NCBI GenBank assembly: GCA_944377745.1
Contig: CALWFV010000024.1
Location: 1 to 48,927 of the forward strand
Direction: 5' to 3'
Source: an uncultured Mediterraneibacter sp.
GTDB taxonomy: Bacteria > Bacillota > Clostridia > Lachnospirales > Lachnospiraceae
DNA: 48,927 nt
The translations under genes and the position numbers were made by a program. Below, in pieces: positions 1-48,927 of this stretch. The notes beneath the pieces were generated by a model, which had not been told where the DNA came from, searched no databases, and was given only the letters and a program-made list of their open reading frames with translations. Every line of letters begins with the position of its first letter. Position 1 is the stretch's first letter.

Positions 1-184
1 AACGCCCTATCAAGCTCGAATTGCATAAATCGATATTTTTTAGCCACAAGTGTTACAAAAACGCTTGACCACAACAAACTTCTGATGGAGAGGGAATCCC
101 TCCTTCAGTTATTCATTTAGACTTTGTAACTATTAATCCGTAGTCATTATTGACTACACCATTATTATACTAGGAGGAATCAAA
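1..184. other. Upstream region of the flavin reductase gene
   Basis: No gene is visible here. A weak GC-containing hairpin lies at about 82-109 and could be the end of an upstream transcript. A perfect inverted repeat with 7 bp arms and a 4 bp spacer (GTAGTCA/TGACTAC) occupies 140-157, about 20 bp before the AGGAGG ribosome binding site at 172-177. It may be an operator or a leader hairpin. I could not fit a convincing -35/-10 pair with normal spacing. Confidence 0.45.
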
Positions 185-751
185 ATGCGTAAAAATCTTG
201 GAGCAAACCCTTATGTATATCCCCAGCCAGTGCTGATCGTAGCGACCTATGGCGAGGACGGAACTGTGGATGCGATGAATGTGGCTTACGGCGGGATTGT
301 GAACTCAAACCGTATCCAGATCAATATCGGAGTACGGCATAAAACTTCCGACAATATCAAACTGAAAAAGGCGTTTACAGTCGGCATCGCAGATGAGAAA
401 AATCTTGTGGCAGCAGATTATGTAGGAATCGTATCTGGGCATGATGTGCCGGACAAGAGGGAGAAGTCCGGGTTCCATACTGTAAAGAGCGAATTCGTTG
501 ATGCCCCGGTGATCGAGGAACTCCCGATCTCTCTGGAGTGCAGAGTAGAGGAGATCAATCAGTATGATAAGACGCTTCGGATCGTGGCGGAGATCGTCAA
601 TGTGAGTGTGGACGAGGAAATCCTGGATGGAGAGGGGAAGATCGATCCGGAGAAACTTAAGGCCCTCTCCTATGATCCTGCAAACCATACCTATCTGAGA
701 GTGGGAGAAAAAGTGGGGACGGCATTCTCCGACGGGAAAAAGCTGAACTAA
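185..751 (+). CDS. Flavin reductase family protein (FMN-binding split barrel)
   Basis: A 188-residue protein of the flavin reductase-like split-barrel family (DIM6/NTAB type). Proteins of this fold bind FMN and pass electrons to flavin or to a partner enzyme; the partner here is unknown. The N-terminal stretch PQPVLIVATYGEDG, followed by DAMNVAYGG and the region around HKTSDNI, matches the flavin-binding part of the fold, and the length is normal. The start is set by AGGAGG seven bases before the ATG. It is followed after 12 bases by the phosphoesterase gene on the same strand, so the two are probably cotranscribed. A second, only distantly similar flavin reductase lies at 10668-11315. Cytoplasmic; physiological substrate not inferable. 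Confidence 0.8.
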   Translation: MRKNLGANPYVYPQPVLIVATYGEDGTVDAMNVAYGGIVNSNRIQINIGVRHKTSDNIKLKKAFTVGIADEKNLVAADYVGIVSGHDVPDKREKSGFHTVKSEFVDAPVIEELPISLECRVEEINQYDKTLRIVAEIVNVSVDEEILDGEGKIDPEKLKALSYDPANHTYLRVGEKVGTAFSDGKKLN

Positions 752-763
752 GGAGCAGAGAGT

Positions 764-1447
764 ATGAAAATCGCGGTTTTATCAGATACTCACGGACTTC
801 TGAGACCGGAGGCGTCAAAGGTCATCTCGGAATGCGATGCGGTCATTCACGGCGGCGATATCAATTCGCAGAAGATTATTGATGAGATGAAAGCGGCGGC
901 AAAAGAAGATGCGCCGATCTATATCGTGCGGGGAAATAATGACAAAGAATGGGCGGAACAGCTGCCCCATCATCTGGAGTTTACTCTGGCAGGAATGAAT
1001 TTTTATGTGGTACACAATAAAAAGGAACTTCCGTCAGATCTTGGGGACCGTCAGATCATTATTTTCGGGCATTCACACAGGTATTTTGAAGAGAAAAAGG
1101 ACGGCAGGCTCTGGCTGAACCCGGGGAGCTGCGGAAAGAGACGGTTTGATCAGGACATTACTCTGGCGATACTCCGGATCGACGGAGATGCCTGCAGCGT
1201 GGAACGGATCGATATTGAGCATGAGGCGTCCCGGAGAAAAGTTTCGGCCCGGGACGGTGATCTGTTCCCCGCGATCCGCGGAATCTTGAAGCGGATGGAA
1301 AAAGGTCAGCAGGTGGAGCAGATCGCGGCGGATATGAAACTGGAGAAGGAGTTTGTGGAGCAGATATGCAGGATCAAGGTCACTCATCCCGGAGTGACAG
1401 CCCACGGGATCCTGGACAAAGTAGAAGTGAACCGGACCGGGCGCTGA
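764..1447 (+). CDS. YfcE/MJ0936-type metallophosphoesterase with C-terminal extension
   Basis: A calcineurin-like phosphoesterase of 227 residues. Metal-binding motifs are visible in order: DTHG (residues 8-11), GGDIN near 31, RGNND near 56, and GHSHR near 105 followed by NPGS. Relatives hydrolyse phosphodiesters with two divalent metals. Family members are usually 155-185 residues; this one carries about 70 extra residues after 150, ending in a basic, helical segment resembling a helix-turn-helix (about 170-215), whose role I cannot name. It is preceded by an AAGGAG ribosome binding site and follows the flavin reductase gene after 12 bases. Its stop codon lies in the loop of an intrinsic terminator. 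Core assignment is firm; the substrate is unknown. Confidence 0.8.
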   Translation: MKIAVLSDTHGLLRPEASKVISECDAVIHGGDINSQKIIDEMKAAAKEDAPIYIVRGNNDKEWAEQLPHHLEFTLAGMNFYVVHNKKELPSDLGDRQIIIFGHSHRYFEEKKDGRLWLNPGSCGKRRFDQDITLAILRIDGDACSVERIDIEHEASRRKVSARDGDLFPAIRGILKRMEKGQQVEQIAADMKLEKEFVEQICRIKVTHPGVTAHGILDKVEVNRTGR

Positions 1448-1467
1448 AGAGCGTCCGGTCCGGTTTT
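1431..1467 (+). terminator. Intrinsic terminator overlapping the phosphoesterase stop codon
   Basis: A 14 bp stem (ACCGGACCGGGCGC paired with GCGTCCGGTCCGGT, one wobble pair) with a loop of six bases is followed by TTTT. The phosphoesterase stop codon lies in the loop, so the last codons form the 5' arm of the hairpin. Confidence 0.85.
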
Positions 1468-1479
1468 ATACTGAAGGTA

Positions 1480-2781
1480 TCAGAAAGGTATCTTGCGCGT
1501 TTGTGTCACCATATGGCAGATGATCTCCTGGACAGCCTCTGCACCGATCTCGGTATCCAGCGTGATGTCATAATTTCCTGAGTGTCCCCAGATCCGTTTG
1601 GTATAATAATGATAGTTGTCTGAACGTCTCCGGTCCATCTTACGGATCTTCTGGCGGGCGTCTTCTTCGGACAGGTTTTCGATTTTCATGATCCGTTTTA
1701 CACGGTAATCTTCCGGTGCGTGGAGATAGACTTTCAGACAGGCTTTCCGGTCACGGAGAAAATAATCCGCGCAGCGTCCGAGGATAACGCAGTTTCCTTT
1801 CTCCGCCAGCTCGCGGATGACCTTCCCTTCTGATTCAAAGATGGCGTCCCTGGGCGCTTCCTGGGTATCCGAATAGATATACATCTGGCTTACCAGGTCA
1901 TAGAGAAAGCTGTTGGTCATATTTTCTTCCCTGTCTTTGATGAACTGGGGAGTATATCCGGTGGAACCCGCCGTCATCTGAATGATTTCGTTGTCATAGA
2001 AAGCAAATCCAAGCTTTTCGGCAAGCGCCTTCCCGATATCATGTCCGCCGCTTCCGTACTGGCGCCCGATGACAATGACAGTATGAGGCGCGGAATCATG
2101 ATTTTCAGAATGAGGCTGCGCAGTCTGATCCTGTCTGCTTTCGGAGGATCCGAAGAGCAGAGACGGCAGGAAAGAAAGCCAGCGTCCGAAAAGACGGGCG
2201 ATGAATCCTACCAGCAGCGCCGCGATGATCGTTCCCTCCCTGACCCCGTCAAGACGATGGGCAAAGATCAGGGAAAGGACGGCCGCGATGACGGTCAGCG
2301 ACACATCAAAGGCAACTTTTGTCGAACCGAACTCTGTCTTCCATGTAGAGGAGACGGCGCGGACAAAAGATTCACCCGGAAGCATTGCTACGTTTGCAAG
2401 AACTTCCGTGTACACGCCGAATCCCAGGATCAGACATCCGATCAGGAGATAGACCACAGAGGAGATATAACTCTGCGGGTCAACAAAAAAGAGCAGCATC
2501 ATGGTCAGATCGATGAAATATCCGAACAGGATGGAAATCGGGATCTGGAGCAGGTGCTCCGCCTTAAAATCCCTGCGCAGGATGATGAGCTGGATCAGGA
2601 TCAGCAGAAGGCTGAAGGCAATCGTGAACTGTCCCAGCGTAAACGGAAAGTTCAGGCTGAGTACATAGGGGATCGATGAGATCGGGGACGTACCCAGATT
2701 CGCCTTTGTGATCAGGCTGACTCCCAGCGAGTTGATAAAAAGTCCGATGAGAAATACAATGTAGCGTTTCAGTTTTTCCAT
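1480..2781 (-). CDS. YczE-type membrane protein fused to a cytidylate-kinase-like domain
   Basis: A 433-residue two-part protein. Residues 1 to about 210 form five or six membrane segments of the YczE/YitT-like family, with the family signature KANLGTSPISSIPYV near residue 27. After a short polar linker, residues 235-425 are a cytidylate-kinase-like P-loop domain: IGRQYGSGGHDIGKALAEKL gives the nucleotide loop, and GRCADYFL and RRRSDNYHYYT follow. The kinase half would sit in the cytosol; the substrate of this family is not established. A stand-alone YczE paralogue without kinase lies at 39470-40132. GGAGG precedes the ATG by 11 bases. Its 3' end converges with the phosphoesterase terminator. 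Architecture is clear, function is not. Confidence 0.8.
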   Translation of the reverse strand: MEKLKRYIVFLIGLFINSLGVSLITKANLGTSPISSIPYVLSLNFPFTLGQFTIAFSLLLILIQLIILRRDFKAEHLLQIPISILFGYFIDLTMMLLFFVDPQSYISSVVYLLIGCLILGFGVYTEVLANVAMLPGESFVRAVSSTWKTEFGSTKVAFDVSLTVIAAVLSLIFAHRLDGVREGTIIAALLVGFIARLFGRWLSFLPSLLFGSSESRQDQTAQPHSENHDSAPHTVIVIGRQYGSGGHDIGKALAEKLGFAFYDNEIIQMTAGSTGYTPQFIKDREENMTNSFLYDLVSQMYIYSDTQEAPRDAIFESEGKVIRELAEKGNCVILGRCADYFLRDRKACLKVYLHAPEDYRVKRIMKIENLSEEDARQKIRKMDRRRSDNYHYYTKRIWGHSGNYDITLDTEIGAEAVQEIICHMVTQTRKIPF

Positions 2782-2869
2782 ATTTTATCAGTCCTCCCTC
2801 GTAATAACAAACGGAGCGCAAAGCGGACCGTCCGTTGGAATAAATTTTTGCATATACTCGATGAATACG

Positions 2870-3286
2870 TCAGGATAAAGTGTTTTCGTAGATCCGGAGA
2901 AACACATTCATAAAGGCTTCCCGTTCCGATTCGGAAATCCCGCGGAAGGCCTTCTCTTCCATTTCCGAAAATGTTTCTGTTACCAGCGCAAGCTGTTCCT
3001 TCCCCTTCTCTGTCAGAAAAACATAGAGACTGCGGCGGTTTCCGTTCAACATCCGGCGTTCTACAAGTCCGGAGACCTCCATGCGGTTCAGGAGCGTGGT
3101 GAGCGTACCCGGCTCAATATGGCATCCCCGGGCAATATCTTTCTGCCCGGCCCCGTCGTGATCCTTCAGGTAGTCCAAGACTTTCGGCTGTCCTATGGTC
3201 AGGCCGGAATCTTTGAGCCTGTTCAAAAGTTCTTTCTGAAACATGGAATGTTCCGACATGATCAGATAGTGAAATGTTGGGGACAT
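2870..3286 (-). CDS. MarR family transcriptional regulator
   Basis: A 138-residue winged-helix repressor. The recognition region GQPKVLDYLKDHDGAGQKDIARGCHIEPGTLTTLLNRMEVSGLVERR (residues about 32-78, quoted here only as a region) is followed by the wing NGNRRSLYVFLTEKG, and the terminal helices form the dimer interface. The start follows AAAGGAG by seven bases. A near-perfect promoter (3409-3437) and a pair of TTTGAATT direct repeats over its start region point to autorepression. The downstream gene on the same strand, the YczE-kinase fusion, starts 88 bases after this stop and is a plausible regulatory target through read-through. The ligand is unknown. Confidence 0.88.
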   Translation of the reverse strand: MSPTFHYLIMSEHSMFQKELLNRLKDSGLTIGQPKVLDYLKDHDGAGQKDIARGCHIEPGTLTTLLNRMEVSGLVERRMLNGNRRSLYVFLTEKGKEQLALVTETFSEMEEKAFRGISESEREAFMNVFLRIYENTLS

Positions 3287-3373
3287 GATATCGCTCCTTT
3301 CAGATGTGCGGCAGCAGCTGTGCGTTTACGCACACTTTGCTCAGTTTACAGGATTTTCGGATCAAATAAAAAG

Positions 3374-3437
3374 TTTGAATTGAAATAATTTGAATTCGAA
3401 CAAAAGATATTATAGTGTTCAGATCATGGATTGTCAA
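3374..3437 (-). promoter_or_regulatory. marR promoter with overlapping operator-like repeats
   Basis: On the minus strand TTGACA (3437-3432), a 17 bp spacer and TATAAT (3414-3409) form a consensus sigma-A promoter. Two direct copies of TTTGAATT (3374-3381 and 3389-3396), 15 bp apart and followed by GAAA or CGAA, cover the expected start site just downstream. This arrangement suits a repressor that blocks its own transcription. The repeats as operator are an inference. Confidence 0.7.
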
Positions 3438-3483
3438 GAGACGGCTGAACTGTGACTCATATTCTTAAGTTTTTTGAATTTTC

Positions 3484-3512
3484 ATGACAGGGGAAAACAT
3501 ATCTGGCATAAT
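3484..3512 (+). promoter_or_regulatory. Possible promoter of the GNAT gene
   Basis: ATGACA (3484-3489), a 17 bp spacer and CATAAT (3507-3512) form a weak sigma-A-like pair upstream of the acetyltransferase gene and divergent from the marR promoter. Confidence 0.4.
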
Positions 3513-3541
3513 TAGAGCAGGAGGATGCGAAAACCCGGACA

Positions 3542-4111
3542 ATGATCGAAATATACGGAAAGAAGGTGGATTTTGTGGATATGAAAAGACTGGATCCGAT
3601 TGTGGAAATGTTGAAAGAAGGAGAGGGAAAGCCTGCGCCTCATTTTGAAGTGCGGATCATGAAGGAAACGGAGTACCCGGTCCTGAAAGACTTTCTTTAT
3701 GAGGCAATCTTTGTCCCTGAAGGTGAAGAAGCGCCGGAACGGTCGATCCTTGAGCAGCCGGAATTACAGGTTTATATTTCTGACTTTGGACAGGGTGAGG
3801 GCGACTGCGCCGTGTCAGCGATAGTGGATGGAAAGATCATTGGCGTCGCATGGTCGAGGATCATGGACGACTATGGACATATAGACGATGAGACCCCCTC
3901 CCTTGCCATTGCTGTGTATAAGGACTATCGGGGGAATGGGATCGGGAAGGAACTGCTTTCGTTTCTTTTGTCCTGTATGAAAGAGAAAGGATATAAACAG
4001 GTGTCTCTGTCGGTACAGAAACAAAATCCTGCCGTAAGATTATATAAGAAGACAGGATTTATAACAGTGAAGGAAACGGATGAAGAGTATATCATGGTGC
4101 GGACCATATAA
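3542..4111 (+). CDS. GNAT family N-acetyltransferase
   Basis: A 189-residue acetyltransferase of the GNAT fold. The acetyl-CoA binding motif A is seen as VYKDYRGNGIGKELLSFLL (about residues 122-140), and the C-terminal NPAVRLYKKTGF motif is typical. The substrate cannot be read from sequence. The ATG at 3542 has its GGAGG about 16 bases upstream, which is far; an internal ATG at about 3581 is a possible alternative start. Divergent from marR, so the MarR protein could also affect it. Downstream it converges with the rpn gene across a shared hairpin terminator. Confidence 0.8.
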   Translation: MIEIYGKKVDFVDMKRLDPIVEMLKEGEGKPAPHFEVRIMKETEYPVLKDFLYEAIFVPEGEEAPERSILEQPELQVYISDFGQGEGDCAVSAIVDGKIIGVAWSRIMDDYGHIDDETPSLAIAVYKDYRGNGIGKELLSFLLSCMKEKGYKQVSLSVQKQNPAVRLYKKTGFITVKETDEEYIMVRTI

Positions 4112-4125
4112 AAGATTGTGATGGA

Positions 4126-4160
4126 AAAAGGCGGGAACAGTGCCTGTCACTGATCCCGTC
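4126..4160 (-). terminator. Terminator between convergent GNAT and rpn genes
   Basis: A stem of about 12 bp (left arm GGCGGGAACAGTG, right arm CACTGATCCCGTC, with two mismatches) and a five-base loop is followed on the minus strand by TTTTT. It should end the rpn transcript and may also slow the acetyltransferase transcript. Confidence 0.6.
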
Positions 4161-4204
4161 ATTTCCCGGCATGTGTATTTCGTGGACGGTAGAAGAAACA
4201 CAGA

Positions 4205-5107
4205 TCAGATCCCGTATTCTTTATAAAGTTCCTCCCGGTATTCCGGGTCTGCTGCGATTTTCAGAATGAGATCATCTTTCTTTTCTTTATTCAGTATCAT
4301 GATCAGTCTGCTGTAACGTTCCTGACCGATACGTTCGCCTTCTTCCCGTCCTTTCTCTATTGCATCATCCCATATCATCTGTCCGAGTTTTGTCATCGCA
4401 ATCGCCTCCTTTATTGATTCCAGGTCATTGTTATTCAGAAATTTTACTGCGAACACATACAGAATAGCTTCCATCTTTTCGATATCTGCTTTGGGAAAAT
4501 CCATCTCTGCATTTTTCAGTACCTGTATGCATTTCAGGATACGTTCGGTCTGCCCACTGTCTCCACTCATGAGCGGGGAGAACAGCAGGGGGATAATATC
4601 TCCTCTGGTCAACTCTCTGGGCGGATCTGAGGTTATTTTTTCAAGGAGCTTATCGGCATCGTCATCTTTCAGACGCAGAAGATTCACCCGATAAGTATTA
4701 ATCCCTTCGGTGAGAGTATCCTGAAGATTTTTTACTTTGGAAGAGCATATGACATAGGTTACAACCGGGGAATTGTAAATCCTTGCGGTTGAAGCCTCGT
4801 ACTCACGGAACCGTTTGAGATCTTCTGTGGAAATGGAATCGCTTTCAAACTCAAAATGATAGTACATTCCGTTTTCCGTTTCATAGAGAAAATCCTCGTA
4901 CATATGCCTGGTTTCCAAATTGACAATTTCTGTGGGAGCCGCCCGGAGCGCTTTTTCACGGATCCCCAGCCAGTGGATGAGTTCGTCTCCAAAATAAGCA
5001 GCGGCAGATTTGAGTGCCAGGTCCTCGCAATGAGCGGGACCGTTTTGTCTTTTGTTGTCGTCCTGCAAGATGACCTCCGTTTCCAGCGGCACAGGAACTG
5101 TCTCCAC
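4205..5107 (-). CDS. Rpn family recombination-promoting nuclease / putative transposase-like protein
   Basis: A 300-residue protein of the Rpn/PD-(D/E)XK superfamily. The N-terminal nuclease-like region has MYEDFLYETENG, then YYHFEFESD (acidic pair, but without the usual lysine), then DLKRFREYEASTARIY and VVTYVICSSK, as in other clostridial Rpn proteins. The C-terminal half is helical, with MTKLGQMIWDDAIEKGREEG. E. coli Rpn proteins are Ca-dependent DNA endonucleases that raise recombination; activity here is inferred. The frame matching its duplicate starts at GTG (5107), where the duplicate has ATG; neither has a Shine-Dalgarno sequence. It is the intact member of a duplicated module whose second copy at 8008-8894 is frameshifted. 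A leader of about 240 bases with two hairpins precedes it. Confidence 0.75.
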   Translation of the reverse strand: METVPVPLETEVILQDDNKRQNGPAHCEDLALKSAAAYFGDELIHWLGIREKALRAAPTEIVNLETRHMYEDFLYETENGMYYHFEFESDSISTEDLKRFREYEASTARIYNSPVVTYVICSSKVKNLQDTLTEGINTYRVNLLRLKDDDADKLLEKITSDPPRELTRGDIIPLLFSPLMSGDSGQTERILKCIQVLKNAEMDFPKADIEKMEAILYVFAVKFLNNNDLESIKEAIAMTKLGQMIWDDAIEKGREEGERIGQERYSRLIMILNKEKKDDLILKIAADPEYREELYKEYGI

Positions 5108-5350
5108 ATCTTTATAATAGCATATCAGCCAGCAGTCTGCTTTTTATTTCTGTAATTTTTTTGAACTGTTACAATGTTTACGATATTAAAATTTGAAAGT
5201 TCCTTCTAATGTGCTCATTGGATATCTGCCCGAACCGGACGTGGATAGTCAGATGAGTAAGCTTCGGATGAAGAACATCCGAAATATGAAATGAAAATGG
5301 AACAAAGCGATATGGCGGCAGTACTGTGTAAAACTTCTGGCTTTGGAAAT
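5108..5350 (-). other. Structured 5' leader of rpn copy 1
   Basis: The sequence between the rpn promoter and start codon is conserved with the leader of copy 2 (8895-9120). Two hairpins stand out: 5228-5240 (GTCCG/CGGGC on the minus strand, one G-U pair) and 5263-5283 (8 bp stem TTCGGATG/CATCCGAA, loop of five). Several stem positions differ between copies in a compensatory way. No Shine-Dalgarno sequence lies before the start. A reading frame of conserved residues (PFSFHI, HL, VRFGQISNE) can also be translated here in both copies, so an old coding origin is not excluded. Confidence 0.55.
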
Positions 5351-5351
5351 T

Positions 5352-5380
5352 ATGATAGCATGGAGAAAAAAAGAGGGCAA
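5352..5380 (-). promoter_or_regulatory. rpn copy 1 promoter
   Basis: On the minus strand TTGCCC (5380-5375), a 17 bp spacer and TATCAT (5357-5352), with TG one base before the -10 as in extended -10 promoters. The same geometry, TTGTCT-17-TATCAT, is conserved in the duplicate at 9122-9150. Confidence 0.6.
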
Positions 5381-5404
5381 GCAACTTTTTGATGCATGAT
5401 CTCA

Positions 5405-5433
5405 TTGAAGGAAATGAACCGCATTGATATAAT
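5405..5433 (+). promoter_or_regulatory. Forward promoter of the rpn module, copy 1
   Basis: TTGAAG (5405-5410), 17 bp, TATAAT (5428-5433), with an extended -10 (TGA before TATAAT). It diverges from the rpn promoter and drives the RibD-like pseudogene. An identical -35, spacing and -10 occur at 9183-9211 in the second copy. Confidence 0.7.
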
Positions 5434-5468
5434 GAGGATGAGCGCTGCAGATATAAAGGAGAGGATGA

Positions 5469-6006
5469 ATGAGACGAACGATTTTATATATTGCGATGAG
5501 TTTGGACGGATATATTGCAGATAAGTTTGGACAGGTGGATTGGCTGGGAGGGCAGGATCCTGCGGATGAGAATGAGGGGACTTATCCGGAATTTATACAA
5601 ACGGTCGATACGGTAATCATGGGGGAAGACCTATCATCAGGTGGCGACTGAACTTTCTCCGAATGAATGGGTCTACAGCAATCTTACAACATATGTGATC
5701 ACACACCATGAGAAGGAGCCGGACGAGAAGATAAAATTTGTTCAGCACTCTCCTGCAAGCCTGATCCGGGATCTGAAAAACAGTGAAGGCAGAGATATCT
5801 GGATCTGCGGAGGAGCAGAGATCGTACGGCAGCTCATGCAGGATGATCTGATCGACAGGTTCTATATCTCGATCATTCCGGTCGTACTGGGAGATGGGAT
5901 CCGGCTCTTCGGAAGAATGGAGAAAAAAATGGAATTGAAACTGTTGGAAACCAGAAGCTGGAATGGGATAACAGAACTGCGCTACGAGAGGCAAACGGGT
6001 ATATAA
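5469..6006 (+). pseudogene. RibD C-terminal / DHFR-like reductase, frameshifted
   Basis: Two pieces of one dihydrofolate-reductase-fold protein. The first 50 residues (ILYIAMSLDGYIADK, VDWLGGQDP, FIQTVDTVIMG) are in one frame and the rest (KTYHQVATELSP, YVITHH, DIWICGGAEIVRQL, IIPVVLGDGIRLF) in another. The break is in a run of five G at 5621-5625: removing one G restores a continuous protein of about 178 residues. Family members are NADPH-dependent reductases of unclear substrate. AAGGAG precedes the ATG and a good promoter lies at 5405-5433. The lesion is a single homopolymer indel, so it may be recent or a sequencing error. Confidence 0.8.
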
Positions 6007-6079
6007 GAAATACCGGGAGAATTCGGAAAGTGCACTTTGTGAAAAACAGATTATAAAATGAACATAACGGAGGTATAAA

Positions 6080-6688
6080 ATGGATTTTAGTAAATTTGTA
6101 TGGACAAGGGAACCGGAAAGCTGGACGGTCAATAAAGACGACACAGTGGAGATTGTTACAAAACCTCACACGGATCTGTGGCAGAGGACATATTATCATT
6201 TTCGGAATGACAACGCTCCTGTGTTCCAGATGGAGACAGAGGAGAAATATTTCAGCTTTGTTGTCAGGACGGATTTTCAGGAAAGCCACCACAGATTCGA
6301 TCAGTGCGGGATCGTTATGTATCTGGACAGCGAGAACTGGCTGAAGGGCTCTGTTGAATATGAGAATGAGGCGTATCAGCATATGGGAAGTGTAGTGACA
6401 AATGAGGGATACTCTGACTGGGCGACAACGGTGATCGATGCGTCGGTAAAATCAATGTGGTACCGCTTCAGCAGAAGAGAGGATGACTACTGCATTGAAT
6501 GCTCTTCGGATGGGATTCATTTTCAGCAGATGAGGATCTGCCATATGCATAAGGGCGGCGGGATGATCCGATTTGGCATCTATGCCTGTTCGCCGGAGGA
6601 CTCGTCCTTTAAAGCGGTGTTTTCTGACATGAAGCTGACGGAGTGCCAGTGGTTGGCGCATGACGGGCAGCAGCCGGACGAAGAATGA
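6080..6688 (+). CDS. DUF1349 family protein (concanavalin-like fold)
   Basis: A 202-residue soluble protein matching the DUF1349 family, which adopts a concanavalin A-like lectin/glucanase fold. Features seen: FVWTREPESW at the N-terminus, DQCGIVMYLDSENWLKGSVEYE near residue 75-96 (cited by position), SVVTNEGYSDW, and a C-terminal MIRFGIYACSPED with FSDMKL. Relatives are described as regulators or as carbohydrate-related proteins, without firm biochemical assignment. No signal peptide, so cytoplasmic. GGAGG precedes the ATG by seven bases. It is 33 bases ahead of the S51 peptidase gene and could share a transcript with it. Confidence 0.75.
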   Translation: MDFSKFVWTREPESWTVNKDDTVEIVTKPHTDLWQRTYYHFRNDNAPVFQMETEEKYFSFVVRTDFQESHHRFDQCGIVMYLDSENWLKGSVEYENEAYQHMGSVVTNEGYSDWATTVIDASVKSMWYRFSRREDDYCIECSSDGIHFQQMRICHMHKGGGMIRFGIYACSPEDSSFKAVFSDMKLTECQWLAHDGQQPDEE

Positions 6689-6721
6689 AGAAATAAAGAT
6701 CACAGGCAGGAGGTTTACCTA

Positions 6722-7336
6722 ATGAAAAGAGTATTATTGGTATCCAGGATGCATAATGTAACAGAGCTTTTCAGAGAGAGCGAGCCGGACTTAAAAGGAA
6801 AAACAGTGACCTATATCCCTACGGCGGCGATCGCGGAGGAAATCGAGGGTATGGCGGAAGAAGAAACAAGGATGCTGGAAGCACTGGGTCTGATCGTTGA
6901 TGAACTGGAAGTCTCCACCGCATCCCGTGAGAGCGTGCAGGAAAAACTGACAAAAAATGACATGATATTTGTCGGAGGCGGAAACACATTTTTCCTGCTT
7001 CAGGAACTGAAGAAATCTGGAGCGGATAAGATCATTGTTCAGGAAGTAAACAAGGGAAAACTATATATAGGGGAGTCCGCAGGCGCTATTGCCGCGTGTC
7101 CGGACATCGGGTTTTCCGGAGAGATGGACGAGCCGGAAAAAGCGCCGGAACTGGCGGATCGTACCGGACTGGGACTGGTGGATTTCTATCTGGTGCCGCA
7201 TCTGGGACATCCGGAGATGGGACCCGGGGCGGAGGCAATCATTGAAAAATATTCGTCAGAACTGGAGCTGAAGGTGATAAACGACTATCAGGCAATCCTG
7301 GTCGAGGACGATAAGGTGAGCAGACTGCCAAAGTGA
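6722..7336 (+). CDS. Peptidase S51 (dipeptidase E-like) family protein
   Basis: A 204-residue member of the PepE/cyanophycinase-like class I glutamine-amidotransferase-fold family. The nucleophile elbow is seen at GESAGAIAACPD (Ser near residue 118), and the oxyanion region FVGGGNTFFLLQEL near residue 80. The C-terminal FYLVPHLGHPEM supplies the histidine. E. coli PepE cleaves Asp-X dipeptides; the substrate here is presumed similar but unproved. AGGAGG lies nine bases before the ATG. It follows DUF1349 on the same strand after 33 bases and precedes a GNAT gene after 76 bases. Confidence 0.8.
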   Translation: MKRVLLVSRMHNVTELFRESEPDLKGKTVTYIPTAAIAEEIEGMAEEETRMLEALGLIVDELEVSTASRESVQEKLTKNDMIFVGGGNTFFLLQELKKSGADKIIVQEVNKGKLYIGESAGAIAACPDIGFSGEMDEPEKAPELADRTGLGLVDFYLVPHLGHPEMGPGAEAIIEKYSSELELKVINDYQAILVEDDKVSRLPK

Positions 7337-7412
7337 TACATAAGAACAATTCAGAAAAAAGAGAAGCTGTAAAGAATTATTTCCGGGAAAAGGTTCGAAG
7401 AAAAGACGGAGA

Positions 7413-7862
7413 ATGGAGATTAGAAAAATAGAAATAGATAAAAAAGAATATCTTTCGCTGCTTCTTCTTGCCGATGAACAGGAAGACATGATCGACAGGT
7501 ATCTGGAGCGGGGCGACATGTACGTTCTGGATGATGGCGGTGTGAGAGCGGAGTGCGTTGTGACAGATGAGGGAAACGGGATACTGGAGCTCAAAAATCT
7601 GGCGGTACGTCCTGACAGTCAGGGGAAAGGGTATGGAAGACAGATGATCCGATTTGTGGCGGATACTTACAGGAACCGTTTTTGTATTTTGCAGGTGGGA
7701 ACAGGAGACAGTCCGGTGACGCTTCCGTTTTATGAGAAATGTGGCTTCCGCAGATCCCATGTTGTCAGGAATTTTTTTACAGAGCACTATGACCATCCGA
7801 TCTATGAGTGCGGAAAACAGCTTGTGGATATGGTATATCTGAAAATGGAGCTGGACAGGTGA
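7413..7862 (+). CDS. GNAT family N-acetyltransferase
   Basis: A 149-residue GNAT protein. Motif A reads LAVRPDSQGKGYGRQMIRFV (residues about 63-82), and the C-terminal PVTLPFYEKCGFRRS is the usual motif B. A long loop rich in aromatic residues (NFFTEHYDHPIYECG) precedes the last strand, as in several clostridial GNATs of this subgroup. Substrate unknown. The ribosome binding site is weak (GACGGAG eight bases before the ATG). It ends about 80 bases before a hairpin terminator that it shares with the convergent rpn pseudogene. Confidence 0.8.
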   Translation: MEIRKIEIDKKEYLSLLLLADEQEDMIDRYLERGDMYVLDDGGVRAECVVTDEGNGILELKNLAVRPDSQGKGYGRQMIRFVADTYRNRFCILQVGTGDSPVTLPFYEKCGFRRSHVVRNFFTEHYDHPIYECGKQLVDMVYLKMELDR

Positions 7863-7940
7863 AAGGGAGAAGAACAGAGCAGAAAAAAAGGCTGAGATTC
7901 AGAGAAGATTCGAATTGAAACAACAGAAATGAAAGCGGAA

Positions 7941-7968
7941 ACACAGGGGCAGATAATGCCCCTTGTTT
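7941..7968. terminator. Hairpin terminator between GNAT gene and rpn pseudogene
   Basis: A 7 bp stem AGGGGCA/TGCCCCT with a GATAA loop, extended by AACA/TGTT across one bulged base, ends in TTGTTT on the plus strand. It lies between convergent genes. Confidence 0.6.
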
Positions 7969-8007
7969 CATACTTAAAAAATAATAGAATAATTGACTTT
8001 TGTGCTA

Positions 8008-8894
8008 TCAGATGCCGTATTTTTTATAAAGAGTCTCGCGATATTCCGGATCGGATGCGATTTTTATGATAAGGTCATTTTTATTTTCTTTGTTGAGTAT
8101 TAAGATCAGTCGGCTATAACGTTCAGCAGCTTCCCTTCGACCTTTTTCTATCGCATCATCCCATATCATCTGTCCGAGTTTTGTCATTGTGATCGCCTCC
8201 TTGATCGCTTCTAATTCTTCGTTATCCAGAAATTTTGATGCCAGAACATACAGGATTGCTTCCATTTTCTGGATTTCACTTTTTTGAAAAACAACTTCCG
8301 CATTTTAAGTATACTTATGCAACGGAGAATCCGGTCTTTCTGCTCAGAGCGCCCGCCCATGAGGGGCGCTCTGAGCAGGGGAATGATATCCATCCGGGTG
8401 ACTGAATCTTCCGTTTTGCCAATGAGTTTTTCTAATACCATGTCTGCATCGTATTCCTTTAGTTGAATAAGCCTTACGCGGTAAGTGTTGATCCCTTCTG
8501 TGATGCTATCCCGAAGTTTTTTTACTTTGGAAGAACAGATAACGTAGGTTACTACCGGAGCGCCGTACAGCCTTGCAGTGGATGATTCATATTCGCGGAA
8601 CCGCTTCAGGTCTTCTTCAGAGATGAAGTCGCTCTCGAATTCAAAATGATAATAGGTGCCGTTTTCCATTTCGTAGAGAAAGTCTTCGTACATGTGCTTT
8701 GCCTCAAGTTCTACGATCTCTGTAGGAGCAGGCCGGAGAGCCTTTTCTTTGATCCCAAGCCAGTGGATCAGTTCATCTCCGAAGTAAGCGGCAGCGGATT
8801 TCAGCACCAGATCTTCGGAATGGACAAACGAGTTTTTTCTTTTGTTATCCTGCAATATTACCTCTGTTTCCAGCGGCACAGGAACTATCTCCAT
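8008..8894 (-). pseudogene. Rpn family nuclease, second copy, frameshifted
   Basis: A duplicate of the Rpn protein at 4205-5107. The N-terminal part from ATG 8894 (MEIVPVPLETEVILQ, LKSAAAYFGDELIHWLG, MYEDFLYEMENG) runs to about residue 195 and then leaves frame. The C-terminal part (MEAILYVLASKFL, MTKLGQMIWDDAIEKG, DPEYRETLYKKYGI) continues in the next frame. The break maps to the T run at 8303-8306 (an A run on the coding strand) where one base is missing compared with copy 1. The two copies remain similar over their whole length and upstream. The start ATG corresponds to GTG in copy 1 and again has no Shine-Dalgarno sequence. Confidence 0.8.
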
Positions 8895-9120
8895 ATCATT
8901 ATAATAGCATACACGACAGCAGTTTGCTTTTGATATTTTATAAATTATGAAATATTTCAAGGTTACAGTTCCGTTGAGTTTATTCATTGGATATCTGTCC
9001 GAAGCGGACGGTGATATTCAGATGAGAAAGTTCCGGATATCTGGTATCCGGGATATGAAATGAAAATGGAACATATCAGATATGGTGGCAGTACTGTGCA
9101 GGACTGCTATCTGTGGATAA
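8895..9120 (-). other. Structured 5' leader of rpn copy 2
   Basis: This is the counterpart of 5108-5350. Hairpins: 8997-9009 (perfect 5 bp stem GTCCG/CGGAC) and 9033-9051 (perfect 7 bp stem CCGGATA/TATCCGG, loop of five). Compared with copy 1 the stems keep pairing while the bases change. Confidence 0.55.
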
Positions 9121-9121
9121 T

Positions 9122-9150
9122 ATGATAGCACAGGCAGCAGGCAAAGACAA
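9122..9150 (-). promoter_or_regulatory. rpn copy 2 promoter
   Basis: Minus-strand TTGTCT (9150-9145), 17 bp spacer, TATCAT (9127-9122) with an upstream TG. Same geometry as the copy 1 promoter. Confidence 0.55.
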
Positions 9151-9182
9151 TGCAAATTTGTGTGTCGCGGTATTGAGGATTA

Positions 9183-9211
9183 TTGAAGGGGAGGCGAATC
9201 GCTGATATAAT
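9183..9211 (+). promoter_or_regulatory. Forward promoter of the rpn module, copy 2
   Basis: TTGAAG (9183-9188), 17 bp, TATAAT (9206-9211) with an extended -10, identical in layout to 5405-5433. Downstream lies a decayed stretch, including a possible gene tail at about 9273-9329 that I do not recognise, and then a VOC pseudogene. Confidence 0.65.
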
Positions 9212-9389
9212 GGGGATACGATAGTTATTTTGTAAATTTTCTTCTTTATCAGTCTTAAAAAGCTGAATCTATTATAGAGGAGATTTATAAGGAATATATT
9301 TCGCCGGAATTGCTTGAGCTGAAAATGTGAGAAGGGTATAAACTAAGCTTATAGAATTTAAAGCAGTGGAACCTGAAAATGAAGGGGAA

Positions 9390-9721
9390 ATGAGGATTAT
9401 GCGATTGGGTACAACTTATATTTGTGTCGATAACATGGAAAGATCATTAAACTTTTATAGAGAAATTCTGCAACAGGAACCAATCCTCTGTAATGAAGAC
9501 AGATAGGTATCCTTCGAGTGCGGAAATTCTCTTTATAACAGAAAATATGACGAAAAGCTAATCAAAGAAGGCAAGACTTATCTATTGGAGAAGTGTCAGA
9601 AATACTATTTGTCAATGTTCATATGCCGTATTACTATTTTAACATTACTGATCCGGATGGAAATGTTTTGGAAATTACAGGAAATTATGAAGGAGGAATC
9701 AAATATGCTTATCAACTTTAA
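9390..9721 (+). pseudogene. VOC (glyoxalase-fold) family protein, decayed
   Basis: The first part reads LGTTYICVDNMERSLNFYRE, as in vicinal-oxygen-chelate proteins, then meets an in-frame TAG at 9507-9509 where a tryptophan is expected. It continues with VSFECGNSLYNRKYDEKLIKEG. About 40 residues of the family are then missing across a junction near 9582, after which the C-terminal part (IGEVSEILFVNVHMPYYYF, DPDGNVLEITGNY) is in a different frame and ends at 9721. A nonsense mutation plus an out-of-frame deletion make this a pseudogene. Its 3' end overlaps the start of the cupin gene. Confidence 0.75.
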
Positions 9722-10034
9722 TGAAATAACGGAGATGACGGTGCCGGGAATGAACGGCGGCACCGGGGAGATGTCAGCAAGAATGTACATGAGCGATGCG
9801 GGAAAGATCATTCCGTGCAGGATCCATGCCGGAGGTTCGATTGGTCTGCACAGGCATGAAACGAGTGACGATATCAATTATATCATTTCCGGAACCGGGA
9901 AAGCCATCTGCGACGGACAGGAGGAAACGCTGGCTGCGGGAACCTGTCATGTCTGCAAGAAAGGTTCGGAGCACAGCATCGTCAATACCGGAAAAGAAGA
10001 TCTGGTCATGCTGACGGTTGTGGTAGAACGGTAA
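9705..10034 (+). CDS. Small cupin domain protein
   Basis: A 109-residue single-domain cupin. The metal-binding motif 1 is visible as GSIGLHRHETSDDINYIISG (residues 44-63) and motif 2 as CKKGSEHSIVNTG near residue 85. Such proteins bind a metal and serve as small enzymes or sensors; the ligand cannot be told. The start is fixed by AGGAGG eight bases before the ATG at 9705; a longer in-frame reading from 9585 would run through the VOC pseudogene and has no ribosome binding site. It precedes tag after 34 bases, probably in one operon with tag and the flavin reductase. Confidence 0.85.
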   Translation: MLINFNEITEMTVPGMNGGTGEMSARMYMSDAGKIIPCRIHAGGSIGLHRHETSDDINYIISGTGKAICDGQEETLAAGTCHVCKKGSEHSIVNTGKEDLVMLTVVVER

Positions 10035-10068
10035 AGTTGAAGGAGAGACGGGAAAGAGAGGTGATCCT

Positions 10069-10671
10069 GTGAACAGATGTCCCTGGTGCACATGTAATGA
10101 GAAAATGACCCGCTACCATGACGAGGAGTGGGGCGTGCCGCTCCACGATGATCAGAAGCAGTTTGAGTTTCTGATGATGGAGGTCATGCAGTGTGGACTG
10201 AACTGGAACATGATGATACAGAAACGTGAGGTCTTCCGGAAATGTTTTGATGAGTTTGACTTTGACAAAGTGGCAGAATACGGGGAAAAAGATATTGAGC
10301 GGATCATGAACACGGAAGGGATGATCCGGTCGAGGCGAAAGATCGAAGCGGTCATACATAATGCCCGGTGTTTCCAGAAGATACGGGACGAGTACGGCTC
10401 TTTCAGCGAATATATCTGGGGCTTTACAAAGGGAAAGACGTACCTGTATACCGGACACCAGAGAGGCGAGATTCCTGCGCGGAACGGTCTGTCCGACAGG
10501 GTGAGCAAGGATCTGAAGAAACGCGGGATGAAGTATATGGGCTCAGTCACAGTCTACTCCCATCTCCAGGCATGCGGGATCATCAACGACCATATGGGAT
10601 CCTGTTTCAGGTATCCGCAGCTGCTGGAAATGTCGGATGCGGTCCATAAAAGGAGGGAGAAGGAAGGATGA
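10069..10671 (+). CDS. tag: DNA-3-methyladenine glycosylase I
   Basis: A 200-residue protein matching Tag throughout: MNRCPWC at the N-terminus with the zinc cysteine, YHDEEWGVPLHDD, FEFLMMEVMQCGLNW, and the C-terminal MKYMGSVTVYSHLQACGIINDH with the zinc histidine and cysteine region. Tag excises 3-methyladenine from alkylated DNA as the first step of base excision repair, in the cytoplasm. Length fits (E. coli Tag is 187). The start is GTG at 10069 after GAGAGG. The TGA stop overlaps the ATG of the next gene (ATGA), so the flavin reductase is translationally coupled to it. Confidence 0.92.
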   Translation: MNRCPWCTCNEKMTRYHDEEWGVPLHDDQKQFEFLMMEVMQCGLNWNMMIQKREVFRKCFDEFDFDKVAEYGEKDIERIMNTEGMIRSRRKIEAVIHNARCFQKIRDEYGSFSEYIWGFTKGKTYLYTGHQRGEIPARNGLSDRVSKDLKKRGMKYMGSVTVYSHLQACGIINDHMGSCFRYPQLLEMSDAVHKRREKEG

Positions 10672-11315
10672 AGATTGAGATCGGGAAAGAATTCCCTCAA
10701 TATTTTAAGTTGTTATATCCGGAGGAATTCGAACTTTTTTCCCACTTTGAGACAACAACGGGGATTCCGACAGTGCTTTTCGCTATCACTACGTGGAAAG
10801 AGAACGGACAGCCGAATGTCTGCTTTCATGCCTGGAGCTGTTTCCACGGGGATAAAACAGCATTCTTTGCGGTGATGGGGAATCTGTATCAGCACACACA
10901 TACTTATGCGAATATTTTAAGGGAGCAATGTTTCTGTATTAACTTTCTCACGATCCGGTATTATGACAGACTGGTGGAGACGATTCACAATAATGACTAT
11001 GAAACCGATGAATTTCAGGTGGGGAGTTTTACTCTTGCGTCGGCAAAGACGATCCATGCCCCGGTCATCGAGGAAGCATTTATGAATATGGAATGCACTT
11101 TGCGGTCCGCGGAGGACCTGAGCGGCGCGGGAGTCACCGCGATGATCACCGGGCAGGTACAGCATGTTTCGGTAGATAAGGAATACGCGAGCGGCTATGA
11201 AAAGCGTTATGGGAAAGACGGCTTTATGATGCTCGTTCCCGCGCCTCAGGATCTTGTGACAGGGGAACCGGCACAGTCTGCGATTGCAACGGTGGACATT
11301 GAGATGCTGGATTAA
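10668..11315 (+). CDS. Flavin reductase-like split-barrel protein
   Basis: A 215-residue protein of the flavin reductase / FMN-binding split-barrel family. Seen: FETTTGIPTVLFAITTWKEN and PNVCFHAWSCFHGD in the flavin-binding half, NILREQCFCINFLT, then HAPVIEEAFMNMECTL in the C-terminal half, as in clostridial homologues annotated as flavin reductases. It probably binds FMN; the electron acceptor is unknown. Its start overlaps the tag stop by four bases (ATGA). It is not a close copy of the protein at 185-751. Confidence 0.78.
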   Translation: MKIEIGKEFPQYFKLLYPEEFELFSHFETTTGIPTVLFAITTWKENGQPNVCFHAWSCFHGDKTAFFAVMGNLYQHTHTYANILREQCFCINFLTIRYYDRLVETIHNNDYETDEFQVGSFTLASAKTIHAPVIEEAFMNMECTLRSAEDLSGAGVTAMITGQVQHVSVDKEYASGYEKRYGKDGFMMLVPAPQDLVTGEPAQSAIATVDIEMLD

Positions 11316-11354
11316 AGATCGGTAAAAAGAACGGAGAAGAAACAGGAGGCTTTT

Positions 11355-11822
11355 ATGATCAGAGGATTACAGGACCAAGATCTGAACAGAGTAGCGGAAA
11401 TCTGGCTGTCTGCAAACCTGCAGGCCCATGATTTTATCCCGGTGGGGTACTGGAAGGAGAATTTTCCGGCGGTAAAAGAGAGGCTGCCGCAGGCGGAAGT
11501 ATACGTTTATGAGAGGGAATCGGAGGAAGCAGCTTTTAATGATCTGTTCCCCGGCAGCAATGAGATCCTTGGCTTTATCGGTCTGAACGGGGATTATATA
11601 GAAGGAATCTTTGTCTGTGAAGAGGCGCGCTCTATGGGAGTCGGAAGAAAACTTCTGGAGCATGCGAAAAAGAGAAAGGTAAAATTATCCTTAAATGTAT
11701 ATCAGAAAAATATCCGGGCTGTCCGCTTTTATCAGAGAGAGGGATTTCAGATCGAGCGGGAAAAAACAGATGAGAACACAGGGGAAAAGGAATATCTTAT
11801 GACATGGGAGAACAGAAAATAA
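11355..11822 (+). CDS. GNAT family N-acetyltransferase, YjaB-like
   Basis: A 155-residue GNAT protein most like E. coli YjaB: MIRGLQDQDLNRVAEIWLSA at the start, GFIGLNGDYIEGIFVCEEAR, motif A SMGVGRKLLEHAKKRK (about 95-110) and NIRAVRFYQREGFQIERE. Physiological substrate unknown. CAGGAGG precedes the ATG by seven bases. It is 39 bases after the flavin reductase gene on the same strand. Transcription should end at the hairpin at 11853-11893, which also serves as the terminator of the opposing small-RNA unit. Confidence 0.8.
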   Translation: MIRGLQDQDLNRVAEIWLSANLQAHDFIPVGYWKENFPAVKERLPQAEVYVYERESEEAAFNDLFPGSNEILGFIGLNGDYIEGIFVCEEARSMGVGRKLLEHAKKRKVKLSLNVYQKNIRAVRFYQREGFQIEREKTDENTGEKEYLMTWENRK

Positions 11823-11850
11823 CAGGAAAGATAGGTATATATAAGGGCAT

Positions 11851-11893
11851 AAAAAATCCACTGTATCGATCACCTTTTCGTACAGTGGATTTT
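11851..11893. terminator. Bidirectional intrinsic terminator
   Basis: A 13 bp perfect stem (AAAATCCACTGTA at 11853-11865 with TACAGTGGATTTT at 11881-11893) is flanked by A runs on the left and T runs on the right. It can terminate the GNAT transcript (plus) and the small-RNA unit (minus, ending TGGATTTTTT). Confidence 0.85.
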
Positions 11894-12069
11894 CAGCTTA
11901 TTACATCCATGGGCCTGACCTCCTTATTTATTTTTATCTATCTGAAACTATTCTTCCGAATAGTGTTTTCCGTGTTTTAATTTACCTTCCCATTGGACTA
12001 TACCTCTTTTCTTTAGAATTTTTAAGTAAAGATTAAGTTTTTGGTGGTCCGTCCTCCTTTTCTTTTGTT
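11851..12069 (-). ncRNA. Candidate small RNA / leader-peptide unit of unknown family
   Basis: About 220 bases with no protein gene but a complete transcription unit on the minus strand: promoter at 12076-12104, two strong Shine-Dalgarno-like AGGAGG sites (near 12053-12060 and 11919-11925), a 7 bp hairpin with a GGAA tetraloop (11947-11964) and the intrinsic terminator at 11893-11851. The second AGGAGG is eight bases before a five-codon frame, MDVIS-stop, at 11910-11893, whose stop overlaps the terminator arm. I do not recognise an RNA family. It could be a regulatory RNA, or the leader of a gene now lost. Confidence 0.55.
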
Positions 12070-12075
12070 GTAATT

Positions 12076-12104
12076 ATAATAACTCATCATAATCGAAATG
12101 TCAA
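12076..12104 (-). promoter_or_regulatory. Promoter of the candidate small RNA
   Basis: Minus-strand TTGACA (12104-12099), 17 bp spacer, TATTAT (12081-12076). A TATAAT three bases further down would give a 20 bp spacer. The surrounding DNA is AT-rich. Confidence 0.7.
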
Positions 12105-12256
12105 CATGAAATCTGATAAAAAATATAAAATATATAAATATTCAGAAAATTAAAAAACAGTTTGATGAGAGCGGTTATGAAGAGTGCAGCCGGGGATACT
12201 AAAAAGTTTCCCGGCTGTCAATCCTGCAGTAATTATTCTTTGCATTTAATGATATT

Positions 12257-13324
12257 TCATTCGTCTTTTGAAACAATCCGATTGCGTCCTGCTCTTTTCC
12301 CCAGATAGAGCCTCCGGTCCGCAAGGCGCACCAGATCAGCCAGTGATTCGGCCTCGGCGGCCTCAGCGGCTCCGACTGTGATCGTGATCTTCAGTTGCTT
12401 ATCCTGATAATCAAACTGCTGTGCCTCTATTTCACTGCGCAGCTTTTCCAGGATCTCACAGGCCTTTTCCATCGGCAGTGGGAATGCAAACAGGAACTCT
12501 TCTCCGCCCCACCTGCTTACCATGGCATATTCCGGAACCATGCTTTTCATCAGCATGCCCAATTGGGAGAGCGCGAAATCCCCTGCGTCATGGCCGAAGC
12601 GGTCATTGATCTGTTTAAAATAGTCAACATCTCCAACCGCAACTGTAAACGGGGAGTGGATCAATTTCCATTCACGGTACCTTCTGTGCAAATAGTTTTC
12701 TATGCCCCGGCGATTCATCAGGCCGGTAAGCTTATCCAGATTCGACTCTCTCTCCAGTTTGTGATTTTCATCATTTAATTTTTCAAATTCCTTCTGATAT
12801 CCTCCGGCAAAAATAGAACTCACATAGAACAACAAAGAAAGGCTACCTACAGCGTTGAGGAATGTGAAAAAGATTTCTGAGCTTTCCTCCAGTATTTTCA
12901 GCGGGGAAATTAATTGGTCAATAATTTCGTCCGCTATTAGATACACCGCTATGTTTGCACAGACTACCCCGATGATAAACGTTCTCTTAAAGCTAAGAGA
13001 ATGATTTGTCAGGTGGATATAGTTTGCCGGCACGATCAAAGTCAGCAGATACAGCTGTATTCCGCAGTCGTCCCCCACTGAATACACAGAGATAAAAGCC
13101 TGGATCATGACGACCAGAAAACTGACAACATAGCATATGACAAAATATTCCAGCGATGCCCATACGGCGAAAATACTGAAGATCCCTGTCGATATCAGAT
13201 AAAACTGCGGCAGATACGGCAGATTTAGAATCAGAGTCACCACAAAATTTATGGCCGCAACGATCGATGAACCGAGAAAAAGTTTTCGGAACTGTTTTCC
13301 GATCGCTGCTTCATGCTTTCCCAC
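12257..13324 (-). CDS. Membrane diguanylate cyclase (GGDEF)
   Basis: A 355-residue c-di-GMP synthase. Residues about 15-185 hold five or six membrane segments, with no clear extracellular ligand domain. The GGDEF domain starts at about residue 195: DKLTGLMNRRG, then VDYFKQINDRFGHDAGD (metal and GTP contacts), RWGGEEF (active site, near 270) and LVRLADRRLYLGKRAGRNRI at the end. All catalytic residues look intact; the usual RxxD inhibitory site five residues before GGEEF is absent, so product feedback may be lacking. The start is GTG at 13324, overlapping the PilZ gene's stop region; AGGAGGT is placed ten bases upstream. Last gene of a three-gene c-di-GMP operon. Confidence 0.9.
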   Translation of the reverse strand: MGKHEAAIGKQFRKLFLGSSIVAAINFVVTLILNLPYLPQFYLISTGIFSIFAVWASLEYFVICYVVSFLVVMIQAFISVYSVGDDCGIQLYLLTLIVPANYIHLTNHSLSFKRTFIIGVVCANIAVYLIADEIIDQLISPLKILEESSEIFFTFLNAVGSLSLLFYVSSIFAGGYQKEFEKLNDENHKLERESNLDKLTGLMNRRGIENYLHRRYREWKLIHSPFTVAVGDVDYFKQINDRFGHDAGDFALSQLGMLMKSMVPEYAMVSRWGGEEFLFAFPLPMEKACEILEKLRSEIEAQQFDYQDKQLKITITVGAAEAAEAESLADLVRLADRRLYLGKRAGRNRIVSKDE

Positions 13325-13326
13325 CT

Positions 13327-14010
13327 CTATCGACCTCCTCTAAGCCCGACTGACTGCAGGGCAAATATATCATGGCAGAGCATATCCACTTCCTTTTCCG
13401 TTAAATCAAGGAAACGGCATCCATATCTAAAACATGAGGTTTCGCCTCCGAGAGACACTTCCTGTCTGCGGACGATCTCCGCAGGAAGAACATGATCAGC
13501 GCTATTCTCTAGGAGTCTCAGCCCTGAAAAAGTCAGATTTTCACCGACCGCATATTCCTTTTGGCTCAGAAAACCGATTCCTGTGATGCTGATATCCACG
13601 ATCTTGCAGTCGGTCTCCTCTGTTCCGCTGGCGGTACGTACCGCGCAGGACGATCTTACGGACAGTCTGAAATTTCCCCTGCTCTCACTATACCGCCCGC
13701 CATCTTTCAGCCGGATATACCAGAAAGTATCCGCACGTTGATAGGCTGTTCCGTAAAGAAGTATCACATCTCCTCTTGCCTGAGCATGAAGGAGGGCAAT
13801 CTTGACATCCGTTTCCGAATCTTCGCTGCGAAGCCTTCCATTTTTCCGGCGCAGATCGATCCGCAGTTCTTTTGTTTTTTCGTCACATGCGCCGATCGTC
13901 CCCACAAAGAGAAATTCATTCTCGACTGTTGTCACTTCACACAAAGCCCCTTTATTCTGCAGGGCGAGTTCGTATGCGGCTGTAGCCTTTTCCGCCTGAT
14001 CACTACTCAT
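13327..14010 (-). CDS. PilZ domain protein
   Basis: A 227-residue c-di-GMP receptor. The N-terminal half is a YcgR-like beta domain; the C-terminal PilZ domain shows RGNFRLSVR (the RxxxR motif, about residue 115) and DISITGIGF (the DxSxxG motif), which bind c-di-GMP. It therefore probably reads the second messenger made and degraded by its neighbours and acts on an unknown target, often motility or surface export in this family. The start at 14010 follows AAGGAGGAAT, which lies over the end of the upstream gene, four bases from that gene's stop. A longer reading frame upstream of 14010 only overlaps the EAL gene. Confidence 0.88.
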   Translation of the reverse strand: MSSDQAEKATAAYELALQNKGALCEVTTVENEFLFVGTIGACDEKTKELRIDLRRKNGRLRSEDSETDVKIALLHAQARGDVILLYGTAYQRADTFWYIRLKDGGRYSESRGNFRLSVRSSCAVRTASGTEETDCKIVDISITGIGFLSQKEYAVGENLTFSGLRLLENSADHVLPAEIVRRQEVSLGGETSCFRYGCRFLDLTEKEVDMLCHDIFALQSVGLRGGR

Positions 14011-14014
14011 ACTG

Positions 14015-17000
14015 CTATTCCTCCTTCTTTGATTTCTCATAAAGCATACCGGCATCTTTCTCTCTGTGCAAGATCTGATACAGATCCTCCAGTTCCTGGG
14101 GCTGATAGAAATAAAATCCTTGTATAAAATCGGCATCTGTCCTTCGGACAGCCTCAAGTTCTTCCTGCTTTTCGACGCCTTCCACACAGACCTTCTTACC
14201 GAATTTGTGGCAGGCATAGATGATACTCATGATAAAGTTCATCTTTTCTTTGGACAAGGTGATCTCTCTCATCATTGTGCGGTCCAGTTTTACCAGATCC
14301 GAGGGATACTGCAGGAGCAGTTGGAGGCTGGAATATGCAGTGCCGAAATCATCCAGAGCAAATTTGAGCCCCATTTCCCTGCACGCTTTTACAAACGCTT
14401 CGAACTGTTCCGGCATCTCATTAAAATAAGTCTCTGTCAGTTCGAGCAGGATATTCTCACCCGGCACACCGCTGTATTCCAGTGTCTTCCTGATAAAATC
14501 CAAAAATTTACCATCGATGATCTGCTGATAACTCACATTGACAGATATTTGAAAGTCCGGAAAGATCGTTCGTATCTTCTTGCAGGCGTGAACAGCCTGG
14601 GTGAATACCCATTTTCCCACAGGATTGATCAGGCCATTTTTTTCAAGAGCTGGGATGAACTGCGCGGGCGATATGTCAGTACCCTTGAACTTCCAGCGCA
14701 GGAGAGTCTCTCCTCCATATATTTTTCCGTCTGCTGCAGTCACCTGAGGCTGAATCACTATTCTGAAATCTTCAAAACTATTATTTATACAACGGTTCAG
14801 AGCAGCATCAAGTTCAGACTGGTATTTGTAATTTTCGGCCATTTCAGGTGAAAACTCCACAAATCGTTTTCCCTTTGCCTCCTTCGCTGCATTCAGCAGG
14901 ACGGAGGCATTCTCCACCAGCTCCTGCACTGTTTTTCCATCTCGCGGACTTCTCAGCACTCCCATGGAGCAGGGGTAAATAATCGGAATCTGATACTGGT
15001 TATATATGTCTTTTACAATGCTCCAGACCTCGTTTACAATGCTTTCCGGATCTTCCATCTGCTTTGAAAAAATGATAAAATGAACCCCTTCCAGGCGCAT
15101 AATTCTGAAAGTATGTCCCAGCTTCTGATGTATCCGGATGATGATATCCCACAGAATCGAATCACCTTTCTCTCTGCCAAGAAGCTGATTGATGATGGAG
15201 AAATTGTTAAGAGAAAAACAGAGGAAAATCTGCTCCTGCCCCCCTTTGCTGTGCTTTCTGATCTCGTCCAGGGCAAAGGAGAGGTTTTTCATACTCAAAT
15301 CTATTGCCGGCAGTTCCTCATTATTGGAAAAGGTAAGCGTTCCGGCAAGAAAGTAAGGTTTTGTCTTTTTCTTATTCCATTTTATAATACTCTGGTACTG
15401 GATCCATACCGGTTTTCCGTCCGCGTTATATATACGGAAATGGGAGCTGTTCCAGTCCCGTTTTTCCGCCAGAATATGGGCCTTTTCTTCCGTGTAGCGC
15501 TTGATATCGCATTTGACGATTCGTTGTTCTAATATAGAAATAAAATCATAAACAAGATTGTCGGAGAAATTAAATTCCTTTTTCAGGCTGTCAGAGATAT
15601 AGTATACCTTTCGCCTGACATCGCCGAAGAAATAAAAGGACTGTGACACATCTGGAGCGACAGCGCGGAAGAAAGTATCTGCGTCAAAAAAGTACTCTTT
15701 GATAAAACGGAAGAATGCATTTCCCTCTCTGAGTTTTTCTTCTTCCTTCAGTCTGTTTTTTTTCAGACTGAGCAGCCGGCCCTTCAATGAATTGCTGCTG
15801 GCATAGAACTTCTCTTTTTCCTCAATCATCTTCTGATCGGCTATCTTTATAAGACTGTAAAGATCTTTTTCCTCATCTGTAACCCATACACTGCCGATGG
15901 ACAGGCTGTAATTGTTTTCCATCATTTTACGCTGAAGGAGATCAAGTTTGATCTCAAATGCGCTTTCCTCATCACAATGGGCTAAGACCAGGAATTCATC
16001 ACCACCGACACGGAAGACCTCTTCTGCTGAGAACACGCTTACCAGCGTATCATACACAGCAATGATTACCTTGTCTCCCCCTTTATGTCCCTGGAGATCA
16101 TTGATGACTTTCAAGCCATTAATATCACAGAGAACGATGCCTATTGGGCATGCAAGCTTCTTTTCTTCTATATATTTACGTGTTGCATGTCTGTTCAGGG
16201 CATTGCTGAGCTGATCATGATAGCTGAGGTATTCAAAATGCCTTTGCAGATCTCTGCGTTCCAGCAGAGTAACTACAAAATGTGACAGTATCCTTCCCAT
16301 TAGTATAACATTCATCGGTGAATCAACTTCCGGATCGTCAAGTCTCAGAAATCCGTGAAGTTCCATTCGGGATAAGAGCGGCACAAGGATTATAGAATGG
16401 CTGTTGGGGGATTCAAGCTTTTCTGCCAGCCCTGGATTCTCTTCCCTGAAACCGTCAATATCAGTAATCAATACAGAGCCGCCGTAGCAGGCGTCTCTAT
16501 ACCAGTTCCACAGATCCGACAGATTTGAATCGCTGTTCTCCGCATTTCCCGATTTTTTTTCGGCATCTTCTTTCCCTGATATCCAGCTGTAATTGTGAGC
16601 CAACTGTTTCGCTGTTCTCCCCTCATAGATGTCTGCGCGGGAGCATTTCAGCTTTTCCCCTGCCGTCTGCAGCATGGTATTCAGCGATTCATCCGGGTCA
16701 GAAACTGCATTTGCCTGAACGAGACAGGCATCTATCAGCGCCTCACAGTGCAGCAGACTATTTATAGAAAGAGCATCCCTTTTTATATCCACGGCAATCT
16801 TCATACGGCATTTCATACCTTCCCACAGTATCAGGGTATCTTTCAAGAGGAACGGATGACGTGGAACCGAGCCGCCCCATTCAGTAATTTCCTCTTCCTC
16901 AGGAACGAAAGTATTACAGAATGGACATGGCTCAGAGCGGCCCTGCAGCACCATATAGCATTTTTGTTCAGAATAGTCCTCTCTTTTATCAATCGAGAAT

Positions 17001-17104
17001 TTATCCATAGCGTACCGGTTCATATAAATTAAATTATTTGTTTCTGTCTCGGTCACATAGACAATCTCGTTTAAGTCTTCCAGATATTCCCACGGTGCTT
17101 TCAT
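14015..17104 (-). CDS. Large PAS/GAF/GGDEF/EAL c-di-GMP phosphodiesterase-type protein
   Basis: A soluble protein of 1029 residues from ATG 17104 (GGAGG 11 bases upstream; an ATG at 17119 or 17197 is possible but poorly supported). Domains in rough order: PAS (1-90, including CPFC), GAF-like (110-280), GGDEF (295-455) with intact RVGGDEF, PAS (about 500-600), a second GGDEF that is degenerate (RLEGVHF), and EAL (775-1015). In the EAL domain the motif reads ETLLR instead of EALLR, with NVS, LELTE, DDFGTAYSS, VKLDR and EGVE retained, so hydrolysis of c-di-GMP is plausible. First gene of an operon with PilZ and GGDEF proteins. Whether the first GGDEF is a synthase or a GTP sensor is open. Confidence 0.85.
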   Translation of the reverse strand: MKAPWEYLEDLNEIVYVTETETNNLIYMNRYAMDKFSIDKREDYSEQKCYMVLQGRSEPCPFCNTFVPEEEEITEWGGSVPRHPFLLKDTLILWEGMKCRMKIAVDIKRDALSINSLLHCEALIDACLVQANAVSDPDESLNTMLQTAGEKLKCSRADIYEGRTAKQLAHNYSWISGKEDAEKKSGNAENSDSNLSDLWNWYRDACYGGSVLITDIDGFREENPGLAEKLESPNSHSIILVPLLSRMELHGFLRLDDPEVDSPMNVILMGRILSHFVVTLLERRDLQRHFEYLSYHDQLSNALNRHATRKYIEEKKLACPIGIVLCDINGLKVINDLQGHKGGDKVIIAVYDTLVSVFSAEEVFRVGGDEFLVLAHCDEESAFEIKLDLLQRKMMENNYSLSIGSVWVTDEEKDLYSLIKIADQKMIEEKEKFYASSNSLKGRLLSLKKNRLKEEEKLREGNAFFRFIKEYFFDADTFFRAVAPDVSQSFYFFGDVRRKVYYISDSLKKEFNFSDNLVYDFISILEQRIVKCDIKRYTEEKAHILAEKRDWNSSHFRIYNADGKPVWIQYQSIIKWNKKKTKPYFLAGTLTFSNNEELPAIDLSMKNLSFALDEIRKHSKGGQEQIFLCFSLNNFSIINQLLGREKGDSILWDIIIRIHQKLGHTFRIMRLEGVHFIIFSKQMEDPESIVNEVWSIVKDIYNQYQIPIIYPCSMGVLRSPRDGKTVQELVENASVLLNAAKEAKGKRFVEFSPEMAENYKYQSELDAALNRCINNSFEDFRIVIQPQVTAADGKIYGGETLLRWKFKGTDISPAQFIPALEKNGLINPVGKWVFTQAVHACKKIRTIFPDFQISVNVSYQQIIDGKFLDFIRKTLEYSGVPGENILLELTETYFNEMPEQFEAFVKACREMGLKFALDDFGTAYSSLQLLLQYPSDLVKLDRTMMREITLSKEKMNFIMSIIYACHKFGKKVCVEGVEKQEELEAVRRTDADFIQGFYFYQPQELEDLYQILHREKDAGMLYEKSKKEE

Positions 17105-17303
17105 GTAAACAGAGTCCTCCATACTTTGCGTTGTCTTTTGTCTGTTCAATAGATATAGATTAAGGAAACACAGTCCTTTTTGTGTAAAGCCAAACAAAAA
17201 TGCCTACAAACAAAAAGAAAAGGAATCCATTAACATTAATTTTACATCAATTACTTATCATTTAAAAGAAAAAATTTAGACTTTTGCAGAAATTTTCATA
17301 AAA

Positions 17304-17332
17304 TTGAATAATCCTATCTCTTGTGATAATAT
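17304..17332 (+). promoter_or_regulatory. ktrB-ktrA promoter
   Basis: TTGAAT (17304-17309), 17 bp, TAATAT (17327-17332), with TG one base before the -10. The leader to the start codon is only about 30 bases, so there is no room for a c-di-AMP riboswitch. Confidence 0.7.
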
Positions 17333-17370
17333 AAAAATCAGGTCATACAAAACAGGAGACAAATAGAAGA

Positions 17371-18756
17371 ATGAAAGAAAATGCAAAAAGTCAGAGGAAG
17401 ATCAGGCTCAGTACGATGCAGATCATTGCTCTGGGATTCTTCGGCGTGATCTTCCTCGGCGGAATCATACTCTGGCTTCCGGTGTGCAATCAGAAGCCCA
17501 TCGGATTTGTGGATGCTCTGTTCACCTCCGTGACTTCCGTGTGCGTGACAGGGCTGGTCACGGTGGTGCCGGCGGAGCAGTTTACGCTTTTTGGAAAGAT
17601 CATGGTACTGATCCTGATACAGATCGGAGGTCTGGGCGTGATCGCCTGTACGACTGCCTTTTTTCTTCTGCTCAATAAGAAGATCACGATGAAGGGAAGG
17701 ATCCTGATTCAGCAGGCGTACGGTCTGGATACGCTGTCGGGGATCGTCCGCTTTATCATTCGGATCCTGAAAGGAACGTTTCTCGTGGAGGGGATCGGAG
17801 CAGTCCTTTTTTCAATCCGGTTTGTTCCGGAATTCGGAGTTGTGAGAGGAATCTGGTACGGAGTGTTCCATTCGGTGTCGGCATTCTGCAACGCCGGGAT
17901 CGACATCATAGGGGACAGCAGTTTTCAGCGGTATGTGGATTCGCCGCTGATGAACTTTACTACCATGTTTCTTATCGTGATGGGAGGCCTCGGTTTTCCG
18001 GTATGGTATGATGTGATCTCCACTGTCAGGCAGGAGGGCGGAAAACATGTGCCCCGGCGAAGGATCTTTACCAGACTGGGACTTCAGAGCAAGATCGTCC
18101 TGACAATGACAGTGTTTCTTATTTTAGCGGGAACTCTGGGTTTCTTTCTCCTGGAATATCACAATCCGGATACAATGGGAAACCTGAGCGCCCCCGGGAA
18201 GGTGCTGGCGTCTGCTTTCCAGTCCGTCACCACACGTACCGCCGGATATGCTTCCGTGTCTCAGGCGGGGCTGACCGACAGCTCAAAGATGCTGGGGTGT
18301 ATCCTGATGTTTATTGGCGGTTCTCCGGCGGGAACGGCCGGCGGGATCAAGACGACTACGACAGCGATGCTGCTGCTGACGGCAGTCTCTGTTCTGAGAG
18401 GGCGGAGAGACACGGAGTGCTTCGGCAGACGGATTGACGCGGGGACCGTGAGATCCGGCATCACGATCATGCTGCTCACGTTCCTGTTCTGGCTCGCAGG
18501 TGTGGCGGCACTCTCTGTATTTGAGCCGGGAACCGATTTCATCGATCTGATGTACGAGGCTTCGTCCGCAATCGGAACGGTGGGGCTTTCCGCGGATCTT
18601 ACCCCGAATCTTACGACAGCCAGTCAGATCGTGTTGATGATCATGATGTATGCGGGCAGGATCGGTCCGGTGACGATGGCGCTCGTGTTTGCGGGAAGAG
18701 CGGATAAAAGCGTACAGTTCCGGGAACTTCCGGAAAAGAAGATCATGATTGGATAG
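17371..18756 (+). CDS. ktrB: Ktr/Trk potassium uptake channel subunit
   Basis: A 461-residue membrane protein of the TrkH/KtrB family that conducts potassium (with sodium or proton coupling) into the cell. The four pore loops are visible: TSVTSVCVTGL (near 51), SAFCNAGID, QSVTTRTAGYASV and SSAIGTVGLSADL. The predicted eight membrane segments plus pore helices and the length match KtrB. It needs the cytosolic RCK subunit, encoded 29 bases downstream. AGGAG lies before the ATG and a sigma-A promoter at 17304-17332. Assignment to KtrB rather than TrkH rests on length and on the short single-RCK partner. Confidence 0.88.
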   Translation: MKENAKSQRKIRLSTMQIIALGFFGVIFLGGIILWLPVCNQKPIGFVDALFTSVTSVCVTGLVTVVPAEQFTLFGKIMVLILIQIGGLGVIACTTAFFLLLNKKITMKGRILIQQAYGLDTLSGIVRFIIRILKGTFLVEGIGAVLFSIRFVPEFGVVRGIWYGVFHSVSAFCNAGIDIIGDSSFQRYVDSPLMNFTTMFLIVMGGLGFPVWYDVISTVRQEGGKHVPRRRIFTRLGLQSKIVLTMTVFLILAGTLGFFLLEYHNPDTMGNLSAPGKVLASAFQSVTTRTAGYASVSQAGLTDSSKMLGCILMFIGGSPAGTAGGIKTTTTAMLLLTAVSVLRGRRDTECFGRRIDAGTVRSGITIMLLTFLFWLAGVAALSVFEPGTDFIDLMYEASSAIGTVGLSADLTPNLTTASQIVLMIMMYAGRIGPVTMALVFAGRADKSVQFRELPEKKIMIG

Positions 18757-18785
18757 AAGATTATTCAGGGGCAGAAGGAGAAAAG

Positions 18786-19448
18786 ATGATGAACAGACAA
18801 TTTGCGGTGCTGGGACTTGGAAGTTTCGGATGGAGTGTGGCGCTCACTCTTGAGAAAATGGGCTGTGACGTCCTGGCTGTTGACGATTCCTTTGAGAAGA
18901 TACAGGAAATATCGGAGCAGGTATCCTATGCGGTAAAGGCTGACGTCTCGGACCCGGAGGCACTTCAGGCGCTCGGCGGAAGAAATCTGGACGGAGCTGT
19001 GGTTGCGGTCTCGGAGAATTTTGAAGCCAGCATTATGGCGACCATGATCTGCAAGGAGATGGGGATACCAAAAGTGCTGGCAAAGGCAAAGGACACGCTC
19101 CAGGGCACGATATTAAAGAAAGTCGGAGCGGACGCGGTAGTCTACCCGGAGATCGAGATGGGAAGCCGAGTGGCGAAAAACCTGGTGGCGCGGGAGTTCA
19201 CCGACTGGATCGAGCTGTCCGATGATTACAGTCTTGTGGAGGCGGCGGTCCCGAAAAGCTGGGTCGGGAAATGCCTTGCGGAACTGAAGGTAAGGGAGCG
19301 GTTTGACGTGAATGTGGTGGGGATCATCCTGAACGGAGAGGTTGACGTGACCTTTGATCCTCAGAAGCCGCTTCCGGCAGAGGGCATCCTGATCCTGATC
19401 GGGGCGAACGATGTACTGGAAAAATTTGACGCGAAAGGGAATAAATGA
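18786..19448 (+). CDS. ktrA: Ktr potassium uptake regulatory (RCK) subunit
   Basis: A 220-residue RCK protein that forms an octameric ring under KtrB and gates it with nucleotide and probably c-di-AMP. The Rossmann part shows LGLGSFGWSVALTLEKMGCD (residues 8-27), DDSFEKIQ and the acidic KADVSDPEAL; the C-terminal RCK_C domain begins near 140 (SLVEAAVPKSWVGKCL). Normal length. AAGGAG precedes the ATG. Its stop overlaps the start of the rRNA methyltransferase gene (ATGATGA), suggesting coupling of the three genes. Confidence 0.88.
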   Translation: MMNRQFAVLGLGSFGWSVALTLEKMGCDVLAVDDSFEKIQEISEQVSYAVKADVSDPEALQALGGRNLDGAVVAVSENFEASIMATMICKEMGIPKVLAKAKDTLQGTILKKVGADAVVYPEIEMGSRVAKNLVAREFTDWIELSDDYSLVEAAVPKSWVGKCLAELKVRERFDVNVVGIILNGEVDVTFDPQKPLPAEGILILIGANDVLEKFDAKGNK

Positions 19449-20269
19449 TGATCACAAGTACAGGCAATGCACAGGTAAAAGAACTGGTGCGGCTGATGAA
19501 AAAGAGAAGAGCGAGGGATGAAGCAGGCGTGTTTCTTGTGGAAGGACCGCGGATGGCAGGAGAGCTCCTTGAGGATCCGGAATGGCGAGGGCAGATCGAA
19601 AAAATCTGGATTTCGGAGAGTTATGCAAGACGACATGAGAGCGGCGCGAATGCCGGGGAAAAGGCTTCGTCCTCGCTGGATGGATGCAGAACGGAATTGC
19701 TCCCAGATACGGTATTTGCCCATGTCTCGGATACGAAGACGCCCCAGGGGATTCTTGCCGTTGTCCGGAGACGGGAATACAGTATGCAGGATATTCTGGG
19801 GTGGAATCCGGGAAAGGCCCTGGTGGCTGTCCTCGATAATCTGCAGGACCCCGGGAATATGGGGACGATCTTCCGGACCGCGGAGGCGGCCGGGGCAACC
19901 GGTATCCTTATGAGCAGAGATTGCGTGGACATCTATAATCCGAAAGTCGTGCGGTCTACCATGGGAGCTCTGCTGCGTATGCCGTTCCTCTGCGCGGAGG
20001 ATCTTCCGCCGGCGATGGAGGATCTGAAGAAGGCAGGGATCCGTGTGTACGCGGCACATCTTGAGGGAAAAGAGTTTTATGACCGGGAGGATTACCGGAG
20101 GGGAACGGCTTTCATGATCGGGAATGAGGGAAATGGCCTGAGGGAGGAAATTGCCCGGACCGCAGACTGCCGGATTCTGATCCCGATGGAGGGAAAAGCA
20201 GAGTCTCTGAATGCTGCCGTGGCGGCTTCCATTCTCATGTATGAGGCTTCCAGACAGAGAAGGGATTAA
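19445..20269 (+). CDS. SpoU/TrmH family RNA 2'-O-methyltransferase
   Basis: A 274-residue SPOUT methyltransferase of the TrmH/RlmB group, which transfers a methyl group from S-adenosylmethionine to a ribose 2'-OH of rRNA or tRNA. N-terminal substrate-binding domain (KELVRLMKKRRARDEAGVFL), then the knotted catalytic domain with LDNLQDPGNMGTIFRTAEAA (motif 1, about residue 132), FMIGNEGNGLREEI (motif 2) and IPMEGKAESLNAAVAASI (motif 3). The precise target nucleotide cannot be told. It overlaps ktrA by four bases; two ATG codons in tandem (19445 and 19448) could both start it. Confidence 0.88.
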   Translation: MMITSTGNAQVKELVRLMKKRRARDEAGVFLVEGPRMAGELLEDPEWRGQIEKIWISESYARRHESGANAGEKASSSLDGCRTELLPDTVFAHVSDTKTPQGILAVVRRREYSMQDILGWNPGKALVAVLDNLQDPGNMGTIFRTAEAAGATGILMSRDCVDIYNPKVVRSTMGALLRMPFLCAEDLPPAMEDLKKAGIRVYAAHLEGKEFYDREDYRRGTAFMIGNEGNGLREEIARTADCRILIPMEGKAESLNAAVAASILMYEASRQRRD

Positions 20270-20274
20270 TATTT

Positions 20275-20314
20275 ATGCAAAGTATTGCATTTTTATGCAT
20301 AAGTGTAGTATACT
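20275..20314 (+). promoter_or_regulatory. argF promoter with ArgR-box-like palindrome
   Basis: TTGCAT (20285-20290), 18 bp, TATACT (20309-20314). A perfect inverted repeat ATGCAA-AGTA-TTGCAT (20275-20290) covers the -35, and a second half (ATGCAT, 20295-20300) sits in the spacer. AT-rich, roughly 16-18 bp boxes in tandem are the usual form of ArgR sites, and the gene downstream is an arginine enzyme. Repressor identity is inferred. Confidence 0.55.
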
Positions 20315-20486
20315 AACAGAGTCAGACAGAGGTGTATGGGTTTTACACCTGATTGTTACCTGTATGTACGCTCGTTGTGCTGGCACGATCCAGTCCTGCT
20401 CTCCGCGTCAGGACCGCTTGCGGGGCGTTGAGACTGTGACGTTGATAATGCATATATATTAGTAAATAGAGAAAGGAATATAAGTC
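20315..20486 (+). other. Structured argF leader
   Basis: About 165 bases of untranslated leader. Hairpins seen: AGGTGTA/TACACCT near 20330-20352 and GTCCTG/CAGGAC near 20391-20415, the latter nested between CAGTC and GACTG. Its middle is GC-rich compared with the flanks. No terminator T run and no riboswitch I recognise. Confidence 0.4.
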
Positions 20487-21479
20487 ATGGATTTAAAAGG
20501 AAGGAACTTTTTGACACTGAAAGATTTTACCCCGGAGGAGATCACCTATCTGATCGATCTCTCGGCTGAAGTGAAGGAGAAAAAGAAACAGGGTGTACCG
20601 GTGGACAATTATAAAGGAAAGAACGTTGCACTGATCTTTGAAAAAGACAGCACCAGGACCCGCTGCGCATTCGAGGTGGCTGCTCATGATATGGGAATGG
20701 GAACTACATATCTCGGACCGACGGGCTCTCAGATGGGAAAGAAAGAGAGCATCGAGGATACCGCCAGGGTCCTGGGAAGAATGTTCGACGGGATCGAGTA
20801 CCGCGGGTTCGGACAGGAGATCGTGGAGGAACTGGCGAAATATGCAGGCGTGCCTGTATGGAACGGCCTGACCAACGAATATCATCCTACACAGATGCTG
20901 GCGGATATGCTGACAATCCGCGAGAATTTCGGAAAGCTGAAAGGGCTGAAGCTGGTCTATATGGGAGACGCCCGCTATAATATGGGGAATTCTCTGATGG
21001 TGGCCTGCTCCAAGCTGGGGCTGGATTTCGTGGCCTGCACGACAAAGGAATACTTCCCGAACGAAGAACTTGTAAAGACATGTCAGCGATATGCGGCTGA
21101 GTCCGGTTCCACCATTACGTTGACAGAAGATGTGATGGAGGGGACAAAGGACGCTGACGTTATATACACCGATGTGTGGGTTTCCATGGGCGAGCCCGAC
21201 GAAGTATGGGAGAAGAGGATCCGCGAGTTGACGCCTTATAAGGTGACGAAAGAGGTTATGGCAAATGCGAAGGATACAGCAATCTTTCTGCACTGCCTCC
21301 CGGCCTTCCACGATCTGAAGACAAAGATCGGGAAAGAGATGGGAGAGCGCTTTGGGATCACTGATATGGAAGTGACGGACGAAGTGTTTGAGTCAGCTCA
21401 GTCCAAGGTGTTTGATGAAGCGGAGAACAGGATGCATACCATCAAGGCAGTCATGATGGCGACGCTTGAAAAATCCTGA
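20487..21479 (+). CDS. argF: Ornithine carbamoyltransferase
   Basis: A 330-residue enzyme making citrulline from ornithine and carbamoyl phosphate in arginine synthesis (or running in reverse in the deiminase pathway). Carbamoyl-phosphate site [13 protein letters not shown] (near residue 51) and [12 protein letters not shown]; ornithine site DVWVSMGE and HCLPAFHD near 270. Full length. AAAGGAA precedes the ATG. No arcA or arcC neighbour is present and an ArgR-like box overlaps the promoter, which favours the biosynthetic role, but arcB cannot be excluded. The gene is followed by a large structured element instead of a simple terminator. Confidence 0.92.
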
Positions 21480-21500
21480 ATATTCTGAAAATTTTTCCGA

Positions 21501-21685
21501 CTGTGCGGTTGCGATCTGATAATCCATTTGCATGCAATTTATTGCAATGCCAATGGATTATCGGATCTGCAACCCACTTATCAATGAGCAAAAAGCGGAT
21601 GCGTCAGCAGACGCAGGAGTGCGTTAGCACGATTTTGCGAATGGATAAGTGGGTTGGATGATTTTTGAATCATCCAACCGCACAG
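21501..21685. repeat. 185 bp multi-stem palindromic element
   Basis: Bounded by an 11 bp perfect inverted repeat (21501-21511 with 21675-21685, CTGTGCGGTTG/CAACCGCACAG). Inside lie an 11 bp stem (21518-21528 with 21552-21562) extended by a GCAA/TTGC tip, a 13 bp stem (21570-21582 with 21644-21656) holding two small hairpins (21600-21615 and 21619-21630), and a 12 bp stem (21652-21663 with 21668-21679) that competes with both the 13 bp stem and the outer stem. It contains no gene. It may be a mobile palindromic repeat or a structured RNA at the end of argF. Confidence 0.75.
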
Positions 21686-21701
21686 ATGGAAATCTTATGC
21701 G

Positions 21702-21742
21702 AAAGGTGCCGGTCACTTATGAAAAAGTGTCAGGCACCTTTT
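21702..21742. repeat. REP-like inverted repeat upstream of birA
   Basis: Arms AAAGGTGCC and GGCACCTTTT with partly paired inner parts (GGTCACTT and AAGTGTC). The GGTGCC/GGCACC tips are shared with the palindrome at 22784-22843, suggesting a family of short interspersed palindromes. The birA start lies 37 bases downstream. Confidence 0.6.
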
Positions 21743-21778
21743 GGGGTGAATTATCAGACATTAATTTGGAGGAAACTT

Positions 21779-22759
21779 GTGAAGACTGAAATCTTGAAAA
21801 TGCTCCGGGAAACGGATGATTACGTATCGGGGCAGCAGATCTGCGGAAAACTGGGAGTCTCCAGGACTGCAGTGTGGAAGGTGATCCGGCAGCTTCAGGA
21901 AGAGGGGTACCAGATTGAGGCTGTGAGGAACAGAGGATACCGGATCCTGGATGTGCCTGATGTGATGACGCGGGAAGAACTGGAAAGTCTGATGGAGACC
22001 CGCTGGGCAGGCAGGAGGATCTATTATTATCCGGAGACGGATTCTACAAACATCCGGATCCGTCAGCTGGCGGATGAGGGCGCGCCCCACGGGACGCTTG
22101 CCGTGGCGGATATGCAGACTGCCGGCAGGGGGAGACGGGGACGGACCTGGGAATCCCCGGCGGGCTCCAGCATCTATATGTCTATCCTGTTGAGACCGGA
22201 CCTCATGCCATCGGCCGCTCCGCCCCTCACTCTTGTGATGGCGTGCAGTGTGGCGGAAGGGATCATGGACTGCGAGGATGTGAAGGTGCAGATCAAATGG
22301 CCCAACGACGTAATCATAAATGGAAGGAAACTGGTGGGGATCCTGACTGAGATGAGCACGCAGGTGGATTATATCGACCATGTGATCATCGGCGTCGGCA
22401 TCAATGTGAACATGACAGAGTTTCCGGACAGCATCCGGGAGACAGCTTCATCTCTGCGGATCGAGACAGGGCATAAAGTAAGGCGGGCGAAGCTGATCGC
22501 CGCTGTTATGAAAAGATTTGAGGCTGATTATGAGATCTTTATACAGACAGGAGATCTGTCCGGCCTGATGGAGAGATACGGCAGCATGCTCGTGAACCGG
22601 GACAGGGATGTGAGAATCCTCGGGGCAAAAGAAACATATACGGCCCATGCGCTTGGGATTGACCGAAACGGAGAATTGATCGTGCGCCGTGAGGACGGGA
22701 CGGAAGAAAAGATCTCTTCCGGAGAGGTGTCCGTCCGTGGTGTGTATGGATATGTCTGA
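21779..22759 (+). CDS. birA: Bifunctional biotin ligase / biotin operon repressor
   Basis: A 326-residue BirA. The N-terminal winged helix (YVSGQQICGKLGVSRTAVWK, about 18-37) binds DNA. The ligase domain has YPETDSTNIRIRQLADEGAP, GRGRRGRTWESP (biotin-AMP loop, about 117), IKWPNDVIINGRKLVGIL and GVGINVN, followed by the C-terminal SH3-like domain ending near DGTEEKISSGEVSVRGVYGY. It attaches biotin to carboxylase subunits and represses biotin genes. GGAGG sits seven bases before the GTG start at 21779; a longer reading from 21665 would begin inside the upstream palindromic DNA and is rejected. It is flanked on both sides by GGTGCC-type palindromes. Confidence 0.93.
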   Translation: MKTEILKMLRETDDYVSGQQICGKLGVSRTAVWKVIRQLQEEGYQIEAVRNRGYRILDVPDVMTREELESLMETRWAGRRIYYYPETDSTNIRIRQLADEGAPHGTLAVADMQTAGRGRRGRTWESPAGSSIYMSILLRPDLMPSAAPPLTLVMACSVAEGIMDCEDVKVQIKWPNDVIINGRKLVGILTEMSTQVDYIDHVIIGVGINVNMTEFPDSIRETASSLRIETGHKVRRAKLIAAVMKRFEADYEIFIQTGDLSGLMERYGSMLVNRDRDVRILGAKETYTAHALGIDRNGELIVRREDGTEEKISSGEVSVRGVYGYV

Positions 22760-22783
22760 ATTGCCAGAAAACTTTGCTCTGGT

Positions 22784-22843
22784 GGTGCCGTGTACCTTCG
22801 TCACAGGTGCCGTGTACTTTGTACAAAGTACACGGCACCTGTG
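22784..22843. repeat. 42 bp perfect palindrome with a partial third copy
   Basis: CACAGGTGCCGTGTACTTTG (22802-22821), central TA, then the exact reverse complement (22824-22843): 42 bp with no mismatch. A further direct copy of GGTGCCGTGTAC lies at 22784-22795. The tips GGTGCC/GGCACC match the element at 21702-21742. Such short exact palindromes with conserved tips resemble REP elements mobilised by RAYT-type transposases; no RAYT gene is in the window. Confidence 0.8.
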
Positions 22844-22875
22844 AGGGGAAATATTCTGACAGAAAGGAAAATTGT

Positions 22876-23244
22876 ATGGACAACGAAATGGTATTGTGTG
22901 TGTCGAACGCATATGAAAAGAAATTTTATCTGAATCCGGAATTTGATTCTCTGCCGGAGAGCATCCGGCAGGAGTTGCAGATCATGTGTGTGCTGTACAC
23001 GGAAGACGTGGGCGGCATCCTGATGCTGGTGTTTGACGAAAAGGGAAATCTGGAGCTGAAGGTAGACCACGAGGAGAATGATTTCTTTTTTGACGAGATC
23101 GGCAGTGTGCTCAAGATCAAGGAACTACAGAAGACAAAGCAGGAACTCTTTGAGTCGCTGGAGATGTTTTTCAAGGTATTCTATCTGGGTGAGGAGATCG
23201 ACAACGAAGAGAGCGACGACGAAGACGATCAGAAAGAAGAGTAA
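22876..23244 (+). CDS. Small acidic protein of unknown function
   Basis: A 122-residue protein I do not recognise with certainty. It starts MDNEMVLCVSNAYEKKFYLN, has a central beta-rich stretch (IMCVLYTEDVGGILMLVFDEKGNLEL) and ends in a highly acidic tail (EEIDNEESDDEDDQKEE, the last 17 residues). No membrane segment or catalytic motif is visible. The look is that of a small conserved cytosolic Lachnospiraceae protein. The ATG at 22876 follows AGAAAGGA; a longer reading frame would begin in the palindrome. It lies between birA and the shared terminator before lon. Confidence 0.6.
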   Translation: MDNEMVLCVSNAYEKKFYLNPEFDSLPESIRQELQIMCVLYTEDVGGILMLVFDEKGNLELKVDHEENDFFFDEIGSVLKIKELQKTKQELFESLEMFFKVFYLGEEIDNEESDDEDDQKEE

Positions 23245-23252
23245 GGAAAAGC

Positions 23253-23304
23253 GGGACTGCATTCCGGAATGACACTCATCATTTCCGAAATGCAGTCCCC
23301 TTTA
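23253..23304. terminator. Bidirectional terminator between the acidic-protein gene and lon
   Basis: A long imperfect stem (GGGACTGCATTCCGGAA with TTTCCGAAATGCAGTCCC) ends in CCTTTATTT on the plus strand; the lon stop codon (23304-23302) overlaps it. It separates two convergent genes. Confidence 0.7.
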
Positions 23305-25569
23305 TTTCAAAAGCTGTCCCAGCACATCCGTCACTTTCTTCACCGGGACGATCTCCAGCTTTTTCTTCACTTCTTCCGCCACGTCCTCAAGGTCTTCCAC
23401 ATTGTCCGCGGGGATGAACACCTTTTTGATCCCTGCGCGCTGCGCCGCCATCAGTTTTTCAGGAAGGCCGCCGATCGGCATAACGCCGCCGCGGAGAGAG
23501 ACCTCGCCGGTCATGGCGCAGTCTGTATCCACTGCCTTGCCTGTGATCAGAGAAGCCAGCGCAGTGGTCAGGGTGATGCCGGCGGATGGTCCGTCTTTAG
23601 GAACCGCACCCTCGGGAACATGGATGTGAAGGTCATGATCCTCAAATACTTTGCTCTCCTTCGGATAGAGAGATTTGACCAGAGTCAGCGCGATCTGGAC
23701 AGATTCCTTCATGACGTCGCCGAGCTGGCCGGTGATCAGGAGTTCTCCTTTTCCGTTGGTAAGCTTACTCTCAATATAGAGGATCTCTCCTCCGGCGCGG
23801 GTCCATGCGAGACCGGTGACGACGCCAGGGGTTTTGGCGGTCAGTTTCCGGTCATGGTGCATCTTTTTATGGCCCAGATATTCGGCCAGGTTTGATTTTG
23901 TCACGGTGAGCGGAGTTTCCTCGTTCCTTACAAGCTTAACGGCCGCGCTCCGGCAGAGCGTGTCGATCAGTTTTTTCAGATCTCGGACGCCGGATTCCAT
24001 GGTGTATTCGTCGATCATCTTCCGAAGAGCGCCGTCGGTGAGGCGCAGCGTCTTCGGATCGATCCCCATTGCCGCCTCCGCTTTCGGGAGCAGATGCTTT
24101 TTGGCAATGTGGTATTTCTCCAGGGCCGTGTACCCGGAGAAGGAGATCACTTCCATACGGTTCAGCAGCGGTTCGGGAATGGTGTCCGTAGTGTTCGCGG
24201 TGCAGACAAAGAGCACGTTGGACAGATCGTAGGGCACGTTCATATAGTGGTCCGTAAATGTATTGTTTTGCTCCGGATCCAGCACCTCGAGAAGCGCGCT
24301 CGCCGGATCTCCGCCGTAATCTTTCGCCAGCTTGTCCACCTCGTCCAGTACCATGACCGGATTGGAGACGCCGCTGCGCTTCATCCCTTCCATGATCCTT
24401 CCGGGCATGGCGCCTATGTAGGTCCGGCGGTGTCCGCGGATCTCAGCTTCGTCCCGGACGCCGCCTAGACTGATCCGCACATATTCCCGTCCCAGCGCCC
24501 GTGCGATACTCTGACCGATACTGGTCTTTCCGGTGCCGGGGGCTCCCACGAACAGAAGGATGGAGCCGTACTGTTTTTTATTCAGAGCCATGACGGCGAG
24601 CTGCTGGATGATACGTTCTTTCACTTTCTTCAGCCCGTAGTGATCCTCGTCGAGGATGGACTCCGCCCTGTCCAGGTCAATGGGCTGGACTTCCGGCGCT
24701 TTCCAGGAAAGGCTGGTCACGAAGTCGAGATAATCATAGAGAAGCCCGTATTCATGGCTGTCCTTGCCCTCCTGACGCATCCGGTTCAGCACTTTTTCCG
24801 CTTCCCGGCGGGCTTCATTATTCATGCCGGATTCCTGGATCTTTTTCTCAAATCTGCGCACATCGGAAACATTTTCCGGGTGCATCTCGTCCAACTCCCT
24901 CTGAAGATAATCGATCTGCTTCTTGATCGCCGCCTCCCGGTAAAGCTGTTCCTGCCCGTCTTTCTGTGCGTTTTGAGCCTCCTCGGAGACCCTTGCAACC
25001 TCCATGAACTCGTTGATCGCCGCGGAAATCATGGCGTATCTTGCCTTGCGGGAGTCCACGGCAAGGATTTTGTATTTCTCCTCCGCGTTCAGGTTCAGAT
25101 AATCGGAAAGGGCACAGGCAAGATCGTGGACATTCTTGCGCTGCAGGATGAAACTGCGCGCCCAGAGTCCCCACTGATAGCCCTGGACGAACCGGAGAAG
25201 AGAATTCCGCATCTGGGAAAACTGTTGGGCCGCTTCTTCCTCGGTCAGATCGTCCGCCTCGGGGCGCAGGGTGACAGAGGCGGTGAGTCTGCCGTTGTCA
25301 TTCGCAAGTTCGGATACATCTACTCTTTCCAGAGTGCGAACAGCGACGGAATCCTCCTCGCCCATCCCGTCGACCCGCGCCGACAGCCCGATGGGATAGA
25401 AATCTTCTGCAGCGTATTCGCCGCTCTCTTTTTCCTCCTTCAGAAAAATGAAGAGGATATCAGAACCGTTCTCTAGCTCCTCTGCGCCAAAGTCCGTGAA
25501 AAAATCACGTTTAAAATAGTAGGACACATCCGGCAGGAGAAGAAGGTTGTAAACAGGTCTTATGATCAT
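23302..25569 (-). CDS. lon: ATP-dependent Lon protease
   Basis: A 755-residue LonA. The N-terminal LAN domain (1-190) is followed by a coiled coil, the AAA+ module with Walker A GAPGTGKTS (near 345), Walker B PVMVLDEVDKL and the sensor region, and the C-terminal serine-lysine protease with PKDGPSAGITL (catalytic Ser) and PIGGLPEKLMAAQRAGIKKV (catalytic Lys). It degrades damaged and regulatory proteins in the cytosol. The N-terminus begins MIIRPVYNLLLLPDVSYYFK. AAAGGAGG lies before the ATG. A one-mismatch CIRCE operator about 105 bp upstream suggests HrcA control. Confidence 0.95.
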   Translation of the reverse strand: MIIRPVYNLLLLPDVSYYFKRDFFTDFGAEELENGSDILFIFLKEEKESGEYAAEDFYPIGLSARVDGMGEEDSVAVRTLERVDVSELANDNGRLTASVTLRPEADDLTEEEAAQQFSQMRNSLLRFVQGYQWGLWARSFILQRKNVHDLACALSDYLNLNAEEKYKILAVDSRKARYAMISAAINEFMEVARVSEEAQNAQKDGQEQLYREAAIKKQIDYLQRELDEMHPENVSDVRRFEKKIQESGMNNEARREAEKVLNRMRQEGKDSHEYGLLYDYLDFVTSLSWKAPEVQPIDLDRAESILDEDHYGLKKVKERIIQQLAVMALNKKQYGSILLFVGAPGTGKTSIGQSIARALGREYVRISLGGVRDEAEIRGHRRTYIGAMPGRIMEGMKRSGVSNPVMVLDEVDKLAKDYGGDPASALLEVLDPEQNNTFTDHYMNVPYDLSNVLFVCTANTTDTIPEPLLNRMEVISFSGYTALEKYHIAKKHLLPKAEAAMGIDPKTLRLTDGALRKMIDEYTMESGVRDLKKLIDTLCRSAAVKLVRNEETPLTVTKSNLAEYLGHKKMHHDRKLTAKTPGVVTGLAWTRAGGEILYIESKLTNGKGELLITGQLGDVMKESVQIALTLVKSLYPKESKVFEDHDLHIHVPEGAVPKDGPSAGITLTTALASLITGKAVDTDCAMTGEVSLRGGVMPIGGLPEKLMAAQRAGIKKVFIPADNVEDLEDVAEEVKKKLEIVPVKKVTDVLGQLLK

Positions 25570-25672
25570 GATCGTCTGCCTCCTTTATGGGAGCGCTCCC
25601 GGCAGCCGGTAAAATCTCATTGAAAATCAGTCCGGGACCGCTGTGTCAGCACTTATTTGCTGCAAATGCTTG

Positions 25673-25699
25673 TCAGCACTCGAAGCGAATGAGTGCTAA
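25673..25699 (-). promoter_or_regulatory. CIRCE operator upstream of lon
   Basis: TCAGCACTC, nine bases, GAGTGCTAA. This matches the HrcA operator TTAGCACTC-N9-GAGTGCTAA with one mismatch in the left arm. A similar one-mismatch CIRCE precedes hsp20 at 38590. Confidence 0.8.
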
Positions 25700-25714
25700 T
25701 GCTTCGGTAAAAAC

Positions 25715-25742
25715 ATGGCGAATAAAATCCTTTATTCGCCAT
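25715..25742 (-). terminator. Terminator downstream of tetR
   Basis: A perfect 12 bp stem (ATGGCGAATAAA/TTTATTCGCCAT) with a four-base loop, followed on the minus strand by GTTTTTA. It lies 76 bases after the tetR stop and isolates lon from tetR transcription. Confidence 0.75.
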
Positions 25743-25817
25743 ATTAACCAGATTCTTTAGTTACAATCCATAGAAGCAAATTAGCACAAAAACAATATTC
25801 TGTCAATAGCTCTTCCC

Positions 25818-26426
25818 TTAACTCATCAGAAAATTCAGCGATCCGGGAGGATTTTCCGTGCCCTTCTCGAGAAGACAGATCAGCGCCCTTATCGTGCGCT
25901 CGCTCTGCTCACGGGTGGAGGGAGCGAGGGTATCGTCCATCTTCACTGTGAGTACGATCAGCACGATCTCGGCCAGAGCTTCCGCGTCGTCAAAGTGGAT
26001 CTCGCCGGCTTCGATGCCCTGGCGGATGATCTCGGCGAGAACAGGTTTGAGTTCTGTGATGATGTGGTTGATATATTTCTGGTGAAGGTAGGCCTTCTCC
26101 TGCGCTCCTGTGCCTTCGCTTTCTCCTGACCTGATAAATTCGGAGGAAGAGTTCCGGCAAGCCTGGAAGATCATTGCCATCCGCGTAAACGGAGAAATAT
26201 CCGTCTGAGAGGAGAGAGCCTTTGCAGTCTTGAGCGGTTTTTCGTAACTGCGCTCCACAAGCGCTTCAAGGATCGCGTCTTTGGACGGAAAATAGTAATA
26301 GATGCTCCCCTTCCCGATCCCTGCGGTATGCGCGATCTCGCTGACGGAGATGGACTGGAGCTTCCGGTTTTCCAGGAGTTCCTGCAGGGCGTCCAGGATG
26401 CGGTCATATTTTAATTGATTTGCCAT
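25818..26426 (-). CDS. TetR family transcriptional regulator
   Basis: A 202-residue TetR repressor. The N-terminal helix-turn-helix reads LQSISVSEIAHTAGIGKGSI followed by YYYFPSKDAILEALVE (residues about 24-60); the rest is an all-helical ligand domain with no clear relation to a known ligand group. It is divergent from the SCP2-hydrolase-condensation-ACP-ligase operon, which carries three tandem GACCG/CGGTC repeats, so it is the likely repressor. A perfect AGAGAG/CTCTCT inverted repeat (26479-26494) and an extended -10 (TGCTATACT, minus strand near 26526-26521) lie in its own upstream region. AAAGGA precedes the ATG. Confidence 0.88.
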   Translation of the reverse strand: MANQLKYDRILDALQELLENRKLQSISVSEIAHTAGIGKGSIYYYFPSKDAILEALVERSYEKPLKTAKALSSQTDISPFTRMAMIFQACRNSSSEFIRSGESEGTGAQEKAYLHQKYINHIITELKPVLAEIIRQGIEAGEIHFDDAEALAEIVLIVLTVKMDDTLAPSTREQSERTIRALICLLEKGTENPPGSLNFLMS

Positions 26427-26610
26427 TGTACATCGTCCTTTTCAAAATGCTGCCGGCGGCTGTGCCGGATACTGTATCAGAGAGAACGCTCTCTTCTGAA
26501 AATAATACAAATACAATCAGAGTATAGCACAGGAATGCCTGAAGAGCCAGCGAGAAAACTTCACAAAAAATAAAAAGATTTCCCCCGTTATTTTGAGAGG
26601 AACGCCTGTT

Positions 26611-26691
26611 GACCGGCAGTCGAAAAGGTGATAATCTAACAGAAGAAAAGGAATGACCGCCGGTCGAAAATGGGACCGGATCGGTCGAAAA
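26611..26691 (+). promoter_or_regulatory. Promoter with three tandem TetR-operator-like repeats
   Basis: Three copies of a GACCG-(1 to 3 bases)-NGGTC or GACCGGCAGTC core, each followed by GAAAA, at 26613-26628, 26655-26670 and 26674-26691. The second and third are inverted repeats (GACCGCCGGTC; GACCGGATCGGTC). The first overlaps a TTGACC -35 (26611-26616) with a TAATCT -10 17 bp further down. The last ends five bases before the AGGAGG of the SCP2 gene. Confidence 0.65.
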
Positions 26692-26701
26692 GGAGGAAAT
26701 T

Positions 26702-27040
26702 ATGACCTACGCAGACATGTTTTCAAAAGTAAAGGGGATGCTGATGGACGCGGATGTGAGCGATATCCACGAACACCTTGCCTATCAGTTCAATATCACG
26801 GGCGAGGCGGAAGGCATCTTCTATGCGGAAGTAAAGGAAGGAAAGCTCTATGTGGAGCCGTACGAGTACTTTGACCGCGACGCCATGTTTACCTGTTCGG
26901 CGGAGACACTCTTCAAGATCGCGGACGGTAAGACGGATCCGATCCTTGCGGTGACGCTGGGAAAACTGAAAGTGGAGGGCAATATCGATAAAGCGCTGAA
27001 GCTGAAAGACCTGATCAACAGCAAGAAGAAAAAGAAATAA
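26702..27040 (+). CDS. SCP2 sterol-binding-like protein
   Basis: A 112-residue single SCP2 domain. Seen: MTYADMFSKVKGMLMDADV, AYQFNITGEAEGIFYAEVKE, a lipid-pocket strand pattern, then ETLFKIADGKTDPILAVTLGKLKVEGNIDKAL, which is the conserved C-terminal signature of the family (given as a region, residues 68-100), and a polylysine tail. SCP2 domains bind lipids or fatty-acyl-CoA and present them to enzymes. It opens the five-gene operon, which fits an acyl or lipid hand-over role. AGGAGG is six bases before the ATG. Confidence 0.8.
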   Translation: MTYADMFSKVKGMLMDADVSDIHEHLAYQFNITGEAEGIFYAEVKEGKLYVEPYEYFDRDAMFTCSAETLFKIADGKTDPILAVTLGKLKVEGNIDKALKLKDLINSKKKKK

Positions 27041-27068
27041 GAAATTTCAGAAAAGCAGGTGAAGAAAA

Positions 27069-28013
27069 ATGGGTAAATTATTAAAAGGAGCTGCAGTCCT
27101 TCTTGGAGCTGTGGCAGCGGCAGAGGCCGGTGGGACAGCGTATTTCTACAGAAGGACCATGAAGCGCTACAACGCGAAAGTGGAGAGGACTATGAAAATG
27201 TCCGGCGTGGACTGGGAACAGTATGTCCCTCTGATGTCACAGAGAAGGGACTGGATGATGGAACAGCCCCACGAGGATGTGTGGATCACTTCCCACGACG
27301 GGCTGAAGCTCCACGGTACATATTTCGAGGGGGACGGCGGGAACAAAGCCGTTATCTGTTTCCACGGGTATACCAGCCAGGGAACCAATGATTACGGAAG
27401 TCTTTCCTATTATTATCTGAACCACGGATTCCGGATGCTTCTGATCGATGAGCGCGCGCACGGCGAGAGTGAGGGAACCTATATCGGGTTCGGGACAATG
27501 GACCGGCTGGACGGAATGGAGTGGGTGAAATGGATGATCGAAAAGATCGGCGATGACGCCCAGATCCTCCTACATGGAAACTCCATGGGGGGCGCTACGG
27601 TCTGCATGATGAGCGGATTGAAGCTGCCGCCGCAGGTGAAAGGGATCGTCTCGGATTGTGCGTTTACCTCGGCGAAAGACGTGTTTACCCATGTGCTCCA
27701 CAGTATGTATCACCTTCCGGCATTCCCGATGATCCAGATCGCGGATAAGCTGAACAAGAGAAATGCAGGCTATGGTCTGAATGAGTGCAACGCGGCGGTC
27801 GAAGTGAGAAAGGCGGAGGTGCCGTTCCTCTTTATCCACGGCGGGAAGGACATCTTTGTTCCATGCTGGATGTGTGAAGAAATCTATAAGAACTGTGCTT
27901 CGCCGAAGACGAAACTGATCGTTGAAGAGGCGGGACACGGCGAGAGCTATTACAAAGACACAGAAGCCTATGAGGGGGCTCTGGATACATTTATCGGAGG
28001 GATAATGAAATGA
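27069..28013 (+). CDS. Membrane-anchored alpha/beta hydrolase
   Basis: A 314-residue alpha/beta hydrolase. An N-terminal hydrophobic segment (LLKGAAVLLGAVAAAEAGGT, residues 4-23) is likely a membrane anchor or uncleaved signal. Catalytic residues are visible: nucleophile in HGNSMGGATV (Ser near 177), Asp in HGGKDIFVP and His in EAGHGES. The oxyanion region is CFHGYTSQG and DERAHGES follows. In this operon it could act as thioesterase, esterase or acyltransferase. AAGCAGGTGAAG precedes the ATG. Its stop overlaps the next start (ATGATGA), so translation is coupled. Confidence 0.85.
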   Translation: MGKLLKGAAVLLGAVAAAEAGGTAYFYRRTMKRYNAKVERTMKMSGVDWEQYVPLMSQRRDWMMEQPHEDVWITSHDGLKLHGTYFEGDGGNKAVICFHGYTSQGTNDYGSLSYYYLNHGFRMLLIDERAHGESEGTYIGFGTMDRLDGMEWVKWMIEKIGDDAQILLHGNSMGGATVCMMSGLKLPPQVKGIVSDCAFTSAKDVFTHVLHSMYHLPAFPMIQIADKLNKRNAGYGLNECNAAVEVRKAEVPFLFIHGGKDIFVPCWMCEEIYKNCASPKTKLIVEEAGHGESYYKDTEAYEGALDTFIGGIMK

Positions 28014-29416
28014 TGAGAACAAGGAAGGGGCACAAAGTGTACCCGCTGACAGTGGCACAGAAATTCCATCTTTACTATGCACCCCACTGCCCGAACATGG
28101 CGGTGCTCAATATCGGGACAAGCCTGACCATCGAGGTGGAGCTTGACTGGGATCAGCTTAAGAAATCCATCAACGAGGCGTATGCGAGAAGCGAGGGCAT
28201 GCGCGTCCGTCTGGCAAAAGACAAAGAGGGAACCTGGTATCAGTATGTGATGGATCCGGAGGAGAAGGACATCGAATTTGTTGATTTCTCAGACAGGACA
28301 GTCGAAGAGGCTGAGGCGGAGATGCAGAAATGGACGACGGTGCCGTTCAAGATGTTCGATTCCCCGCTGACCAGGATCGTCATGATCAAGATGCCGGACG
28401 GGTTTAACGGAGTCTATTTCCTGGGGAACCATATGATCGTGGACGCCCAGTCGCTGATCTGCTTCCTTAAGGATATCATCGAGCTGTACTGCAATGCCAA
28501 GTATGAAGGAGTCCCGTATCCGAAAGACATGGCGTCCTATATCGAACAGCTTGAACGCGATTTCGCTTATGAAGCCGGAAGCAGGGCGCAGCAGAGAGAC
28601 GCCGAGTATTTCCAGAAGGAGATCGAGAAGGGCGAGCCGATCTACAATGACCTTCACGGGACGGCGAAACTGGAGTCCATGCGGGAAATGTTCAAGAATC
28701 CGGAACTCCGCTCCGCGTTCTGTGTGACGGACGATACAAAATCCGCGCTGGATATCTTCCATCTGGAAGAGGAGCCTACGAAACGGCTGATAGATTTCTG
28801 CGAGAAATATCATGTTTCCCTTGCGTGCCTTCTGCTTATGGGACTGCGTACCTATTATCAGAAGATGAACGGATTTGAGGACGTGTCCCTGACGACGACG
28901 ATCGCGCGCCGCGCGACCCTGAAAGAAAAGAAGTCCGGCGGCACAAGGATCCATTCCTTCCCGTTCCGCACGATCTTCCCGGAGGATATGAAGTTTATCG
29001 ATGGCGTGTACGCGATCCGCGACAAGCAGAACGAATACTTCCGCCACGCAAACTATGACCCGACCGCGTATTTTGCATACCGGGCAAAGACGTATCCGCA
29101 GCCCCAGCCCGGACTGGGGTATGAGCCCATCTCTCTGACTTACCAGCCTCTCACATTGAAGGAGAAAGGTCTGGATCAGTTGGGTGACATCCGTTATAAG
29201 ACGAAATGGTATCCGAATGGCATCTGCCCCCAGGGAATGTATCTGACGGTAATGCACCGCCCGGAGGACAACGGTCTGGACTTCAACTTTGAGCATCAGA
29301 TCAAGGCGGTGTCCAGGGAGGAACTTGAGTACCTGTATTATTACCTCTGCAAGATCATGTTCAAGGGTGCGGAGAACCCGGACCTGACCATCGGAGAGAT
29401 CATTAAATTAGTATAA
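28010..29416 (+). CDS. Condensation-domain-like acyltransferase (stand-alone)
   Basis: A 468-residue protein of the NRPS condensation / CoA-dependent acyltransferase superfamily. The catalytic HHxxxDG motif appears as NHMIVDAQS (residues about 143-151), keeping the active-site His and Asp. The N-terminal YPLTVAQKFHLYYA matches the C1 motif region, and the C-terminal region contains NFEHQIKAVSREEL. Such enzymes join an acyl group on a carrier protein to an amine or hydroxyl. There is no fused adenylation or carrier domain; those are separate genes downstream. Two tandem ATG codons occur at 28010 and 28013. The acceptor is unknown. Confidence 0.8.
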   Translation: MMRTRKGHKVYPLTVAQKFHLYYAPHCPNMAVLNIGTSLTIEVELDWDQLKKSINEAYARSEGMRVRLAKDKEGTWYQYVMDPEEKDIEFVDFSDRTVEEAEAEMQKWTTVPFKMFDSPLTRIVMIKMPDGFNGVYFLGNHMIVDAQSLICFLKDIIELYCNAKYEGVPYPKDMASYIEQLERDFAYEAGSRAQQRDAEYFQKEIEKGEPIYNDLHGTAKLESMREMFKNPELRSAFCVTDDTKSALDIFHLEEEPTKRLIDFCEKYHVSLACLLLMGLRTYYQKMNGFEDVSLTTTIARRATLKEKKSGGTRIHSFPFRTIFPEDMKFIDGVYAIRDKQNEYFRHANYDPTAYFAYRAKTYPQPQPGLGYEPISLTYQPLTLKEKGLDQLGDIRYKTKWYPNGICPQGMYLTVMHRPEDNGLDFNFEHQIKAVSREELEYLYYYLCKIMFKGAENPDLTIGEIIKLV

Positions 29417-29427
29417 GGAGAACGACC

Positions 29428-29661
29428 ATGTTTGAGAAATTAGTAAATATCATCTGCAACTATGTTGAGGTAGAGCCGGAGAATATCCATCCGGAGTCCC
29501 GTTTCATGGAGGATCTCGGTTTTACATCCTTCGACTTCATGAGCATGCTCGGAGAGATCGAGGATGAGTTTGATGTGGAGGTAGAGCAGACGGAGGCGGC
29601 AAATATCCGCACTGTGCAGGAAGCGGTTGACTATCTTGAGAAACTGACTGCTGAATCATAG
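29428..29661 (+). CDS. Dedicated acyl carrier protein
   Basis: A 77-residue acidic carrier protein. The phosphopantetheine site is in FMEDLGFTSFDFMSML (Ser in TSF, near residue 34), with the usual helix pattern before and after (VEVEPENIHPESR, EIEDEFDVEVEQTEAANI). The DSL motif of primary-metabolism ACPs is replaced by TSF, which points to a specialised carrier. AAGGAGAAC lies before the ATG. It sits 11 bases after the condensation gene and 88 bases before the ligase; a hairpin with a short T run fills the second gap. No phosphopantetheinyl transferase gene is in the window. Confidence 0.88.
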   Translation: MFEKLVNIICNYVEVEPENIHPESRFMEDLGFTSFDFMSMLGEIEDEFDVEVEQTEAANIRTVQEAVDYLEKLTAES

Positions 29662-29683
29662 AAACAAAATTGGAACAGAAGAC

Positions 29684-29712
29684 AGAGACAGGCTGCAGCG
29701 GTCTGTCTCTTT
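29684..29712 (+). terminator. Possible internal attenuator between ACP and ligase genes
   Basis: An 8 bp perfect stem (AGAGACAG at 29684-29691 with CTGTCTCT at 29703-29710), an 11-base GC-rich loop and only a short T tail (TTT). It could reduce, but is unlikely to stop, read-through into the ligase. Confidence 0.4.
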
Positions 29713-29748
29713 ATGTCCGCGCGGAAGCGGAGAAAGGATAGGGGAAAT

Positions 29749-31257
29749 ATGCTTTGCAGTACCGTACGTGAGATCCTGGCCGGAACAGAGAAGAAATACG
29801 GTCCGGAGGATGCGATCCGCTATAAAATAAGCAAAAGCGAGATCGGATCAAAAAGTTACACGCAGTTGAAAGAGGACAGCGAGAGTTTTTCAAATGTTCT
29901 GAAATGCATGGGCGAGCAGGGGAGCCATATCGCGGTGATCGGGATGACCTCCTACGAGTGGCTCGTAACTTATTTTGGAACAGTCAACAGCGGAAGCGTT
30001 ATCGTGCCGTTGGATGTGAACCTCCCGGCGGAGGATGTGTGCGATCTGATCGACCGCTCGGATTCCACTGTCTTTGTCTATGATGAAGTGAGAAAGGATG
30101 TGGCGGCGATCGCAAAGGAACGCTGCCCGAAGCTGAAGACTATGGTCTCCATGCAGCAGGCAGAGCATGATGACCATGCATATTCTTTCTGGAAGCTGAT
30201 CGAGGAACACAGAGGAAGCTTTGATTACGAGCCGGATCCGGATCAGCTCTGCACGATCATGTTCACATCGGGAACTACGGGAAAGAGCAAGGGAGTCATG
30301 CTGACCCACCGGAACGTGGCGGAGAACGCGACCTGCCTTGACATGAAGATCCCGGAGCGCATCGTGATCATGACGGTCCTTCCGATCCATCACGCATACT
30401 GCCTGAGCATGGATATCCTCAAAGGCGTGTCGCTGGGAGCGGTCATCTGCATCAATGATTCCCTGATGCGCGTGGCGAAGAACATCAAACTCTTCAAGCC
30501 GGAGATGATCCTGATGGTGCCGCTGATGATCGAGACTATGGCGAAGAAGCTGGAGGAGGCTTCCCTTCTCCCGGCGAAGATCGTGAAGAACCAGGTGTTC
30601 GGAAAACAGTTCCATACGATCTGCAGCGGCGGAGCTTACCTGGATCCTTCCTATATCGACCTGTTCAAAAAATATGATATCACGATCCAGCAGGGATACG
30701 GCATGACCGAGTGCGCGCCGGTCATCAGCGTTACCCAGGCATGGAACATCCGGAAAGACGCGGTGGGACAGCTTCTCCCCAACTGCGAGGCGAAGACCGT
30801 GGACGGCGAACTGTGGGTAAAAGGAAGCAGCGTGATGCAGGGATACTATAACATGCCGGAAGAGACGGCGGAGACCCTGGAGGACGGCTGGCTCAAGACC
30901 GGAGATCTGGGCTACGTTGATGAGGACGGCTTTGTCTACCTGACCGGACGCAAGAAGAACCTGATCATAACGAAGAACGGCGAGAATGTTTCCCCGGAAG
31001 AGCTGGAGAACGCGCTGAGTACGAACCGCCTTGTGGGAGAGGTGCTTGTCCGCGAGAAAGGCGGCGTGATCGAGGCAGAGATCTATCCGGATCAGGATTA
31101 CGTGAAGAAGAAACGGATCAAGGACGTCAGGGAGAAACTGCAGGAAGTTATCGACGAGTACAACCGCACTGCGGCGCCCCAGAAGAAGATCTACAGCCTG
31201 ATCGTGCGGGATACGGAGTTTGAGAAGACGACGACGAGGAAGATTAAGAGGTTCTGA
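29749..31257 (+). CDS. Acyl-AMP ligase (acyl-CoA/ACP synthetase family)
   Basis: A 502-residue ANL-superfamily adenylating enzyme. Motifs: MFTSGTTGKSKGVMLTHRN (A3, near 165), QGYGMTECAPVI (A5), KTGDLGYVDEDGFVYLTGRK (A7-A8) and the C-terminal catalytic lysine in TTTRKIKRF. The overall sequence is closer to long-chain acyl ligases than to amino-acid-activating domains, so a fatty or aryl acid is the expected substrate, loaded on the adjacent carrier. The start is set at ATG 29749 behind GGATAGGGG; the upstream ATG at 29713 falls on the edge of a hairpin and has no ribosome binding site. Last gene of the operon. Confidence 0.85.
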   Translation: MLCSTVREILAGTEKKYGPEDAIRYKISKSEIGSKSYTQLKEDSESFSNVLKCMGEQGSHIAVIGMTSYEWLVTYFGTVNSGSVIVPLDVNLPAEDVCDLIDRSDSTVFVYDEVRKDVAAIAKERCPKLKTMVSMQQAEHDDHAYSFWKLIEEHRGSFDYEPDPDQLCTIMFTSGTTGKSKGVMLTHRNVAENATCLDMKIPERIVIMTVLPIHHAYCLSMDILKGVSLGAVICINDSLMRVAKNIKLFKPEMILMVPLMIETMAKKLEEASLLPAKIVKNQVFGKQFHTICSGGAYLDPSYIDLFKKYDITIQQGYGMTECAPVISVTQAWNIRKDAVGQLLPNCEAKTVDGELWVKGSSVMQGYYNMPEETAETLEDGWLKTGDLGYVDEDGFVYLTGRKKNLIITKNGENVSPEELENALSTNRLVGEVLVREKGGVIEAEIYPDQDYVKKKRIKDVREKLQEVIDEYNRTAAPQKKIYSLIVRDTEFEKTTTRKIKRF

Positions 31258-31261
31258 TTTC

Positions 31262-31496
31262 CTCGAACGTGTATTCTGCGTGGAGGGAGGATGCGTTCGG
31301 ACTCCGCTTCGGGAAATAAGGAAAACTAAAAAAGCTTCGGGTACGGACTAAAAGCCAGAACAGGCGGTGAGCAACTCGCTGCGCTCAGACAATCTCACCC
31401 CCTGTTCTGACGTCCGTACCCGGAACTTTAAGTTTTACTAATTTCCCTACGAAGTCGTCCGCCCACATCCTCCCTCCCCGCAGAAAGTTTTTCGAG
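31262..31496. repeat. 235 bp long imperfect inverted repeat
   Basis: The two halves pair almost end to end: CTCGAA with TTCGAG at the tips, TTCTGCG-GGAGGGAGGATG near the base, a mid-section CGGGTACGGAC (left, about 31338) with GTCCGTACCCG (right, about 31411), CAGAACAGG with CCTGTTCTG, and a central GGTGAG/CTCACC hairpin. It begins within five bases of the ligase stop. No coding potential. It may be a MITE-like element or a structured 3' end acting as a terminator for the operon. Confidence 0.75.
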
Positions 31497-31538
31497 ATCA
31501 GCACTGTTTTCTGGTCTGCTCAGGACGGAAGTCAGCGG

Positions 31539-33257
31539 CTACACAGCTATTTCCTCACTCATGGCGATATGGCATCTTTTCCTGTAACACGCTATGCCAT
31601 ATTTCAGGATCTTTTCCATACCGTCTTCATGCAGCTTCTTAGCATAGTTTTTTGACTCGATCTGCTGAAGGGCTTTTTCACATGCCGCTGTCAGGTTCCC
31701 GTCCTCGGCATATTTTATTTCGATCACCATTCCGGTATCCCCGTCGTCTGTTTCTACAAGGATATCGCAGTAACCGTCGCCGGACTCTCTGTTCGACGTG
31801 ATATACCAGGAGTCTTTGTAGCTGAGCAGCCCGAGTAGGATGCCGTGATAATAATTCTCTTTCATATTTTTTCTTACGGCTGTGTCGCGGATGCTGATAG
31901 TACGCCTCAGATATTCGGTAAATTTTTTCTCGGCTGTCTCGGCATCGCCATTTTTAAAAGCGATGCAGAACGTTTCCAGGGAAGTTCCGTCTTTTCTGGC
32001 GGTATCCTGGAACCACTCAAAGATCTGCTCGGTAAAAATGTTCCGGATCTCTTTGTTGGGGATGACCAGGATATGTTCCCGTTCGCTGGTAACGCCGCGC
32101 TGGGTCAGATAGCCGGTGGTGAACAGAAGGCTCCAGATATTATCTATGGAGGCGTACATGTCTTTGTATGTCAGGTTCTGGCGGAGAACTTTTTTTACAG
32201 ATTCTCCTGAGACCAGCCCTTCGATCTCACGTTTTGTTACGGCGTTAGCCTGCTCCAGAAAATGGCGGAGGGCTTCGTTCCCGCTTGTGTTTGACCAGTA
32301 GGCTTCCGGCTGCGCTTCGGGATCAGAGCGGAGCGCGTCGCAGTAACAGAGTACATCCCAGGGACAGTATACATCTACATTCCCAAAACGATAACCGTCG
32401 TACCATTCCTTTATCGTGTCATAGTGGTCTGAAAGACCATAGTATTCCAGAAGAGCGCGGACCTCGCTGTCAGTGAAGCCGAAATATTCATCGAAACGTA
32501 CATCTGTGACGGAGAGGACTTTCATATTGTTCAGGCCTGTGAAGATACTCTCCTTTGCCACACGCAGACAGCCGGTGAGGACTGCAAACTTCAGATTATC
32601 GTTTGTTTTTAGTGCCTGCTCGAACATATTACGGATCAGCATGATCATCTGATCGTAGTAGCCATTTTCATTTGCCTTTGCCAGCGGCACATCGTACTCA
32701 TCGATCAGCATGATTACATCACTGCCATAATGCTTTTTGAGAAGGGCGGAAAGCATATACAGACTTCCCATCAGGGCAGCATCCGATATTTTGAAGACGG
32801 AATTGTCATCGACTGCGATAAGCTGAGAGTAAAGAGCTTTCTCTACCTCAGTCAGCCGTTCACTTTTTGCGAGAAACTGAAAGCGGAGGGCTTCTTTTCC
32901 GATGACAGAGCACATCATGTTACGTGCGGTTTCAAAGTCATTTCCATTGACACTTTTCAGGCTGATGGCGATCACCGGGAATTTTCCCATATAGTCTCGG
33001 CACAGCTCTTCTTCTTTCATGATCTCCAGACCCTGGAACAGGCTTTCGTCGCAGCCGATTTCAAAAAATGCTTTGAGCATGCTCATGTTCAGCGATTTCC
33101 CGAATCGCCTCGGGCGGGTGAACAGATTTACTTCTCCCCAGTTATGGAGAAGATCCCGGATCAAGCCGGTCTTGTCAATATAGTAAAAATTTTCAGCACG
33201 GATTTTTTCGAAGTTTTCGATGCCGATTGAAATTTTTTTTCGAATTTTTTCAGCCAT
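31539..33257 (-). CDS. AAA-ATPase-like / PD-(D/E)XK nuclease-like protein
   Basis: A 572-residue protein of the two-domain family common in gut Firmicutes and Bacteroidetes. The N-terminal AAA-ATPase-like domain begins with IGIENFEKIRAENFYYIDKT and has the P-loop FTRPRRFGKSLNMSML (near 45-60) and VIMLIDEYDVPLAK (Walker B). The C-terminal PD-(D/E)XK-like domain shows YCDILVETDDG followed by GMVIEIKYAED, the D...ExK pattern. Function is unproved; defence or mobile-element roles have been suggested. It stands alone between a giant inverted repeat and the divergent coaX gene. Confidence 0.82.
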   Translation of the reverse strand: MAEKIRKKISIGIENFEKIRAENFYYIDKTGLIRDLLHNWGEVNLFTRPRRFGKSLNMSMLKAFFEIGCDESLFQGLEIMKEEELCRDYMGKFPVIAISLKSVNGNDFETARNMMCSVIGKEALRFQFLAKSERLTEVEKALYSQLIAVDDNSVFKISDAALMGSLYMLSALLKKHYGSDVIMLIDEYDVPLAKANENGYYDQMIMLIRNMFEQALKTNDNLKFAVLTGCLRVAKESIFTGLNNMKVLSVTDVRFDEYFGFTDSEVRALLEYYGLSDHYDTIKEWYDGYRFGNVDVYCPWDVLCYCDALRSDPEAQPEAYWSNTSGNEALRHFLEQANAVTKREIEGLVSGESVKKVLRQNLTYKDMYASIDNIWSLLFTTGYLTQRGVTSEREHILVIPNKEIRNIFTEQIFEWFQDTARKDGTSLETFCIAFKNGDAETAEKKFTEYLRRTISIRDTAVRKNMKENYYHGILLGLLSYKDSWYITSNRESGDGYCDILVETDDGDTGMVIEIKYAEDGNLTAACEKALQQIESKNYAKKLHEDGMEKILKYGIACYRKRCHIAMSEEIAV

Positions 33258-33353
33258 GTATCATCACGCTCCTGTCAGAACCTGTTTTGTGGATGCAATG
33301 GTGCCTCTGCTTATTTTACCATTGCCGGGGAGAAACGGCAAGGCAGAACCAGC

Positions 33354-33383
33354 TTGACGGAGGCGGCGGATCCCTGATAATAT
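33354..33383 (+). promoter_or_regulatory. coaX promoter
   Basis: TTGACG (33354-33359), 18 bp, TAATAT (33378-33383) with TG one base before the -10. The coaX start is about 33 bases downstream. Confidence 0.65.
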
Positions 33384-33415
33384 AAGGAAAGCACAAATGC
33401 ACAGGAGGAGAAAAG

Positions 33416-34189
33416 ATGCTGCTGACCATTGATATCGGAAATACAAATATCACCATGGGCGTATTCGAGGGCGAGTTCCTGCTTGGTATGTTCCGCATGA
33501 CAACGAAGCGTCAGAGGACGTCCGATGAATACGGATTCACGATCTGTGGGATACTGGAACACCGGGGAATCGATCCGAAGAAGATCGACGCGGTCATCAT
33601 CGCGTCTGTGGTGCCTGATATCATGCACTCGTTTACCAGCGGCATTATAAAATATCTGGATACAACACCGTTCATCGTCTCCGCGGAGACAGATACGGGC
33701 GTGAAGGTGCTCTCGGACAACCCGTCCCGGACAGGTCCGGACCGGATCGTCAACGCGGTAGCAGGCTATGCTATCGCTCAGGGTCCGGCCATCGTGATCG
33801 ACTTCGGGACCGCCACCACCTATGACCTGGTGGGACCGGAACGCACGCTGGAAGCCTGCATCATCGCGCCGGGGATCGAGACTGCGGGCCGCTCTCTCTG
33901 GGGAGGAGCGGCAATGCTCCCGGCGATCCAGATCAAAAAGCCTGATTCCATCCTGGCACGCGACACCGTCACCGGAATGCAGGGAGGTCTCGTATTCGGC
34001 GCGGTGGGACAGACGGAATATATCGTAAGAAGGATGAAAGAAGAGTCGGGTTATACAGACGCCTATGTCATCGCAACGGGCGGTCTAGGGAAGATCATCG
34101 CGAAGGAGACAGACTGCATTGACCTTTACGATCCGCAGCTCACTTTGAACGGGCTGAGACTGATCTACGAAAGAAGGAAGGAGAAGTGA
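33416..34189 (+). CDS. coaX: Type III pantothenate kinase
   Basis: A 257-residue CoaX, the first enzyme of coenzyme A synthesis: ATP plus pantothenate gives 4'-phosphopantothenate. Family motifs: LLTIDIGNTNITMGVFEGE at the N-terminus (phosphate loop), TGPDRIVNAVAG (about 104), VIDFGTATTYDLVG and LWGGAAMLPAIQIKKP. Length is standard. AGGAGG precedes the ATG and its own promoter is at 33354-33383. The dus gene starts 13 bases downstream. Confidence 0.95.
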   Translation: MLLTIDIGNTNITMGVFEGEFLLGMFRMTTKRQRTSDEYGFTICGILEHRGIDPKKIDAVIIASVVPDIMHSFTSGIIKYLDTTPFIVSAETDTGVKVLSDNPSRTGPDRIVNAVAGYAIAQGPAIVIDFGTATTYDLVGPERTLEACIIAPGIETAGRSLWGGAAMLPAIQIKKPDSILARDTVTGMQGGLVFGAVGQTEYIVRRMKEESGYTDAYVIATGGLGKIIAKETDCIDLYDPQLTLNGLRLIYERRKEK

Positions 34190-34202
34190 CAGAGAGGAAA
34201 CG

Positions 34203-35162
34203 ATGAAGGGATTAAAGATAGGAAATGTTGAACTTGAAAACCGATATATATTAGGACCCATGGCAGGTGTCACTGACCTGCCATTTCGTCTGCTCTGCAG
34301 AGAACAGGGGGCGGGGCTTCTGTGCATGGAGATGGTGAGCGCCAAGGCGATCATGTACAATAACCGCAACACGGAGCAGCTCCTCACGATCCATCCGGAT
34401 GAGAGGCCGGTCTCCCTTCAGCTTTTCGGTTCAGACCCGAAGATCATGAGCGAGATGGCGAAGCGGATCGAGGAGCGTCCCTTTGCCATTCTGGACATCA
34501 ATATGGGGTGCCCGGTGCCGAAGGTGGTGAAAAACGGCGAGGGATCCGCGCTGATGAAGGATCCGAAGCTGGTGTACGAGATCGTAAGTTCCATGGTAAA
34601 GGCGATCGAGAAGCCGGTCACGGTGAAGATCCGGAAAGGATTTGACGATGACCATGTCAACGCGGTGGAGATCGCCAGAATCATCGAGGAGGCGGGAGCC
34701 GCCGCAGTGGCGGTACACGGCAGGACAAGGGAACAGTACTACAGCGGAAAGGCGGACTGGGATATCATCCGTCAGGTAAAAGAGGCGGTATCCATTCCTG
34801 TCATAGGAAACGGAGACGTGACGTCGCCGGAGCGGGCAGAGGAACTGGTGCGCCGGACCGGATGCGACGGCGTGATGATCGCCAGGGGAGCCCAGGGAAA
34901 TCCGTGGATCTTCTCAGAGATGATAACCTATGAAGAAACGGGAGTTGTCCCGCCGAGACCGGGAAAAGAGGAACTGAAAGAAATGATGCTGCGCCATGCC
35001 CGTCTTCAGCTCGAATATAAGGGGGAATATTCGGGGATCAGGGAGATGAGAAAGCATGTGGCATGGTATACGAAGGGGATACCTGGAGCGGCGAGATTAC
35101 GGGAAAAGATCAACGCTGTGGAGTCCCTTGGAGAGCTGGAAAATCTCTTGACATCACTATAG
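34203..35162 (+). CDS. dusB: tRNA-dihydrouridine synthase
   Basis: A 319-residue FMN-dependent Dus enzyme, which reduces uridines in the tRNA D-loop. Seen: YILGPMAGVTDLPFRLLCRE, DINMGCPVPKVVKNGEGSAL (active-site Cys near 101), KPVTVKIRKGFDDDH, AVHGRTREQYYSGKADWD and VIGNGDVTSPERAEEL, then MIARGAQGNPWIF. The DusB/NifR3 subfamily is the usual firmicute form. GAGAGGAAACG precedes the ATG. It directly follows coaX; a strong promoter for greA overlaps its last codons. Confidence 0.92.
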   Translation: MKGLKIGNVELENRYILGPMAGVTDLPFRLLCREQGAGLLCMEMVSAKAIMYNNRNTEQLLTIHPDERPVSLQLFGSDPKIMSEMAKRIEERPFAILDINMGCPVPKVVKNGEGSALMKDPKLVYEIVSSMVKAIEKPVTVKIRKGFDDDHVNAVEIARIIEEAGAAAVAVHGRTREQYYSGKADWDIIRQVKEAVSIPVIGNGDVTSPERAEELVRRTGCDGVMIARGAQGNPWIFSEMITYEETGVVPPRPGKEELKEMMLRHARLQLEYKGEYSGIREMRKHVAWYTKGIPGAARLREKINAVESLGELENLLTSL

Positions 35163-35176
35163 GTTTTGGTTATAAT
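35148..35176 (+). promoter_or_regulatory. greA promoter
   Basis: TTGACA (35148-35153), exactly 17 bp, TATAAT (35171-35176): a full consensus sigma-A promoter whose -35 lies inside the 3' end of dusB. The leader to greA is about 90 bases. Confidence 0.88.
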
Positions 35177-35273
35177 ATTGAAATTGCGAAATAGACTTAA
35201 AGAAAACAGACAAGACCCAGAATCTTGTACCCGATAGAAAGAAAATTTAAGTAACAGAAAGGGAGCGTAACCA

Positions 35274-35759
35274 ATGGCAGAGGCAAAGAAAAGATTACTT
35301 ACTTATGCCGGATTGAAGGCACTTGAAGATGAACTTGAGAATCTGAAGGTAGTGAAGAGGAAAGAAGTCGCAGCCAAGATCAAAGAGGCGAGAGAGCAGG
35401 GAGACCTTTCCGAGAACGCAGAGTACGATGCGGCGAAGGACGAGCAGCGCGATATCGAAGCTCGTATCGAGGAGCTGGAAGGAATCCTGAAAAATGCAGA
35501 GGTCGTTGTAGAGGACGAAGTTGACTTTGACAAGATCAATGTGGGATGTACGGTCAAGGTATACGACATCACTTTTGATGAAGAGATGGAGTTCAAGATC
35601 GTCGGATCCACAGAGGCCAACAGCCTTGAAGGCAAGATCTCCAATGAGTCCCCGGTAGGGCAGGCACTGATGGGCAGGAAAGTGGACGATGTGGTAGACG
35701 TGGAGACGCAGGCCGGAGTGATCCAGTATAAAGTGCTTGAGATCAGCCGTTCAAAGTAA
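35274..35759 (+). CDS. greA: Transcription elongation factor GreA
   Basis: A 161-residue GreA. The N-terminal coiled coil (residues 10-75, with LKVVKRKEVAAKIKEAREQG and DLSENAEYDAAKDEQ, the acidic tip) enters the RNA polymerase channel and stimulates cleavage of backtracked RNA; the C-terminal domain (from about 80) ends with SNESPVGQALMGRKVDDVV. Length is standard. AGAAAGGGAG precedes the ATG. It has its own consensus promoter and probably is cotranscribed with lysS, from which it is separated by 71 bases with a hairpin. Confidence 0.95.
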   Translation: MAEAKKRLLTYAGLKALEDELENLKVVKRKEVAAKIKEAREQGDLSENAEYDAAKDEQRDIEARIEELEGILKNAEVVVEDEVDFDKINVGCTVKVYDITFDEEMEFKIVGSTEANSLEGKISNESPVGQALMGRKVDDVVDVETQAGVIQYKVLEISRSK

Positions 35760-35775
35760 ACAAAGGATTTCAGAC

Positions 35776-35801
35776 AGACCTCTTATTTCAAGAGGTCTGA
35801 A
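35776..35801 (+). other. Hairpin between greA and lysS
   Basis: A 10 bp stem (CAGACCTCTT/AAGAGGTCTG) with a five-base loop and no T run. It may be an RNA processing or stability element instead of a terminator. Confidence 0.5.
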
Positions 35802-35830
35802 TTCGCTTATAAAGGAAGGAGAAAGAGAAA

Positions 35831-37759
35831 GTGGCTCAGCAGCAGAAAAACGGACAGGAACCAGATTTAAACCAGTTGAGAAAGGTGCGCCGCGAGAAAC
35901 TTGCGGAACTTCAGCAGAACGGGAAAGCCCCGTTTGTGATCACCAAGTATGATCAGACACACCACAGCCAGGAGATCAAGGACCATTTTGATGAACTGGA
36001 AGGAAAACAGGTGTCCATCGCGGGACGTATGATGTCCAAGCGTGTCATGGGAAAGGCATCCTTCTGCAACGTGCAGGATCTGCAGGGGAATATCCAGTCC
36101 TATGTGGCACGTGACAGCATCGGCGAGGAGAACTACAAAGAGTTTAAAAAGCTGGATGTGGGTGATGTGATCGGTATCACAGGAGAAGTGTTCCGGACAA
36201 AGACAGGCGAGATGTCCGTACATGCATCCCATGTGACCCTGCTCTCCAAGAGCCTCCAGATCCTTCCGGAGAAGTTCCACGGACTGACCAATACGGATAT
36301 ACGTTACCGTCAGAGATATGTGGACCTGATCATGAACCCGGAAGTAAAGGATACATTTATCAAACGTTCCAGGATCATCAGCGCGATCCGTAAATATCTG
36401 GACGGACAGGGATTCATGGAGGTTGAGACTCCGATGCTTGTTGCAAATGCCGGAGGCGCTGCCGCAAGACCGTTCGAGACTCACTTCAATGCTCTGAATG
36501 AAGACCTGAAGCTCCGTATTTCTCTGGAACTCTACCTGAAGAGACTGATCGTGGGAGGACTTGAGAAAGTATACGAGATCGGCCGGGTATTCAGAAACGA
36601 GGGACTTGACACAAGACACAATCCGGAGTTCACGCTCATGGAGCTGTATCAGGCATACACAGATTACAACGGAATGATGGACCTGACAGAGAATCTGTAC
36701 CGCCATGTGGCACAGGAAGTGCTCGGAACGACAAAGATTGTCTACAATGATATCGAGATGGATCTCGGAAAGCCGTTCGAGCGTATCACAATGGTAGACG
36801 CCGTGAAGAAGTACGCAGGCGTTGACTGGAATGAAGTGGAGACTCTGGAGCAGGCGAGAGAACTTGCGAAAGAGCACAAGATCGAGTTTGAGGAGAGACA
36901 TAAGAAAGGCGATATCCTGAACCTGTTCTTTGAGGAGTATGTTGAGGAACACCTTGTACAGCCGACATTTGTCATGGATCATCCCATCGAGATCTCTCCG
37001 CTGACAAAGAAGAAACCGGAGAATCCGGACTATGTAGAGCGTTTCGAGTTCTTCATGAACGGCTGGGAGATGGCAAACGCTTACTCCGAGCTGAACGATC
37101 CTATCGATCAGAGAGAGCGTTTCGCTCAGCAGGACGCGAATGCGGCAGCAGGAGACGAGGAAGCCGAGCATACAGATGAGGATTTCCTGAACGCACTGGA
37201 GATCGGTATGCCGCCCACAGGTGGTATCGGATTCGGAATCGACAGGATGTGCATGCTGCTTACGAACAGCGCTGCCATCCGTGATGTGCTGCTCTTCCCG
37301 ACCATGAAGTCTCAGGGGGCTGCAAAGAATGAGGCAAACAATGCGGCACAGTCTTCCGCACAGGAAGCACCGGGGGTGAAGATCGATCTCTCCAAAGTAA
37401 AGGTTGAGCCGCTCTTCGAGGAGTTTGTTGATTTTGATACATTCAGCAAGTCTGATTTCCGGGCTGTGAAAGTAAAAGAATGCGTTGCCGTACCGAAGTC
37501 CAAGAAACTGCTGCAGTTCACTCTGGATGACGGGACAGGCACAGACCGCACGATCTTAAGCGGTATCCATGAGTATTACGAGCCGGAAGAGCTGGTCGGA
37601 AAGACCTGCATCGCGATCGTGAACCTGCCGCCGAGAAAGATGATGGGAATTGATTCCTGCGGAATGCTGATCAGCGCGGTACATGAGTACGACGGAAAAG
37701 AAGCGCTGAATCTGCTGATGGTGGATGACAGGATCCCGGCTGGGGCGAAGCTGTACTAA
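35831..37759 (+). CDS. lysS: Lysyl-tRNA synthetase with C-terminal tRNA-binding domain
   Basis: A class II LysRS of 642 residues, against about 495 for the usual bacterial enzyme. N-terminal OB fold (50-150), then the catalytic core with [10 protein letters not shown] (motif 1, about 198), [20 protein letters not shown] (motif 2) and [14 protein letters not shown] (motif 3). After a low-complexity Ala/Asn/Glu linker (about 500-520) comes an EMAP/Trbp111-like tRNA-binding domain of about 115 residues ([20 protein letters not shown] to the end), the module usually found on MetRS. GTG start at 35831 with AAGGAGA upstream. A strong terminator follows. Confidence 0.93.
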
Positions 37760-37775
37760 AGATAAGAAATGAATC

Positions 37776-37817
37776 GGGCACTCTTTGGAAGGAAACTTTC
37801 AAAGAGTGCCCTTTTTA
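37776..37817 (+). terminator. lysS terminator
   Basis: A perfect 12 bp stem (GGGCACTCTTTG/CAAAGAGTGCCC) whose loop can add GAAAG/CTTTC pairing, followed by TTTTT. Confidence 0.92.
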
Positions 37818-37847
37818 TATATTGATACGAATTAAATATTATTTGAA

Positions 37848-37895
37848 GTTTACTGTTATGTCGGATTAATATATGATTCAGACATAACAGTAAAC
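37848..37895. repeat. 48 bp element with 15 bp perfect inverted repeats
   Basis: GTTTACTGTTATGTC (37848-37862) and its exact reverse complement (37881-37895) enclose an 18-base AT-rich centre. It lies just before the remnant of an ECF sigma gene and could be a small mobile-element end, a deletion scar or an operator. Confidence 0.7.
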
Positions 37896-37910
37896 AAGGC
37901 GGTATAAATA

Positions 37911-37994
37911 ATGGGAAAAGATGAGAATTGGGCAAGAGTTACATTTTATCGTGGGAAGATGAGAATAAGGAAGGAGAGCCGCCATGAAATGTGA
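37911..37994 (+). pseudogene. C-terminal remnant of an ECF sigma factor gene
   Basis: A 27-codon frame whose sequence (GKDENWARVTFYRGKMRIRK) looks like the last recognition helix and tail of sigma region 4 in clostridial ECF factors. A stop lies just upstream in frame, and nothing else of a sigma factor remains before the inverted repeat at 37848-37895. Its stop overlaps the start of the anti-sigma gene by 11 bases, as in normal sigma/anti-sigma pairs. Identification rests on a short stretch. Confidence 0.5.
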
Positions 37995-38565
37995 GATGAT
38001 TCGTGATCTGCTGCCGCTGTATATTGATGGTCTGACAAGTGAAGAAAGCAATGTGGAAATTGAAAAACACTTAAGGACCTGTAAAGAATGCAGAATATAT
38101 TACCAGGAAATGACAGGGGAGATCCAAAGTGCAACGCCAATAAGTGATGAAGAGATTCAGGATGTAGAACTGCTCAGAAAAATAAAGAAAAGAAACAGAC
38201 GAAAAGTTGCAGGACTTTTGGCAGCATCGATCTTAGTTGTAGTAATTGTTCTGTCATTTGTCTTTTCGCAGACGTATAGCCGCGTGAAGTTTGAGGATGT
38301 GCAGATCGATTACGGAGTTCGCGGAGATAAAGCATATTTATCGATAGAATCTGAGCCGGGATATGAATTGTGGTTTTCAGGCAGCGTAAGTGAAAATGAA
38401 TCGATTTTAAAGATCCTTTCCGCAAGAAAAATCGGAGGTTCAGGGAAAGATATAATGCGTTGGGAAGATGAACTCGGAACGGAAGATAACCCATGCAGAT
38501 GGACGATAGAATTTCAGGATAAAACAATTGTTATAGAAAATGGGGAACTTGTAGAAGAAAAATAG
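37984..38565 (+). CDS. Anti-sigma factor-like membrane protein with zinc finger (orphan)
   Basis: A 193-residue single-pass protein. The N-terminal putative zinc-finger HC2 domain has CEMIRDLLPLYIDGLTSEES and HLRTCKECR (His and two Cys). A membrane segment follows at about residue 77-95 (VAGLLAASILVVVIVLSFVF), then a C-terminal extracellular part of about 95 residues that I do not recognise. Proteins of this build hold an ECF sigma factor at the membrane, but the cognate sigma gene just upstream is reduced to its last codons. AAGGAGAG precedes the ATG. It may now be without a partner or act on another sigma factor. Confidence 0.75.
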   Translation: MKCEMIRDLLPLYIDGLTSEESNVEIEKHLRTCKECRIYYQEMTGEIQSATPISDEEIQDVELLRKIKKRNRRKVAGLLAASILVVVIVLSFVFSQTYSRVKFEDVQIDYGVRGDKAYLSIESEPGYELWFSGSVSENESILKILSARKIGGSGKDIMRWEDELGTEDNPCRWTIEFQDKTIVIENGELVEEK

Positions 38566-38589
38566 CACGATCCAAATAAATTAAAAAAA

Positions 38590-38632
38590 TTAGCACTCGA
38601 GGGTTGACAGTGCTAATAACGGGTGCTATATT
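38590..38632 (+). promoter_or_regulatory. hsp20 promoter with CIRCE operator
   Basis: TTGACA (38604-38609), 17 bp, TATATT (38627-38632). The CIRCE element TTAGCACTC-N9-CAGTGCTAA (38590-38616) covers the -35, with one mismatch in the right arm. Heat-shock repression by HrcA is the expected control. The leader to hsp20 is about 185 bases and shows only weak hairpins. Confidence 0.85.
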
Positions 38633-38821
38633 ACAACTAGAACAAAGGAAGAGGAACAGAAAGGAACGAAGATAAAAGGAAAAAGGTTCCGAGGAGTTCC
38701 GAATCCCGAGTTGATACAGCTTGCAACACTTGAGACAACTTCAAGAGTGCTGATGGCAACTGCGAAAGCAGCTCATAAAAACTTATTTCTAATGTTTCAA
38801 TAATGGAAGGAGTAATGACTT

Positions 38822-39268
38822 ATGTTAATGCCGAGTATTTTTGGAGAGAACTTATTTGATGATGACTGGTTTGATTTTGACAGGGATTTCTGGGGAAGAA
38901 AGAATCCGTTGTATGGTAAGAATGCAAAGAATATCATGAAGACAGATATCTGTGAGCATGATACAGGATATGAACTTGACGTTGATCTGCCGGGATTCAA
39001 GAAAGATGAGATCAACATCGAACTTGAGAACGGTTACCTGACCATTTCCGCTGCGAAGGGTCTGGATAAAGACGAGCAGGATAAGAAGGGCAAATACATC
39101 CGCAAGGAGCGTTATGCCGGTGCAATGCAGAGAAGTTTCTATGTAGGCGATGCTGTAACAGAGGAAGACGTCAAGGCGAAATTTGAGGATGGTATCCTGA
39201 AACTGAGCATCCCGAAAAAGGACGCAAAAGAAGTTGAGACGAAAAAGACCATCGCGATTGAGGGATGA
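38822..39268 (+). CDS. Hsp20/alpha-crystallin small heat-shock protein
   Basis: A 148-residue small heat-shock chaperone that holds unfolding proteins in a refoldable state. N-terminal aromatic arm (MLMPSIFGENLFDDDWFDFD), alpha-crystallin domain from about residue 40 (YELDVDLPGFKKDEINIELE, AKFEDGILKLSIPKKD), and a short tail. The GVL-type motif of the domain reads DGILKLSIPK. AAGGAG lies 13 bases before the ATG, somewhat far. It has its own CIRCE-controlled promoter and a GAAA-loop terminator, so it is a single-gene unit. Confidence 0.93.
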   Translation: MLMPSIFGENLFDDDWFDFDRDFWGRKNPLYGKNAKNIMKTDICEHDTGYELDVDLPGFKKDEINIELENGYLTISAAKGLDKDEQDKKGKYIRKERYAGAMQRSFYVGDAVTEEDVKAKFEDGILKLSIPKKDAKEVETKKTIAIEG

Positions 39269-39300
39269 TCTTTCCCGAAAGGGCATAAAGCATAAGGACG

Positions 39301-39334
39301 GGTTCGGCGCGAAAGCGCCGGGCCTTTTTCTGTT
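39301..39334 (+). terminator. hsp20 terminator
   Basis: A 10 bp stem (GGTTCGGCGC with GCGCCGGGCC, two wobble pairs), a GAAA tetraloop and a T-rich tail (TTTTTCTGTTT). Confidence 0.88.
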
Positions 39335-39368
39335 TGGGGAAATTTTTTATATCATTTTTACAAAGCAG

Positions 39369-39377
39369 TGGTATAAT
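39369..39377 (+). promoter_or_regulatory. Extended -10 promoter of the YczE-MATE pair
   Basis: TG-G-TATAAT with only a poor -35. Transcription would start near 39384, which argues that the coding start is the later one at 39461 or 39470. Confidence 0.5.
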
Positions 39378-39469
39378 AGAACCGTTTGAGATATACAGTT
39401 TTCTTTGCTGCTGAGGAAAGGACCGGGGCAGCAAGGTTTATATTTATATTATGGAAAGGAATGGTAGGA

Positions 39470-40132
39470 TTGAATCGACTTCATGTTTATATTCTGAAAA
39501 GATATCTGCTTCTGCTTGTGGGGCTGGCGATCATGGCGTTCGGCGTGGCGTTTTCCATCAAGGCGAGCCTGGGAACGTCGCCGATCTCCAGTGTGCCGTA
39601 TGTGGTCAGCCTGTTTACTCCTCTGACGGTGGGGACGGCAACGATCACAATGCACTGTGTCTTTATCCTGCTTCAGATCCTGATCCTGAGGCGGAATTAT
39701 CACCCGATCCAGCTCATGCAGCTTCCGGTGGCGTTTTTCTTCGGATATCTGACAGACTTCGGCGTGTGGGCGGTTCAGGGAATTTCATACCATACATACT
39801 GGCAGCAGTGGATCCTCTGCCTGATCGGAATCGTTCTGGTCGCTGTGGGAGTCAGCCTGGAAGTGAAGGCAGGAGTTGTAGTCCTTGCCGGGGAGGGCGT
39901 GGTCCTTGCGATCTGCAAAGTCCTTCCGGTAAAGTTCGGACATATGAAGGTGGGATTTGATGTGACCCTTGTAGTGATCGCCTGTATCCTGTCCATCGTG
40001 TTCACGGGACGCCTTCAGGGAGTAAGAGAGGGAACTGTGGCAGCAGCGCTTCTGGTGGGGACTCTTGCACGGCAGTTTGGAAAACTGCTGTCCCACTGGA
40101 AACTGGAAGAAGAACCGGGAGGAAACGGATAA
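39470..40132 (+). CDS. YczE/YitT-type integral membrane protein
   Basis: About 220 residues with five or six membrane segments. The signature SIKASLGTSPISSVPYVVSL lies near residue 30, and the protein is similar along its length to the membrane half of the fusion at 1480-2781 (LILRRNYHPIQLMQLPVAFFFGYLTDF resembles that protein's region 68-94). It has no kinase domain. Function of the family is unknown. I place the start at TTG 39470, nine bases after AAAGGA; ATG 39461 is the alternative. The stop codon is directly followed by the ATG of a MATE exporter gene, implying coupling. Confidence 0.8.
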   Translation: MNRLHVYILKRYLLLLVGLAIMAFGVAFSIKASLGTSPISSVPYVVSLFTPLTVGTATITMHCVFILLQILILRRNYHPIQLMQLPVAFFFGYLTDFGVWAVQGISYHTYWQQWILCLIGIVLVAVGVSLEVKAGVVVLAGEGVVLAICKVLPVKFGHMKVGFDVTLVVIACILSIVFTGRLQGVREGTVAAALLVGTLARQFGKLLSHWKLEEEPGGNG

Positions 40133-41464
40133 ATGACGAAAGACATGACAGAGGGACGTATCATCCCTCAACTGACAGAATTTACGATCCCGCTGGTGTT
40201 GGGAAACCTGTTTCAGCTTACCTATAATGCGGCGGACTCCGTGATCGTGGGAAAGTTCGTCGGGGATGATGCCCTGGCGGCGGTGGGAACGGCCGGACCG
40301 ATCATGAATATGGTGATCCTGTTCATCAGTGGAATGTGCATGGGAGCCGGAATCCTTATGAGCACCCATTACGGAGCGAAAAAGTATGACCTGCTGGAGC
40401 GGCAGATCAGCACATCCATGCTGGGCGGACTGGGATTTTCGGCGGCGATCGCGATCCTGCTGATCCTTTTTGCGCATCCGCTTCTGGAGCTCCTTCAGGT
40501 GCCGGCGGATATTATCGGCGACGCAAAAATGTACCTGAGGATCATTTTTGTGGGTCTGATCTTTACCTTTGTCTACAATTTTTTCTCCAACACGCTGAGG
40601 GCTCTGGGGGACAGTAAAGTCCCGCTGTATTTTCTGATCGTGAGCGCATTCCTCAATGTGGTGTGGGATCTTATTTTTGTCGTCGGGTTTGGATGGGGCG
40701 TGCCGGGGAGCGCGCTTGCAACCGTACTCAGCGAGGCGCTGAGCTGCCTCTGCTGCCTGGTCTATATCAAGAAAAAAGTTCCGCTGCTCTGTCTGGGAAA
40801 AAAGTGGAAGGTGTTTGACGGCTCTATTCTGTGGAGGACTTTTAACTACGGTATCACCAGTGCCCTTCAGCAGATGTGCGTCCAGCTCGGAAAAATCTGT
40901 GTGCAGACTGTAGTGAATGTTCAGGGAGTAGCGTTCATCGCGGCGTTTACCGCCATCAACCGCGTGGACGATTTCGCCATGACGCCTCAGCAGAATATTG
41001 CCCATGCCGCGACTACATTTATGGCGCAGAACAGGGGCGCGGGAAAGATCAGGAGGATGAAGGAAGGATTTCTCTCATCTATCATCCTTCAGGTAGTGTA
41101 TACGACGGTGATCGCCCTGCTGGTCTTCTTCGGTTCAAGACAGATCATGCAGCTTTTTGTCAGCGACGGATCGGAGGAAGTGATCAGCCTTGGAGTGTCC
41201 TATCTCCAGCTCATCGCGTTCATGTATTATATGCCCTCCGCGACCAACATTATACAGGGTTACTTCCGGGGACTGGGAGATCTGAAGGTCACTCTGATCA
41301 GTACGGTCCTGAACATGTCCGCCAGATTCCTCTCCGCATGGCTCATGATCCATATCATGCACGGTGGATTTGACCGTCTGGCATGGGCGAATTTCGTGGG
41401 GTGGATCGCCATGCTGGCATTCCAGATCCCGATGATCACGATGCGGTGGAGGAAAATCAAGTAA
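40133..41464 (+). CDS. MATE family efflux transporter
   Basis: A 443-residue protein with 12 predicted membrane segments of the MATE family (NorM/DinF type), which exports cationic drugs or metabolites using sodium or protons. N-terminal half: MTEGRIIPQLTEFTIPLVLG, NAADSVIVGKFVGDDALAAVG; C-terminal half: MTPQQNIAHAATTFMAQNRGAGK, PSATNIIQGYFRGLGDLKVT, the matching half-repeat signatures. Substrate unknown. It starts directly after the stop of the YczE-like gene, so the two are translated together. A strong terminator follows at 41527. Confidence 0.92.
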   Translation: MTKDMTEGRIIPQLTEFTIPLVLGNLFQLTYNAADSVIVGKFVGDDALAAVGTAGPIMNMVILFISGMCMGAGILMSTHYGAKKYDLLERQISTSMLGGLGFSAAIAILLILFAHPLLELLQVPADIIGDAKMYLRIIFVGLIFTFVYNFFSNTLRALGDSKVPLYFLIVSAFLNVVWDLIFVVGFGWGVPGSALATVLSEALSCLCCLVYIKKKVPLLCLGKKWKVFDGSILWRTFNYGITSALQQMCVQLGKICVQTVVNVQGVAFIAAFTAINRVDDFAMTPQQNIAHAATTFMAQNRGAGKIRRMKEGFLSSIILQVVYTTVIALLVFFGSRQIMQLFVSDGSEEVISLGVSYLQLIAFMYYMPSATNIIQGYFRGLGDLKVTLISTVLNMSARFLSAWLMIHIMHGGFDRLAWANFVGWIAMLAFQIPMITMRWRKIK

Positions 41465-41526
41465 CAGAGTGTGGATAAAGTTTTAACAGGAATAGAGGAT
41501 GTGTATAAAGGTATAAAGAGAAAATG

Positions 41527-41557
41527 GGTCTGGCATAGAACATGTCAGGCCTTTTTT
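41527..41557 (+). terminator. MATE gene terminator
   Basis: A 10 bp stem (GGTCTGGCAT with ATGTCAGGCC, one wobble and one further wobble pair), a five-base loop and TTTTTT. Confidence 0.85.
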
Positions 41558-41747
41558 GCAACGGCGACGAGCCAAAGTCCGGGCTTGCCCGGAGACCTTG
41601 GCGACCGCTTACAATCCCGGAATGTGCCTTTTGGCACTTCCGGTGATTGCGCGATGACGGCTCCAAAAGGATACAGAAAAGATATAAATATCCTGTATAA
41701 TAAGATCAAAGAAGAGGGAAGAACGTATCGGAGAGGGGAAGACAAAA
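41558..41747. other. Intergenic region with two GC-rich hairpins
   Basis: No credible gene. One long hairpin (GCCAA...TCCGGGC-TT-GCCCGGA...TTGGC) lies at 41572-41603 and a second (CCGGAA-GTGCC, TTTT, GGCAC-TTCCGG) at about 41618-41643. They follow a complete terminator and so are not needed for that role. A TATAAT at 41696-41701 with a poor -35 may be the promoter of the two-component genes. Confidence 0.55.
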
Positions 41748-42416
41748 ATGAGGATACTGATCGTGGAGGATGACTGCCTTCTGGCGGAAGCGGTAAGCGA
41801 TTACTTTTCAGCAAAGGGGTGGCAGACAGAGGAAGCACATGACGGAAACAGTGCTCTTGAGATGGCGGCGTCCGGAAACTGGCAGATGATCCTTCTGGAT
41901 GTGATGCTGCCCGGAATGGACGGATTTTCTGTGTGCAGAGAGATAAGGCGGAGCAGTGACGTGCCGGTGTTTTTTATCACGGCAAGGGTGCTGGAGGCGG
42001 ACGAACTGAACGGATATGCGGTCGGCGCTGATGATTATGTGACGAAACCGTTTTCCCTTCCTGTACTCTATGCAAAAGTGATGGCGATGATGGGACGGAT
42101 CCGGGGCGGAAGACCGGAGGAACGGGTCCGAAGAGGCGATGTGGAAGTGGATGCGGGGACGAGAAAGGTGTATGTACAGGGGAAAGAACGGTTCCTGCCG
42201 CCAAAGGAATTTGAAATGCTGCTCTTTTTCCTGGAAAATCCAAACCGGACTTTTACAAGAGAACAACTGCTCATCCGATTCTGGGGATATGACTTTGACG
42301 GAAATGAGAGAGTGGTGGACAATCATATTAAAAAGCTGCGCAAGGCGCTGGCAGGAAGCGTCTGCGTGATCCGTACTGTGCGAAAATCCGGATACAGAAT
42401 GGAGGTGCCGTCATGA
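41748..42416 (+). CDS. OmpR-family response regulator
   Basis: A 222-residue two-component regulator. Receiver domain (1-115) with the acidic pocket VEDDC, phospho-acceptor Asp in LLDVMLPGMDG (near 52), FFITAR and ADDYVTKPFS (Lys). The C-terminal winged helix (130-220) shows LPPKEFEMLLFFLENPNRTF, RFWGYDFDGNERVVDNHIKK and IRTVRKSGYRM, the OmpR/PhoB pattern. Its targets are unknown. The last codon overlaps the kinase start (ATGA), so the pair is coupled. Confidence 0.94.
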   Translation: MRILIVEDDCLLAEAVSDYFSAKGWQTEEAHDGNSALEMAASGNWQMILLDVMLPGMDGFSVCREIRRSSDVPVFFITARVLEADELNGYAVGADDYVTKPFSLPVLYAKVMAMMGRIRGGRPEERVRRGDVEVDAGTRKVYVQGKERFLPPKEFEMLLFFLENPNRTFTREQLLIRFWGYDFDGNERVVDNHIKKLRKALAGSVCVIRTVRKSGYRMEVPS

Positions 42417-44167
42417 AAAAGGAGAAGAAAAAGATCCGCTATACGCCTTCGGGTGTGATGAAGAAATTTGTTCTGGTCTTTGTGGCGCTGTATATGGGAA
42501 TCATGGGGGCGGCGACGTATCTTGTGCAGGGGAAATTTGTGCAGGATCACCAGGAGGCGCTTCAGAGCTTAAGCGACGATATAAGGTGGTTCCAGACTCA
42601 ACTGGCGCAGGAGGCGGCGGACGAAGGTGTGAGCATTGGCCGGGAGTGGGGCGGAAATACGATGGACTATATCCTTGCCGTGAATGCGGGGGCAGGGGAA
42701 CTGCCGTATATGCTCTGGTCCGGCGCTGTGTGGGATGAGGACGGAGACAAGATCGCGGAGAGCGGACCGGTATATACAATGATGCCGGGAGATGAGAATG
42801 AAAACGGGCCTCTGGTTTGGAGGCTGGATGACTGGCTTACAGAGGAAGAACTGGACCAACTGGCAGAATATGACGCGAAGACAGGAAGAAGCATGAGCGT
42901 CTATGAGCAGGACGAGTGGACGGAGTATCAGGAGAATGCGAGCATGGACCGAAACGGAGAACCGGCGGAGATCACTGTCCTGCGTGAAAGCTGGAGAAAG
43001 GCGACTCAGGAAGAGGCAGAAAACTGGATTGGCAAGATGATGACCATAGACAATGAACAGAGCTATATCTGCGAGAACTCCGAAGAAGTATGGTCGTGGG
43101 AGAATCCCGATGCGGCAAAAGGCAGAAAAGAACTTGGAGTTGGAAATCTGAGTTTCCCGGCGCAGTCTCAGGGGAAAAGCTGCTGGAAGGAATGGAAGAA
43201 GGACGAGTATCTGACCGGATTTCCGGATCAGATCCAGGGCGGCTATAACACTGAAGGGACCGAGTATACCGAGTACGCTGCGGACAAAGTTGATTCTGAG
43301 GTGACGATCCCGCTCCTGTTCGGGGATGCGGACAGCGGATCCGGTGTCCAGACGTGTACGATGAAGTTCCGGATGACATCCCATTCATGGCTGGCAGCTC
43401 TGGACTATATGAAATATGTATATGTGAGCGGGGCGTTCCTTCTGCTCGTATGTATCCTGATCGTGTGGAGGACGCTTGAGAAGAGCTATCGGAAAAGCGC
43501 GCAGGCCGAGGTATACCGCCGGGACTTTACAAACGCTATGGCACATGAGATGAAGACTCCGCTGAGTGTGATAAGAGGATTTTCAGAGAACCTGAAAGAG
43601 AACCCGGATACGGGGAAGAGAGAATACTATCTGGACCAGATCATCGGGCAGACAGAGGAAATGGACAACACGGTGAAAGAGATGATCCAGGTCTCAAAGC
43701 TGGACAGTGATGAACTGAATATACAGAAAGAAAAGATTTCCCTCTGCGATCTCCTTAAACAGGAGACGGAGCGGATTGCGCTGAGGACAGAAGAACGGCG
43801 GATCCGGGTAGAGATCCGATGTGATGAAAATGCAGAGGTGGAAGGAGACAGGAAAATGCTGGAAAAAGCCTTCCGATGCCTGCTGGACAATGCGGTCAGC
43901 TACAACCGGGATGAAGGGCGGATACGGATCAACGCGGACCGGGAGAAATGCGTGATCGCCAATACCGGGGGACAGATCCCGGAGGAGGAACTTCCCCATG
44001 TCTGTGAAATGCTGCGCAGAGGCGGCAGGGAGAGCAGGGAACGAGCGTCCGGGGAGAAACATCTCGGAATGGGCCTGTATCTGGCGGACCGGATCTTTCG
44101 TCTGCATGGGATGGAACTGAAGGTTGAGAATACGGCGGAGGGCGTGCAAGTGAGCGTGAAGTGGTGA
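42413..44167 (+). CDS. Membrane sensor histidine kinase
   Basis: A 584-residue kinase partner of the upstream response regulator. One membrane segment at about 22-42, a large extracellular domain of about 285 residues (to about 330) rich in Glu, Asp and Trp that I do not recognise, a second membrane segment near 335-357, then the H box AMAHEMKTPLSVIRGFSENL (His near 384), the N box LLDNAVSYN and the G box LGMGLYLADRIF. The extracellular size suggests direct binding of an external ligand. Its start overlaps the regulator stop by four bases. No transporter target gene lies adjacent. Confidence 0.92.
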   Translation: MKKEKKKIRYTPSGVMKKFVLVFVALYMGIMGAATYLVQGKFVQDHQEALQSLSDDIRWFQTQLAQEAADEGVSIGREWGGNTMDYILAVNAGAGELPYMLWSGAVWDEDGDKIAESGPVYTMMPGDENENGPLVWRLDDWLTEEELDQLAEYDAKTGRSMSVYEQDEWTEYQENASMDRNGEPAEITVLRESWRKATQEEAENWIGKMMTIDNEQSYICENSEEVWSWENPDAAKGRKELGVGNLSFPAQSQGKSCWKEWKKDEYLTGFPDQIQGGYNTEGTEYTEYAADKVDSEVTIPLLFGDADSGSGVQTCTMKFRMTSHSWLAALDYMKYVYVSGAFLLLVCILIVWRTLEKSYRKSAQAEVYRRDFTNAMAHEMKTPLSVIRGFSENLKENPDTGKREYYLDQIIGQTEEMDNTVKEMIQVSKLDSDELNIQKEKISLCDLLKQETERIALRTEERRIRVEIRCDENAEVEGDRKMLEKAFRCLLDNAVSYNRDEGRIRINADREKCVIANTGGQIPEEELPHVCEMLRRGGRESRERASGEKHLGMGLYLADRIFRLHGMELKVENTAEGVQVSVKW

Positions 44168-44269
44168 GTGAGGATGGTGAGATGGTGAGAGAAAAGGGCG
44201 GTGAAGTCAGACGCTAATGTTTGAAAAAAAGGGTGAGAAAAAGCTGAAAAAAGTAAAGGTAAATGGACG

Positions 44270-44298
44270 TTGGCGAAAGAGGGAGAGTCTGATAAAAT
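44270..44298 (+). promoter_or_regulatory. rhuM promoter
   Basis: TTGGCG (44270-44275), 17 bp, TAAAAT (44293-44298) with TG one base before the -10. It overlaps the start of a longer reading frame and so supports the later TTG start at 44354. Confidence 0.6.
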
Positions 44299-44353
44299 TG
44301 ACAGTAGAATCATATTGAAGAGGGCTCATGAAGAGATAAAGGAGGAATCCTGT

Positions 44354-45412
44354 TTGAATAGAAAAAAAGGCGAAGTAAGTATCCGTTCCAGCGCAGCGGA
44401 ATATCTGATCTATGTTGCATCCATCGGTGATCAGCAGGATAGTATTGAAATGCGATATGAAGATGAAAATATCTGGCTGACACAGAAGATGATGGCGACA
44501 CTATATGATGTAAATGTCCGTACAGTAAATGAGCATATAAAAAAGATTTATAGTGATTCGGAACTTGAACCTGTTTGAACTATCCGGAAATTCCGAATAG
44601 TTCAAACCGAAGGTTCCCGTCAGGTAAGCCGTGAAGTAATTCATTATAATCTTAAAATGATCATAGCGGTTGGCTTTAAGATAAATAACGAAAGAGCAGT
44701 TCAATTTCGTAAATGGGCTAATGGTATTGTGAAGGACTATACGATCAAAGGCTGGGTTATGGATGACGAACGCCTGAAAAATGGCGGTTCTGTGCTCACT
44801 ACAGAGTATTTTGACCGACTGCTTGAACAGATACGTGAAATTCGTTTGTCGGAGCGCAGGTTTTATCAGAAAATCACGGATATTTATGCAACATCTCTTG
44901 ATTACGACCGGACAGCTCAAACGACAAAGCAGTTTTTTGCCAAGGTGCAGAATAAAATGCATTATGCGGTTCATGGGCATACGGCAGCAGAACTGATCTA
45001 TGAACGGGCTGATGCGGAGAAACCGCATATGGGGCTTACTTCCTGGGCGGCGGCACCGGAAGGGAAAATTGTGAAAAGTGATGTCAGTATTGTCAAGAAT
45101 TATCTCACAGAAAAGGAAATGCGTTCGCTGGAGCGAATTGTATCCGCATACCTTGATCTGGCTGAGGACCGAGCTGAACGTCATATTCCTATGACGATGG
45201 TGGACTGGTCAAAGAGATTAGACTTATTTTTGATGGCAGATGACAGGGAAATATTGCAGGATGCGGGAAAAATTACGGCAGAGATTGCAAAAGCAAAAGC
45301 AGAGACAGAGTTTAAAAAGTATCGTGTGATCCAAGACAGATTATATATGTCGGATTTTGACAAGTTTCTGTTGGAACTGGAAAAGAATGCAAAAAATAAA
45401 CCTGGGGTATGA
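44354..45412 (+). pseudogene. RhuM family protein interrupted by an in-frame TGA
   Basis: A RhuM-like (virulence protein RhuM) gene of about 352 codons. N-terminal part: MRYEDENIWLTQKMMATLYD, VRTVNEHIKKIYSDSELEPV, then TGA at 44576-44578. The frame continues without shift through TIRKFRIVQTEG, MIIAVGFKINNERAVQFRKW, FYQKITDIYATSLDYD, HGHTAAELIYERADAEKPHM and AERHIPMTM to 45412. The single stop is the only lesion. TTG start at 44354, nine bases after AAGGAGG; promoter at 44270. RhuM proteins are linked to mobile and pathogenicity islands, with unknown activity. Confidence 0.75.
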
Positions 45413-45612
45413 TATTGAACAGGTATTAAAATTCAGAGCTGGGCGGAATTTCCAAAGATACATGATATGTCTGAAAATGCACAGGAAGCCTCTGAAAATC
45501 AGACATGAGCTTGAACAGAAGACCGCCATGAATTTGGAAGACGGGACTGCCAGAGGAAAAGATATGTACTATAATAGTAATATCATGACGGAGAGGAGCA
45601 GAAAGGACAATA
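45413..45612. other. Region between rhuM and the SulP gene
   Basis: About 200 bases without a credible gene. A TATAAT near 45572 and an AGAAAGGA ribosome binding site (45599-45606) serve the SulP gene; the -35 is weak. Confidence 0.4.
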
Positions 45613-47766
45613 ATGAAAATACGATTTTTTCCTACCTTAAGAAACTATAAAAAGGAATATCTGGCAAAAGATATTTTTTCCGGCGTTATCATTGCTGCTG
45701 TATCTATCCCTATTTCTATGGGATATGCGCAGATTTCAGGGCTTCCGGCAGCCTACGGGCTGTACGGCTCCCTGCTACCGATCCTCTTCTTTGCTCTGTT
45801 TTCAACCTCACGGCAGTTTATATTCGGTGTGGACGCTGCGCCCGCGGCGATCGTAGGAGCCGCTCTGGCAGCCATGGGGATTGGCGCCGAGAGCAGCGAG
45901 GCTATGCAGTATGTGCCGGCCATCGCGCTGGCTGCGGGATTGTGGCTTTTGTTATTTTATTTCCTCCATGCGGACCGGATCGTGGATTTTATTTCCACGC
46001 CGGTCATGGGGGGCTTTATCAGCGGGATCGCTGTGACGATCATCCTGATGCAGATCCCCAAGCTGCTGGGCGGATCTGCCGGGACAGGCGAGCTTCCGGA
46101 ACTGCTCCTTCATCTGGCGGAGGCAGTGCTCCATGTAAACGGGATTTCTCTGATACTTGGAATTCTGGCGCTGGTCCTCCTGATCGCGGGGAAACGGCTG
46201 ATCCCGAAATTTCCTATGGCGGCTGCGGTCATGGCAGCAGGCGTCTGTCTGACAGTATTTTTTCATATTGACGACTACGGAGTGACGCTCCTGGCGCATG
46301 TGGATACAGGGCTTCCGGGATTCTTTTTTCCGGATCTTACGCAGCTCAATCTTTCGGCGGTGCTCGGCCGCGGACTGATGGTGGCTGTTGTCGTTATGGC
46401 GGAAACGCTTCTTGCTGAAAATAATTTCGCTTCCAGGAACGGATACAGTCTCGATGACAGGCAGGAAATTTTAGCCTGTGCAGCCGGAAATATTGCATCG
46501 GCGGCCGTCGGATGCTGCCCTGTCAACGGAAGCATTTCCCGGACTTCCATGAACGAACAATACGGGGGACAGACTCAGGCTGTGTCTCTGACAGCGGGGA
46601 TCGTGATGGGTGTGATCCTGATGTGCGCCACGGGATTTATCGGTTATCTTCCGGTTCCTGTGCTGACAGCGATCGTGATATCCGCTCTGCTGAATGTGGT
46701 GGAGGTCCATCTTGCTGTCCGTCTGTTTAAAGTGAGCAGACAGGAGTTCCTTATTTTTATGTCTGCGTTCGTCGTTGTACTTTTCCTCGGAACGATCTAC
46801 GGCGTTGTGGCGGGAATCCTTCTCTCCTTCGTGGCAGTGATCATAAAGGCGACGAATCCGCCCAGGCACTTCAGGGGAATGATGCCGGGAAAGCAGGAAT
46901 TTTATGATCTGGACAGGAACCGGGCTGCGTGGCCGGTAAAAAATGTCCTGATCTACCGGTTCAGTGAAAACCTGTTTTTTGCAAATATCAAGATACTTCA
47001 GAAAGATATTGAGAAAAACATAAAAGAAGATACAAAGGCGGTCATTCTGGATGCGGGCGCTGTCAACAGTATTGATATCACGGCGGCGGACGGCCTGACT
47101 GCTCTGGCGGAAAGACTGAAGAAGAAAAATATCAGATTTTACATAACCGAGCATTCGCAAAATGTAAACGATCAGTTCAGAAAGCTCGGCATCGGCTGGC
47201 TGATACAGGAGGGGATGGTGAGAAGAACGATCGTTTCCGCGCTTTATGATATGGGAATGAAAGAGCCGTTCCCTCTGGATATCCCGGAGAGCGAGAGGGA
47301 AAGAGCGCGGAGGAATCTCTATTTCGCCCTTTCGCCGGAGGAAGAGAATTCATTGGAAGAGTTCGCGTGGGCATTCGGACCGGATGCGGTGCGGGAGATC
47401 GAGAAGCAGGTGAAATCAATCGTTCAGCAGATCCATGGGATTTCGGATCTGGAGGAGCTGTCAGAGGCCGGACTGGAAGAAAAGCTGAAATACTGGCATT
47501 CGCTGGGACCTCTGGATGAAGATGAGCTTCTCAGAAGGCTGGAGCTTCATATCGATGATCTCCCGGACGAATTGAAAGAAAACAGTACCCTTGTTATCAG
47601 GCTGATCGAGCGTAGGAGAAGAGTGCTGCGTGACAGGATTCTAAGAGAACATCCGAATATCAGAGAACATCTGAATGAAAAAAGGGATATTCTGGAACAG
47701 CGTCTGAAAAAACAGAACCCGGAAGGGGTACGAAAGATTCATGAGCTGGAAAATCAATATAAATGA
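45613..47766 (+). CDS. SulP/SLC26 anion transporter with STAS domain and long C-terminal extension
   Basis: A 717-residue transporter. N-terminal membrane part (20-400) of the SulP fold with GVIIAAVSIPISMGYAQISG and GLPAAYGLYGSLLPILFFAL, SRTSMNEQYGG near 311, and the last membrane segments near 385-405. The STAS domain (435-545) has VILDAGAVNSIDITAADGL, the pattern that in related proteins is a phospho-switch. Residues 555-717 are an additional highly charged, helical extension (RARRNLYFALSPEEENSLEE to LEQRLKKQNPEGVRKIHELE) that usual SulP proteins lack. It may transport sulfate, bicarbonate or other anions. ATG start after AGAAAGGA. A RelA/SpoT-domain gene follows after 36 bases. Confidence 0.85.
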   Translation: MKIRFFPTLRNYKKEYLAKDIFSGVIIAAVSIPISMGYAQISGLPAAYGLYGSLLPILFFALFSTSRQFIFGVDAAPAAIVGAALAAMGIGAESSEAMQYVPAIALAAGLWLLLFYFLHADRIVDFISTPVMGGFISGIAVTIILMQIPKLLGGSAGTGELPELLLHLAEAVLHVNGISLILGILALVLLIAGKRLIPKFPMAAAVMAAGVCLTVFFHIDDYGVTLLAHVDTGLPGFFFPDLTQLNLSAVLGRGLMVAVVVMAETLLAENNFASRNGYSLDDRQEILACAAGNIASAAVGCCPVNGSISRTSMNEQYGGQTQAVSLTAGIVMGVILMCATGFIGYLPVPVLTAIVISALLNVVEVHLAVRLFKVSRQEFLIFMSAFVVVLFLGTIYGVVAGILLSFVAVIIKATNPPRHFRGMMPGKQEFYDLDRNRAAWPVKNVLIYRFSENLFFANIKILQKDIEKNIKEDTKAVILDAGAVNSIDITAADGLTALAERLKKKNIRFYITEHSQNVNDQFRKLGIGWLIQEGMVRRTIVSALYDMGMKEPFPLDIPESERERARRNLYFALSPEEENSLEEFAWAFGPDAVREIEKQVKSIVQQIHGISDLEELSEAGLEEKLKYWHSLGPLDEDELLRRLELHIDDLPDELKENSTLVIRLIERRRRVLRDRILREHPNIREHLNEKRDILEQRLKKQNPEGVRKIHELENQYK

Positions 47767-47802
47767 GGAACAGTCTGTGAAAAAAATAAAAAGTGGGTGT
47801 GA

Positions 47803-48795
47803 ATGATGATAACTTTAAACGATTACCTGTATTCAGGGGACACGGTGCTGAAAATCCTGAAAAAATATACCCGGGATCTGCAAATCTCGGCGGAAGAAAA
47901 TCATAACGAGGTGGACCGGATACATGCCATGTTCCTGAAACGCACTTCAGACCTGCTGGAGCACAATGATTTCCTGACGGCACAGTCACAGAAGATCCGG
48001 GAGTTTTATAAATATATGGCAAAGGAATATGCCAGTCTCTCTTTTACATTTAAAGGAAGAATCAAATCCCTGATCCGCGCGGAAACAAAATTTAACGGTT
48101 ATATTGTGGAATATATCTATGATCATTATACGGAACATGGAGTCTGTCCACCCCTGGAAGAACTGAAAAAGAAGCTGGATGGATTTCGGGATCTGATCGC
48201 ATACCGCATTGTCATATCTCTGCCAAAGTGCCATATCAGAGATGACAGAGAACGGGAAAAAGAGGAAATCCGTAACCTCTATGCCATCGCTAACGTTATG
48301 AAAGGATTCCTCGAAAAGCAGGGATTCCGCGCAGAACCTGCCATGGGCGTAAAGGAGAGCGACTCTTCGCTGCTGAGCGATGTGGTGCGCCCCTATTACA
48401 GAGATTACATCTGCCATGCAAAACGGGACGGATACAGGTCACTGCATATAACATTTTTTGACGAAAGCGCAAAATGCTATATGGAAATGCAGCTTCGCAC
48501 CAAGGAGATGGATGACATAGCGGAGATCGGCCCGGCAAATCATCTTGGATATGAGAAGAAACAGGAAAGCGAACGCGCCAGACGAGACATTATCCCGGAG
48601 GGGGAGAGTATCTACTTTGACGAGGCGTATGAAAGAGTCAGAAAACTGCAGGAGCTGGATCTGGCAAAGGTGGACGTGAACATGTTCGCGGCTGTAAATA
48701 ACAGTCTTATGAATGACGGCTGCGGGCTGTATAGGGGAAGGCTGATCCTGCCGTATGAGCATCTGTCCAGATTCCAGAATGATCTGATCGATTAG
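47803..48795 (+). CDS. RelA/SpoT synthetase-domain protein
   Basis: A 330-residue protein with a (p)ppGpp-synthetase-like nucleotidyltransferase domain, no HD hydrolase, TGS or ACT domain. Motifs: FKGRIKSLIRAETKFNGYI (near 84), GFRDLIAYRIVISLP (near 125), KRDGYRSLHITFFD (near 207), YMEMQLRTKEMDDIAEIG and NHLGYEK. These correspond to the ATP- and GDP-binding regions of small alarmone synthetases. An N-terminal helical segment of about 80 residues precedes. No strong ribosome binding site at the ATG. Being 36 bases after the SulP gene, it is probably cotranscribed with it. Confidence 0.8.
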   Translation: MMITLNDYLYSGDTVLKILKKYTRDLQISAEENHNEVDRIHAMFLKRTSDLLEHNDFLTAQSQKIREFYKYMAKEYASLSFTFKGRIKSLIRAETKFNGYIVEYIYDHYTEHGVCPPLEELKKKLDGFRDLIAYRIVISLPKCHIRDDREREKEEIRNLYAIANVMKGFLEKQGFRAEPAMGVKESDSSLLSDVVRPYYRDYICHAKRDGYRSLHITFFDESAKCYMEMQLRTKEMDDIAEIGPANHLGYEKKQESERARRDIIPEGESIYFDEAYERVRKLQELDLAKVDVNMFAAVNNSLMNDGCGLYRGRLILPYEHLSRFQNDLID

Positions 48796-48927
48796 AGGGG
48801 CATATAATAAGAGAGCGGAGCATAGGTTTTGGGAAGTTACAGTTCACACGCAATGTCATTTACTTAACTGCAAATGACAATACTATGGCTGTATGTTGTA
48901 GCTTTTTTGAGTAACTTAAAAAAATTC
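48796..48927. other. End of window
   Basis: No gene is seen. An inverted repeat GTCATTT/AAATGAC (about 48855-48878) with a ten-base loop lies downstream of the RelA-domain gene; it has no T run and I do not call it a terminator. Confidence 0.4.

Follow-up and report, generated by a model that had tools for sequence, protein, structure and literature searches.

A candidate FAA biosynthesis operon with a lipid carrier, a hydrolase and predicted TetR operators in Mediterraneibacter and related gut genera

Does a run of five genes at 26702–31257 of the window (the whole 48,927-nt stretch analyzed here, contig C24 of a 3.67-Mb, 99.98% complete genome of an uncultured Mediterraneibacter sp.) encode an undescribed pathway that conjugates acyl groups, as a first-pass annotation had proposed, or a form of a pathway already known? 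We compared each gene product with its relatives and with solved structures, examined the same locus in other Lachnospiraceae, and weighed other readings of the operon.

The operon and its condensation-ACP-ligase core

The five co-directional ORFs and a divergent TetR-family regulator gene (25818–26426, − strand; Pfam TetR_N, E = 1.4e-12) are all intact. ORF positions and Pfam matches confirmed the families assigned earlier, all on the + strand: an SCP2-like lipid carrier of 112 aa (26702–27040; Pfam SCP2, E = 5e-13, and an AF2 model), an alpha/beta hydrolase (27069–28013; Pfam, E = 4e-14), a free-standing, OaaC-like condensation protein (C protein; 28010–29416; Pfam Condensation, E = 1.6e-31 over residues 9–463; PDB 12KH), an acyl carrier protein (ACP; 29428–29661; Pfam PP-binding, E = 7e-13) with its phosphopantetheine site at S34, and an acyl-adenylating ligase (29713–31257; Pfam AMP-binding, E = 6e-62). 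Packing is tight, and the hydrolase and C genes overlap by 4 bp. The five genes stand as annotated, but the limits of the unit do not: it also takes in the TetR gene and the predicted operators upstream of SCP2, which lie outside 26702–31257.

Two observations concern the surroundings. An AAA-ATPase-like protein with a PD-(D/E)XK nuclease domain (31539–33257, −) is encoded between the operon and a type III pantothenate kinase gene, and at some related loci this gene was not found where the kinase gene was present. Upstream, a large GGDEF-EAL protein (14015–17197, −) adjoins a PilZ-domain protein (13327–14217, −), a cyclic-di-GMP pair.

Among solved C domains, OaaC is the closest to the stand-alone C protein of the window: PDB entry 12KH was matched over the full length (E = 3.5e-108; next solved structure in the PDB search, E = 9.5e-8), and the alignment gave 39.3% identity over 461 columns. 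This entry is OaaC, the fatty acid amide (FAA) synthase of Coprococcus eutactus, which together with its ACP and ligase joined oleoyl, palmitoleoyl and lauroyl groups to aminovalerate or GABA in vitro to form amides, as reported in PMC13142362; that report credits Chang et al. 2021 with the original description of the FAA core. A trait of the free-standing FAA pathway of the OaaC kind is an autoinhibiting homodimer that is opened by holo-ACP. OaaC has an insertion containing a helix (Gln214-His224), and by sequence the window C protein aligns over this stretch gapless.

The HxxxD part of the active-site motif (N140-H141-MIV-D145-A146) is intact, as the first reading of the sequence held, with H141 and D145 invariant in 104/104 distinct relatives. 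In the 127 FAA C domains covered by the preprint (PMC13142362), the motif, written (D/H)HxxxD, likewise keeps its second His and its Asp, and the next residue is Ser in 42% and Ala, the second commonest, in 36%. In the group of the window this residue is Ala in all 104 distinct C proteins, and members of the group may therefore be among those 127 sequences. The first motif position varies within the group (D 42, H 28, N 22, Q 11 and S 1), so that 70 of the 104 carry the D or H of the preprint form, whereas the window has N. A tree of 47 chosen rows, including OaaC, eight OaaC-like rows and one distant outgroup, with named C-domain classes left out, placed the group of the window and the OaaC-like group on the two sides of one branch (support 88/90; long-branch warnings for L017, L087 and L088). 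Judged from these sequences, the C proteins of the cassette form a group apart from that of OaaC.

The partners of the C protein are conserved as well. Residues were counted on distinct sequences (102 hydrolases, 94 ACPs, 104 C proteins and 98 ligases); an earlier count had kept ORFs longer than 80% of the corresponding window protein (112, 111, 111 and 105 rows, some genomes appearing twice). The ACP serine, S34, is invariant (94/94), and the genome has one ACPS-type PPTase available to activate the carrier. The residue before the serine is T in 84, S in 5, N in 4 and D in 1; the TSF in place of DSL pointed out in the first-pass annotation is present, but we rejected it as an ACP defect because T is the usual residue of the group. 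Ligase K510 is kept in 96/98. The ligase and ACP of the window are 41–45% and 42–49% identical, respectively, to those beside OaaC-like proteins (L081–L086). The sequence of events inferred earlier, in which the ligase activates an acid, the ACP carries it and the C protein conjugates it, with no aminoacyl-A domain and a simple acyl conjugate as product, agrees with the published FAA pathway. The claim that the pathway is undescribed had to be given up: by homology the C-ACP-ligase core is of the known FAA kind, that of OaaC/OaaACP/OaaA (PMC13142362).

In the hydrolase, the triad S172-D261-H290 is invariant (102/102), and the closest structure to its model (pLDDT 87.4) is the esterase Pf2001, with a monoacylglycerol lipase lower in the list. 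Its predicted N-terminal helix (residues 2–31) is likely a membrane anchor, in keeping with the membrane-anchored hydrolase proposed earlier. A hydrolase of the same family adjoins C in two of the eight OaaC-like loci (L081 and L084).

Spread of the cassette, separability of SCP2, and predicted paired operators

Matches to the C protein (E ≤ 1e-40) occurred in 55 of the 397 genomes of the family sample, 39 matches at 51–100% identity and 17 at 29–37% (OaaC-like), with none between. The two kinds coexist in one genome, G189, which carries a window-type C protein (C2:614471–615865, 56%) and an OaaC-like one (C1:2417098–2418468, 34%). Of the 25 genomes sampled from the genus, 16 (own genome included) have a copy at ≥78% identity. 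We examined 32 of the 39 loci in the 51–100% group, where the hydrolase and ligase were beside C in 32/32, the ACP in 31, SCP2 in 30 and TetR in 26 (one fragment counted); L079 in this group has lost its upstream part at a contig end, and L080 has a shortened C. At the eight of 17 loci examined in the 29–37% group, SCP2 was near C in none, ACP and ligase were present in seven, and three gave weak TetR-profile matches. The shortened C gene of L080 runs into the ligase without an ACP, a decayed operon; in L088, a distant relative, the order is C-ligase-ACP, followed by ABC-transporter-like genes.

The same gene order elsewhere, put forward earlier as a check, was found. A scan of named genomes used the best 80 of 406 relatives, so that its counts apply to the nearer relatives only; the closest of these loci were mostly from Mediterraneibacter, and 13 of the 80 were interrupted by contig ends. 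The full arrangement TetR(−) | SCP2-hydrolase-C-ACP-ligase was present in 66 of the 67 loci with intact flanks, counting L145 (ligase in two ORFs), and the exception, L132, has only a 38-bit TetR fragment. The six-gene order is more than chance, and it recurs in Mediterraneibacter, Blautia, Fusicatenibacter, Claveliimonas, Merdimonas and other genera. The literature searched, which did not extend to Chang et al. 2021 or Elmassry et al. 2025, yielded no description of the complete six-gene cassette, and one may be in print.

SCP2 is less firmly tied to the other genes. Its fold extends over the chain (AF2 model, pLDDT 87.6, matching SCP2 carriers, one of them solved with a C16 fatty acid), and it is present in 90 of the 397 family genomes (E ≤ 1e-5). 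At 36 sampled SCP2 loci away from C genes, 14 of them shorter than 11 kb and at contig ends, neither C nor the hydrolase was found, and SCP2 as an obligate part of the operon was therefore rejected. Five of the 36 keep TetR with SCP2 (L174, L175, L176, L179 and L182), and L179 has TetR, SCP2 and ligase fragments, the pattern that loss of the middle genes would leave. Operon and solo copies are intermingled in the SCP2 tree (eight changes), in which only 7 of 53 inner branches are well supported. Since SCP2 occurs without C or the hydrolase, the tight core is hydrolase-C-ACP-ligase, and the TetR-SCP2 module can stand alone.

The gap between TetR and SCP2 contains two 17-bp dyads close to TTGACCGNCGGTCGAA. 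The first (GTTGACCGGCAGTCGAA, 26608–26624) overlaps the −35 box of a candidate promoter at 26609–26637 (+), recognized by its conserved shape (TTGACC at 26609–26614, a 17-bp spacer ending in TGA, and TAATCT at 26632–26637), and the second (AATGACCGCCGGTCGAA, 26652–26668) lies 44 bp downstream of the first. A plain promoter scan did not list the candidate promoter; among the 100 TetR-SCP2 regions compared, 88 with the dyad pattern share the consensus TTGACC, 17 bp and TAaTcT, with TG before it. With up to four mismatches allowed, the 100 regions held 200 dyad sites, against a mean of 9 and a maximum of 17 in 20 rounds of dinucleotide shuffling. These regions are related loci rather than independent ones; 94 are distinct, and five come from loci with TetR and SCP2 and without C. 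At least two sites occur in 89 of the 94, and a pair 43–45 bp apart in 87. All five solo-SCP2 loci with TetR carry dyad sites, three of them as a 43–45-bp pair, and the four loci of the genus Blautia (L220–L223) all have the pair at 44 bp. Control of the operon by TetR, suggested at first pass, is supported by these conserved predicted operators.

In its own genome, the dyad pattern gave six sites at no more than one mismatch, two of them in the operon, against 36 for a reversed control pattern, so that there is no evidence for a wider TetR regulon there and we rejected one for this genome. One of seven genomes searched (G020) has a second exact palindrome outside the operon (C3:77929–77944), which may be another target of TetR.

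Competing readings and the link to Blautia hominis RS03310

The condensation-protein superfamily includes ester-forming members, and the C protein could instead move its acyl group to a hydroxyl of a lipid, sugar or sterol, yielding an ester rather than an amide. Apart from those ester-forming members, such O-acylation can draw on a weak AATase match below the cut-off (E = 0.0025). We judge it unlikely, as the nearest studied relative forms amides with free amines (PMC13142362). The activated acid might also be a bile or sterol acid rather than a fatty acid, so that bile-acid amides would result; SCP2 carriers can hold sterol-like ligands, the setting is the gut, and a cholesterol response has been reported for a probable orthologue of the carrier (PMC13029680). 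The ligase, however, is of the kind found beside OaaC-like enzymes, at the identities given above, and the studied member of that kind loads fatty acids, which makes this reading highly improbable.

That orthologue raises the remaining alternative. According to PMC13029680, cholesterol raises the SCP2-like protein RS03310 of Blautia hominis HA2291 and is bound by it, the only lipid for which binding was published; NADH forms in its presence, and mutants lose this. The protein (recombinant form ~20.6 kDa) was published as a cholesterol oxidoreductase, with RS03300, a condensation-domain protein, as its predicted partner, and it is the only cholesterol-raised gene named in the portion of that report drawn on here. 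Applied to the window, SCP2 would be a cholesterol-binding oxidoreductase and the C protein its partner in sterol modification. We compared the 12 residues of RS03310 named in PMC13029680 with the SCP2s of our loci. In the first SCP2 set the best protein shared 7/12 and the window SCP2 only 5/12, whereas L220, L221 and L222, from the genus to which Blautia sp. An81 belongs (G068, whose contig is that of L134), shared 9/12, 10/12 and 12/12, respectively. L222 is a complete TetR | SCP2-hydrolase-C-ACP-ligase operon, and its SCP2 (174 aa, 19.7 kDa) is 60% identical to that of the window. The condensation-domain gene of B. hominis is two tags away from RS03310, which fits SCP2-hydrolase-C spacing. 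With all 12 residues matched and this spacing, RS03310 probably opens an acyl-amide operon of the cassette type, and a lipid carrier in acyl-amide synthesis is then a reasonable alternative to a cholesterol oxidase. This does not disprove the assays of PMC13029680, and the reported induction, binding, NADH formation and mutants, together with the 12/12 match of an operon SCP2, count in favor of sterol modification. Against it, the SCP2 model matches lipid-carrier folds, with no dinucleotide-binding enzyme among its 45 PDB matches at E ≤ 0.001; the reported Kd for cholesterol, 0.56 mg/mL (PMC13029680), is reckoned here as >1 mM; and the C protein, the ACP and the ligase are of the FAA-synthesis type. 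We consider sterol modification very unlikely for the cassette. The SCP2s of L220–L222 have long, lysine-rich tails, and that of the window ends in KKKKK; such tails perhaps make contact with the membrane.

Proposed function and comparison with known systems

By analogy with the OaaC system, the operon probably serves FAA biosynthesis by separate C, ACP and ligase proteins, as a distinct form that is regulated and responds to lipids. TetR would repress it through the two operators 44 bp apart, one of them over the −35 box, and a lipid signal may release the repressor. At the membrane, the anchored serine hydrolase could supply or edit fatty acyl groups, while SCP2 may carry the free acid or the finished amide; because some loci encode SCP2 and TetR and lack the core, however, these two may not serve FAA synthesis. 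As in the OaaC work, the ligase would adenylate a fatty acid and load it onto the phosphopantetheine arm at Ser34 of the ACP. At the active site of the C protein, which contains His141, a small amine arriving by diffusion would then attack the thioester, and an N-acyl amide, a hormone-like lipid, would be released; we infer this step from the in vitro work with OaaC and its partners and from residue conservation. A search of the genome for amine suppliers found no PF00282 decarboxylases and two OKR_DC genes (PF01276), which do not settle the amine acceptor; lauroyl tryptamine has been ascribed to gene clusters in diverse Clostridia and shown for Eubacterium rectale (PMC10900623).

Products of the FAA clusters found in gut Clostridia act on human GPCRs. 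The cassette represents a large set of these clusters, from common gut genera, in which the two lipid-handling genes are a constant feature. The conserved paired operator makes its regulation directly testable, and the published cholesterol-oxidizing SCP2 of B. hominis gains a different reading, as gene 1, probably, of an acyl-amide operon. A more speculative and rather doubtful extension is that in Mediterraneibacter, Blautia and their kin the cassette is a signaling switch responsive to host lipids, in which a gut sterol or fatty acid lifts TetR and fatty acids are turned into amide signals able to act on host receptors; if so, the published cholesterol induction of the Blautia SCP2 would be a first sight of the switch.

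Of known systems, starter condensation domains of lipopeptide NRPSs, which the tree of PMC13142362 places closest to the FAA C domains, share the fold and the acyl donor with the window C protein. They act, however, on carrier-bound amino acids in multidomain enzymes, and the window operon has none. The likeness is closer to the gut-Clostridia FAA clusters represented by OaaA/OaaACP/OaaC of C. eutactus, which have the same free-standing C, ACP and ligase and the same His/Asp core and, like the window operon, have neither an acceptor carrier nor an aminoacyl-A domain. SCP2, hydrolase and TetR go unmentioned in the main text of PMC13142362. The two kinds differ in the residue after the motif Asp, HxxxDA throughout the group of the window against HxxxDS in OaaC and seven of the eight OaaC-like loci (L086 has A), and in gene content, since the window cassette has a dedicated SCP2 and hydrolase and its own TetR with paired operators. 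What is distinct here is the cassette, a widespread and probable FAA cluster that also encodes SCP2, a hydrolase likely anchored in the membrane and a switch of the TetR family.
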